Below are positions 1-64,000 of a stretch of 64,000 nt of DNA, piece after piece. The stretch is taken from the NCBI GenBank assembly GCA_035772405.1, contig JAYKKM010000227.1, positions 218,501 through 282,500 on the forward strand, written 5' to 3'. Source of the stretch: Chrysogorgia sp. JL179-B06. Taxonomy: Eukaryota; Cnidaria; Anthozoa; Scleralcyonacea; Chrysogorgiidae. The notes beneath the pieces are model-generated. The model was not told the origin of the DNA. It saw nothing but the letters and a program-made list of their open reading frames with translations, and searched no databases. The stretch's first letter is position 1; each line of letters starts with the position of its first letter. The position numbers were made by a program, and so were the translations under genes.

Positions 1-582
1 CGGTCACGAATGAAGTTTTGCTAAGCAGATAGCTCTAGTGTGCGCCGGGCTTTACGAACGATTTCCTTTTACTGTTTACCCCATTTTTAGACAATTGATG
101 TTACTAGCATGTCACAGAATATTACTAAATCCTTTTAAGTACTTGGTTTCTGAATGTTTGTCGGTTTCTCTGTCGGAGAACTGTGAGATAATATGTGAGA
201 ACGGCTGTAGATGATATGAGAACTGTGTGATAATATGAGAGCTGTGAGATGATATGAGAGCTGAGAGATATGATTATTGAATCGTTTACTATTTTGTCGG
301 CATCATCAAACGCAGGAAGATTGTCTTGATTTTGATGGCATAAGTTGTTTGATAATTCTCCATAATTCGGGCTTTCTTGAGCGTTACATTAGGGCAAGCA
401 TATGACTAGCCTGCGTACAGACGCTCGTGGGCGCAAAAAGGCGGCGTTATTTCAGACTATGACGTAGGCTAGCATATGACGTCACCTTAGATCGTTTCAG
501 TTTGTTAACCTTGAAAACTAGGCGCCTAGTATTACGTAAAAAGCTGTTTAAGTAATATACCATACACGAGAAGCTGTTCATT

Positions 583-650
583 ATCTGATTTCCAAACACC
601 AAGGCCGCAACGGGTTTTTTAACACACTTCGAGGTGTTTGGAAATCAGAT
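583..650. repeat. Short inverted repeat (hairpin)
   Basis: An 18-base arm (583-600) is matched by its reverse complement at 633-650, leaving a 32-base loop. The arms contain ATTTCCAAACACC and GGTGTTTGGAAAT. No gene is evident around it. The rest of 1-2,663 is AT-rich non-coding sequence; a short ATCT run at about 1,095-1,110 could be the tail of an old retroelement. Confidence 0.7.
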
Positions 651-2663
651 TTCGAGTGTGATATTATACAGTAGCATCTCAAACAAATCAGTATTTTAAG
701 AGAAAATCGAGGTGAAAGTTGTCGAAATTTTATCCCAATTAAGATCACATATTCAAACGTCTCGGTTATGATTTTTGTTATGATTTTTAATGAGTTTGGG
801 ATTACAATATCTAACCCGTTGCATAAACTCTCTAGCCTCCTGCCATCTAGCATCAGTCAAAATACAACTTTAGACAGCGACGCCTCTATAACCTTCCCAG
901 AATAAATACAGAAAGATTTAAGTGTTTTTTTATCCGTTCAATGTACAATAGCGTAAATAATATTTTATAGTAGAATTGTGTTATTGATATTTTAACGTTT
1001 TGTTGTATAGTTCCCGACGCTTTTACAGCTTGTAAATTCTATTAATTGTAACCTACTCAGCCAAATCCCTGCCATGTATTTTTTTGAAATTAAACTATCT
1101 ATCTATCTTACTACTCTTTTATAAGCTCCTTAAAATAAATTTCTTGATCCATTTTCAGAGTTGTTTTTAATATTGTTTTTTGCTTGTTTGTAAAGATCCC
1201 ATTGATGAGATTTTCCGGCCTGGAAAATTGCAACCATTAATGCAACGATAAATGCAACCATTCACAAAATAAATTAGATAATCAATTTCATCATTATAAC
1301 CCGGATATGTCGTTTTCCTTAATTTTAAAACTATCAAATGCGCATTATATCTACTACGTCTAAAAAAATTTGACAAAAATTTAAAATTTACCATCATCGA
1401 GATTTAACAAAAATTTAAAATTTAGCAACATCGATATTATCAAATAAAATACAACAAGATACAGATGTATATCCAAACAAGAAAGGTTGTGAATTGAAAA
1501 TACATAACCAATAACAATTATTATTTTAAATTTACTAGATCGACCTAATGGATATCAAACAATCCTTCCAAAACATGTATTCCATTTCCTTGGAATCCAG
1601 GATTAAAGATAAATGCAAAGGAGATTACGAAACCATGCTAGTTTCTATTATCAATGGAAACTGATGTCAAATTGGCAAAACATAAACTATACATTTGTTA
1701 AATTTTTTTCGTTCCTTGTAAAATTCTTATTCTATGAATTATCTACTGTAAAGATATTTGGTATTTTGTTATGTATACTGCACCAATTTGAATTTTATTA
1801 ACTGTTTTGCAGAATGGATATTAATAATAGCATATATGTAAAATACTCCACTATAATATTTAATATGTACCACTTCTCTTATATTCAATTGCATAAAGCT
1901 GCGAGCATCTCAACTTAAGCATTTAATTATATGTAAAATGTATATGCGATAAAATATGTAAATATATATTCATTTTTAATTTATTAAATTATAATGTTAT
2001 ACATTGCAACGCTATTTGAGAAAAAAGTGAGTTCGAAATAAGCATCCTAATTGGTCCCTGAGCAGTCAGATATCTTTTATCCAGAACTGATCACACTCGG
2101 CCAATGACATTATATATGTTAATTACATGCTTCAATCGATACAGCGTGGAGTTCTCATACTTTTAAAGATCATTCCAATAGATCATTTTTTATTACGTCG
2201 ACGTCATCTAAATTCTAAAATCGAAACCCGTAAAGCTATCACCGTTTTATAGGCATGCATTTTAAGTATCACTCGTGCATGTTCGTTTCAAGCAGTTTGT
2301 TTTGTTGTCAATTACGATGTCAAATCCTAACACTCGAAATTTTCCTCTAACCATAACTTATTGTTCAATGAAATCTAGGGTAAATAATGAATCAAATATA
2401 GAAAGCTATATACTATATTAAATTGTTACAATTCAACAAAATAATATTAGGGGTCGCAGTTCAGTACAATTGTTCAATACCATCCAACTAGCAATTATTA
2501 ATTATTAATTTAAAGAACATATATTTGCTCGCGAATGGGATTTATATGTCTTCTATCTTCTCGATAAAGATGGCAACGAGTGCGTTGTGTGATCCAAAAT
2601 TATATCAACGACACAGCTGTACATTTATTCACGTCGGTTTGCCAACGAGTAAGAATGTCAGTA

Positions 2664-2975
2664 GGTCGTGGCTAGACGGTACACTCGCAGTTGAGGTGAC
2701 CGTGAGGTACTAGGTCTGAGTCGTCTTCTGGACGATCCTTTTATTAGTATTAGTATTAAGGTTAGTATTAGAAACCCATTAGGCGGGGTATTAGAAAACC
2801 CATTCGGCGGGGGGTTAGGATCTAAGTTGTTTTGGGGTTAGCAGTTCCATGATATATTTGCTAACCTTTTATTTCGCCAACCTCTCGCGGATACTAAAAA
2901 AGTTCGTCCAGAAGACGACTCAGACCTAGTACCTCACGGTCACCTCAACTGTGAGTGTACCATCTAGCCACGACC
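2664..2975. mobile_element. Fold-back / MITE-like element with 71-bp inverted arms
   Basis: The left arm (2,664-2,734) and right arm (2,905-2,975) are reverse complements with only a few mismatches. They enclose about 170 bases that contain a doubled AAACCCATT(A/C)GGCGGGG motif. No coding sequence is recognisable inside. The arrangement fits a small non-autonomous DNA element, but I see no clear target-site duplication, so the class is unknown. Confidence 0.7.
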
Positions 2976-3399
2976 ATGTCAGAACTGATGATATGAAGAA
3001 ACAGCTCTCGTCCCTTATTCCGCTGCAACCTTATGATGCCTATCGTGTTACCCAGCAGCTGAAGCCCACCTCCACCAAGTAAACACTACTCATGGAATCG
3101 GCGGTTCCGACCAACTTGGTCCCTGGGGCAATAGCTGCGGCTCCCGCCTCTATTACACGCAGTTCGGGTAATTTATCGATATCGACTCCTTGTCGAGTTC
3201 TCCTAACCAGGATAACAAATATCGTATCAGTTTCCAAAGTTTTGACCGGCTCCGTCCTACATCTCTTTTCCTCGAGCCAACATTGAAACATGTTATTCGT
3301 GTTATTGTCCCCTCGCCCGTCCCTGGTATGATTCTTTATGTCGGAATATATATATTTATTATATGGCTAAGAAAGATGGCGCTGATTGGTTCGTGAGAG

Positions 3400-3461
3400 G
3401 TCCGGAAAAAAGCGTATTGCCCTCCCGGCGCTATGAGAGGGCAATGCGCTTTTTTCCGGAC
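3400..3461. repeat. Near-perfect 25-bp hairpin
   Basis: The arm beginning GTCCGGAAAAAAGCG (3,400-3,424) pairs with the arm at 3,437-3,461 around a 12-base loop, with one mismatch. The sequence between 2,976 and this hairpin has open frames on both strands, but I recognise no protein in them. Confidence 0.7.
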
Positions 3462-3771
3462 CGGTAAGTTTTGGCGGGAAAATTTCTGAGTTGATTTAGA
3501 TGAAAATAAAAGAGGATTTGAGCATGTTCGTTGAAAAAGTTCGAACAATAACACGTCCTGGAACATCAGTGCTGCTTTTCCTGAAAGCTGTTTATCTATA
3601 ACTGAAGAAAATGAATGCCTAACGACCAATAACGCGTGTAAACATGGAGCAAAATCAACAAGCTCAGAGGTAAGGTAAACGGCAACATCTGAAGACAAAC
3701 ACAACGTTAAAAACAGAGAACAAAATGAACCAAAAGCCATTAACTCCGCTCCCGCCCCGAAAACCGAAACT

Positions 3772-3791
3772 GGGGGGGGGGGGGGGGGGGG
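3772..3791 (+). repeat. Poly-G tract (20 G)
   Basis: An uninterrupted run of 20 G residues is followed by a G/C-rich stretch. The tract stands out in otherwise AT-rich DNA and can form quadruplex structures. It may also be an assembly weak point. Confidence 0.9.
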
Positions 3792-3841
3792 CGGGCGGCG
3801 TAGAATACTAGAAGTTGCAGAACCTCTGGACTAAAGCATCA

Positions 3842-4080
3842 AATTATACAGACTTTATCAGCTGATTTCAAGCCGTAATTGTAGACTGCAGTGTTGACAG
3901 GCAAGAACAGACACAAATACAGGTAAATAAATTAATAATTTCTCAAATAAAGGCTAATAATAGTACACTGCGAGTCTGTGTTGTCTGCAGTGTTGAGCAA
4001 TTAATTTGCCTTTTCTGCATAGTTTGTTTGGTTAGTAATTTGGCTAGGTTTAGGGTTAGGTTTAGGGTTTTGATGATATT
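3842..4080 (+). repeat. Dispersed repeat, copy 1 (second copy near 42.06 kb)
   Basis: The phrase TATCAGCTGATTTCAAGCCG, followed by GACAGACACAA-like text, GTGTTGAGCAATTAATTTGCC and a TTAGGGTT-rich end, recurs at 42,055-42,275. This shows a diverged interspersed repeat. The TTAGGG runs are short (a few units), so this is not a telomere array. From about 4,100 to 5,200 I see only non-coding sequence. Confidence 0.55.
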
Positions 4081-5264
4081 AGGTTAGCATTTCGTCGTAG
4101 GACATGCAAATTTTGAAACTATTTACATATTCAGATCTTTAGAAATATATTGTTTTCAAAATAAATTAGCATAGCATGACCTGCAGTTGCTACGACCAGT
4201 TTCGCCACTGTGTTTTGCTAGCTTCTCGAGTGCCATTATAACTCGATAATCACACAAGACAAAGTTTTTTATTTCTTTTATAAAATAACACCATTAAATT
4301 AACACTAAAGTCCATGAAAAATGCAGATTTAACTGTTATAAGCGGCGTTGCTATGTGCGTTGCTAGGAAATATGTTAGCGATTTTAGCGGTGAAAATGTA
4401 CTCAACGTTGCAGTTAAAACATTCTGTTGTGTTGGTACCTTGATTAGCCTTGTATTCCAGGTATTCTTTGACTTCCTTTTGTGATTTAAAATACGTCAAA
4501 AACGACAAAATCTACGCGAGGAAAACGTCAGCTTATGCTTTATTGACTTATAATGACACGGGTTTTGAGCTCAATCAGACATTTATACATGAATGTGTCA
4601 GCTCAACCAACAAGCAGATGAAGTGCACCCTTGATCAATGTGGTGATATAATTTACTGTAATGCATGCATGAATGTTGTGCTTTTAATTTGTGTATGGGC
4701 ATAAAGGCATTTGTACATTTATAGACCTACACATGTTATGCCTGGCCTGGCCTCCACTTATAGTGTTTCTGGGGAAACACTTTTGTCCTTGACCTTGGAA
4801 TAGAACTGCACATGCAATGCCGGTCTCATATATATTTAAGCTACTCTTGTTGAAGTGCTTTCTGAAGGACATTAAAAGTACAATCAACATAGATTTTATT
4901 ACATTTCTTACAAACAATCAAATTTAAAATTAATATAATATGTGCGATCAATCGAACTAAAAGTATTACCTTCATGCATCAACAAATCTGGCAACACATT
5001 AATTGGGCATACACCTGCAGGAGAGCATTTATATGTGCATTTTTTTAAATTGGGACAATAAAATATGATTCTGGACATATAAATTAAACAGCTTTATTCC
5101 CAAAAACTGAACCTGAGAGACTTTTTTTGAATATCATTATCTTGTAATCTGTTATAAATAGGGCTTGTTATAAATAGGGCTTTGTAAATAGAAAGACAAG
5201 ATGGCGGCCATTGTGGTCACGGTAAAATTAGCTCTGTTAGTTTATATGTGTTAAGAAGGCGTCT

Positions 5265-5597
5265 TTGGTCAACTCAAACTCATGTTGTTACTCTCTCTAC
5301 GGTGAAGTGCCTGATGATATCAAGGATACGTACCTCACAGCGTCGATATGGAATTATCAATACGAGAAAGGTGTTAATCTACAACCGAAATCTGCCCTTC
5401 AAATTCTACTCATCCTGGCCGGTGATGTCGAACTTCTTCCTGCAGGTCCTTCCCATAAATGTGTTAACTGCACAAAAACCATACGAAAGAATCAAAATGC
5501 TGCCTCGTGCATAAACTGAAAAGCAAAACTCCACACGAAGTGTCTTATTGACAGACTCGACAGTGGGACAGAGAAACTTTTATGTTCTCTGTGCTTT
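5265..5597 (+). pseudogene. LINE ORF2 N-terminus: degenerate 2A-like motif plus zinc finger
   Basis: The frame from 5,265 contains the peptide AGDVELLPAGP, which resembles the virus-like 2A consensus D(V/I)ExNPGP but with an altered core. It is followed by CVNC, a Cys pair, then LHTKC and LCSLC, which is a PHD-like zinc-finger spacing. A TGA stop at about 5,517 interrupts the finger where related elements usually have Trp. 2A-like peptides at the start of CR1-type proteins are known from published work on APE-type LINEs. That this copy derives from such a form is inference, and the motif as it stands is unlikely to work. Confidence 0.55.
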
Positions 5598-6371
5598 ATG
5601 AATAATGAACAAAATACTTATGACTTATCTATTTATGAAGATCTCAATAACTTTATCAAGGCAAGAGGACTGAAAATATTTCACCAAAACGTGAACGGTT
5701 TGATTAGGAAGATGAATCAGATACGTCTCTTACTTCAGGAAACACACAGAAATATTCATATTCTGGGCATTAGTGAAATCCATTTGAATAAACACACCAC
5801 AAACAAAGAAGTCATGGTCGATGGTTTGACGTCTTGATCAGAAAAGATCGCTCATCTGGAACTGGTGGCGGAGTGTGCATGTACATCAGAAATGATCTCA
5901 ATTGGCAAGAGCGACCAGACCTACAAACTAATGGCATTGAAGCACTATGGATTGAAATATTTATTCAGAAATCTAAATCAATCTTACTATGTACGATATA
6001 TCGTCCACCCGACTCATCAAAGCATTTAATAATTTACTTTGAGCCAAAGTTTGATGATATGGTCAGTGCGTACCTCCGTAGCTGATGATGTCAGGAGACT
6101 TAAACTGTGATTACCTAGTATCATCAGATCATAAATCCATTAAAAATTGTATAAATTCAATGGTTTAAAGCAGGTAATAAAACAACCAACTAGAACGACG
6201 CTTAAATCAAAAACACTGATTGACATTATTGCAACTACCCATGAACATCATCTGTTGAAACAGACTGTTTATTCAAACTCACTCAGTGATCATGACCTTA
6301 TTGGTACAGTAAGAAAAATGAACTGCCGATTCACACTAGAAACTTTTCAAGATACAGTAAAGAACGGTTAA
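5598..6371 (+). pseudogene. LINE apurinic-type endonuclease domain, broken
   Basis: Three fragments cover the endonuclease: 5,598-5,837 (FHQNVNGL...LGISEIHL, the first catalytic Asn and Glu blocks), 5,834-6,085 (GGGVCMYIRNDL, then CTIYRPP) and 6,147-6,371 (LIDIIATT..., SLSDHDLIG, the terminal Ser-Asp-His block). Frame changes separate the fragments near 5,835 and 6,085-6,147. The domain order and signature blocks are those of the exonuclease/endonuclease/phosphatase fold that nicks target DNA for LINE integration. It is non-functional here. Confidence 0.8.
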
Positions 6372-6492
6372 AATCTGACCTTAGTCAGATTTCCTGGGAC
6401 AACATCATTAACGGACACACGGATATAAACGATGCTTGGAACTCATTTAAATGTCATCTGATAACAATTATTGATAAATTAAACATGCACCC

Positions 6493-8404
6493 ATGATACA
6501 AAAAATGGTAAGAGGTCGTGATTGTCCATGGTTAACTACCGAAATTAAATCCAAAATAAGGAATCGTGATTTTCTCCTGAAAAAAGCAAAAAGAAGTGGA
6601 TCGGCTACTGACTGGATGGCATATAAAAAATCTCAAAATTCCGTCACCTACACCATAAGGAAAAGCAAAGCAAATTACAATAGATCTCTTTTCAACGAAA
6701 ATATTAACTCACCCAAACTATTTTGGAACCAAATAAAAAAGTGCTGCCCTACAAAAGAAGTGAAATCGATGACTAGCAAAGTTTTGATATAGAACGAACT
6801 ACAACGTCTGATAAAAATTCCATTGCCAAGGGTTTCTGTTCATATTTTACCAATGTTGGGAAAATATTGCAGATGTCCATGGTAACCCTGGGCAACACAG
6901 TATGGAAAAATCACGATCACGCAAATCTATCAAAGGAAATTAACCAGCAAGGGAAACAGTTCTATTTTGAAAAAATTTCTGTTTGCAACCTGGTTAAACT
7001 ACTGAGACAATTAAAATACGTCTAAAGCTGTAGGTTATGACAACATCCCAAAATCAATGATAAAGGACGGTGCTGAAGAAATTGCAGCCCCTCTATCTTA
7101 TCAACTCGTGCTTGGAACCGAATCAGTATTCCCTCAGGCTAAAAAATATGCAAAAATCAGCCAAGTTTATAAATCTGGAAAACAGTCTTCCATGGACAAC
7201 TACAGACCCATATCAGTTCTGTCTGTTCTGTCAAAGGTGTTTGAAAGAGTTGTCCAACATCAGTTGTACCAATACCTAGAGAAGAATTCATTCCTATCCC
7301 CAAATCAGTTTGCTTTCAGAAAAGATAGATCAACCCAACATCCCGTGACATATCAGTCTTTCTGACCACATAAGAGATCACATGGACCAAGGAGAATTAA
7401 CTGGAACAGTGTTTATCGACTTAAGAAAAGCATTCGATACGATAGATCATGGTCGTCTTCTTTCAAAACTTGCATGCTACGGTATCAGAGATAGGGAACT
7501 GATTTGGTTTGAAAATTACCTGTTTGGAAGAACACAATTTGTTGTGTTTGATTCGGCAATCTCTGAAAGGCAACCTGTCGTTGCAGGTGTACCACAATGA
7601 TCAATGCTCGGCCCCTTTCTCTTCATACTACTTATTAATGATATCGATCGACTTACAACTGCAGAAATGTAAAATTCTTCTATACGCAGACGATACAGTA
7701 ATTTTTACATCGGATAAAACTTGTGAAACTATCGAGTTAAATTTAAACTCCGATCTCGCCAATCTCGCGAGATGGTTTTCTAACAACAAGCTTATCCTAA
7801 ATCTTAAGAAAGGGAAAACCGAATTTGTATTATACGGAACAAGCAAGAAACTCAACAAATCACAGAAAGTACAAGTAAAGATAAATGGAACCAGCATAAA
7901 TGAGTCAGAATCTTATGAATATTTGGGTGTAGAGCTGGACAAGTCACTTAATTACAACAAGCATATTGACAGAACCATCAAAAAAGCTTCAGCGAGGGTT
8001 AAATTACTATCACGTATCCGGCAGAATATTAGTCCATATGTTTCCGAGATAATTTACAAAGCTATGATAGAATCAATTATCCGTTATTGTAGCAACCTAT
8101 TTATTGGCATATCAAACACCGCAGCCCTCCGATTTCAACAAGTTCAAGATCGTGCTTTTAAAATCGTAGGAAACTACACTGTGTACAAGAAGTTTTTAAA
8201 TGTCTACATGGACTTGTGCCAGAAAATTTTTATGGCATTTTTGAAAAATTCTCTCATCTGAAACAAACAAGAGGTAATAACTCAAAACTAAGGCTACCAA
8301 AAGTGAAAACAGAATCTGGCCGCAAGATGTTCTCGTTTCAAGGAGCATTGGTATTTAATGAACTACCAGACGAAATGAGGAATGAAACGTCGTTTTTGAC
8401 TTAA
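6493..8404 (+). pseudogene. LINE reverse transcriptase and C-terminal domain, broken
   Basis: Fragments at 6,493-6,792, 7,057-7,365, 7,382-7,600, 7,509-8,261 and 8,216-8,404 read through the reverse transcriptase. The recognisable blocks are YRPISVLSVLSKVFERVV, the FIDLRKAFDTIDH block of motif A, AGVPQ (followed by a TGA stop), and the catalytic YADD at about 7,682. The conserved C-terminal tail with RLPKVKTESGRKMFSFQGA follows. Stops and frame changes at about 7,366, 7,600 and 8,262 disable it. The 3' part from 7,112 onward is duplicated almost letter for letter in unit 3. Confidence 0.88.
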
Positions 8405-8590
8405 ACAAAAATGTCGAAATTTTTATGGAAATTGACTAGTACAGTACATTTTAAAGAATTTTAAAGAAGTACATTTTAAAGAATTACATTTTAAAATAGG
8501 ATTTTTTTAATTTTTATATTTATTTTTACAGGTCCTCGAGTGAAACCTGTATAAATATTGTATATTATTATAATTATTATTATTTGTAAC

Positions 8591-10379
8591 TAATGTGTCA
8601 TTTTGATAAAGGAACAGGGTCCCGATACATTAAAAACTAAGCGAATGTGTTCAGAGTTTTTTTTGAAGGTGCGGTATATATAATGTTTATAAACCTGAAC
8701 AGAAGAAGATATATATGCTGTAGAATCTGTTTATATGCCCTGGGATTATACAACTTACTTCCAAAGGGGTTTTGAGTGGGAGAGATTATAAACAGTATAG
8801 AAAAATGTTTCAAAATGCATAAAACAGGCAAACTGTTGGCACTTTTTTAAGAAAAATGTAAGAACAGTAACAAATATTAACTAGAATTTATATATAATGT
8901 GAAAACTGATGCCCTGTAATCCTGTATTATATATAGCAAAACCTGCTACACACATGTATAGCAGCCTCAAAATGATTAATTGTCAGCAGTGCATGAGATA
9001 CAGAATGCTGCCATAACTTTTTATCTATTATTATTTACTTTTATTTTCTGATTTTTTGTTATTTTTGTTAGGAAATGTGCTAATGGAAAGCAATGCTGGG
9101 CTTATATCTGTGTGGGCTTAATTACCTTATATTAAATCAGAAGGTATTTTCTGTTAACAAACAGGGGGCCATAACTAGGCTTATAAGCGGGATTGTACGG
9201 TATTTTATGATTGGTAGGTTGATCTCACTGTGTTAGAGGGAAGTGTTAGGGATTGAACATGTGATCAGCTCACGTGCGATAAAGCATTAAGCAGGTAAAG
9301 GGCATGTCATCCTGAATGGGTTAAACAAGTACTGATATAATTTAGATAATACATAATAATTGTTAATTACTATTGGAATAAATATGACATGTGTTAATTA
9401 ATATTATGATAGCAATAGAGGTCTTCAAGTGGAGTAAAATATTTATCAATAATCTTATGTAGCTATATTTTATATTGCTATATATTGGTGTCATATTTCC
9501 TAGTGACCGGACCGATGGTAGTATTAATACCAGAAGACTTAAAGTGTTTATATTATATAGAGTGAAAAATTCAGTTTGAAATAAACTCTCTTACTTGAAA
9601 GAACTATAATTAATTATAAAGATTGGCATTTACTTCCATGATCTCATTTAGAATAGATCTTTAGATATTAAGATTTGTTTGATATGTAAATATCCTCACT
9701 TTGACATTGCGCTGCATAATGACTTATTGAAGAATTAAGCCTGCATATATACAGTTTTGGGATTATGTAACAAAATTATGAAAGTGTGTAATCCCATTCC
9801 CATGATACTAAACACACGAAGTTACTTACGTTTTGATTTAATAATCCCAAAGATATGTATACATGCTTTTTCAGTAAATTATTATACAGTGTGACATCAC
9901 AGTGAGGATCCAGCCTTTACATATCAAACAAATCTTAATCAGTGCAGGTTGATATAATGCACCCAAATTGTAAACACTTTGAGTTATTTAGTTATTTAGT
10001 TTGATGTCTAATTATTAAACAATGAAATTCAGAACAACACAAGCTTGATAGTTTAAAGGCTCTCAGAGATACATGTAGTGTCTACTATAAGTCCATTCGA
10101 TTGGCAATCAATGGGTTATCTATTTTTAAGTAAAATAACTAAGGACTACGCTATTACGGCGGGCGAGGGGTGGTTGCGTACACGTATTTCTAGTTATGGT
10201 TTATTATAACACTCTTTATTATATATTATAACACTCACTTGTTCAACGAATACCAAAGAAGAACTTCGATATAAACGATTTAATAACAACACTAAGAGTC
10301 ATCTCATTACTACCGGCACGCTATATATATAGTGTTTTGTAATTGTATCTTGCCGTACATAAGTGACGTTATCTCTTTT
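8591..10379. other. Non-coding segment of unit 1
   Basis: No coding region or RNA gene is recognisable. The text is AT-rich, with short runs of TATATA and TTAATTA, and is repeated closely at 22,456-24,250 in unit 3 with small indels. A GCGAGGGGTGGTTGCGTACA segment at about 10,160 has a diverged relative near 44,815, so at least that piece belongs to an interspersed repeat. Confidence 0.6.
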
Positions 10380-11320
10380 TTGTCAATGAGCCTTTCTAAG
10401 CAAGAGAAACAGACAAGATCTTATTTACACGTTAAAGACCGACTTCAAAGATGACTTCAAACATCTTAGCACCAAATTCTACGCAATGTACTGCTGACGG
10501 ACGATTTTTGTAGTGTTAAACCAGACTTCATTTTTCGAACTCTGGAGAAGTTTCCTATCCCGATCTATATATGTCGTATTATCGAAGATCTGTATCGTGA
10601 TTCATGTTTTGAAGTTAAGGTTATATATCTGGTTATTTCAAAGAAGTTCTATATCATCGTGGTACTAAAACTGGAGACCCTTTGTGCGCTATCTTATTTA
10701 TCATAGTTTTTTATGTCGTTTATAAACCGATGCTTTCCTGCAGTGCCATATGATAAGTTTAAACTTGCACAATGAAGCGAATCATACCCAACCCCGATCC
10801 AAACTTTCGCCGATCACATTGTGCTTGTTTCGGACATTATCAATACCATTTTAGATATGATTGCTGAAGGTCAAATGCGACAATCCGGTCTGAAATGCGG
10901 TGTTCCCTATATGGAAGAAGATCTGAAAATAACCGAATCGATGAAGTGTCATTGCAAAAATTTGATGAGATCGTGACGAGTGACGAGTATGTATAGTCTG
11001 TATCTGCCACGAGAACTTGGGTGAATCGGTATTAAGGGAATATCTGAATATGTTTACCGAACCACACGACTGGCTTTTCTAATCAAAATGCTGAATCATC
11101 CTGTGCAGAGTTTTTCGTACGTTCCTCGAGAATCACTTAATATAATTAGCTGGACATGAGGAAGAGAAATGTAGACATGTCAACCGACGAGGATAATAAC
11201 TTTCAGGGCTATAAATTCGAAAAACTCTTTCGTATCGTATTCGGGCGTGAAAGATCGGTGTTCGAGTTTGCTTTCGAGATGACAAAGCAATGATTCTAGT
11301 TGATGATAAATGGTTAGATG

Positions 11321-11737
11321 ACATGCAAGTGCGATCTACAAAAAGCTCTGTTGCAAAGTTTTTATCAATTCAAGATTCTTTCTCGGAATGGAAGACATTC
11401 AGTTAAAGTCATCGCACTCTTTTTTGTACAACTGGAGTTTAGATTTCTCGTTTCATTTGCGATCAAAGCGAGATTGAGTATTTTTCCTACGAACTTCACC
11501 GTGGTACCTCATGTGGAACCGAAAAAATGACCGTGACATGCAAGTGTGATCTGCAAAAAGCTCTTGCAAAGTCTTTATCAATTCAAGATTCTCGGAATGG
11601 AAGATATTCAGTTAAAGTCATCGCGCTCTTTTTTATACAACTGGAGTTTAGATTTCTCGTTTCATTTGCGATCAAAGCGAGATTGAGTATTCTTCCTACG
11701 AACTTCACCGTGGTACCTGTGGAACCGAAAAAATGAC
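11321..11737 (+). repeat. 208-bp tandem duplication inside the LINE fossil (unit 1 only)
   Basis: The block starting GACATGCAAGTGCGATCTAC near 11,321 recurs from about 11,534 with a few changes, ending at the GAACCGAAAAAATGA phrase both times. Unit 3 has a single copy (about 25,411-25,622), so the duplication arose after the units separated or was lost there. Confidence 0.8.
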
Positions 11738-12055
11738 CCGAGATGTCCGTTTTGTAAATCGCATACAGAATCTATTGCCCATCTTCTGAATGAATGTTAC
11801 ACGCAGTTTGGAAACTTATAGCCGTCGACATAATCGAATTGTTGAAAAGTTAGCTGCCTTTATCAAGCTGGTCGAGCCACGAGTTCCTGTGTACGTTGAC
11901 AAGATGGCCTAAACAATATTTCCTGAGTTCAAGACTGAGCTTTCTGAAATACAACATCATAAAGTTGATATTGTCCTGCTGGATAAGTCGGAAAAAGCCT
12001 TTGTATTTGGTGGAAGTTAAAGTGTGTTTTGATTTCTGTTGACAACAGTCCTATG

Positions 12056-12228
12056 CAGTGTTTCCACTTTGGAAGGAAATTTCCTTCTACAGATGCGTCA
12101 CTAGGGGGGAGGGGTAAGATATTATTAGCCTTCTTTACAAAAGTTATTTGTGTCCCTCATTCCTCGAAACCTCTCCTCCCTAGTGACGCATCTGTGGAAG
12201 GAAATTTCCTTCCAAAGTGGAAACACTG
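12056..12228. mobile_element. hAT-like MITE (173 bp)
   Basis: The ends are inverted: CAGTGTTTCCACTTTGGAAG at the left, with its reverse complement closing at 12,228. The arms extend about 50 bases each, through TGCGTCACTAGGG. CAGTG termini and 8-bp duplications are typical of hAT elements. The flanks read GTCCTATG before and (GA)CTCCTATG after, an imperfect duplication of about 8 bp. Unit 3 at about 25,935 carries the uninterrupted phrase CAGTCCTATGACG, a natural empty site. Confidence 0.85.
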
Positions 12229-12904
12229 GACTCCTATGACGAAAAAATCAGTCGCTACCAGGACTTAATTATCACGCTAAGATCACATCATTACGATGTG
12301 AAGCTGTTGGTGATGTGTTTTCGTTCTCTTGGATGCGTAAAGGACATGCGTAAATGGTGTTCGATATCTATATAATAATTATAGCAAATTATATGGCGTC
12401 ATAGAGTGAAAGAGTGATAAACTTGTAAACTATTCGTGGATGTATTTATTATTACTCTGGTTACCACATGTGGCGGTTTCGGTGGCGTTTCTGTTTCATC
12501 CCGATAGGCTTTGCGAAACCAGGCGCTGTGCTCATCTCATTGGCTCATCTCCATGCGCTATCGTCTTTGGTCGTTATTGCTCCAGTTTTCGCTCAACGAT
12601 TCTTAATGAATGTTGCTGGCAAGTAATCTTAATCATAAACAAAATTTGATTGCAATCATTTGTGATCTTAAATATTTCGAGCAAAATTTCTCAGCGAGAA
12701 ACCTTCTTACGTGACAACATTACGCATGACGGAAGTATATGTGGCGGAAGTTCGTTGCTTTCAATTAAATAATTTATTCACTGCAACATATCAACAGTTT
12801 TGCCGATTATTATCTTAAAATGTTTTTCTATATTATAAAACAATTATACCATTCGCTCTCGTCGTATATGAACAATAATAGCACTCTATATATGGTTACA
12901 CAAT

Positions 12905-13861
12905 TTAATTATTCGCACATGTAATTATGTATATAAATTGTAAAAATATTTCCTTAAAGCCTTTTCTGTAAGATGCCTTCGAGAAACAGTATATGAAAGG
13001 GTTCAAACAAGAATTAGAAAATGCCAACACCTTGAATGTTTTATGTAATACTGAGTTAATTTCAGCCTTGTCCAACTGCACCAACATAAAATGAAGCTGG
13101 CTGGGTAACCAAAACAAAATTACTGAAAACGATGCGACAAAAGCCACAATAGTTGTTCTTCGTAATATGGCAGCGTTCCTGTTTTCCGGTCGTTCGATTT
13201 CTTGGTTGAAACCCACGTTGCTTCTTGACTTTCTTACGTGATTAATAATTTGAACATATGAAGCTATTATTATTATACCTGGAACTACAATAGCTCCCAA
13301 AAACCTGAATAGTGCTTGGACAATATTTTGAGTATACCTAACAGTAACGAAGTCTTCCCAGAAACAAACAAAAGAAGAACCGTTCTTCGTTTTTCTGTTA
13401 TTCACGCTGATTGCGGTGCCAACTTCGATAGTAAAGGCGACAATCCATGGTACAAAGACAAGAGTTGCGACCCGGAAACGAGATTGGGCGAAGTTTTTGT
13501 AAAACATAGGTTTAAACACTGCCAACCAGCGCTCGAAACTCAATGCAACACATGTGTAGATTGATGTTATTCCTAAGGAGAAAATCAAATATTGCGACCA
13601 CACCAACCTGCAATATAACTCTCTGGCGAAAACGTTTTCCGGGACACTGTAGCTATTCTCAGGCAAAATAAAAGATGGTATCACGATCAGCAAAAATCCT
13701 GTAAGAACGTCTTGCAGAGCCAAAGCAAAAATCAAACAGTTGTGGATTTTCTTTAACCAGGCTCTCTTCTTCATAAACAGCAAAAGAACGAGAATGTTCC
13801 CGGTCATTGCTACGATGGAAATGATGATAAAGAATGGTCTGGTTTGATCGACTTGTGACAT
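12905..13861 (-). CDS. Class A (rhodopsin-like) G-protein-coupled receptor, copy 1
   Basis: A single-exon 318-codon frame encodes a seven-helix receptor. Class A landmarks are all in place: Gly-Asn in TM1 (N22), the LALQD Asp in TM2 (D51), extracellular Cys at C84 and C166 able to form the usual disulfide, an ERW variant of the DRY motif (110-112), Trp in TM4 (W139), Pro in TM5 (P194), FWLP in TM6 (250-253) and NPFIY in TM7 (287-291). It should sit in the plasma membrane and couple to G proteins. The ligand cannot be read from the sequence; a peptide or small-molecule receptor of an invertebrate expansion is plausible. The N-terminus is very short (about 9 residues before TM1) with no signal peptide, and the C-tail is short. 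Copy 3 (28,020-28,976) differs at seven residues. Whether it is expressed is unknown. Confidence 0.9.
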   Translation of the reverse strand: MSQVDQTRPFFIIISIVAMTGNILVLLLFMKKRAWLKKIHNCLIFALALQDVLTGFLLIVIPSFILPENSYSVPENVFARELYCRLVWSQYLIFSLGITSIYTCVALSFERWLAVFKPMFYKNFAQSRFRVATLVFVPWIVAFTIEVGTAISVNNRKTKNGSSFVCFWEDFVTVRYTQNIVQALFRFLGAIVVPGIIIIASYVQIINHVRKSRSNVGFNQEIERPENRNAAILRRTTIVAFVASFSVILFWLPSQLHFMLVQLDKAEINSVLHKTFKVLAFSNSCLNPFIYCFSKASYRKGFKEIFLQFIYIITCANN

Positions 13862-14060
13862 TATTTTCTCTACATTTGATATATTTCGTGTGGTTTTGCT
13901 TCCCAGCGTTCTGGTTTAGTGCTGCAAGAAATCCTTTATTAATGAATAAAAAGCATGTGCATAATCGCTACAAGTGTGTAATTATATTGCCTATATTAAA
14001 GTACAATATTAATAATGTGTTCTTGGCATTGTGAAACGATATTTTATACGTTTTTTTAAC

Positions 14061-14180
<120 letters not shown>

Positions 14181-14315
14181 AGATTTTCGCTTACCTCAAA
14201 ACTGGTCTGCTACAACTTGTTTCATCTGTAAAAGAATCTTCAGGCAGTCTGCCTGAAGATTCTTTTACAGATGAAACAAGTTGTAGCAGACCAGTTTTGA
14301 GGTAAGCGAAAATCT
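14181..14315. repeat. Perfect 66-bp hairpin inside a TA tract, unit 1
   Basis: Two 66-base arms beginning AGATTTTCGCTTACCTCAAA are exact reverse complements around a 3-base loop (GTC). The hairpin abuts a (TA)n tract on the left, and a short spacer and a second TA tract follow on the right. The same hairpin is at 16,520-16,654 in unit 2. It is absent from unit 3, where the two TA tracts are fused (about 29,336-29,377). A transcript would fold into one long duplex. Confidence 0.9.
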
Positions 14316-14377
14316 ATTATTTGCTCTAACTATATGTTGTTGAGCACTCTTTGCATTTCGTAGACCAAAACCTACAC

Positions 14378-14414
<37 letters not shown>

Positions 14415-15055
14415 GGGCTAAATCATATTCACGATTGAATACGCTGTTCCTTGATGCAAAGCCAATTCCAGCATAATTTAATTTTAAAATATCACAATGA
14501 GACAGATGGTTTATTACCAAAACGTTATTTTTACGTCTTGATATTGTATATCGTTTTCTACAATTCTGTTGTATCCAAATGTTTTTTACACTTCGAAGAA
14601 CGACACGTTTCTCGTTTTAATAACTTAGTCTTCGTAACTACTGACTACAGTTAGCGTTGGCAACTGAGCGAACCCTCATTAGATATCATTCAGAAAGCAA
14701 AACGAAGAAAATTTATCAGTTAATTAACAACAATGATTTATGGTGTGGAGAAACAGGTGCCTTATAGATCTTTGATATTGTAAATATACGTATCTCCCAT
14801 TCACCCAGCTATAATGATGATGGAATATATTGACCTTTAATTATAACCCATTTTCGGTGGAAACAATAGCTGTATAGTAAAAATTCTCTCTTTGTAAAAA
14901 ATCGGCTCATTTTCAAACTTGGAACTATTCATCTCCCATGGGTTCAACGAACGTTTATCCTTTATTAGAGAATGGTTGCAACCACTCAGCCAATCCACGT
15001 CGAGTATTTCACTGCTCTATATTCCATAGTGTTTTAATGCATCAAGAGTAGACAG

Positions 15056-15141
15056 ATTAGTGAACTCTATATAGAGTCCACTGAAAGATCTTTTGTTTTC
15101 TTTTGTCTTAGCGCAGTGGACTCTATATAGAGTTTACTAAT
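15056..15141. repeat. 28-bp inverted repeat, unit 1
   Basis: The arms (15,056-15,083 and 15,114-15,141) each carry the palindrome ACTCTATATAGAGT and differ by one base, with a 30-base loop. Copies are at 17,394-17,479 and 30,024-30,109 in units 2 and 3. Confidence 0.85.
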
Positions 15142-15265
15142 GAATTCAATAAAGCCACTAATGAATTTAATAAAGTCAATGTCTCCGGTAAATGTGCGAG
15201 GTAAAAAAAAAAATTTTATAGTGAAAATTAAAATTACTTCGTGGATGCAGTCATTCTCTAAGACT

Positions 15266-15410
15266 GTTAGAGCATGGTCACTTGTGCTCTATTGGATTTA
15301 GAGTCCCTTGAATTAGATAAAAGGCCACTCGGGGCCTACGGCCACTCGTGACCTTTTATCTAATTCTCGGGACTCTATATCCAATAGAGCACACGTGACC
15401 ATGCTCTAAC
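15266..15410. repeat. Large imperfect fold-back (145 bp), unit 1
   Basis: GTTAGAGCATGGTCAC...GTGACCATGCTCTAAC arms close over an inner hairpin with AATTAGATAAAAGG and CCTTTTATCTAATT. This is a MITE-like structure. Copies lie at 17,604-17,748 and 30,234-30,378. No coding sequence is nearby; 14,411-15,719 is otherwise non-coding. Confidence 0.85.
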
Positions 15411-15673
15411 CCTTACTTAAATCTCTCTGGGTTATTGTTTTTGTCATTCCTCTAAAAATGGTTTTATTCCGTTCTACGCCTAAGACAAAAAATAATTTTG
15501 CCCCCCGGCTTGCTTCCATGATCGACGCTAAAAATAACAAATGACTTTCCAGCGTTTACATCTCATTAATTACTTGTTATTGTTTGTCGTATCTGATTGG
15601 CTAATTTGTGTCACATGATTATTTTGCGTATCAAAGTTGATACCCGTTTTTTTATTTCACTACGTTTCACTCT

Positions 15674-15698
15674 CTGCTGAAGGGCCTACACTCTAAAC
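15674..15698 (+). other. Degenerate hammerhead-like motif beside TA tract, unit 1
   Basis: CTGCTGA, then AGGGCCTACACTCT, then AAACG resembles the CUGAUGA-stem II-GAAAC order of a hammerhead core but lacks key bases (A6 and the G of GAAA). It stands about 20 bases from the TA tract. Identical copies are at 18,012 and 30,753. As it stands it should not cleave. Confidence 0.3.
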
Positions 15699-15717
15699 GA
15701 TACAATAACCTTTTAGA

Positions 15718-15719
<2 letters not shown>

Positions 15720-15762
<43 letters not shown>
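15720..15762. repeat. (TA)n tract forming the unit 1 / unit 2 junction
   Basis: The flank on the left (CTTTTAGAATTTA) is the one that precedes long TA tracts in units 2 and 3. The flank on the right jumps into the middle of the GPCR reading frame. The tract therefore marks a rearrangement junction, not a simple repeat insertion. Confidence 0.85.
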
Positions 15763-15764
<2 letters not shown>

Positions 15765-16168
15765 ACAAGAGTTGCGACCCGGAAACGAGATTGGGCGAAG
15801 TTTTTGTAAAACATAGGTTTAAACACTGCCAACCAGCGCTCGAAACTCAATGCAACACATGTGTAGATTGATGTTATTCCTAAGGAGAAAATCAAATATT
15901 GCGACCACACCAACCTGCAATATAACTCTCTGGCGAAAACGTTTTCCGGGACACTGTAGCTATTCTCAGGCAAAATAAAAGATGGTATCACGATCAGCAA
16001 AAATCCTGTAAGAACGTCTTGCAGAGCCAAAGCAAAAATCAAACAGTTGTGGATTTTCTTTAACCAGGCTCTCTTCTTCATAAACAGCAAAAGAACGAGA
16101 ATGTTCCCGGTCATTGCTACGATGGAAATGATGATAAAGAATGGTCTGGTTTGATCGACTTGTGACAT
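15763..16168 (-). pseudogene. GPCR copy 2, 3' truncated by TA tract
   Basis: From the start codon at 16,168 the frame matches copy 1 residue for residue through TM1, TM2, TM3 and the ERW motif. It then runs into TA-coded Leu-Tyr-Ile repeats at about codon 135 and stops near 15,713. TM4-TM7, and with them the G-protein-coupling core, are missing. The upstream (5') flank of the gene is intact and like that of the other copies. It is a broken product of the rearrangement at 15,720-15,762, unless the junction is an assembly error. Confidence 0.85.
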
Positions 16169-16367
16169 TATTTTCTCTACATTTGATATATTTCGTGTGG
16201 TTTTGCTTCCCAGCGTTCTGGTTTAGTGCTGCAAGAAATCCTTTATTAATGAATAAAAAGCATGTGCATAATCGCTACAAGTGTGTAATTATATTGCCTA
16301 TATTAAAGTACAATATTAATAATGTGTTCTTGGCATTGTGAAACGATATTTTATACGTTTTTTTAAC

Positions 16368-16519
<152 letters not shown>

Positions 16520-16520
<1 letters not shown>

Positions 16521-16654
16521 GATTTTCGCTTACCTCAAAACTGGTCTGCTACAACTTGTTTCATCTGTAAAAGAATCTTCAGGCAGTCTGCCTGAAGATT
16601 CTTTTACAGATGAAACAAGTTGTAGCAGACCAGTTTTGAGGTAAGCGAAAATCT
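16520..16654. repeat. Perfect 66-bp hairpin, unit 2
   Basis: Same arms and loop as 14,181-14,315, with no difference seen by eye. Its absence from unit 3 makes it a clean presence/absence marker. Confidence 0.9.
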
Positions 16655-16716
16655 ATTATTTGCTCTAACTATATGTTGTTGAGCACTCTTTGCATTTCGT
16701 AGACCAAAACCTACAC

Positions 16717-16751
<35 letters not shown>

Positions 16752-18055
16752 GGGCTAAATCATATTCACGATTGAATACGCTGTTCCTTGATGCAAAGCC
16801 AATTCCAGCATAATTTAATTTTAAAATATCACAATGAGACAGATGGTTTATTACCAAAACGTTATTTTTACGTCTTGATATTGTATATCGTTTTCTACAA
16901 TTCTGTTGTATCCAAATGTTTTTTTACACTTCGAAGAACGACACGTTTCTCGTTTTAATAACTTAGTCTTCGTAACTACTGACTACAGTTAGCGTTGGCA
17001 ACTGAGCGAACCCTCATTAGATATCATTCAGAAAGCAAAACGAAGAAAATTTATCAGTTAATTAACAACAATGATTTATGGTGTGGAGAAACAGGTGCCT
17101 TATAGATCTTTGATATTGTAAATATACGTATCTCCCATTCACCCAGCTATAATGATGATGGAATATATTGACCTTTAATTATAACCCATTTTCGGTGGAA
17201 ACAATAGCTGTATAGTAAAAATTCTCTCTTTGTAAAAAATCGGCTCATTTTCAAACTTGGAACTATTCATCTCCCATGGGTTCAACGAACGTTTATCCTT
17301 TATTAGAGAATGGTTGCAACCACTCAGCCAATCCACGTCGAGTATTTCACTGCTCTATATTCCATAGTGTTTTAATGCATCAAGAGTAGACAGATTAGTG
17401 AACTCTATATAGAGTCCACTGAAAGATCTTTTGTTTTCTTTTGTCTTAGCGCAGTGGACTCTATATAGAGTTTACTAATGAATTCAATAAAGCCACTAAT
17501 GAATTTAATAAAGTCAATGTCTCCGGTAAATGTGCGAGGTAAAAAAAAAAATTTTATAGTGAAAATTAAAATTACTTCGTGGATGCAGTCATTCTCTAAG
17601 ACTGTTAGAGCATGGTCACTTGTGCTCTATTGGATTTAGAGTCCCTTGAATTAGATAAAAGGCCACTCGGGGCCTACGGCCACTCGTGACCTTTTATCTA
17701 ATTCTCGGGACTCTATATCCAATAGAGCACACGTGACCATGCTCTAACCCTTACTTAAATCTCTCTGGGTTATTGTTTTTGTCATTCCTCTAAAAATGGT
17801 TTTATTCCGTTCTACGCCTAAGACAAAAAATAATTTTGCCCCCCGGCTTGCTTCCATGATCGACGCTAAAAATAACAAATGACTTTCCAGCGTTTACATC
17901 TCATTAATTACTTGTTATTGTTTGTCGTATCTGATTGGCTAATTTGTGTCACATGATTATTTTGCGTATCAAAGTTGATACCCGTTTTTTTATTTCACTA
18001 CGTTTCACTCTCTGCTGAAGGGCCTACACTCTAAACGATACAATAACCTTTTAGA

Positions 18056-18237
<182 letters not shown>

Positions 18238-18519
18238 GTATTTAAAACACGAGAAGGAAATAGCTTCAAAAACAATTGATTGTAATCACTAAGGAGTGTG
18301 CTGGTTTTTATTTTCTATTAGAGGTAAATTGGATTGATGTATGAAATGCAAATTAGCAGGAATTTTATATAAAGTTCGTAGAGACTATATAATTTTCATG
18401 CTGATTAGTATTCATGGATTTATCAGGTATAAAAGCCTTGCGCGTGACTAAAATACGGAAATGTGATTGGACAATTTGGTTAATGAATATTAATGAGTTT
18501 TTGAAATATATATAGTTCA

Positions 18520-18566
18520 ATCTATAGACACGTGTTTCGCTGTACCACAGCTCATCAGTGTCGCTT
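18520..18566 (-). ncRNA. Type I hammerhead ribozyme candidate, unit 2
   Basis: On the minus strand the order is CTGATGA (18,558-18,552), a 5-bp stem II with 3-base loop (GCTGT-GGT-ACAGC), GAAAC (18,538-18,534), ACGT, and the cleavage triplet GTC (18,529-18,527). All invariant core bases are present. Stem III is very short (AC/GT around a self-complementary ACGT). This is the minimal form known from Penelope-like elements and retrozymes, which cleave best as dimers. Stem I is weak next to the core, but CAATT and GATTG further out can pair, leaving an internal loop. Self-cleavage is inferred, not shown. An identical copy is at 31,403-31,449. Confidence 0.6.
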
Positions 18567-18614
18567 GGAATTGCAATAAAGCTCTGGCTGGACTATTATA
18601 CACTTACGATCGTC

Positions 18615-18616
<2 letters not shown>

Positions 18617-18680
<64 letters not shown>
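18617..18680. repeat. (TA)n microsatellite between two hammerhead-like motifs, unit 2
   Basis: 64 bases of TA, with the minus-strand hammerhead candidate about 60 bases to its left and a plus-strand hammerhead-like motif directly on its right. Confidence 0.95.
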
Positions 18681-18681
<1 letters not shown>

Positions 18682-18683
<2 letters not shown>

Positions 18684-18717
18684 TGACAAAGGGGCTTGCC
18701 CCGAAACGTTGATGTCC
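18682..18717 (+). other. Degenerate hammerhead-like motif at TA border, unit 2
   Basis: TTGACAAA, a perfect GGGGC-TT-GCCCC stem, GAAACG and a later GTC follow hammerhead order, but the first core block is changed (TTGACAA for CTGATGA). It starts immediately after the TA tract. A copy is at 31,619-31,654. Confidence 0.4.
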
Positions 18718-19762
<1,045 letters not shown>

Positions 19763-20413
19763 ATGAAGCGCGATCAGGTAAAGGCATAACTGAATAATGA
19801 AACGGCGTTCTCTGATCAAAAATATTTTATTTCGAGCTTTCGACCACCAGTCTGTGGTCTTCAACGCGAAGAAGATTAACTTTTTCCTGACCGGCGCAGT
19901 CAAAACGGGTCTTAGAAGACCCGCAAAGTCGTCAATCGAAAAACACGGCACACGGTAACGCCAGATTAAAAATTGAAATTCGACAAGCGCCAGGAACATG
20001 AGACGCACACGCCAAGTTTGATTTGATTTCATAAACAACTATGCGATTGGTGGCATTTTGAGTTTTCAAGATGCTACGCGGGCGTGCAAGATCGCCTTTT
20101 CTAGAAAAATGTAAATTTTTCAACCTGATTTATGATAATTAATGCTAATTTATATTAACATAATGTGTTTTGTTCGGGAAATTTAAAAGCACAAGTAAAA
20201 GCCGGTTTATTGGGCTTTCAGAAAATGTATAGCTTTCGCAACAGTTATGGTTATTTCAAGAGATGTCAATAGAACCCTTTAGGTGGTTCAATTTTGGATG
20301 TTTTTCAGCCTGTCGGGAAAGAGTTAATAAGCAATAACAAGTAAATTGAAAATAATCGAAGAAAAAGCAGTTTATCATCTATTGAATTGAAAATAATCAA
20401 TGTAAAAGTCTCT

Positions 20414-20950
20414 AAAAAAAGTAAGGAATGTGGTCTGATGTCAATCACTAACAGGAAGAAGCTAAAGGCAGCCTGTCTAATTTTTCAATGTCTTCAGGGA
20501 ACATCCATTACGGTTTTTAAGAATTATATTAATCAGATGAACCATAGATATCAGACAAGGAACAACAACATTTCATTACGATTGCCTCGGGTAAAAACTG
20601 AAGCAGCCAGAAAATCTTTCTGGTTCCAAGGACCTTTCTGCTTCAATGAACTCCCACTTGAAATTCGCCAGTCGAAAACTTTCCTTTTATTTAAGTCAAG
20701 ACTGAAAGTACATTTTTTAAATAAGTAAACTTTTCTAATTTTATTATTTATTTTTAACATTATAGTAGTAATTTATGTAATTTTAGGTTTATACTCATAT
20801 AGTTTTTAGTATGTAGTTTGTAATTTTTAGCTTGTAATTGTAGTTTGTAGAAGTACACGGGGCCCTTATTGATAACAGCATGAATATTTGCTGACAAGGT
20901 TACCCTGTATAAATATGTATTTTTATTTTATTTATTTATTTATTTATTTG
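20414..20950 (+). pseudogene. C-terminal piece of another CR1/jockey-type LINE
   Basis: The frame at 20,387-20,728 encodes ...SLRLPRVKTEAARKSFWFQGPFCFNELP..., the terminal domain after the reverse transcriptase in CR1/jockey LINEs. It is related to but distinct from the element at 5.2 kb. A 3' end with GGTTACCCTGTATAAAT and a (TTTA)n tail (about 20,925-20,950) follows. The tail abuts the start of unit 3. Only the 3' end is present, the usual result of 5' truncation during target-primed reverse transcription. Confidence 0.8.
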
Positions 20951-22455
20951 AAACCGAATCAGTATTCCCTCAGGCTAAAAAATATGCAAAAATCAGCCAA
21001 GTTTATAAATCTGGAAAACAGTCTTCCATGGACAACTACAGACCCATATCAGTTCTGTCTGTTCTGTCAAAGGTGTTTGAAAGAGTTGTCCAACATCAGT
21101 TGTACCAATACCTAGAGAAGAATTCATTCCTATCCCCAAATCAGTTTGCTTTCAGAAAAGATAGATCAACCCAACATCCCGTGACATATCAGTCTTTCTG
21201 ACCACATAAGAGATCACATGGACCAAGGAGAATTAACTGGAACAGTGTTTATCGACTTAAGAAAAGCATTCGATACGATAGATCATGGTCGTCTTCTTTC
21301 AAAACTTGCATGCTACGGTATCAGAGATAGGGAACTGATTTGGTTTGAAAATTACCAATTTGGAAGAAAACAATTTGTTGTGTTTGATTCGGAAATCTCT
21401 GAAAGGCAAACTGTCGTTGCAGGTGTACCACAATGATCAATGTTCGGCCCCTTGCTCTTCATACTACTTATTAATGATATCGATCGACTTACAACTGCAG
21501 AAATGTAAAATTCTTCTATACGCAGACGATACAGTAATTTTTACATCGGATAAAACTTGTGAAACTATCGAGTTAAATTTAAACTCCGATCTTGCCAATC
21601 TCGCGAGATGGTTTTCTAACAACAAGCTTATCCTAAATCTTAAGAAAGGGAAAACCGAATTTGTATTATACGGAACAAGCAAGAAAACTCAACAAATCAC
21701 AGAAAGTACAAGTAAAGATAAATGGAACCAGCATAAATGAGTCAGAATCTTATGAATATTTGGGTGTAGAGCTGGACAAGTCACTTAATTACAACAAGCA
21801 TATTGACAGAACCATCAAAAAAGCTTCAGCGAGGGTTAAATTACTATCACGTATCCGGCAGAATATTAGTCCATATGTTTCCGAGATAATTTACAAAGCT
21901 ATGATAGAATCAATTCTCCGTTATTGTAGCAACCTATTTATTGGCATATCAAACACCGCAGCCCTCCGATTTCAACAAGTTCAATATCGTGCTTTTAAAA
22001 TCGTAGGAAACTACACTGTGTACAAGAAGTTTTTAAATGTCTACATGGACTTGTGCCAGAAAATTTTTATGGCATTTTTGAAAAATTCTCTCATCTGAAA
22101 CAAACAAGAGGCAATAACTCAAAACTAAGGCTACCAAAAGTGAAAACAGAATCTGGCCGCAAGATGTTCTCATTTCAAGGAGCATTGGTATTTAATGAAC
22201 TACCAGACGAAATGAGGAATGAAACGTCGTTTTTGACTTAAACAAAAATGTCGAAATTTTTATGGAAATTGACTAGTACAGTACATTTTAAAGAATTTTA
22301 AAGAAGTACATTTTAAAGAATTACATTTTAAAATAGGATTAATTTAATTTTTAATTTTTATATTTATTTTTACAGGTCCTTGAGTGATAGCAGCTAGCGT
22401 TTGCTTGGCTGACCAAGCTAACGTGTATAAATATTGTATATTATTATAATTATTA
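20951..22455 (+). pseudogene. CR1-type LINE 3' half, copy 2
   Basis: This repeats 7,112-8,590: the same reverse-transcriptase pieces (FIDLRKAFDTIDH near 21,257, YADD near 21,520, the RLPKVKTESGRKMFSFQGA tail near 22,130) and many of the same stops. Copy-specific changes include an extra base near 21,685 that creates a new frameshift, and a different 3' segment at about 22,379-22,428. Because homology continues far past the LINE end, this is part of the segmental duplication and not a second insertion. Confidence 0.9.
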
Positions 22456-24249
22456 TTATTTGTAACTAATGTGTCATTTTGATAAAGGAACAGGGTCCCG
22501 ATACATTAAAAACTAAGCAAATGTGTTCAGAGTTTTTTTTGAAGGTGCGGTATATAATAATGTTTATAAACCTGAACAGAAGAAGATATATATGCTGTAG
22601 AATCTGTTTATATGCCCTGGGATTATACAACTTACTTCCAAAGGGGTTTTGAGCGGGAGAGATTATAAACAGTATAGAAAAATGTTTCAAAATGCATAAC
22701 AGGCAAACTGTTGGCGCTTTTTTTAAGAAAAATGTAAGAACAGTAACAAATATTAACTAGAATTTATATATAATGTGAAAACTGATGCCCTGTAATCCTG
22801 TATTATATATAGCAAAACCTGCTACACACATGTATAGCAGCCTCAAAATGATTAATTATCAGTAGTGCATGAGATACAGAATGCTGCCATAACTTTTTAT
22901 CTATTATTATTTACTTTTATTTTCTGATTTTTTGTTATTTTTGTTAGGAAATGTGCTAATGGAAAGCAATGCTGGGGCTTATATCTGTGTGGGCTTAATT
23001 ACCTTATATTAAATCAGAAGGTATTTTCTGTTAACAAACAGGGGGCCATAACTAGGTTTATAAGCGGGATTGTACGGTATTTTATGATTGGTAGGTTGAT
23101 CTCACTGTGTTAGAGGGAAGTGTTAGGGATTGAACATGTGATCAGCTCACGTGCGATAAAGCATTAAGCAGGTAAAGGGCATGTCATCCTGAATGGGTTA
23201 AACAAGTACTGATATAATTTAGATAATACATAATAATTGTTAATCACTATTGGAATAAATATGACGTGTTAATTAATATTATGATAGCAATAGAGGTCTT
23301 CCAGTGGAGTAAAATATTTATCAATAATCTTATGTAGCTATATTTTATATTGCTATATATTGGTGTCATATTTCCTAATGATCGGACCGATGGTAGTATT
23401 AATACCAAAGACTTAAAGTGTTTATATTATATAGAGTGAAAAATTCAGTTTGAAATAAACTCTCTTACTTGAAAGAACTATAATTAATTATAAAGATTGG
23501 CATTTACTTCCATAATCTCATTTAGATCTTTAGATATTAAGATTTGTTTGATATGTAAATGTCCTCACTTTGACATTGCGCTGCATAATGACTTATTGAA
23601 GAATTAAGCCTGCTTTTGAGATTATGTAACAAAATTATGAAAGTGTGTAATCCCATTCCTAAGATACTAAACACACGAAGTTACTTACGTTTTGAGTGCT
23701 TCGATTTAATAATCCCAAAGATATGTATACATGCTTTTTCAGTAAGTTATTATACAGTGTGACATCACAGTGAGGATCCGGCCTTTACATATCAAACAAA
23801 TCTTAATCAGTGCAGGTTGATATAATTGCACCCAAATTGTAAACACTTTGTGAGTTATTTAGTTATTTAGTTTGATGTCTAATTATGAAACAATGAAATT
23901 CAGAACAACACAAGCTTGATAGTTTAAAGGCTCTCAGAGATACATGTAGTGTCTACTATAAGTCCATTCGATTGGCAATCAATGGGTTATCTATTTTTAA
24001 GTAAAATAACTAAGGACTACGCTATTACGGCGGGCGAGGGGTGGTTGCGTACACGTATTTCTAGTTATTGTTTATTATAACACTCTTTATTATATATTAT
24101 AACACTCACTTGTTCAACGAATACCAAAGAAGAACTTCGATATAAACGATTTAATAACAACACTAAGAGTCATCTCATTACTACCGGCACGCTATATATA
24201 TAGTGTTTTGTAATTGTATCTTGCCGTACATAAGTGACGTTATCTCTTT
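22456..24249. other. Non-coding segment of unit 3
   Basis: Parallel to 8,591-10,379 with scattered single-base and short indel differences. No gene is seen. Confidence 0.6.
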
Positions 24250-26060
24250 TTTGTCAATGAGCCTTTCTAAGCAAGAGAAACAGACAAGATCTTATTTACA
24301 CGTTAAAGACCGACTTCAAAGATGACTTCAAACATCTTATCACCAAATTCTACGCAATGTACTGCTGACGGACGATTTATTTAGTGTTAAACCAGACTTC
24401 ATTTTTCGAACTCTGGAGAAGTTTCCTATCCCGATCTATATATGTCGTATTATCGAAGATCTGTATCGTGATTCATGTTTTGAAGTTAAGGTTATATATC
24501 TGGTTATTTCAAAGAAGTTCTATATCATCGTGGTACTAAAACTGGAGACCCTTTGTGCGCTATCTTATTTATCATAGTTTTTTATGTCGTTTATAAACCG
24601 ATGCTTTCCTGCAGTGCCATGATAAGTTTAAACTTGCACAATGAAGCGAATCATACCCAACCCCGATCCAAACTTTCGCCGATCACATTGTGCTTGTTTC
24701 GGACATTATCGGTACCATTTTAGAAGTGAAGGTCAAATGCGACAATCCGGTCTGAAAGCCAAACCAACTGAACCAAATGTGCGGTGTTTATGGAAGAAGA
24801 TCTGAAAATAACCGAATAGATGAAGCGTCATTGCAAAAATTTGATGAGATCGTGACGAGTACCGTTCGCGAAATGTATAGTCTGTACTCAACAGCAACAT
24901 GCAAGCTGTTACCTATATCTGCCACGAGAGCCGGCTTGGGTGAATCGGTATTAAGAGAATATCTGAATATGTTTACCGAACCACACGACTGGCTTTTTTA
25001 ATCAAAATGCTGAATCATCCTGTGCAGAGTTTTTCGTATGTTGCTCGAGAATCACTTAATAGGTCGAATCACTTAATAGGTCGAATCACTTAATAGGTCG
25101 AATCACTTAATAGGTCTTAATTGGTCCGCTGTAATTGGCTTTTGCTGTTGCGGATACCCTGCCTGGTATGTCCTTTTGTTAAGTATTTGTAAATGTAATG
25201 TAAAAGGCGAAGTTTTTTTTAAATAAAAATAATAATTAGCTGGACATGAGGAAGAGAAATGTAGACATGTCAACCGACAAGGATAATAACTTTCAGGGCT
25301 ATAAATTCGAAAAACTCTTTCGGATCGTATTCGGGCGAGAAAGATCGGTGTTCGAGTTTGCTTTCGAAATGACAAAGCAATGATTCTAGTTAATGATAAA
25401 TGGTTAGATTACATGCAAGTGCGATCTACAAAAAGCTCTGTTGCATAGTTTTTTTAATTCAAGATTCTTTCTCGGAATGGAAGACATTCAGCTAAAGTCA
25501 TCGCACTCTTTTTTATACAACTGGAGTTTAGATTTCTCGTTTCATTTGCGATCAAAGCGAGATTGAGTATTCTTCCTACGAACTTCACCGTGGTACCTAC
25601 ATGTATGGAACCGAAAAAATGACCCGACATGTCCGTTTTGTAAATCGCATACAGAATCTATTGCCCATCTTCTGAATGGATGTTACTCGCAGTTTGGAAA
25701 CTTGTAGCCGTCGACATAATCGAATTGTTGAAAAGTTAGCTGCCTTTATCAAGCTGGTCGAGCCACGAGTTCCTGTGTACATTGACAATATGGCCTAAAC
25801 AATATTTCCTGAGTTCAAGACTGAGCTTTCTGAAATACAACATCATAAAGTTGATATTGTCCTGCTGGATAAGTCGGAAAAAGTCTTTATTTGGTGGAAG
25901 TTAAAGTGTGTTTTGATTTCTGTTGACAACAGTCCTATGACGAAAAAGTCAGTCGCTACCAGGACTTAATTATCACGTTAAGATCACATCATTACGATGT
26001 GAAACTGTTGGTGATGTGTTTTGGTTCTCTTGGATGCGTAAAGGACATGCGTAAATGGTG
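24250..26060 (+). pseudogene. RLE-type LINE fossil, unit 3
   Basis: The counterpart of 10,380-12,360, but without the MITE and without the 208-bp tandem duplication. The C-terminal blocks are easier to read here: the zinc motif near 25,630-25,690, then VDIVLLDKSEK, and after one base shift the LVEVKVCFDF and YQDLIITLRSHHYDVKLL stretch, which fits the restriction-like endonuclease tail. It has extra bases near 24,755-24,775 and a four-fold GGTCGAATCACTTAATA short repeat at about 25,050-25,115 that unit 1 lacks. It is non-functional. Confidence 0.65.
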
Positions 26061-26571
26061 TTCGATATCTATATAATAATATATATGGCGACATAGAGTG
26101 AAAGGAGTGATAAACTTGTAAACTATTCATGGATGTAGTAATTATTAGTCGGGTTACCACCTGTGGCGGTTTCGGTGGCGTTTCTGTTTCATCCCGATAG
26201 GCTTTGAGAAACCAGGCGCTGTACTCATCTAATTGGCTCATCGCCATCGTCTTTGGTCGCTATTGCTCGAGTTTTCGCTCAACGATTCATAATGAATGTT
26301 GCTGGCAAGTAATCTTAATCATAAACAAATTTTGATTGCAATCATTTGTGATCTTAAAATATCTCGAGCAAAATTTCTCAGCGAGAAACCTTCTTACGTG
26401 ACAACATTACGCATGACGGAAGTATATATGTGGCCGAAGTTCGTTGCTTTCAATTAAATAATTTATTCAGTGCAATATATCAACAGTTTTGCCGATTATT
26501 ATCTTAAAATGTTTTGCTATATTATAAAACAATTATACCATTCGCTCTCGTCGTATATGAACAATAATAGC

Positions 26572-28000
26572 CAACTCGGCGCTTCCACGTCGTTGGCTAT
26601 GACCTCATATTCGACTCGAGATCGAGCTAGCCATCCACCGTATATGAGCTGTTCTGCAATCTGATTGGTTCTTATACTAGCCAGCTATCAGCTCATATAT
26701 CACTAGTAATGAAAAAAACAAATGTTTAGGTGATAAACATCGAAAACAACAAAGCGAGATTTTCGCTAATGTTTTAATTAGCTTTCATGTCCTCTTAAAA
26801 TCCCAAATATTCACAACCGTGATACAATAACTGAAAATTGACCCACCTTTTTGGCTTTTCAAAGAATTTTTTTCTTTATCGAACGATCTCAACGAATTTT
26901 AATCAGTTGTTGAGACTGGTATTCCCGTATGTAAATAAAAACACATGCAAGCGAGCAAACCGGACACTGACTCTTTAGAATAAACAGAGAAGGAGGAAGA
27001 CACCATTTAGCTTAAAAATCCACTAAAAATATATCTGAAGCATATCATCTTATTTTTCTTTGGTTCTAAATACATGATTAATTTCTGGAGAACTTTTGAT
27101 ATTTGTCATCTTTTGTGCGGTGTGTTTCATTTTGCGAATCACAAATGCTAAAAGATTGGTGTATATACTGCCAAAATACGGTGTATTTCATTCACTCTCT
27201 AACGAAGGGCCTTCATTCTAAACGTTAGACCTCCTATTTAGGTAGTACCTTTTAGTATTTTTGATTTTCATTTTAACACTATATGTACCTATAGTACGCA
27301 TTACACTACTTTATATCATTAATTTAGTGTATATTTCATTTTGTACCTTAGTCGATTCTGCTGCCTGAAAGAAAGATATCGTTCAAATAAGTGTCCACTT
27401 CTTAAATTTGAAAAAGAGTTTCTTGCTTACATAGGTAGACATCCTTTTACAAAAGGACGATTACCAAAAGTTAATTTTTGTGTCTTATTTGTTGTCATCG
27501 TGAGTATATACTGGTTCACATAAGTCGACATATTTTTGCGCGATCTCACAGAGAGAATCTGTTTTAGACTTAGACTGAAGACGAAAACATCACAAGCCGA
27601 CATATATTGTATATCTAGTGTTATATCCAGTTCTCAAAAGAACTGGATATGATACGAAAAAGAGAAATAAGAGAACTTCATTATGTCGAAAAATACTTAT
27701 AGATACACTACTTACGTATTTTCATGGACGATGTTTCCAACAATGTGTCCTTCAGGTCAGATAATCGGATCTGAAGAAGGGAACATCGTCCGAAATATCG
27801 TCGATATGAAAATACATAAGTACTCTCGCCTATATAAGTTACAGTAAATTGTAAGTTTAAAAAATCCGTAAATTAAAAGTAAATTAAAAGTTAAAAAGTT
27901 CTGGAACTATTTAAAATAATCTCTCGAGTCTTTTACTTGGTAAAATACGATATGTCATAAAACTCCTTTTAGAATCTAAACCAACGCCTTAACCTACACC
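26572..28000. other. 1.43-kb block private to unit 3
   Basis: Unit 1 reads directly from AACAATAATAG into the GPCR 3' flank; unit 3 has this block in between. It holds no recognisable gene. At its right part, GGACGATGTTT (27,727) and AACATCGTCC (27,782) are inverted. CTGAAGA...GAAATATCGTC at 27,771-27,803 resembles a degenerate hammerhead motif. A CTAACGAAGGGCC...TAAACG phrase near 27,198 resembles the motif at 15,674. It may be an insertion in unit 3 or a deletion in unit 1. Confidence 0.6.
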
Positions 28001-28019
28001 CTATGTATGGTTACACAAT

Positions 28020-28976
28020 TTAATTATTCGCACATGTAATTATGTATATAAATTGTAAAAATATTTCCTTAAAGCCTTTTCTGTAAGATGCCTTCGAGAA
28101 ACAGTATATGAAAGGGTTCAAACAAGAATTAGAAAATGCCAACACCTTGAATGTTTTATGCAATACTGAGTTAATTTCAGCCTTGTCCAACTGCACCAAC
28201 ATAAAATGAAACTGGCTGGGTAACCAAAACAAAATTACTGAAAACGATGCAACAAAAGCCACAATAGTTGTTCTTCGTAATATGGCAGCGTTCCTGTTTT
28301 CCGGTCGTTCGATTTCTTGGTTGAAACCCACGTTGCTTCTTGACTTTCTTACGTGATTAATAATTTGAACATATGAAGCTATTATTATTATACCTGGAAC
28401 TACAATAGTTCCCAAAAACCTGAATAGCGACTGGACAATATTTTGAGTATACCTAACAGTAACGAAGTCTTCCCAGAAACAAACAAAAGAAGAACCGTCC
28501 TTCGTTTTTCTGTTATTCACGCTAATTGCGGTGCCAACTTCGATAGTAAAGGCGACAATCCATGGTACAAAGACAAGACTTGCGACCCGGAAACGAGATT
28601 GGGCGAAGTTTTTGTAAAACATAGGTTTAAACACTGCCAACCAGCGCTCGAAACTCAATGCAACACATGTGTAGATTGATGTTATTCCTAAGGAGAAAAT
28701 CAAATATTGCGACCACACCAACCTGCAATATAACTCTCTGGCGAAAACGTTTTCCGGGACACTGTAGCTATTCTCAGGCAAAATAAAAGATGGTATCACG
28801 ATCAGCAAAAATCCTGTAAGAACGTCTTGCAGAGCCAAAACAAAAATCAAACAGTTGTGGATTTTCTTTAACCAGGATCTCTTCTTCATAAACAGCAAAA
28901 GAACGAGAATGTTCCCGGTCATTGCTACGATGGAAATGATGATAAAGAATGGTCTGGTTTGATCGACTTGTGACAT
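28020..28976 (-). CDS. Class A (rhodopsin-like) G-protein-coupled receptor, copy 3
   Basis: A 318-codon uninterrupted frame with the same landmarks as copy 1: N22, D51, C84/C166, ERW at 110-112, W139, P194, FWLP and NPFIY. Seven residues differ (positions 34, 46, 133, 160, 183, 190 and 256), all conservative or at loop/helix surfaces, and none touches a motif. By eye I count about four silent differences in the coding sequence against these seven replacements. Both full-length copies therefore remain open, but purifying selection is not obvious. The 5' flank is shared with copies 1 and 2, so promoter elements within the first 200 bases are probably shared as well. Ligand and expression are unknown. 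Confidence 0.9.
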   Translation of the reverse strand: MSQVDQTRPFFIIISIVAMTGNILVLLLFMKKRSWLKKIHNCLIFVLALQDVLTGFLLIVIPSFILPENSYSVPENVFARELYCRLVWSQYLIFSLGITSIYTCVALSFERWLAVFKPMFYKNFAQSRFRVASLVFVPWIVAFTIEVGTAISVNNRKTKDGSSFVCFWEDFVTVRYTQNIVQSLFRFLGTIVVPGIIIIASYVQIINHVRKSRSNVGFNQEIERPENRNAAILRRTTIVAFVASFSVILFWLPSQFHFMLVQLDKAEINSVLHKTFKVLAFSNSCLNPFIYCFSKASYRKGFKEIFLQFIYIITCANN

Positions 28977-29175
28977 TATTTTCTCTACATTTGATATATT
29001 TCGTGTGGTTTTGCTTCCCAGCGTTCTGGTTTAGTGCTGCAAGAAATCCTTTATTAATGAATAAAAAGCATGTGCATAATCGCTACAAGTGTGTAATTAT
29101 ATTGCCTATATTAAAGTACAATATTAATAATGTGTTCTTGGCATTGTGAAACGATATTTTATACGTTTTTTTAAC

Positions 29176-29382
<207 letters not shown>

Positions 29383-30023
29383 GGGCTAAATCATATTCAC
29401 GATTGAATACGCTGTTCCTTGATGCAAACCCAATTCCAGCATAATTTAATTTTAAAATATCACAATGAGACAGATGGTTTATTACCAAAACGTTATTTTT
29501 ACGTCTTGATATTGTATATCGTTTTCTACAATTCTGTTGTATCCAAATGTTTTTTACACTTCGAAGAACGACACGTTTCTCGTTTTAATAACTTAGTCTT
29601 CGTAACTACTGACTACAGTTAGCGTTGGCAACTGAGCGAACCCTCATTAGATATCATTCAGAAAGCAAAACGAAGAAAATTTATCAGTTAATTAACAACA
29701 ATGATTTATGGTGTGGAGAAACAGCTGCCTTATAGATCTTTGATATTGTAAATATACGTATCTCCCATTCACCCAGCTATAATGATGATGGAATATATTG
29801 ACCTTTAATTATAACCCATTTTCGGTGGAAACAATAGCTGTATAGTAAAAATTCTCTCTTTGTAAAAAATCGGCTCATTTTCAAACTTGGAACTATTCAT
29901 CTCCCATGGGTTCAACGAACGTTTATCCTTTATTAGAGAATGGTTGCAACCACTCAGCCAATCCACGTCGAGTATTTCACTGCTCTATATTCCATAGTGT
30001 TTTAATGCATCAAGAGTAGACAG

Positions 30024-30378
30024 ATTAGTGAACTCTATATAGAGTCCACTGAAAGATCTTTTGTTTTCTTTTGTCTTAGCGCAGTGGACTCTATATAGAG
30101 TTTACTAATGAATTCAATAAAGCCACTAATGAATTTAATAAAGTCAATGTCTCCGGTAAATGTGCGAGGTAAAAAAAACAATTTTATAGTGAAAGTTAAA
30201 ATTACTTCGTGGATGCAGTCATTCTCTAAGACTGTTAGAGCATGGTCACTTGTGCTCTATTGGATATAGAGTCCCTTGAATTAGATAAAAGGCCACTCGG
30301 GGCCTACGGCCCCTCGTGACCTTTTATCTAATTCTCGGGACTCTATATCCAATAGAGCACACGTGACCATGCTCTAAC
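30024..30378. repeat. Two fold-back repeats, unit 3
   Basis: The 28-bp inverted repeat (30,024-30,109) and the 145-bp fold-back (30,234-30,378) are copies of those at 15,056 and 15,266. Just after, unit 3 has about 120 extra bases (30,413-30,560) not seen in units 1 and 2. Confidence 0.8.
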
Positions 30379-30796
30379 CCTTACTTAAATCTCTCTGGGT
30401 TATTGTTTTTGTCTAGCATGCGCGGACGAAAACAGTGGCCTTTATTCCCTATTTTCGCTCACCTCCTTATTACTATTCATTTGATCCACCCCCGGCTGCA
30501 GAAATCTTTTTTGCGGATCACTTTCCATCGGAAACCAAAAAAAGTCATCCAAAATAAGTCATCCCAAAAAATAATTTTGCCCCCCGGCTTGCTTCCATGA
30601 TCGACGCTAAAAATAACAAATGACTTTCCAGCGTTTACATCTCATTAATTACTTGTTATTGTTTGTCGTATCTGATTGGCTAATTTGTGTCACATGATTA
30701 TTTTGCGTATCAAAGTTGATACCCGTTTTTTTATTTCACTACGTTTCACTCTCTGCTGAAGGGCCTACACTCTAAACGATACAATAACCTTTTAGA

Positions 30797-31123
<327 letters not shown>

Positions 31124-31402
31124 TTTAAAACACGAGAAGGAAATAGCTTCAAAAACAATTGATTGTAATCACTAGGGAGTGTGCTGGTTTTTATTTTCTA
31201 TTAGAGGTAAATTGGATTGATGTATGAAATGCAAATTAGCAGGAATTTTATATAAAGTTCGTAGAGACTATATAATTTTCATGCTGATTAGTATTCATGG
31301 ATTTTATCAGGTATAAAAGCCTTGCGCGTGACTAAATACGGAAATGTGATTGGACAATTTGGTTAATGAATATTAATGAGTTTTTGAAATATATATAGTT
31401 CA

Positions 31403-31449
31403 ATCTATAGACACGTGTTTCGCTGTACCACAGCTCATCAGTGTCGCTT
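31403..31449 (-). ncRNA. Type I hammerhead ribozyme candidate, unit 3
   Basis: An identical copy of the motif at 18,520-18,566: CTGATGA is at 31,441-31,435 and the GTC triplet at 31,412-31,410 on the minus strand. All core bases are kept, which in a non-coding duplicated segment is only weak evidence of function because the duplication is recent. Confidence 0.6.
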
Positions 31450-31497
31450 GGAATTGCAATAAAGCTCTGGCTGGACTATTATACACTTACGATCGTC

Positions 31498-31620
<123 letters not shown>

Positions 31621-32504
31621 TGACAAAGGGGCTTGCCCCGAAACGTTGATGTCCTGTTTTCTTTCGTACCGAATACAGCTGAAATCATGTGGTGATCTGG
31701 TCTACATCGATTCACGATCGATTTGATCTTTTCGTATTCCACTGTTCACAGCTGCCTCATTTTGCCTTTTTGATAGGCAGGTTATTATTACCTAGAAAAC
31801 AAGAAACATTATAGAGTAAAGAACATGAACAGAAATGATTTCGTTTCGAAGTTGAATTAACAAGGTGTGGCAGATGTTTATAATTTCAAATTAGCAATTA
31901 AAGGATGACCAAACGTCGGCTAAAGAAGATGTTGTCAATTTATTAGAAATGTCTTATCGAGCAGTTCTTCACTTGTGGTTAAATTCATACAGCTTGTCCT
32001 TAACTATACGAACATTTAGTAAAAATCGCACTTGATGCATCTCTGATGAAAGTACAAATGTATCGACAATATCAATATAGTGAGAAATAGTTATATATAT
32101 TGTACTTAAAGATGATGCATTTGTAGTACCTTCATGCGTATTTCATTAAGAGTACAGTCCAGTATTTTATAGAGTATGCAAATGTTCTTACATGCATAGA
32201 TAAATTTAGGATATATTGTCATGCTTGTGGCTAATAAAATAATCATTTCACGGTGTAGTTAGATTTTTTATGAAAATTGGTAAGTGGCATTTTGACTGAA
32301 AATTTCCCTGGAGCTCAGCTAATAAAACAGATTTTGATATTGATATCCGGCCAAAGTTATTAATATAATTTTGAGATTAGTAATATCACAGAAATCAACA
32401 TTATTTATTTGATAGCCGCTATTAAGGGCAATTTGAATAATTACATATTCGCATACTAATAAAACATTGACATTTATACTGCCAACGCAGCACAACACTT
32501 TATT

Positions 32505-32700
<196 letters not shown>

Positions 32701-33353
32701 ATGAAGCGCGATCAGGTAAAGACATAACTGAATAATGAAACGGCGTTCTCTGATCAAAAATATTTTATTTCGAGCTTTCGACCACCAGTCTGTGGTCTTC
32801 AATGCGAAGAAGATTAACTTTTTCCTGACCGGCGCAGTCAAAACGGGTCTTAGAAGACCCGCAAAGTCGTCAATCGAAAAACACGGCACACACGGTAACG
32901 CCAGATTAAAAATTGAAATTCGACAAGCGCCAGGAACATGAGACGCACACGCCAAGTTTGATTTGATTTCATAAACAACTATGCGATTGGTGGCATTTTG
33001 AGTTTTCAAGATGCTACGCGGGCGTGCAAGATCGCCTTTTCTAGAAAAATGTAAATTTTTCAACCTGATTTATGATAATTAATGCTAATTTATATTAACA
33101 TAATGTGTTTTGTTCGGGAAATTTAAAAGCACAAGTAAAAGCCGGTTTATTGGGCTTTCAGAAAATGTATAGCTTTCGCAACAGTTATGGTTATTTCAAG
33201 AGATATCAATAGAACCCTTTAGGTGGTTCAATTTTGGATGTTTTTCAGCCTGTCGGGAAAGAGTTAATAAGCAATAACAAGTAAATTGAAAATAATCGAA
33301 GAAAAAGCAGTTTATCATCTATTGAATTGAAAATAATCAATGTAAAAGTCTCT

Positions 33354-34246
33354 GCAGAGATCCCACCCGCACCGGTCCACCCGCACGGGAGCTCATACTT
33401 TCAAATATATGCGCAAGCTATTCATACACCACAAAGACAAAACGTTCTATGCATGTGGGTCAAAAAGGTCAAAATTCACCGTGTTTAGAAATGTAGGAAA
33501 TAATTCACAAAATTGGCTTAAAATTTGATATGTGTGTTGCTTAGCCGACTTACAACGATGATGAAAAATTCAGGCGAAAATATATAATTGATCGATGCGA
33601 AAAAATATCGGCCATTGTATATTAACTCATTCATTACTGGTCAAAAATGCCATAAATTGAGTGCACCTCTCCCTCGGCTTGTTTCTCAACAAGTGTCCAC
33701 AAGTACAAAACAAGCTATACCTCGTTTTTAAGCTTATTGAATAAGCTTTCAAAATTGTAATTTATTTAAAAAAAAAACCAGTACATTTTGACATAAATTT
33801 GCATAATTTAGCATAAATTATAAAAATGTGGCTTCAAAATTTAGGCATGAACTTATCTGTGTTCCACATATTGCAGTGTATAGTAAAAATTCAACGCCAC
33901 TAAGTTACATTTATCTATTAGCAACATGTCCAGCAAGTATGGCTGAAAAGGAATAAAAGGAACAGAAGTTACGGCTGTTTATATTACCCTTCTCGAAACC
34001 GTCAAAATGTAGCAAAAACGATAGTACACATAAATGTGTCTTTTTTTGAAATGTATGCAGGAAAATAATAATATACATAGAATATTGTGTCCATGATACT
34101 TTATATATGTTCCTGCACTTTGATTTTTGTGCTTCTGGATCTCCACACACCACCCACTTATATATAACCCATTTTTTTTAAAAAAAAAAAATTTTAATAT
34201 TTTTTTAAATTTAAAAAAAAAAATTTTTATTGTATGTTATCATTAT
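33354..34246. other. Non-coding stretch after unit 3
   Basis: No gene recognised. It may contain the decayed 3' part of the piggyBac element that ends at 34,247, but I see no coding similarity. 34,160-34,235 is a low-complexity A/T fold-back. Confidence 0.5.
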
Positions 34247-35893
34247 TTATATTATATCATGTATATGGTAATTATTCATGATATGCGCATAACTATAATA
34301 TATAAGTTTCATAACTACATCATACCCCAGGCCCTTATCACTAACAGTTTCCGCAGCATGCCTACCAATATACACGTCGAAGTCAACGGTATAGCCATTA
34401 CTGCTATCGGCCAAAACCCAAAGTTTTATCCCCCACTTAGTGGGCTTATCCCTGATGTACTGCCTAATGCCAAACCTATGTCTAGATTTAACCATACGTT
34501 CATCAATGGCAACACTCTGTTTGGGCTGATACAAACTGACGCACCGGGATTTGAAATAGGTGATGAACGCATTTACTTTCCGCAACTTATCCCCGGGGGC
34601 TTCGGCATTTGGGTCTACAACATGCAAAAAGGCCATGAGAGCACTAAACCTATCCCTTGACATTATGGCCCGGGCCCACAATCCATGGTATAGTGACTTA
34701 GTACTCCAATAATTAAACTGTACATTTACCCGCACTAAACCAAAATAAAGAAGAAGAGCAATTAGTCTATCTATCTCTTCAGGGGTAGTTTCTTGCCAAC
34801 TACCATCAGACTTTGTGTAGGCGCTGTGTGTACCTGATGCAATGTGTGTGTAAGCATATGTGTTTGTATGAGCTACTATACTAGCTAACATTTCTACACT
34901 AATAAAAAGATGAAAAACTCACTAGCAGTGGTCATGGTACCTCTAACTGTGGGCTGATCAAAGTGTACTCCGGGTGGGCGGGTTGGCTGAAATGCTGGAA
35001 TGTCATTTCCAACATCAGGGTCCCCATAGCTCATCCAAGCTGGGGCCGTAACCTGGCCCCTTCCCCTAGCCCGACCCCTACCACTTGCCGTACCACTGGG
35101 AACTCCAGCCTCCCCCCCTTGTACAGGAACCGCAGCTTGGGCCCTACCCCGGCCCCTACCACGGCCCCTACCACTTGCCCTACCACGGGGAACCCTGGCC
35201 TGCCTACCATTACCACAGACCCGACTGCTGGTTCCAACCTCACCACCAGCATCAGGAATGATATAAGTATCTCATGCAGTAAACAATGGTATCAAATAAT
35301 TAGCTAACAAGTAGTTTCTTCACAACATCTTATTCAGCATAATAGCTCCGTCTCTCAGTCGTGAAATAGTACTTTTAGTACTCCAAATATGTTCTGTTAT
35401 ATATAGAAGACATTTACTGGGAATACACAACTACACAAGGCTTCAAATGTAAAAATACCATTGGGGTATTTAAATTTTGTCTCTAACAATAGGCCATGCG
35501 TCACAGAATTAGCACGCTTGATAATCCGTCTCTGCAGCGCTCGCACGATTTTGTGTTTCTTGCTCATAACACAACCGTTTTTACCAAAGAAAAGTTCTCG
35601 ATACATCTCCGAACAATTTCTTGATATGATAAGCAATGTTTCAAACACAATATATGAAGATATCGACTAAAATTACATCGCTTCCCAAACACGCAAAAAA
35701 TATTTCCGACATGGCCGCGTGGCATATTTTAGACTCACCTCGTTAGTTCGTCGAAATCCATCAGTTGGTGGTCGATGTCCGATTCTTCTCCGCTTGACAT
35801 TCCTCCACGATCACTATCACATTCATTCATATCTACTAAAACCTCCAAAACCTCTTCAGCAGTGAAACGAACCCTCTTAGGACGACTCGCCAT
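34247..35893 (-). pseudogene. piggyBac-type transposase, truncated and frame-shifted
   Basis: On the minus strand, a first exon starts at 35,893 (MASRPKRVRFTAEE...) and ends at a GTGAGT donor near 35,739. A Gly/Arg-rich stretch with PPGVHFDQPTVRGT lies at about 35,260-34,920. One base shift near 34,920 leads into 34,891-34,247, which has the DDE_Tnp_1_7 body: EIDRLIALLLYFGLVR, RDRFSALMAFLHVVD, the first catalytic Asp in IDERMVKSRHR and the second in LADSSNGY. The frame diverges after GLGYDVVMKL, so the third catalytic Asp and the C-terminal Cys-rich domain are missing. It cannot be active. piggyBac elements cut and paste at TTAA; I could not place its ends. Confidence 0.85.
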
Positions 35894-35899
35894 TGTGAA

Positions 35900-36464
35900 G
35901 AAGTGAAGGTCAGGTTGCGCGACACGCTGTGTTTGGCAACCGCCACCTAACAAGGCAGCCAATCAGTGTGTTTGTTATTTTCAACTGACCAATCACAGTT
36001 CTTTAGATAGCCCAGACTCTCAGCTTCAAATCAAGCCTATTTTTATATTTTTCCGATGAATTCCGACGGTAAAACGACTGTACTATCCTTCCAATGACTG
36101 ATTTTCACGATCTTCTTCCATGCAGTCAATACAACGACTTAACAACAACAACAATATGCAACACCATTCGACCATTAATTGCTAAACTCTGACTGCGTGA
36201 CGTCACATTCAATCTTCTTTAATACGCGCATCACGAGCATTTTTCAATCTCAAACAGCTATATTCGGCAATTTAAGTCTAATAATATGTTTTCACGTAGA
36301 GGAGGACAAAATACAATGGAATTCGACGGTTTCGAAGAGCTATTGTATATTTCACGGTTTGATTGTCTATAAAAACAAATTTTTCTTGCATGTATTAAAA
36401 TTAGAAATCGTTCATTGATGTGCGAGGTTACACAAAACCGCTGAACCTCTCTAGCATATATCAC
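35900..36464. other. Non-coding stretch upstream of piggyBac remnant
   Basis: No gene or RNA is recognised. Short frames on both strands lack any known motif. Confidence 0.5.
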
Positions 36465-38035
36465 TGGAATTACTGAGATTAATAAGATTACAAGTGTTAC
36501 AGAGATTACTAAGATTACCGGTATAAAGATTACAGGGATTACTAAGATTACGCGGATTACTAATATTACAGGTATTACTAAGATTACAGGGATTACTAAG
36601 ATTACAAGGATTACAGGGATTACTAAGATTACAGGGATTACTAAGATTACAAGGAATACTAATATTACAGGGATTACTAAGATTACAAGGATTACTAAGA
36701 TTACAGGGATTACTAAAGATTACAAGGATTACTAAGATTACTAGGATTACTAAGATTACAAGGATTACTAAGATTACAAGGAATACTAATATTACAGGGA
36801 TTACTAAGATTACAAGGATTACTAAGATTACAAGGATTACTAAGATTACAGGTATTACTAAGATTACAGGGATTACTAAGATTACAGGGATTACTAAGAT
36901 TACAAGGATTACTAAGATTACAAGGATTACTAAGATTACAGGTATTACTAAGATTACAGGGATTACTAAGATTACAAGGATTACTAAGATTACAGGTATT
37001 ACTAAGATTACAGGGATTACTAAGATTACAGGGATTACTAAGATTACAGGATTACTAAGATTACAAGGATTACTAAGATTACAAGGATTACTAAGATTAC
37101 AGGTATTACTAAGATTACAGGGATTACTAAGATTACAGGGATTACTAAGATTACAGGGATTACTAAGATTACTAAAATTACAAGGATTACTAAGATTACA
37201 AGATTACTAAGATTACAAGGATTACTAAGATTACAAGGATTACTAAGATTACAAGGATTACTAAGATTACAGGTAGTACTAAAATTACTGGAATTACTAA
37301 GATTACAAGGATTACTCAGATTACAGGGATCACTAAGATTACAAGGATTACTAAGATTACAGGAATTACTAAGATTACAAGGATTACTAAAGATTACAAG
37401 GATTACTAAGATTACAGGGATTACTAAAGATTACAAGGATTACTAAGATTACTAGGATTACTAAGATTACAAGGATTACTAAGATTACAAGGATTACTAA
37501 GATTACAAGGATTACTAAGATTACAAGGATTACTAAAGATTACAAGGATTACTAAGATTACAGGGATTACTAAGATTACAGGGATTACTAAGATTACAGG
37601 GATTACTAAGATTACAAGGATTACTAAGATTACAAGGATTACTAAGATTACAAGGATTACTAAGATTACAAGGATTACTAAGATTACAGGGATTACTAAG
37701 ATTACAGGGATTACTAAGATTACAAGGATTACTAAGATTACAAGGATTACTAAGATTACAGGGATTACTAAGATTACAGGGATTACTAAGATTACAGGGA
37801 TTACTAGGATTACTAGGATTACTAAGATTACTAGGATTACTAAGATTACAAGGATTACTAAGATTACAAGGATTACTAAGATTACAAGGATTACTAAGGT
37901 TACAGGGATTACTAAGATTACAGGGATTACTAAGATTACAAATATTACTAGGATTACAAATATTACTAGGATTACTAAGATTACAGGAATTACAGGGATT
38001 ACCAAGATTACAGATTTCCTAGGATTACAGGGATT
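36465..38035. repeat. GATTAC minisatellite, about 1.57 kb
   Basis: Tandem 18-base units of the type ATTACTAAG-ATTACAAGG, each made of two related 9-mers. The fourth block varies among ACAGGG, ACAAGG and ACAGGT. Units lose order at both edges. The minus strand gives a long Val-Ile-Leu frame that is a by-product of the repeat, not a gene. Confidence 0.95.
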
Positions 38036-40089
38036 ATTGTGGAGTTTTTAGTGCATTACTGGTGTATATTATAATAAAGCATTTAATTTGGTGCTAGCGT
38101 AACACGAAGGGTCAACCCCCAGAGCCTCTGTTTTTTGGCGCAGGCCAAAAGGAACGCAGACTCTGGATACGAGATTGGATTGTAACGTATTTCGTTTACA
38201 TAGTGGCAGTTTTAAGTTGAAAAAGTCGCTCATGACAGGTTAAATTTCGCTTTTGGGACGCTAAAAATGGTCGCTGATGAGACCTGTAAAAATGGTCGCT
38301 GATGAGACCTTATTATCTGGTAAAAAGTCGCTCATGACAGGTTAAATTTCGTGTTTGGGACGCTAAAAGTGGTCGCTGGTCACGTTTGGCAGGTACATTT
38401 TAACTACAAATCGCCCGTGCCAGAAAAAGTGATCGTAAAACGGCAGGTGGTCGTAAAACTCAGGTTCTACTCTAGATAATTTCCATATGTTTCGCTACAA
38501 AGAAGTTTCCGCGTTCATATCACAGAATAAGTAATTCAGTACAGAGGTCCAACTCGGTGTCGGTACCTTTGATGATTATGCATGTCGCCTGTTCCCCCGG
38601 CGGTTTTTACCTTCCAAGATGACAAATAAAAAAATATTCGCCACCTTACCGCACTTCATCCTATAGAACGCGCGTAGGAGTGTTTTATCAGATATAAAAC
38701 ACTCGGCGGGGAAGATAGCCATATCTTTGTTGTTGTTTTTTTGTTGCATGAACAATTTCTTGCCGGGTTGACGGATCACGCGCGTGCACATAAAAAATGG
38801 GACAAGTTTTCACGCGAGTTGGACTTCTGGTTAGTAATTTTTCCATACGCAGAAAATAATTTCGTTTTTGCCACATCCACTGCATGCATCTACTTGTATT
38901 TATTTAGGGCGTAGTTCCGACGGCACAGCGAGCTGCTGTTATTGCCGGGGTAGAGCTAGCTGTTTTATGATTGGTGCAAGAAGAAAATGTTAGATCGTAA
39001 GCTTATGGAAGACAATGTTTACACTCACTTTTTGTAAGTATAGTTTTATTAACATGAATATTTTTATTAACTTTTAAAATCTTGAAGCGGTGTGGTGTAT
39101 CAACGGCGAGTGAGTTAGTTTGGGAGAATGGGAGTGCGTGAGGGCGCGAGGGTGTGGGGGAGGGAGGGAGCTGTTAGAGTTTACTTCTATACTCTTCAGT
39201 CTTACAGTAAAAAGATCTACATTTATTATTATTTCATGACTTATATACATGTCTATCTAAATTTACATATCCATAATAAATTTAAGTAATTAGCATTGTG
39301 TAATATTCGCATAAAACTTCTCTTCTTTTTTCTGTCTAGAACTGTATACTGTATAATCTAACATCATGACTATCTTTCAAGAAATTTACAGGCTTCGGGT
39401 CGTTTTCAACAGCTGTTTTGCATGATGTTTGTACAGATGTTTTGCATTTCTACAAGTGTCCATGCATGATGCATGCAGTAAAACATGATTGACTGAACCC
39501 AAAGCGTTAAAATAAATTCTAGCGAATAGGAAATGTTTGACTTTGACTGAGCTTCCTGCTTTGTCAGATTTTGTACCGACAAAACATTTTGAAATTTACA
39601 GCGCAACACCAAAAACAGCTTTATATTTTCAAACAAGATAACATTTCTGTATTATTTATTAGTATCCGTGAAGAAAAAGGATAACATGCATGTCATTGTT
39701 GAATCATCAGCACAAAACAGCTATGAAATTATTAGCCGAGCAACAAACTATTTCGTTTGTATTCAAATCGAAAATCATTCATAAAAAAACACAGGATAAA
39801 CAACTCCAAACTGATTAACATGTTTATTACAAAAAATTGGAAATACGACGACAGGTAATACACTAACTTGAAAAACGAAACTTGTCCTTCGTTGGAAGCA
39901 CTTTCCCAAGTAAAATCTTTTAACAGAGTGAACGTATATTCCATTTGTTTTTTCTCTGTGTGCAAACTCAGCTAGAGTCAGAAATAAGATTGCATCACCC
40001 GATGCTTTGACAACCAATCACAAACGCAAAAAAAAGGAATTAAATGAAGTCTTGTTATGGAGAATTTTATGTTTGATCAAAAATAAATT
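38036..40089. other. Non-coding stretch with short direct repeats
   Basis: GTCGCTCATGACAGGTTAAATTTCG occurs twice (about 38,226 and 38,330), and AAAATGGTCGCTGATGAGACCT twice (about 38,265 and 38,289). No gene is recognised from here to 40,089. Confidence 0.6.
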
Positions 40090-40265
40090 TATAAATTTAC
40101 ATGGCAACGAGCAGTTATCCAGTGGATAAATCTGTTATCCGTCGGATAGTTATCCACCACGCTATACACGCTTTGAACAACCACTTTTTATCCGCTGGAT
40201 AACTATCCACTGGATAGCAGATTTATCCGCTGGATAACTTATCCAGGCTTTGAACAACCGACCCT
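40090..40265. mobile_element. MITE-like palindromic repeat with TTATCC motifs
   Basis: GGATAA/TTATCC blocks recur about ten times in both orientations. The phrase CTTTGAACAACC is repeated at about 40,170 and 40,243, so the segment folds back on itself. No coding potential. The ends and target duplication are not clear, and the class is unknown. Confidence 0.55.
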
Positions 40266-40723
40266 AGAATAACAAATGTTGATATAAACTTAAAATGATT
40301 GCATATTTTAATTTTATAATTGCAATGTTTGATTAGCTGATATACAGTTCCGGTAATTATAAGTGTGCAAAAAAGTATATAGAATAACTATGGGAAATAA
40401 ACCAAATCATTTTATCCAATCATTTGTTTGGATAAAAAATGCTGATAAAAAATGATCGGTCTTCCCTATCGTTCTTAAAATTGACTATCAAAAAATCTGC
40501 TGTGAACATTGTTTTTGACTTCAAAGAATGGAGTGCCACTTTAAATACTGTCTAACCAAAATTTATTTAGGTCTGAATAGTGAATATTAATATTATATTA
40601 CCTAGCTGTAGCAGCTTCCTCTACACAGGGCTGTACACTGCAGCACAGGGAGTTCTAACTCGGTTTAATTAATACCTGTTAAGGTCTCTTTCCAACACAG
40701 CCTACAAATGATCGTTCATATCG

Positions 40724-40775
40724 TATTCGTGGAAAGCACTAAAGGCCATACCGTGAATCACCTTGAGCCCGCAAT
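40724..40775. repeat. Inverted dispersed repeat, left copy
   Basis: GAAAGCACTAAAGGCCATAC and its flanks, including CACCTTGAGCC, return as reverse complement at about 45,055-45,105, 4.3 kb away. The pair may mark ends of a lost element or simply two insertions. No gene is seen in 40,266-41,370. Confidence 0.6.
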
Positions 40776-41374
40776 CTTAGTTTAATAATAGCGGTTTTTG
40801 TACTTAACATTACTTAAGATCGCTTGATGTATGTTTTGCGGAAAACGCGAAGTAATATAAATGGCGGGTGGTTTCAAATTTCCAAACAACTTGCATCAAA
40901 AAATAAATAAATAAATAATTTACTGAGAAGCCGGTGCAGTATTCTCAACTGCTTCTCAAAAAATAAACCTTGTCTACGCTCCTACAACAACAAAATCAGG
41001 AAAGTAATCACTACAGTTCACCACAGTACAGTAGCACTGAAAAAGGCATGTCCACACGAAACTGAATCTTTTCCCAAGCCGAATACGGAATAGATCATTC
41101 TCGTTTCCTAGGCATACAGTACCTAAATAAATATAGCGTTGATGAAATGTAGGAGTAAATCGCCATTACCGAAGACTCGAAGCTAAGGTACATGTTGTTC
41201 TTAACTTCTTGGCGACTGTAAATAATTGGCAGCCGCCGGCCGGGCAGTCAGTAATCGTAACAATAATCCTAAAGTAAACCCTAATCATAACCCAAATGCT
41301 AACCCTAACTCTAACCATTAAAAAATAAAACAAAAAGTAATGAAAGAAAAAAATTAAAAGAAAAGTCACAAAAA

Positions 41375-41453
41375 GATGTCCGTTGCGGGATTCGAACCCG
41401 TCAGTTTCAGCATTGCAACAGGGGAAACTAACCACTACACTAAGACAGCTGGG
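41375..41453 (-). other. tRNA-like sequence (probably tRNA-derived SINE or pseudo-tRNA)
   Basis: On the minus strand an A-box-like TAGTGTAGTGGTTAG is followed 41 bases later by a perfect B box GGTTCGAATCC with a closed T arm (CGGG/CCCG). A run of five T follows at 41,374-41,370. The region where an anticodon arm belongs has GTTTC/GAAAC arms around a 15-base loop, and the acceptor ends do not pair. I therefore do not call a working tRNA. Confidence 0.4.
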
Positions 41454-41637
41454 TCAACAATAAGCAAAATAAAAATGTATTTAAAGTCGTAAGCGACCTG
41501 TCATCTAAACACTTAGTAGTTAGTACACTATTATAAACTGACGGTCATATAGTTTTTCCAAAACCGTGACAGGCTGCTGGTTATATAGTCACTAAATAAT
41601 TGCACTGATATTTTTAAAAAATAGTATTATCCCCTCG

Positions 41638-41690
41638 CCCGGCGCGAAGCGCCGGCCGAAGGGCGAGTGCTAATATCGAGTGCTAATATC
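41638..41690. repeat. GC-rich hairpin
   Basis: CTCGCCCGGCGC and a near-complementary CGCCGGCC...GGGCGAG fold around GAAG, followed by a doubled GTGCTAATATCGA. It is one of the few GC-rich patches in the area. Confidence 0.6.
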
Positions 41691-42054
41691 GACCGGCGTT
41701 TAGTCCCTTATCACGCGAGATGAAAGGCCGATCCTAGATCTAGGATCGGATTATTTGTTTATATATATATATATATATATGATCAACCGTCCTCATGCGC
41801 GGCATCGGAAAATTTGGGCCTGGTAACTAGATATAGACAGAAGCTGATTGGTAGACCTCTGCATTTGAATTAATATTTAAATTGCAACCGTCACATGATT
41901 GCGAATGCAAAAATAGAAACGGTATTGAAACGGTTTTTTGGTGCGTTAAATTTGGCGTAATTTAAATTTAAATTGACGCCAGCGCGACAAACCGCAAATT
42001 TATATTGCCATAAAAACCAGCCATTTCCTCACAAAATCATCGGATGCAGTAATG

Positions 42055-42275
42055 TTAGACATTATCAGCTGATTTCAAGCCGAAACTGTAGTGTTGAAGG
42101 ACAAGATTATCAAAGACAGACACAAGTAAAAGGTAAAAGGACTATTATAATTATGTACATTGTGATTGTCACGGCGACTCACCGGTCTGTGTTGAGCAAT
42201 TAATTTGCCTTTTCTGCATAGTTTTTTTTGGTTAGGGTTAGCAATTTGGTTAGGATTAGGGTTATAGGATTTTGG
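42055..42275 (+). repeat. Dispersed repeat, copy 2
   Basis: Diverged copy of 3,842-4,080, with the same ATTATCAGCTGATTTCAAGCC start and GAGCAATTAATTTGCCTTTT plus TTAGGGTTA-rich end. The flanks differ. Confidence 0.55.
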
Positions 42276-42598
42276 TGATATTTACCCGCATTTCGTTGAA
42301 TTCTAAGAGACTATAGCGTCGTATGGCTACCGTACGAATAGCCATTACCTTCGGTTCAGTTCAGTTCAGTTCAGTCAGTGCTTTTTTTATACTTGACTCG
42401 CTAATTTTAATGTAATTTAAATAATTGCACACTGTATTGTGTATTTGCTCCAAGCTCCGAAATCTAATAGACACATTTTGAAATACTTAACAGAGAGATT
42501 TGGGAAAATTTGAAGGTGTGTAATGTTTTGAATTTTCAAAACATATATGTACTGTATAATATTTTGACAGTTGGAATTAAATCCATGCAGTGTAAAAT

Positions 42599-42717
42599 CA
42601 GGCTTGGACTGGCCATTGTGCCATCTTGTGCTAGAACAATGGCACTTTGTGGCAGCACAATGGCTGGCCATTGTTCTGGCACAAGATGGCACAATGACAA
42701 TGGCCAGTCCTAGCCTG
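42599..42717. mobile_element. hAT-like MITE (119 bp)
   Basis: The left end CAGGCTTGGACTGGCCATTG and the right end are reverse complements with one mismatch in the first 20 bases. The inner parts also fold (GTGCCATCTTGTGC / GCACAAGATGGCAC). The flanking 8-mers are TGTAAAAT and TTTAAAAT, a one-mismatch 8-bp duplication as expected for hAT. Confidence 0.8.
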
Positions 42718-43084
42718 TTTAAAATATATACCATTTCTTTATAATACTGCAGAATAGTAAGTGGAAGTACAAATTTTGGAATTGCATGTACAGTATGTTT
42801 ATTATTTGATTACAATTATAAATACTATATGCTTGATAATTAGCCTATATATACAGTAGTTTAGGGTGAAAAAACATGCACACTATTGCTGTGTTTATAT
42901 GACCTGGGCCTGGCCTACAATTTTGTAGCAATAAACAAGCATTACTATGTATACTTGTCAGTGTTAATACTTAATATATACACTGCTGTAGTGAATAAGG
43001 GAGAGCTTGGGGGGAAACAGACGATACAGTACAATGGATGATTGTCAAGCAAGATCATATCCTCAGAAAAATTATTCTGTGTCC

Positions 43085-43150
43085 CGGACGCGGATAACTT
43101 TCTGATTTCCAGTGAGATGCTCTGACCATTAAGCTACCAAGACTCAGATG
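43085..43150 (-). other. tRNA-like fragment (minus strand)
   Basis: Reverse complement reads TAGCTTAATGGTCAGAGCAT, an A-box-like D arm, then an anticodon-arm-like TCTCACTGGAAATCAGA. The T arm is decayed. A similar fragment in the opposite orientation lies at 43,315-43,370. Confidence 0.3.
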
Positions 43151-43314
43151 GTGAGTGAACGTTACATTGATGTACTGATTCTATTGATATAACAGCAGTG
43201 TATATATTAACACACCCAATCATTAGTCATTACTGAAATATATAGTAACTGCTGTGCATAGGCAGTACATATATCATTAGAACCAGTGCATCATTGCAAC
43301 CTCTCTCCATCTGA

Positions 43315-43370
43315 ATCTCGATGGCTCAATGGTTAGAGGCCGTCACTGGCAATAAGAAGGTTATACTTTT
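43315..43370 (+). other. tRNA-like fragment (plus strand)
   Basis: GATGGCTCAATGGTTAGAGG matches an A box, followed by GTCACTGGCAATAAGAAGG and a GTTATAC remnant. Together with 43,085-43,150 it forms an inverted pair 165 bases apart. 43,400-45,780 holds no gene that I recognise. Confidence 0.3.
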
Positions 43371-45051
43371 TTCAACCAATAATATTATGTTTCTGACGAT
43401 ATGATCTTGACGTCCATGTTTTGTATACTGGCATGTATTCCATATATAATCTGTGTTTACAGTACTCCATCCATTATGGAACATGTTAGACCTACAAATA
43501 TACTTAGCTGGCCTAGTGGGTCACAGCTTATTCTGTCAATGTAAAATACAGCTTATTATTATTATGTTCACATTGGGTATGTTGACACTACTATGTGTGT
43601 TAGCTAGATCACTGTCGACAAGCAGACTAGGCATGGCATTCTGAATATAGGTTATAATATATATGTGCACGGTGATATAATTTAGATACTATAGTATATG
43701 CTTTGTTACATGGCAAATATGGTATCTGCAATCTGCATTAGGCATTATTATTAGTAGTATTATTGTTAATGCATTATTATTATTAGTATTATTAATAATA
43801 ATAATAATACAATAATATTTATACAGGATAGCCCCTTCAATGCTAACACTGGTATGGGGGTCTTGTTTTCTAACGCCATGGGGGTCTTGTTTTCTAACAA
43901 ATTACAGTTGTTACAAATTTCAACACATATTCACAAATGTACAGTACAATGTTACAAAAACTAATTTTAACTCAAAAGTTGTATATCCTTCACATATTGT
44001 CAATTAAGGTAATAGATAATGGTGCTATAACATGTGTGAACAGATTAATTGAAACATGGAAAATAGCTCTTTACTGGTAGATATGATGTTAAAATGCCAT
44101 GGAATTTCCTAACTAGCATTACACAATGTAACTTGCTTCTAATACAAGAGGTACAAAACTTGGGATTTATATTAACCAATCAGTTTCAAGTCCCGACTTA
44201 GGAAAGATCAGTTTCCCTGACATGCATAGAGACCTATGATTATTTATGTATTCCTGCCAGCTCCACATCACAGTAGTCCAATGTGGGTAGAATTATCAAC
44301 TTACTGTATATAATCTATCCACACCAACAATTGGAGTAGAATCCCTAATACGTCTTAGTGAATCTAATTTGAATGGACCCCTACATTTGCACTATACAGT
44401 ATGCATGCCATCCGTAGACATTTGAACTAATTTGATTTTTTTAAAGGACACTCATTGTATGATAGAGATGCACTTTCTTCCTTCAACAGCCATTGGTGTC
44501 TATATACAAAATACTGCATTGATTATTTCGTGAGTCATCGATATTGTGATAAAAGTAATTTCTTTCTTAGTGATTGATGGTAGAAACAGCAGTAGACCCC
44601 CACTATTCTGTTGCTGCACTCAAAAATTAAAAAGTTTAATTGGGCTGCATGTATTTATTTTGATGTCCTATGAAACAATTAAATTCAGCTCTGAGAGATA
44701 TTGTCCACTGAAAATTTATTTACTGTAGTTTGGCAAATGAAGTGGCTATTATCTAATTCAAGTAATCTAGAACTAAAAAGAAGTACTGTACTGTGAGATT
44801 CAAACAGCAATTGGGCGAGGGGTTGTTGCGTATACGTATTTCTAGTTATTAACCATATACTTACCCAAAATGTCAAATGGTTATTATTAAATTATAGTTA
44901 TAAAATTAGACTTCCACAGCACTATATATGTTTCCATTTTCGGACAGTATGCTCTTCGTTTTAATACTGACTTAGCATATTCTTCGCATAGTGAATCATC
45001 ATGCTCCAGCGGAATACTAGTCAAAAATCCGCTGACAATATTAGACGGGCC

Positions 45052-45110
45052 GCAGGCTCAAGGTAATTCACGGTATGGCCTTTAGTGCTTTCCCGTATTC
45101 GTTCGTATAA
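45052..45110. repeat. Inverted dispersed repeat, right copy
   Basis: Reverse-complement partner of 40,724-40,775. The matching phrase is GTATGGCCTTTAGTGCTTTC. Confidence 0.6.
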
Positions 45111-45779
45111 AAGGCTGTGTAACCGCTCGGGCGGAAGAAAGAAGAAATATTAAAGGAGGAAAGCGATATCAGGTGATAATTTGAATTGAAAATAACCGGT
45201 TCTTCTTTCAATGTAGTTCAATTATTTTTCCACCAACATCTTCTCCTTCTAGAAGCGCTGTACTTGCTATGTTTTAATGAAAAAACTTTATGCAAAAGAC
45301 GAAAATAAAAATACCAAACTTATCCTAATAATGGTTCGATGACAACCGTAAGCTACATGGAACGGAAGTAAATTTGAAGAGATGAGAACAATAGATTGAT
45401 GATCTCATAGCGTTTTCAGCGCCAATTTTCGTGTGGCCGGGTGTCAGACTATCAGACGTATGCTGCTGTATATATTGTCTATATTGTTGTATTTTATATA
45501 TTGTCTATATTGTTGTATTTTCGTGTTATTTTCTTCAAAAGTTTGGCTTGTACATCCTTTATAGTTTATGTTTGTGGGTACTCACGGCCGTGTTTTAATA
45601 CGACGAATCGAATGTCGATCAAATCTATGTTACATTATATTATGTTGCTTGTTTGCAAGTACTATTTTGTTGTTATTTGATCCCAATATTAAAAGTTTAT
45701 TCCACAGGGTTTTTAATCAATTTTGATGATTGACGCAATGGTTAGTTACAGCGAGTAGTACAGAGATTCGAGTTTAATT

Positions 45780-46268
45780 CTAGTCAGACGAATGTAGTGA
45801 CTTTTGGTGAATCTACACAATTGCATAACGTGCGAAAGAACACTAGGCGGTGGTTTCTAGGATTTGGAATGTCTTAACTGATGATTTGAACTTATCCATG
45901 ACTTTATCATTATCTTCTTTTAAATTATTGATTTTTAAGTATTACTTTACTTCATTAACTAACTGTTTTATTGTTGATGACCCACGAACTTGGAAAACAA
46001 TCTGTCCTAAATGTAATTACCCTCGTCCCCTTACTCAGCCTATCTCTTGTTGTTATTAGTTTTGTTAAGTAGAAATAGCTTTCATTTATCTGTTTAAGTT
46101 ACGCAACGGGGTCCTCAGTAATTGGCATTGCTGTTGAGGTTACCCTGCCACAGTGACAATATGTCATGTTTAGTATCTTACAATATTTATTAAGTATTGT
46201 TTTTTGTATGTATGTTAGTTGTTGTCACTTGCGGCAAAGTTAATAAAATTCAAAATTCAAAATTCAAA
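45780..46268 (+). pseudogene. LINE 3' end (CR1/jockey-type C-terminus)
   Basis: The frame at 45,850-46,059 reads RIWNVLTDDL...DDPRTWKTICPKCN, typical of the last part of a LINE polyprotein. A 3' UTR with ACGGGGTCCTC...GAGGTTACCCTG and an (AAATTC)n tail at about 46,240-46,268 follow. It is 5' truncated; no catalytic domain remains. Confidence 0.7.
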
Positions 46269-47522
46269 AATGAAATAATCAGCGAAACATCATCCTGGGA
46301 CCACGTCATGAGCATAAAATTAAGTGGAAACTTTTCGAGCGCAGAAAGATCAGTAGAAGCTGTTGCCAAAAGTAATGCCGTGGTCGCGTCATTGATGGGA
46401 GCTGGTGTTAGAGCAGGAGGATTCAACCAATTGTGTGAGCTATGTTGTACGGTAGTGAGCTGTGGAATAATTCAAATGGTACTGAAAAAGAAATGCTCAA
46501 CCGTGCTTCTGCTGCTAAGCGACTACAAGGATTATATATAACAACTCGTACAGAAGGAGCCTTAGGTGCCATTGGTTTATGGAATGCAGTTGGTTATATT
46601 GATAAAAATGAAACTTTTCTTCCTTGGAAACTTGTGTCGTTCCTCACCTGATTATTTGCATCAGAAAATATTTATCAGAAGATTATGTTCCCATCTCTGC
46701 CATGTGACAGAGGCATCGATTGGTTTTGTCCCGGATATCATCGCTCTTTTGAAACAATATAACTTGTACACATATTTAGTGGAATATATGTTAACTGGTT
46801 ACTTTCCAACTAAACCCATGTGGCGTACAATAGTGATCAATATAGCATCGCGAACAATCAAGAACGTACTTGGAAAGAACGAATGTCGGAGAAGCCAGAA
46901 TTAACTCACCTTAATAGAACGCATCCCTTGTGCCATTATTCCATTGGCTTGTTGCAAGAAGAAATCCTTTCAATAGAGTCCGGATCGCTAATTTGGTTAA
47001 TTTACTATGTGGAAACATTCCAACAGTGCTGAGAATGTAGAGAATGGAAATGATTACACTTGCAGGCTTTGCGAGAAATCAGTAAAAGATGTTGGCTTCC
47101 ATTTTATCACAGAATGTCGTGCAACAAACATAGAGAGAAACATCATGTGGTATGCTTTGACCGATTTTCGATCGGTTTCACAAGTTAGCCAACTACATAA
47201 CATGGATGATGAAGACATCTATGGCGTACTTACAAGTGCCTATTACCCCTTCTTATTGGATGATGATCATCTACGCGAACAGTTTGTTCTGTCAGTCGCA
47301 GACGGAGTTTTTACAACCTATAAGAAGATTCACAACGCTACGAAACAATTGACTGGGAATTAGACCCATTTATTTTTAATATTGTAAATTATACTAAATT
47401 GTATTACCTTTTATTTCTTAATGTACATATATAGTAGTAGCATATTAGTTCATTTCTACACTTATTTATATATTTGCATGATATTTTAACCCATGTGGGG
47501 CTCTCCAGAATTGGAGGTAATA
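46269..47522 (+). pseudogene. Second LINE 3' part with Cys/His knuckle
   Basis: Fragments in three frames read as the region after a reverse transcriptase: LSGNFSSAERSVEAV, LLYGSELWN-like LYGSELWNN, ALGAIGLWNAVGYIDK, then CRLC...HFITEC (C-x2-C-x9-H-x4-C) near 47,063. The end GGGGCTCTCCAGAATTGGAG with AATAAAG is a common LINE 3' terminus. Frame changes occur near 46,600, 46,870 and 47,010. No active site remains. Confidence 0.75.
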
Positions 47523-47600
47523 AAGTCTGTCTGTCTGTCTGTCTCTGTCTGTCTGTCTATCTACTGTATCTATCTATCTATCTATCTATCTACTGTATCT
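47523..47600 (+). repeat. (TCTG)n/(TCTA)n microsatellite
   Basis: Tetranucleotide runs directly follow the LINE 3' end and probably grew from its tail. Confidence 0.9.
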
Positions 47601-48075
47601 ATCAAACTCACATTGAATGTTATTAAAACTAAAACAGAATACATGTTGATTGGCTCTTGGCAAAGGATATCCAGTCTAACTGATAGCTTAAGTCTTTCTA
47701 TTAATGGCATAGCCTTAAAACAGGCTCATGCTTTAAAATGTTTAGGACTTACAATTGATGATAATTTGACTTATAAAAATCACATTGATAATGTCAATAA
47801 AGAGAGTTAAAAGCAATTTAAATATTATGAGGAAATCAAAGCCATTCCTTAAACAGCCGCTTCTGAAAACTATATACTATTCAATTATTGAACCACACTT
47901 ATTGTTCTGTTGTGTGGGTAGTATTGACCAAACGCTTTCAGACAAGCTTCAGAAGTTACAAAACCGAGCAGCCCGTATCATCACAAATACTCCATATTCA
48001 GTTCACACTTGTGACGTGTTTTCTGACTTGAAATGGTCAACTTGGGACCATAAAAGGAAATGTCAGAAAACTATA
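47601..48075 (+). pseudogene. LINE reverse-transcriptase thumb/C-terminal fragment
   Basis: NVIKTKTEYMLIGS, LKCLGLTIDDNLTYKNHID and, after a base shift near 47,800, LQKLQNRAARIITN and SDLKWSTWDHKRK read as the stretch just after the YADD block in CR1/jockey reverse transcriptases. Both ends are cut. The following 48,076-48,380 has an open frame that I do not recognise. Confidence 0.75.
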
Positions 48076-48384
48076 TGTTTTGTTAGCGCCGATATGGCTG
48101 CCTTCTCGAATTTCGCGCTCCGTATATTTTTAATTATTTTGTCCTTCGAAACAAATGTGTTTCTAAACACCTCTCCCTGGAAAAGCGATGTATATTTTGT
48201 ATTTCCATTGATTTTCAGGAGATTTATTCTGAATTATGTTTCTTCATCAACATCCGTCAACAATTCAAACGTGTATTATTTCAATCGAATTTTAAACTTT
48301 CTACTCCTGTCTGTAAAACATTAAAACATGGATCAATAACTCTGGCTCTTCCTCACTCTTTATTCTGGATGGACCTTACTGTCT

Positions 48385-51300
48385 GATACAATGTAATCCT
48401 GGTCCTGATACTCATTCAAACCTACCGCCTTCAAATCTTGTCAACGCCAACGGTCATCCAAGTTTAAACCTCGCCCTGCTGTTAAAGTTACATATTCAAG
48501 ACAACAGCTTTTCAACATACGTTCTAAATATGCCCTTCCACCTGACCTTTACATTTCCTTAAAAAGTGAAGGATTTCTCAAAACCCATCGTACTCGTGCT
48601 GGAAAATCGGTCAATTCCTTTTTGATTTTTGAAAATTCAAACTGTTCATCGCCCACGTGATCATAACCCAACGTTCAGTCTTGGTCATTCTGGTTCTAAT
48701 CTAAACAATCTTATAAAAATAAAATGCTCTCCTTCTCAGCCGTTGGCTTCCAACTCACTTAATTTCTGTATACTGAACGTAAGATCTATAAATGGAAAAA
48801 CCTTACAGAAAATCTTTAAAATGGAACATCTTAAATCTTCATCTTTTCGATCTTTTGAAGTTACTGTATATAAGCAATGCTTCACAGCACCTCGTCTATC
48901 ACACATATTGTAATTTATTGTCTACCGACCGTCACCTTCATCAAATAACGCCCTCACGCACACTTTATTCTTTAATGAATTCCCATCATTTCTAGAAAGT
49001 GTAATTTCTTCACCTGGTGAACTTTTTATATCTGGCGACTTCAACTTTCATGCAGAAGATAATTCTGATAGTATGGCATCAAAATTTCTGGATATTCTAC
49101 ACTATTTTAATCTTACCGTTCATAATGTCACGATTCCCACTCACAGAAACGATCATGTTCTAGATCTTATCATCACAAGGACTGATGAGACAACTGCATT
49201 TAATGTATCTGTTCATGATCCTGTCATATCAGATCACTACAGTATGCTGTTCACTGTAACCTGAATATCAACAAGATACCCGGTCCCAAAAAAGTTATCT
49301 GTTGCCGCAAGATACGCTCTATAAATCTTGATGTTTTTTGTCATGATATTATGAATTCGTCCTTATGTCAATCTCCTATGTCTGATTTAACAGATTTATG
49401 TAATCAATACGATGATGTGCTGTCGTCAATCCAAAACAATCACGCTCCCCTACTTACCAAGACTATCTCCCAGCGTTCCAAAGCCCCCTGGTATACTGAA
49501 AACATTAGAAAAAATAAGACAATTCGTCGAAATCTAGAAAGACAATTTCGTCGCTCTGGTCTTCAGATTCATCGTCAATCCTACGTTGATCAATGTGTCC
49601 TTGTTAAGAAACTTATTTTTGAAAAACTTATTATTAGATACCCCTTTACTGAACTCTGAACTTACCACTCTCTGAGACGTCAATAGAAGAACTACATTGT
49701 ATCAGATATTTATAAATAATAGCATAAAAATAGGTGCATTAGCTATTAAACGTCCCGCTCGATGAGGGTCAATTACCCGAATCGAGCGGGACGTTTAATG
49801 GTTAATGCACCTCTTTTTATGCTATTCCTTTGTAATATAATGTTTGCGGGTATTTATTTTGTTCTTTCGTAATCGTGTTGGCGTCAAACCGGGTATGATT
49901 AGTTCTAATCAGACCTGGTTTGCCGTCAACGGAGGTACGATTAGCAAAAAATGGATATAATGAGGTATATTAGTTGTTAATGGCCCTGTGAGAACAAAAG
50001 AAATACCCGCAAACATTATATTATACAAGAAAAGTGATGTCCAAATCATGCTGCCTAGATCCACTTACCGCTAGTCTCCTTCCCAATCTGTTCAATACAC
50101 TTCTACCTACGATCTGCAAAATCGTCAACTTGTTCGTCGAAAGTGGTTTTGTACCTACTTCCTCTGACTCCGTTACTTAAAAAACTTTCTCTTGATCATG
50201 AAGTTTTTGGTAATTTCAGGCCGATTTCCAACCTGAAAATGATCTCTAAAATTATCGAAAAAGTTGTGGCTGCCCGACTAAATAGTTATCTTGAAATCAA
50301 CAATCCACATGAACCTTTCCAGTCTGCTTACAAAACATTTCATAGCTGTGAGACTTCGTCCGTGTCCAAAATGACATACTACGTGCTATCGACGACCGAT
50401 GCTGTGTGGTTCTTCTTCTCCTTGATTTGTCTGCTGCATTTGACACTGTAGATCATATTCTACTTGAACGTCTAAGATCCAAATTTGGTATCGGTGGTAA
50501 TGCACTTAAGTATTTCAGGTCTTACCTTTCTAACCGAACACAGTTTGTTTCTATTGATGGTAAAATATCTGACATTTTTTATTTAAAATGTGGTGTTTCT
50601 CAAGGATCTGTTCTTGGACCAATCCTATATCTTTTGTATACCTCACCAATTGGTGACATCTTACGACGCCAGAAACATGCTGTTTCATTTATATGCCGAT
50701 GACACCCAACTCTACGTATCCTTCTCTTGCAATGACGATCTTTACCTCAAATGCACTATATGATGAACATTGAGAATTGTTTATCAGATATTAACAATTG
50801 GATGACTTTGAACAAACTCAAATTAAATAAGGAAAAAACTGAATTACTCTACTTCTATTCCAAGCATAGCCCCCAAAAGACCTTTACTCCACTCCGATTT
50901 GGACCAGACCTCATTCAACCATCTAATTCCGCGAGAAGTATTGGCGTTATTTTGATGACACTATGTCGATGTATGCCCATGTAAACTCTGTTTGTAAAAC
51001 TGCCTTCTACCATCTTCGTAATATCGCTCGCATAAGAAAATTTCTATCTATAAAGACCACCAAAACCTTAATCCGCATTCGTCACATCTAAAATCGATCA
51101 CAGCAATTCTCTCCTATACGGCCTTCCAAAAAATCTTATAAAAAACTCCAATCTGTACAAAATGCTGCTGCCCGTCTTATCACGTGCAAACGTGATCACA
51201 TCACTCCTATCCTTATGGATCTTCATTGGCTACCAGTTTGCAGAACGTATCAAGTTTAAAATCCTCATTCTTACATTCAAATCTCTTAATGGCCAAGCTC

Positions 51301-51595
51301 CTGTCAACATCTCCGACCTGATTACAGGCTACATTCCACGAAAAACTCTCCGGTCTTGATCCGAAATTCTTCTCAACCGTGTCAATTTTAATGTACTCTC
51401 TTATGGGCATCGATCCTTCTCCGTTGCCGCTCCTGAACTCTGGAACACTTTACCTAGAAGCATCAGATCTTCCCCAAGTCTTTTTATTTTTAAATCCAAA
51501 ATCAAAACACATCTATTTAAGTCTGTCTTTAATTAGTTTTTGAGTTTTTGTAAAGCGCCTAGAGCAGACCTGGATAGGCGCTATATAAATATTAT
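48385..51595 (+). mobile_element. L2/CR1-type LINE, nearly full length but broken
   Basis: The order is: a CNPGPD motif near 48,390 (the NPGP end of a 2A-like peptide), an endonuclease (LNFCILNVRSI near 48,765; SGDFNFH near 49,036; SDHYS near 49,230), a linker cut by a fold-back insertion (49,718-50,023), then reverse transcriptase. The latter shows [44 protein letters not shown], and the catalytic YADD near 50,690. The tail is LQNAAARLI...LHWLPV...YGHRSFSVAAPELWNTLP. The 3' end GCGCTATATAAAT with a hairpin GCGCCTAGAG...TAGGCGC is the mark of L2-like elements. Stops and frame changes at many points disable it. Confidence 0.88.
49718..50023. mobile_element. Double fold-back (MITE-like) inserted in the LINE
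   Basis: Two hairpins lie side by side: arms of about 45 bases at 49,718-49,762/49,782-49,826 (containing TTAAACGTCCCGCTCGA), and arms of about 30 bases at 49,833/50,023 (containing TAATGTTTGCGGGTATTT). The second encloses a smaller inner hairpin, AAACCGGGT/ACCTGGTTT. It splits the LINE between endonuclease and reverse transcriptase. No coding sequence. Confidence 0.8.
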
Positions 51596-52533
51596 ATTTA
51601 TGATGCATTAACACTTACACTCACTCTATACTTACCGCTGTGGATGGTAAGGTGCAGACATGGACCCTGATCTTAATTGTTACTTGGATTCAGGTCAAAG
51701 GCCATGTTTTGGTCTCCAGCCTTGAGCCCTGACCTGTCCACCAAAGTGATTTCGCAGATATCACCCTTCCAAGTAACTATTTTGTCCACTTACCAAACAC
51801 AGCTCCGTTATTCTATTCTCTGTTATTATTTTACAGCCAAACCCATATAGTCACCATTACATGAATATAGAAAAGCAATTTTTTTTCAAGTTTATTGCAG
51901 CCAACCTCGTATAGCCACAGCTAAATGACTATAATATAGCAGGGCAATTTTAGCAATATAAGCCACCGTTACACTTACATGACTATATCGAAGAGCAATT
52001 TTCGCAATATACAGCCACCGCTACACATGACTATCGAAGAGCAATTTAGCAATATAGTCACCATTACATGACTATATCGAAGAGCAATTTTCGCAATATA
52101 GCCACCGCTACATGACTATCGACGAGCAATTTTCGCAATATAGCCACCGCTAATGCATGACTATCGAAGAATAGCCACCACTATATACATGACTATATCG
52201 AAGAGCAATTTTAGCAGTATAGCCACCGCTACATGACTATCGAAAAGCAATTTTCGTAATATATCCACCGCTACCTGATTATTGAAGAGCAATTTTCGCA
52301 CTATAGCCACCGCTACATGACTATCGACGAGCAATTTTCGCAATATAGCCACCGCTACATGACTATCGAAGAATAGCCACCACTATATACATGACTATAT
52401 CGAAGAGCAATTTTAGCAGTATAGCCACCGCTACATGACTATCGAAAAGCAATTTTCGTAATATATCCACCGCTACATGACTATCGAAGAGCAATTTTCG
52501 CAATATAGCCACCGCTACATGACTATCGAAGAG

Positions 52534-52564
<31 letters not shown>

Positions 52565-52690
52565 CAACATGACTATCGAAGAGCAATTTGCAATTATATA
52601 GCCACCGCTACATGACTATCGAAGAGCAATTTTGCAATATAGACACCGCTACAGGACTATCGAAGAGCAATTTTTTTTTTTTTTTGCAAG
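51596..52690. repeat. About 40-bp minisatellite (from about 51,900) with poly-T runs
   Basis: Repeated units of the type CACCGCTACATGACTATCGA + AGAGCAATTTTCGCAATATAGC, about a dozen or more, of uneven length and order. Long T runs lie at about 52,537-52,564 and 52,671-52,685. 51,596-51,900 is non-coding. The array lies just beyond the 3' end of the tyrosine-recombinase gene; whether it belongs to that element is unknown. Confidence 0.85.
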
Positions 52691-52856
52691 TTTATACACA
52701 TTACTCAGCTTGTTAGAGAAGCGCAATATAATAAAGACCATGACTCAGTTTGTTTGTTTGTTGTTGTTTTTTTTTTGTTTTTTTTTGGTTTTTTTAATTA
52801 TTATCCCAACTAATAAACCCAAAATAATAGACAAATGATAGAAACCCAACTGCTGT

Positions 52857-53796
52857 TCACGATATGCTAGACAGTCTGCTTGCCACGGAGTCTAATACTT
52901 CTGGAGGAGTTCTAATGTATAACTGGTATGCATCACTTAGCCATCTCCCGAGAGTTTTAATCAAATGGTCCGGTATGCCCACTTTCGCTGCCGTTGACGC
53001 CGCACCGATTCGAAAGCTATGCCCCGAGTAGTTTCCTTCTAAGCCCACACGTTTAGTTGCCTCTCTCAGCCATGTTGTCATTGTAGCTCGTGTCAACGGA
53101 CGGCCATCGTAATGTCGAAAAAGTGGTCCCTTCGTCCCGCCGCGTTTGTGAAGGTAGTGCAACATCGCTTTGACTGCGCAGACTTGAGAGCAAGAGATTC
53201 CGATGCGTACTGTGTGACCTTGGCGAAAGGGATCAGTTTTGGATGACTTGATACTGACGAATAAAACGGTTGGGTTTATTCGGTCGTTGACCTGCACATC
53301 GGAAACCGATAGGTGAGTCTGTTCATGGAATTGCAGCGAATTGGTGGTAAACTCGCCACACCGCAGAAAGCCGAAGAAACCCAAACAGGCTGCTGCCCAA
53401 AATAAACTGTCGTCGTAGATTGACATGTTTACCAAGGGGTGAATTTTTTTCAATACTTCGTACATGTTTAATGCTTGTCCCTTGCAAACGCTTAATTCCT
53501 CGTATGACCCGCTCTAGCCGTAGGCAGTTTTTCAATGGATTATCAAAGCCGTGTTCCAGATGTAAGGAGCGTACCCCGGCTAAGTATACCTTTATTGATT
53601 GTGCTTTCAACGATGTTGATAAATGTGCTGCAAATGTCATTAACGCCCACTCGCTTGCTGGCAGGGGGGAGCCACTCTCGTTCGCGCATCGACTCCAATA
53701 ACAAAAGTCAAGAAATCTACGTTGTGCTGTCGAATATGTTCGCCTAGTAGAACTAGCGATGCCTTGGTACATCAGACTAACAGTCTTGCATCTCAA
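52857..53796 (-). pseudogene. Tyrosine recombinase of the DIRS-like element (one frameshift)
   Basis: The N-terminal half (53,796-about 53,466) has a core-binding-like region, TRRTYSTAQRRFLDFC and VYLAGVRSLHL. After a frameshift near 53,466 the catalytic half (to 52,857) has the Arg in FFGFLRCGEF, the His-x-x-Arg of GHSFRIGAAS, a Trp in GRWLSDAYQLYI at the usual His/Trp position, and the nucleophile Tyr nine or so residues before the PPEVL phrase. All catalytic residues survive. In such elements this enzyme joins the circular cDNA to the target. The start overlaps the RNase H stop codon by 4 bases, as in compact retroelement ORFs. Confidence 0.85.
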
Positions 53797-55425
53797 AGAT
53801 TCGAGGTCAGACGAATTAGCACCTCCCGAGGAATGTCGACGGGATTCCGTCGAGTGTCTGGGGCGTGAAGAAAGAATGCCTGCATATGAAACCGAGAAAG
53901 TGCGTCAGCAATGACATTGGTTTTGCCCGGAACGTGTGTTGCCGTCACTTTAAAATTATGGTGTGCGGTGATAAGATATAGAGCGCGCAGCAGATGCATC
54001 ATGCGCTCATCCTTAGATGTACCCGAGGTAATGACAGACACTACACTTTCGTTGTCGCATGCAAACTGAATGCGCTTTCTAGACCACGCCTTTGCCCAAA
54101 TATGGCAGGCGAGCACGATGGGAAACAATTCTTTGTAGGCAATGTTCAACGGTTGTTGAGACGAAGACCAAGACCCATTAAACCATTCTCCATTATAATA
54201 CACCCCAAAACCTTTGCTTCCCGATGCGTCCGACGAAACCGAGATATCAGGGGGCAAGGCCCACTCAGGTAGGTCGAAAAAATACACCCCATTCCAAGGT
54301 GGAAGAAAGTCTTACCACCAGGCAATATCAAGCTGACACTGTTTGTTGAGACGTAGAAAAGGCCGAAAACGGTTTGCTCCTTTCAACAAGTCTAGTAAAC
54401 GCCTCAAAAATGTGCGGCCCTGCGGGATTACAGCGCAAGCGTGGTTTAATTTGCCCACTAGTGATTGAAGTTCCTTTGGTTTGCACCATTTTTTCCGTCC
54501 CCACTTCTCTAAAAGACCAACGATTTCGCTCAACTTATCGCTTGGCAGTCGTGCGGTCATGGCCACCGAGTCAAGTTCGATCCCCAGGAACACTAAACGA
54601 GTGGAAGGGCCTTCGCATTTTTCCGGGGCTAGAGGAACGCCGAGCGTTGTTGCTGCACGATCAATTGCTTGTAATCGCTTAGTGCAAATGTTAGTTCCCG
54701 CCGGTCCTAGTGTAAAATAGTCATCCAGATAGTGAAGTAAGTCGTGCACGTCATAATTGTTAACCAACGCCCACTCAAATAGATCCGCGACGCTGTTAAA
54801 GATTCCCGGGGCAGATCGTAAGCCAAATGGGAGTGCCAGATCAACGTAATATTCCCCTTTCCAACGCATACCTAATAAGTACCTGTCCGCGGGGTGCACC
54901 GGAACAATTCGATACGCGCTTTTAATATCGACCTTGCCCATCAGCGCACCTTTCCCATACTTTATTATCAAAGCAATAGCGTCTTTTACTCTGGAGTACG
55001 TCAGAGAAAACTCTTCTTTATCTATACCATCGTTTCACGCTATGGTCAAACCGATAAGATAGATCCAAGATAAGCCGCCACCCACCTCCCTTCTTTGGAA
55101 TGACTCCGAAGCGACTTGTGTGGAGATTAGGGAGGGGTGGGTTGCCACATGGTCTAGAGACACGGCCTAGTTTGACTTCTTTGTTCAAATATTCGTCAAT
55201 GATAGACGGGTGTTTGTAAGCTGACGGACAATTTGTCTCTGCTGCTTTGAGCGTCGCTAGTTCCGGGTGAAAACCAAGAGAAAAACCAACACGAAAACCA
55301 TTTAAAACATACTCGACCTTGCGTCTGTCCGGATGTGCGCACAGCTGCAGTTCGAAATTTAGAATATTGATTGGTGACACCAAGCTGACATTTAACATAT
55401 TAAACCGTGCAAAAGGTGCTAAAAT
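53793..55425 (-). pseudogene. DIRS-like reverse transcriptase / RNase H
   Basis: From the insertion point the frame reads LQLCAHPDRRKVEYVLNGF, SRPCGNPPLPNLHTSRFGV and WRLILDLS. A one-base shift near 55,036 leads into MGKVDIKSAYRIVPVHP, LPFGLRSAPGIFN and the catalytic HYLDDYF (near 54,720). RNase H follows in the same frame: SSDASGSKGFG, YKELFPIV, ACDNESVV, NVIADALSR, which carries the Asp/Glu set. A single TAA at 54,312-54,314 separates the two domains without a frame change, so it is a nonsense mutation. The 5' part is cut by the fold-back insertion at about 55,425. Confidence 0.87.
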
Positions 55426-55435
55426 CGTGGGTTTG

Positions 55436-55535
55436 GTAGAAAACGCGGACTTGCGGACTGCGGACTTGCGGACTGCGGACTTGCGGACTGCGGACTTGCG
55501 GACTTGCGGACTTGCGGACTGCGGATTTGCGGACT
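55436..55535 (+). repeat. 15-bp subterminal tandem repeat (GCGGACTTGCGGACT)
   Basis: About six overlapping copies of GCGGACTTGCGGACT-type units occupy the left tip of the fold-back element. Two or three units remain in the mirrored tip at 63,235-63,275. Subterminal repeats of this kind are commonly binding sites for a transposase. Confidence 0.8.
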
Positions 55536-56380
55536 TGCAAAATTTTTTTGTAAAATCATATTTCTAATTTAGAGTCTTTTAGCATGTTTAGCCTCTAACT
55601 TTCGGCAACGGCCCTTATTGTGTAATACAATACACACACATGGTTTATTAAATCTGACAATTTCAACTCTTACATGTTAGGGGTTTTTAAATAAATTAGC
55701 ATCTTTACCGATAGAACAGTTCTTTTTATGTGTCGGTAACGACAGGGACTTGCTGAAACTAAACAGACACATACAATTGAGCGATACATCTCCGCGTTTC
55801 CTATTGTTAAGTAATTAAGTAGATTTTCTCTCACCTGCGCCTATATTTAACCTATATCTAATTGTAAATATCTCACTCTGATGATGTTACGGGTTGTGAA
55901 GAAACGTTGGTATTAAAATTTTCTTAAAGATATTAGGGACCGGTCATAAAGTAACTGCTAGGGTGGGCCGGAGTGATTTGGGATGGGCTATGGAAAATTT
56001 TTGGGCAGTTTCGATGGGCCACCAATTTTTTTGTATGTCCATGGTTGGGCCACCAAACAAAAACCAATGTCTACTTAAAAAAATAAAGATATTAATAAAA
56101 GCAAACAAAATTATCAAATGGGATATTAAATAGATGTATTATGCAGTATATAATGAGCAGAAATAATGTATATTTGTTTAACATTGCTGATAGGATGGAC
56201 TCTTCCCGCACTTCAGGTCGACCCATAGTGAGGTTTTATATACAACAAAAATTGGCTTTTAAGACACATTCTCCCTAACTGAATGGACATATACTTTCAT
56301 ATTTACAAATCTAATGTTAATTTTGTTCAATTATCATCTGATTCTGATGAAAGCGAGGAGTTGTTTGTATGTTCAAATAT

Positions 56381-57957
56381 CTAAATTATCACCAGATGTA
56401 TCCATAGACATACGAGGAGTTCCATGGCTTGATGGTAGAGGTGCAAACATGCTGAGGATAGAAGGCTGCTTTTTATTTTCCTTAGTCTTTTCTTTTCTTT
56501 TCTTTGATGATTTGCTTGTGAGATTAATTCCTGTTTGTGTGTTAGTGCATCTAACATACCTTGTGCTACAGGCAAAGCATCATCATCAAACCACTTATTC
56601 TCAATTAAGTGGCTTAAAGCTTTCAGATGATACCTTGGGCTAAGATCTTTCTTTGGGCATACATCAGCTTTCACAATTTTGGTGTTCTGGGATTTCATAT
56701 CATCAAATACAACTTTCCCATCTGTAATTATTTTGAGAACTTCACTGACCTTTGCATGTAAGCGGTTCTCTCTTCTCACTTCTGTTTTTCGCTTATTTTC
56801 TTGCCGTCGCTTACGCTTTCTTTTGCTCTCAGCGACTTCATCATTAACAAGTGAAAGTTTTCTTTTTAGGGTGCCAATATTGGTGATTATCTTTGTTTGG
56901 CACTCCTCTAATTTGCATTTCATGGCTTCTGAGTCAGCCATTCTATCATCGTAAAATTTCAATTCATGAGCTTTCCACGACTTCACATTATTTTCTTTGT
57001 TAAATAAAGTTGACCGTTGTTTCATAATGATGTCAATATATGTTGAAATGTTGGAAACAGCTGAATCGATGATGTCCTTAGCTGCATCTGCTTTGGCACC
57101 ATCACCTGCTTGAATTGATCCTAATTCATCAGTTGAGAATCTCTGAATATTCTGAGAATTGCCATCCTTGCTGCCTTCACCCAGTAAATTATTCACTCTT
57201 TCTTTCCACTCGTTAACAATCCGTTGGATTTTCCATCGAGTATGACGCTGCTCGAGCACTTCATTTTTAAATTGTATTGGCGGGATTAAATCATAGATAG
57301 CTTCATACAGTTCAATCAGTACAGCATTATTAAATTCTAACTGAGGTGTCAATGGATTTGGGATCCATAGATCCTTAGCTGTTGCTGGCCCTATATTTAA
57401 AAGAACAAACGGAACGTTGGATTTACATATAAACTAGTATTTAAATATTATTTATCAAGTTCGATTGTGTATTAAAAATACACGAGATAGTCGAATTTAT
57501 AAATAGCGCCCTTCTTGACATTCTTCTTGCCTTTCAATTTCAATATAATTATTATATACAACCACTGTACAAGAGAAATTAAACAAGGATGTGTGAAATT
57601 AAAACAAGAATGCATGAAATTTATAAAAATATAAAACTCACATGTAGACATATCAGTGGAAATTTTGTCTTTCACTGAGTGGACAATAGTATCAAAGTGG
57701 CTTGGCTCTCCATGCTTCGACTTGGAATTCAAAATTTGCAAGGCAGCAACAAATCGTTTTCTATGGCCTGGCTTATGAACAAGGCCAACTTCTGCAATCA
57801 CAACAGCCAGATCTTCGGCGGACATCTCGAGAAGCTGTGGCAGATCATCATAACCAAGATTCGAAAACGAATCATAATATTGTGCCAGGTTATTTCTCTC
57901 CAGAAAATTCTTAATTTCCTCTGTTGCCTCTATTTCTTTCGGCATAATATTTATCAT
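56381..57957 (-). CDS. SAM-domain / coiled-coil protein of the inner transposon (two exons)
   Basis: Exon 1 (57,957-57,642) encodes a SAM-like domain at about residues 10-70: IKNFLERNNLAQYYDSF, LGYDDLPQLLEMSAEDL, PGHRKRFVAALQIL. A GTGAGT donor at 57,641 and a TATAG acceptor ending at 57,391 remove a 251-base intron. The join makes one Trp codon and keeps the frame into exon 2 (57,390-56,381), for 441 codons in all. Exon 2 has WIPNPLTPQ, a Trp-rich helix region, then a long Lys/Arg/Glu-rich segment (KRKRKRRQENKRK) with coiled-coil and nuclear-localisation character. SAM domains make protein-protein contacts, so an accessory role beside the transposase is likely but inferred. The last about 20 codons may be shifted, because another frame also reads well there. 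It is transcribed away from the transposase gene across a 209-base spacer. Confidence 0.75.
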
Positions 57958-58166
57958 AGTTAATATTTATAGAACGATCACAAGACTCGCTTTGGGCGCT
58001 AGAAGGTATTGCAGAAGGAATACCGCTGATATTGGCAACGCGGGCGCTGAATTGGGCTTCGCCCGCGTTGCAAGCTCCAGAGGTTTTCTTAATTTATCAC
58101 ATGACCCTCTAGCGCCTCCATAATTTCCATAATAGTAATACGTTTATACATGAATCATGAATAAAC
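57958..58166. promoter_or_regulatory. Divergent promoter region of the inner transposon
   Basis: 209 bases separate the two start codons. The middle has an 11-bp GC-rich inverted repeat, GCAACGCGGGC (58,035-58,045) and GCCCGCGTTGC (58,061-58,071), in otherwise AT-rich sequence. It is a candidate protein-binding or shared promoter element. No TATA box is convincing. Confidence 0.45.
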
Positions 58167-61100
58167 ATGACTACTACGACAATATTAAATATAAACAAAG
58201 TGCGCACTGCTATTAGAAGAGATTCCCGACTGACAAAAAACGTCGTAGGTTCTCTTCAAACTTGTAAGTTGGATGAGAATGAGGATTTACTGACGAAAAA
58301 TATCAATGCCATAGATGAACATGCAGAGTCGCCCGAGATCATGACGCATAGAAATAACCTAAGAGGACTGCGTGCCGTATTACAGCAACTGCTTTGCATC
58401 ACAAGCGCTGGAAACAGAAGTGTACGATTCTCTTACATTCAATTTCACGAAGCATTTGCTTTATTTTTGTCTTTTCACCCTGGTCTTACCGCAGAAAGTC
58501 TTAAAGATACAAATCGCCAAAAGCTTTTTAAGGAGTTACTCTGCCACCCAAAGCACGGACTATCTGTTTATGTTATCAGCAGCAAATACATATTACTGAG
58601 ATCATCTGATGTGGATCTAGAACTGTTTATTGAAGACATCGTGTCCTCTAATGATAACAGTGAAGTCGAAGAGGGTCGAATACTCATTTCACGCGATTTG
58701 CTACAAGATATGTTGAACAGCATGGATTCCGCATGGGATAAAAAAGTTTTGAAGGTGGCATTGTGTGGCACTCGTAGTAGGCATCAGTTACAAGAACTTG
58801 GGATTGGTTCTCGTATACAGCAGTATACCCAATCTGTATTGGAAACCATACAAGAAAAAAAGACAGCTGAAAATGATGCACGTAAGCTCGTTGTTGGAAA
58901 TCTTGAACGGAAAGCAGCAAACATTGGCAAACGCATACAGAAAGAAAAATTTAAGTTGGCTCAAAAATGCCATAAGTGGAATGAGGTACAGTTGCATGAA
59001 CTGCAAGAGATTATTGATGATTTAACAGAACAATATACAAGTGTCCACAAACTGCTTGACAACAAGTCTGGCAGCAAAAATCTTAATCATATGGTAAAAC
59101 GAAAGCATCGTAAACTTGTCATGGAGAAACGGATTGGTATGAGAAAGTCAGGAACAGGCAGACCTCGTGCAATGGATGAAACTGATGAAAACTATGTTTT
59201 AGAGTGCATTGAAAACAAAGCCACAGCCCATGGACGTCGACATGACAGTGTTATGTATTTGAATCATCGAGTCAAAAAGAAGGATTTCTTAAGACTAACC
59301 AACACCAGTAGAATTTCACGTGGCCTGAAGCCTATTAAATCTGCTACAACTGTATTTAATCGAGCCCGTCCAAGAAATCGCAGATCACTGCAAGCAAAAA
59401 AACACCTTGGACTGGGATTGTTTTGTTCTAAGAAGCCACCAAAGCTAGAAGATAATGAGAACATTCTCACACATCACCAACGTACCTTCAAGAAAGCAAT
59501 ACTAATGGCACGATGTGGTGAAGATGATGAAGAGAAGATGAAGCACAATCTATTCATATCAAGAGATGATAAAGCTTATATATGTCCTGGAACTGGCACT
59601 GGTATGCAGAGTGCTCGAAATGTGAAGATTGTTCAACCATCGGATCCTTCAAAGCAAAGGGTATTGCCAAAGTATGATTTTCCAGAGCGCCTGGTAAATG
59701 CCACTCCAGGTGTAAACCGGATCATGCATTATGAAATTATTAAAGAGTTGGGTTCAAAAGATCAACTAAAGATGGCAGATACTGAAGTTGTAGTATTCAA
59801 TAGGCCAAAGAATTTTGTTGGGAGTAATGGTTCTGTGTGGGCTTCAGAATACATGAGACTACGCTATGAAGAGCCAGTACTTTTTGTTGTAGATGAAAGT
59901 GAACTCAAATCATCCACATCATCGCTTACAAAGCTTGTTGATCAGTTAAAGTTGTATTGCCTCATGTCTAACAAGTCTGTTTTTTTTGAACATATCACCA
60001 AACCTCAGTTGTGCTCATCGTCAATATGAAATCCTTAGAGCTACAAGTCTTGTTCGTATACTGACATCTTTCCAAGATGCTTTTGAAGAAGAGCGTAATA
60101 ACTATTTGGATGTAGACATGAACACTCTTGCTGAACTGGTTAATTCATCCACAGAATTGTTGGGGAAATTGCAGTCTGATTGTCATCATTCTGTTATTTG
60201 GGATGCCATGGAAGCCCTTCTCAAATCATGCAGGCAAAATGTGACAAATCTAGCTAAATGTCTACCTGAATTCAAGTCTAGAATTCATGAGTTCACTGAT
60301 GCTGGTCCAGGTGTAGGCATAACAAATCATGATGTGAAAGTTCGTTGTGCTGAAATCATTCTACTGACTGGCATTGATTATTATATCAGACATCATTTGG
60401 CTAATGGTGATAGCAGCCAAAATGAGGTTGAAAACGCTGTCAGAGTTACGTTGGTGATGCCATATGTGATGGTGGAGCTTTGATTTGGGAATACAAATCA
60501 TCATATGAGGGACTAACAGAAGAACAAATTTCTGCCATGAGTTTTGATGAACTGGAGAAAAGCGAACATGATAGAATGAAATACAATGCTTTTAAGGTAT
60601 GTGAGGAACTTACTTACCGAATTGATGGGGCAACTGCTCCTGGAGGATTCATGAAAGCCTATACATCGCAAGATTCAGATGATTTGTTTTTTAACAATCA
60701 CGATCATTTGAAAGCCTTCTTATCTACCACAGATATAAAGGTAGATAAAAAACAATGCCCTGGTTGGAATTATTTTACTATGCTGAAACATTTCTTTGAC
60801 CAGCATGTTGAAGTTGGAGAAAAATACATGGAGTATGTCAAATGTACTTGTGAGCATTGTGAAATTTGTGCTACAAATACCTGGGTTGGACCTGCTTGTT
60901 ATAAGGTGCCAAAACCTTACCCAGATTACACCAGTGATGGATTTCACTATTTGGATGTTAATAGTACCCCAACTGAAGTTGATGGTGAAGCTAGGGCAAT
61001 TGATGATTTCCAGCCCAGAAAACAAGCAGCTGACCAAAGGAAAGAAAAAAAGCTAGAAAGTGAGGAACAGGTGGACACATTTTCAAAAACGTTTATTGTT

Positions 61101-61673
61101 GAGAAAACGAAATTGAGAAAATATATTGAACACCTAACTTATTTGGAGATTAAAAGAAAGAAAAGAGCAGAGAACAGAAAACAATTGTCAGAGCAAGAAC
61201 AGCAGAAAACATTTTTAGAATATAATTGGTTGGAATTATTTGAGAAAGGTTTGTTGTCAAAACTCAAAGTAAATGTTCTGGACAAATACTTATCTAATTA
61301 TAAACTGCAGGGCCAATTGAAATTAAAGAAAGCAGAGAAAGTACGTGTAATTCAGAGACATATTGCTACAACACATGTGGAGCTAGATGCAGGTATTGAA
61401 GATCAACCATTGATAGATATGGATCAAGAACTAGATACAGATCAACCATGTGACACAGAATCAGAAACTAACTCTGAGCTTGACTCTGGGGATAGTGCAA
61501 ATGACATAGTTTTAGCAGATACTTATCTTTCTCATTCATCATCTAGTAGTGAAGAACATGAAACACTAGCAAATGATGCTTTTGAAGCTAATACTTTGTT
61601 TACAACAACAAGAAGTGGTCGAATCACAACAAATACAACCAGCTGGAGAGCAGCTCAGTATCGTAATTGGTGA
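58167..61673 (+). CDS. DDE-type transposase-like protein of the inner transposon (two homopolymer frameshifts)
   Basis: The coding region spans about 1,170 codons in three overlapping frames. The N-terminal part (to about residue 330) is helical, with coiled-coil stretches and basic clusters. A candidate RNase-H-fold core follows: Asp in ISRDDKAYICPG (residues 467-468), Asp in FTDAGPGVG (codon at 60,298) and Glu in SSQNEVE (60,424). A GDAICDGGALIWEY block comes next, then a Cys cluster CTCEHCEICA (near 60,845), an acidic Ser-rich stretch and a TTTRSGRITTN end. Frames change once at T8 (59,980-59,987) and once back at A4 (60,431-60,434); these offset each other. They could be real mutations or read errors. 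The start at 58,167 is the first ATG after the divergent spacer. I recognise the DDE pattern but not the family. Confidence 0.7.
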
Positions 61674-62104
61674 TGAATGAGTGTTGATCGAGCTTGGTGG
61701 AATTATGTATATTCATACAGTGCTGGTGTATATTTACAATTTTACCTGTAAGTTTTTTTATTATAAAAGTGTATTTTCCCAACTACAGGTATAATATAAA
61801 CTAAAATATATGTATGTAAAATTAATTTATGTATGACTTGTATGTACAAATACAATTGTGAAAATTCCACCATACATTGCCATTCGTTGGTTGCAGTATT
61901 CAACAGTTACCTTCAATAAAGTGTATGGCAAATGTCAAGGCGGCTGGAAAAGATTGGGTGGGTGGGTGGGTCATGAAATAAATTTGGTAAGATTAGATGG
62001 GCTTTGAAATTTTTATTGACATCCTAAGATGGGTCACCAAAATTATTGGCAAAATTTGTGATTTACCTCCAGCCCACCCTAGCAGTTACTTTATGACCGG
62101 TCCC
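61674..62104. other. 3' non-coding end and right TIR of inner transposon
   Basis: AT-rich, no gene. A GTGGGTGGGTGGGT run at about 61,960 and GATGGGTCACCAAA phrases resemble the GATGGGCCACCAA phrases near the left end (about 56,010-56,055), pointing to shared subterminal motifs. Confidence 0.6.
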
Positions 62105-62107
62105 TTA

Positions 62108-63287
62108 TGTCTATAATATTCCTTTAGTGCTTTACTCAAAGTTATTTGTTAACTATATATATAACGTTAGATGAATCTCTAATAATCAATTTAATAAACA
62201 ACGTGAGTGTAGTGTATTACACCATAAGTGCCGTTGCAGAAAGTTCCGATTTCTGCTTTGTCTGAAAGTTAGGACCACTGAAACTCAGGCAAACCAGCCG
62301 TGTATTTTTTAAAGGATTCCTTGAGACTAGACAAGACTGCCAGCTCAAAAGTAGCCAGAGTTAACACCAGGCAGCCTAAACGCCGTCTTGCCACTGCTAG
62401 TTTTCACCACGGTTAATATAGTCATTTAATACTTCATTATATGTCAAATGATGATCAAATCGACACCTAAATGCTCTTTTGTATGTTAGGACTTTGATAA
62501 GGTCATACCTTTTTGGTCGCTCCGTGTTTAACTATGCAAGCGCCCTAAACAAACCCATATACTAAATAAATTATTTAGTGCGGGGATACTAAATACTGCA
62601 TTCGATATTTTACTTGATATTTTCTATTTTCTTTATTGTCTCCAACAACCACTACTTGATGAACTACGTGTAACTGGACCCGAGATTCATCTAACGTTAT
62701 AACAGTTAACAAATACTTGGCGGAAAGCGAAGTCTTGTTAAGAATATGATTCGGCCCAGGAAATAACTTTGAGTAAAGCACTAAAGGCATATTATAGACA
62801 TAATATCTTTAAGAAAATTGTAATACCAACGTTTCTTCACAACCCGTAACATCATCAGAGTGAGATATTTACAATTAGATATAGGTTAAATATTGGCGCA
62901 GGTGAGAGCAAATCTACTTAATTACTCAACAACAGGAAACGCGGAGATGTATCGCTTAGTTGTATGTGTCTGTTTATAGTTTCCGCAAGCCCCAGTGTCG
63001 TTACATAAAAAGAACTGTTCTATCAGTAAAGATCAATAGGCTAATTTATTTAACCTCGCGCAGCAAGGCCGCGAAAAAACCGCTAACATGTAAGAGTTGA
63101 AATTGTCAGGTTTAATAAACCATGTGTGTGTATTGTATTACACCATAAGGGCCGTTGCCGAAAGTTAGAGGCGAAACATGCTAAAAGACTCTAAATTAGA
63201 AATATGATTTTATAAAAAATTTTTTGCAAGTCCACAAATCCGCAGTCCGCAAGTCCGCAGTCCGCAAGTCCGCGTTTTCTACCAAAC
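62108..63287. other. Right arm of the fold-back element
   Basis: Contains the mirror of the left arm (about 62,790-63,287), an internal inverted pair (62,108-62,185 with 62,697-62,808), and a diverged direct copy of the GTATTACACCATAAG(T/G)GCCGTTGC block (62,213 and 63,138). No gene is seen. Confidence 0.65.
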
Positions 63288-63311
63288 CAAAATGGTTAAA
63301 TGGTGTCCGAT

Positions 63312-64000
63312 TTACTTCTGTTCATTGCCGGATCTGGCTGCGAACCTGTCAACGGGCGACCGGGCCCGTTGGGTACTTCGGTTGAATTGCACGCAATCGA
63401 TCCCTCGATGTGGGCCATTGCAGTTGATTCGGTCGCAACGGTGTCGAAATCTACAACTATCTCGCGGGCTGGTGCAACAACCACGATTCCACGATTTGCA
63501 TACGATGGGAGCTGACTGGTTTCCACGGGGTTCGCGAGAGTACATTCCCTGTGGCCTCGGGTTGTTGTTAATACCGCTTGTAGTGTGGTAATGATAAAGG
63601 TCGGCATTCATTTTGCTCCAATCCTGTAAATTTGACGCCGCTGCTTCGAGGCGAAAAGCGCGGTCATAATCATACCAAGCATTACCCCCAAATCGTTTGG
63701 CCATTCGTATTATCAGTGCCATATAACTCAACAGATCCCGGGCCCTGGTTGGGAAGTACGCAATGACCGCGGCGACATAGCTGTTGAAGCACTCTAACCC
63801 AGGTTAAGACATCCGAGACCTCTTGTTTCTTTCGAAAGGTCGATTTTGTTGACGGTACAATAGCGCCCCCTTCTATAATAAAGGACGGTGTGGCTATGGT
63901 CGGGGTTTCTAGATTTTCGGGTAACAGCTCCGACATCTCAATAAACTTGTTGGATACAATTTGGGTCAGCACTCTCACCGGGATTGGAGGACGTCCGGGC
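63312..64000 (-). pseudogene. Gag-like ORF1 of the DIRS-like element, partial at window edge
   Basis: The minus frame enters from the right edge (VRVLTQIVSNKFIEMSELLPE) and after a one-base shift near 63,700 continues with LIIRMAKRFGGNAWYDYDRAFR, a block typical of ORF1 in cnidarian and other invertebrate DIRS/Ngaro elements. It ends with the zinc-binding-like CKSWNRGCCTSPRDSCRFRHRCDR and a further Cys/His group, and stops at 63,312. Such proteins package the element RNA. The true start lies outside the window. Confidence 0.75.

Follow-up and report, generated by a model that had tools for sequence, protein, structure and literature searches.

It is not evident from its appearance what kind of DNA transposon would pair a DDE-type transposase with a protein carrying a SAM domain, and what the second protein would do for it. 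This question is raised by an element of about 6 kb in the window, by which we mean the whole stretch of 64,000 nucleotides from the anthozoan Chrysogorgia sp. JL179-B06 that was analysed. The element is very probably an inactivated copy of an autonomous DNA transposon that was mobile until recently and has two genes, one for a DDE transposase and one for a SAM-domain protein that presumably acts as a helper. The features of its ends and its insertion site are the following:

55936-62104, whole transposon, delimited by terminal inverted repeats (TIRs) with TTA on both sides
55933..55935, left target site duplication TTA, read at both sides and from the empty-site comparison
55936..55968, + strand, left TIR, 33 bp, perfect
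56013..56025, + strand, subterminal motif GATGGGCCACCAA, read from the sequence and repeated near the right end
62028..62040, + strand, subterminal motif GATGGGTCACCAA, read from the sequence
62072..62104, - strand, right TIR, 33 bp, perfect
62105..62107, right target site duplication TTA, read at both sides and from the empty-site comparison
62761..62920, - strand, uninterrupted counterpart of the target site (paralogous empty site) with a single TTA, from the joined-flank comparison

The original prediction had described precise ends with 33-bp perfect TIRs and a TTA duplication, and all of this was borne out. Exactly 33 bp of the TIRs match perfectly (GGGACCGGTCATAAAGTAACTGCTAGGGTGGGC), and 37 of 38 positions agree when the comparison is extended to 38 bp. 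A 21-base TIR pattern, with up to three mismatches allowed, occurs in the window at these two ends alone (0.01 occurrences expected). When the flanks of the element were fused with a single TTA, they matched the unbroken 160-bp site at 62920-62761 with 97.5% identity, and this gapless match of the joined flanks verifies both the ends of the element and its 3-bp duplication. The single TTA of this site is followed by TG. The target region is thus present as an inverted duplicate without the element (62761-62920, - strand), about 650 bp to the right of the element. Thirty two-ended elements were tried against the sequences collected in this analysis, and besides the window copy, L219 and L225 have unbroken counterparts with no shift at the junction. 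The L219 insertion sits in a tandem array, where the best unbroken unit matches over 240 columns with 95.8% identity and no gap, and the matching units carry CTA at the place of the target TTA; the counterpart of L225 (90.4%) has a single TTA, with gaps away from the junction. Weaker matches spanning the junction were obtained for L218 and L223.

The duplication is 3 bp long, TTA or TAA, in 28 of the 30 two-ended elements. It is perfect in all ten short elements and in 18 of the 20 that bear a transposase, the imperfect cases being L235 (TTA/CCT) and L240 (TAA/TGA). The expectation that other copies would show TTA duplications therefore held only in part, as TTA was found but TAA is also used and two of the 20 are imperfect. 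Terminal inverted repeats, a duplication of fixed length and unbroken sites were all found, as is the case for cut-and-paste DDE DNA transposons, and together with the further copies they confirm that the element is a DNA transposon, which probably moves by cut-and-paste and not by copy-out. The subterminal motifs GATGGGCCACCAA and GATGGGTCACCAA are a possible protein-binding site.

Several other features were observed in the window. Two near-identical single-exon frames of 336 aa at 12905-13915 and 28020-29030 (both - strand) look by eye like rhodopsin-type receptors, and as they are nearly identical and lie about 15 kb apart, they are probably a recent duplication. A piggyBac-type transposase-like fragment was seen by eye at 34247-34918 (- strand), and reverse-transcriptase-like frames, likewise by eye, at 54312-55563 (- strand), adjoining the left side of the element. 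In addition, there is a long repetitive stretch with open frames on both strands (36451-37210) and a match to the tRNA family at 43080-43143 (- strand; 34.2 bits, above the gathering score of 29).

In the 781-Mb host genome the left end occurs in at least eight places at 96-100% identity over 165 bp, the window included, in addition to more diverged ones, and the right end in at least nine places at 96% or more; 40 matches were scored per end, so that these counts are lower bounds. Eight 6-kb copies, here called family A (the window copy and L215-L221), are 99.27-99.92% identical in pairs over ungapped columns. L216, which contains an insertion, was taken without its right end, and C393, with a right end only, was left out of the set. 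All eight copies contain both genes, or most of them, and the same termini recur in the other copies. The transposase frame is broken in seven of the eight, the exception being L218, which has an open transposase frame of 1170 codons and in which exon 2 of the SAM gene (366 codons) and a stretch of exon 1 are likewise open. The family has been recently amplified and recently mobile. The window copy itself is dead: its transposase frame is broken twice and its SAM gene is broken near the 3' end, and as both genes are out of frame, neither full protein can be made from it.

Thirteen places with a shorter type of element were also collected (L222-L234), ten of them with both ends present. None of these ten has a match to the transposase, and nine have recognisable remnants of the SAM gene, which in L223 are scattered over different frames; one two-ended short element of 654 bp has no match to either gene. 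The short elements look like non-autonomous relatives that have lost the transposase. L222-L226, L228, L229, L231 and L232 form a non-autonomous group of 2.5-3.2 kb with SAM remnants and without the transposase. L228 and L231 share their flanks and are thus probably one duplicated insertion, and the nearly equal lengths of L223, L224 and L225 (2731-2732 bp) suggest a burst. As the short elements have multiplied although they lack the transposase gene and retain mere remnants of the SAM gene, the SAM partner is dispensable in cis.

The larger of the two genes is intronless and has the following features:

58167..61673, + strand, transposase gene, with two frame breaks in the window copy
59565..59570, + strand, first presumed catalytic aspartate (SRDDKAY; D455/D456 of homologue P0002)
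60298..60300, + strand, second presumed catalytic aspartate (TDAGPGVG; D698 of P0002)
60424..60432, + strand, presumed catalytic glutamate region (NEVE; E740/E742 of P0002), next to a frame break
61214..61366, + strand, SAP-like (Ku70-type) C-terminal domain, from profile comparison

In the window the transposase is spread over three overlapping frames (58161-60029, 59950-60483 and 60432-61673), and the second break comes directly after the presumed catalytic glutamate codon; read through the breaks, the protein has 1169 aa. Hence the original prediction of a DDE-type protein of about 1,170 codons agrees with the open frame of L218 and with the predicted core, but not with the state of the gene in the window. 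We found 40 homologues of the protein, the full-length ones mostly about 1,100-1,230 aa, of which P0001 is the closest (94% identical over the searched region). Seven come from named species: Nematostella vectensis, Pocillopora meandrina, Porites lobata, Mytilus edulis, Mytilus coruscus and Ptychodera flava (two). The structure model of homologue P0002 (pLDDT 77.6) has a strand at 449-455 ending in D455/D456, strands at 500-515 and 518-534 and a helix at 542-555, then an all-helical stretch at 571-683, and after this a strand at 692-697 followed by D698, a helix at 708-721, a strand at 725-730 and a helix at 740-753 with E740/E742. We take this order of strands and helices to be that of the RNase-H transposase core. 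The acidic residues are highly conserved (D455 and D456 in 35/35 homologues, D698 in 40/40, E740 in 36/37 and E742 in 37/37), and 43 residues separate D698 from E742. Thus, the structure prediction gave the topology and the conserved residues expected from a DDE core, and the large protein is predicted to have an RNase-H core with a DDE triad and would probably act by DDE catalysis. In other eukaryotic DDE transposases insertions are mostly found between strand 5 and helix 4, so the helical insertion between helix 1 and strand 4 in the model would be unusually placed. In lineage D (L238), an extra 33 residues immediately follow the third motif (NEVERIQSYV), perhaps an intron read through.

The C-terminus is predicted to be a Ku70-like SAP-type domain, as a profile of six homologous pieces matched the Ku70 construct 1jjr with an E value of 3.9e-8 over two stretches (best 0.0032) and full-length Ku70 with 0.067; the C-terminal piece had no match above cut-off in Pfam. 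For the whole protein, a Pfam search with the 40 homologues (E<=1) gave no DDE family among the matches listed (25/32 families; best 0.018), nor did one with three shortened cores (E<=10). When the model of the entire transposase was searched with Foldseek against PDB and viral models, there was no transposase among the matches listed, and VIA-align against PDB listed helical bundles and no transposase; the fold is therefore called from the topology and the conserved residues. Relatives were not found in viral contigs or in bacterial and archaeal genomes with one or two short peptide patterns.

The second gene lies on the opposite strand:

57642..57957, - strand, SAM-partner exon 1 (SAM domain), from open frames and Pfam
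57391..57641, - strand, SAM-partner intron (GTGAGT...AG), from splice signals; the junction agrees with homologue P0043
56373..57390, - strand, SAM-partner exon 2 (helical part), with the frame broken near the 3' end in the window copy
56445..56468, - strand, QPSILSMF, PCNA-box-like motif near the C-terminus, also in P0041, P0042 and copy L218

A divergent, spliced SAM partner had been predicted, and both the domain and the splicing hold. Exon 1 of the window matches PF04904 (1.6e-10) and PF00536 (5.9e-09), both above the gathering scores, the intron has a GTGAGT donor at 57641 and an AG acceptor ending at 57391, and P0043 continues across the exon junction, which supports the splice. Compared with P0041 and L218, exon 2 of the window goes out of frame near its end. 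Exon 1 scores above the Pfam gathering threshold in lineages A to E of the wider family described below. When the SAM model was searched with Foldseek, with an Eph-receptor SAM in the comparison, SAM structures were listed at E values of 0.17 or more. The motif QPSILSMF presumably resembles a PCNA box; by eye it is present in lineages A, B and D and absent in C, E, F and G. As it occurs in three of seven lineages it is not general, and in those three the tail points to a possible connection with replication or repair.

If the SAM protein is part of the transposon, it should be found where the transposase is found. A translated search with P0002 (500 candidates, 41 scored) gave matches in at least 29 places, and 23 transposase loci were examined, the eight of family A and 15 others, leaving out C428, C518, C260, C472, C75 and the second place on C43. 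By likeness and termini, these others fall into lineages B (L235, L242, L243, L248), C (L236, L237, L241), D (L238), E (L239), F (L240, L249) and G (L244, L245), with L246 and L247 outside the grouping A-G. Between representatives of the seven lineages the transposases are 31-60% identical in pairs, and all seven keep the equivalents of D455/D456, D698 and E740/E742 and have termini that start with GGGACC. A divergent SAM gene was detected in all seven lineages and in 20 of the 23 loci (8/8 in family A, 12/15 in the others), in agreement with the prediction that the two genes travel together. The models for the SAM search were made from lineages A-E and two homologues, so that the matches in L235, L236, L238 and L239 arise by construction and those in L237, L241, L242, L243 and L248 concern further members of B and C; the genes in L244 and L245 (G) and in L249 (F) were found independently. 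The gene was not found in L240, an internally shortened copy whose sister L249 carries it, in L246, with one end located, or in L247, with no end located. The identities of the transposase and of SAM exon 2 are correlated over the 21 lineage pairs (r 0.96; 11 of 5040 label permutations do as well). Much of the correlation comes from the closer groups C/F/G and A/B, and such covariation is expected if both genes have travelled together for long.

The two-gene family points to an unfamiliar mode of transposition in which two proteins take part. The large DDE transposase would cut the element out at its GGGACC-type terminal inverted repeats and insert it at TTA or TAA with a 3-bp stagger. The divergently transcribed and spliced second gene would give a partner with a SAM domain and a helical bundle, which most likely binds the transposase and/or the ends, and association between SAM domains may help to build or tether the transposition complex. 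The Myb-like protein of Harbinger is an analogous helper of the transposition complex, and by this analogy a complex-building helper is our best guess for the SAM partner. The main rival is that the SAM protein regulates its own element as a repressor or co-regulator, perhaps as a captured host co-repressor of the NAB type. Divergent transcription from a shared promoter region would suit such feedback control, and in lineages A, B and C the Pfam family that fits best is SAM_NCD1 of NAB proteins. However, lineage D fits the generic SAM_1 and lineage E SAM_TNK best, so the likeness to NAB may reflect the SAM fold alone, and the second NAB domain had no Pfam match in the SAM proteins searched. 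Self-regulation thus appears possible but rather doubtful, and we prefer the SAM protein as a helper of transposition.

The element had also been called one of unassigned superfamily, and neither Pfam nor PDB gave a strong match to a named one. Judged against Pfam, PDB and bacterial IS profiles, we read the large protein as representing an unassigned, possibly undescribed, superfamily. ISAzo13 elements are not known to carry a second gene, and as a difference from Zator and ISAzo13, a SAM gene travels with the element here. That the element is nevertheless a distant relative of these two is unlikely. According to PMC10045372, both make 3-bp duplications, as the present element does. The ISAzo13 profile (48 of 80 loci and four plasmid sequences, 2/52 dropped for stops, leaving 50 sequences) scored best of the four families compared, the second sub-alignment sets the D2-to-E3 region upon its counterpart, and a common block around the last motif, H-x-x-x-G-[DT]-S-x-x-N-x-[VI]-E-[RH], can be seen by eye. 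Eight of 100 shuffled profiles were as good, however, which is not above chance, and the score with the core was 22.8 against 29.4 for the top of 150 shuffles. PF07592 was not among the matches listed for the 40 homologues, nor in the three cores, and about 240 positions lie between the first two aspartates (242 in P0002), against 93 in ISAzo13 sequence L001. For the controls IS3 (10 of 80 loci and an E. coli sequence, 1/11 dropped for a stop), IS30 (9 of 37 loci and an E. coli sequence, 2/10 dropped) and IS5 (one sequence), shuffled profiles did as well in 59, 47 and 58 of 100 cases. With a suggestive register and a score not above shuffles, kinship is not supported by hhalign, and we take the similarity to ISAzo13 as a lead and not as kinship.

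A highly diverged PIF/Harbinger (PHIS) element, in which the Myb/SANT partner had been swapped for a SAM protein, is improbable. PHIS elements have TWA duplications and two ORFs (PMC4482050), and the present family shares with them the 3-bp TWA duplication (in the 18 of 20 transposase-bearing and the ten short elements), a DDE core and a second protein. The partner differs, being SAM/helical here and Myb/SANT there, and in Pfam it had no match to Myb/SANT, YqaJ or THAP, with the SAM domain in their place. The termini (GGGACC) and the predicted helical insertion between helix 1 and strand 4 also differ, and the transposase of about 1,100-1,230 aa matches no Pfam DDE family, either with the 40 homologues (matches listed) or with the three cores. 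An alignment over the catalytic region with E<1e-4 is the criterion quoted in PMC4482050, and no alignability to PHIS transposases over this region was found by Pfam (HMMER only; 40 homologues and three cores); the alignment to IS5 (one sequence) was matched or beaten by 58 of 100 shuffles. The claim that neither protein is PIF/Harbinger-like therefore stands as far as Pfam is concerned, and the resemblance in target and two-gene layout does not show membership.

Kolobok and piggyBac are out because of their TTAA duplication, against 3-bp TTA/TAA here and a window empty site with TTA followed by TG. The duplication is AT in ISL2EU and TTAA in Kolobok (PMC4482050, PMC9587614). ISL2EU (YqaJ protein) and KolobokP (His-Me finger endonuclease) likewise combine a DDE transposase gene with a second gene, but there the second protein is of a nuclease type, unlike the SAM protein here. 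A C/DxxH between the second D and the E is the signature of the hAT/P/MuDR/Kolobok/Dada group (PMC9587614); the columns at least 85% conserved between D698 and E742 include D724, R728 and H730, and by inspection neither a C nor a D is conserved at the position three residues ahead of H730, so this group was rejected too.

To our knowledge, few eukaryotic DNA transposons need a second protein for movement, and none with a SAM domain. Literature searches for SAM-domain transposons gave a match on human elements alone, which is a weak test of absence from print. We consider it quite possible, yet tentative, that the family is an undescribed animal superfamily that needs two proteins: a DDE transposase with an odd insertion and a SAP tail, and a SAM assembler, perhaps forming a polymer, with docking to PCNA in some lineages. 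As the copies are near-identical and one has both frames open, help by SAM oligomers in transposition is directly testable. Repbase is said to have had 20 DDE superfamilies in 2022, listed without descriptions of partners (PMC9587614), and a separate superfamily would be an addition to these. In that case, a set of genes labelled 'uncharacterized', from cnidarians and molluscs and from one hemichordate, would be accounted for as transposases.
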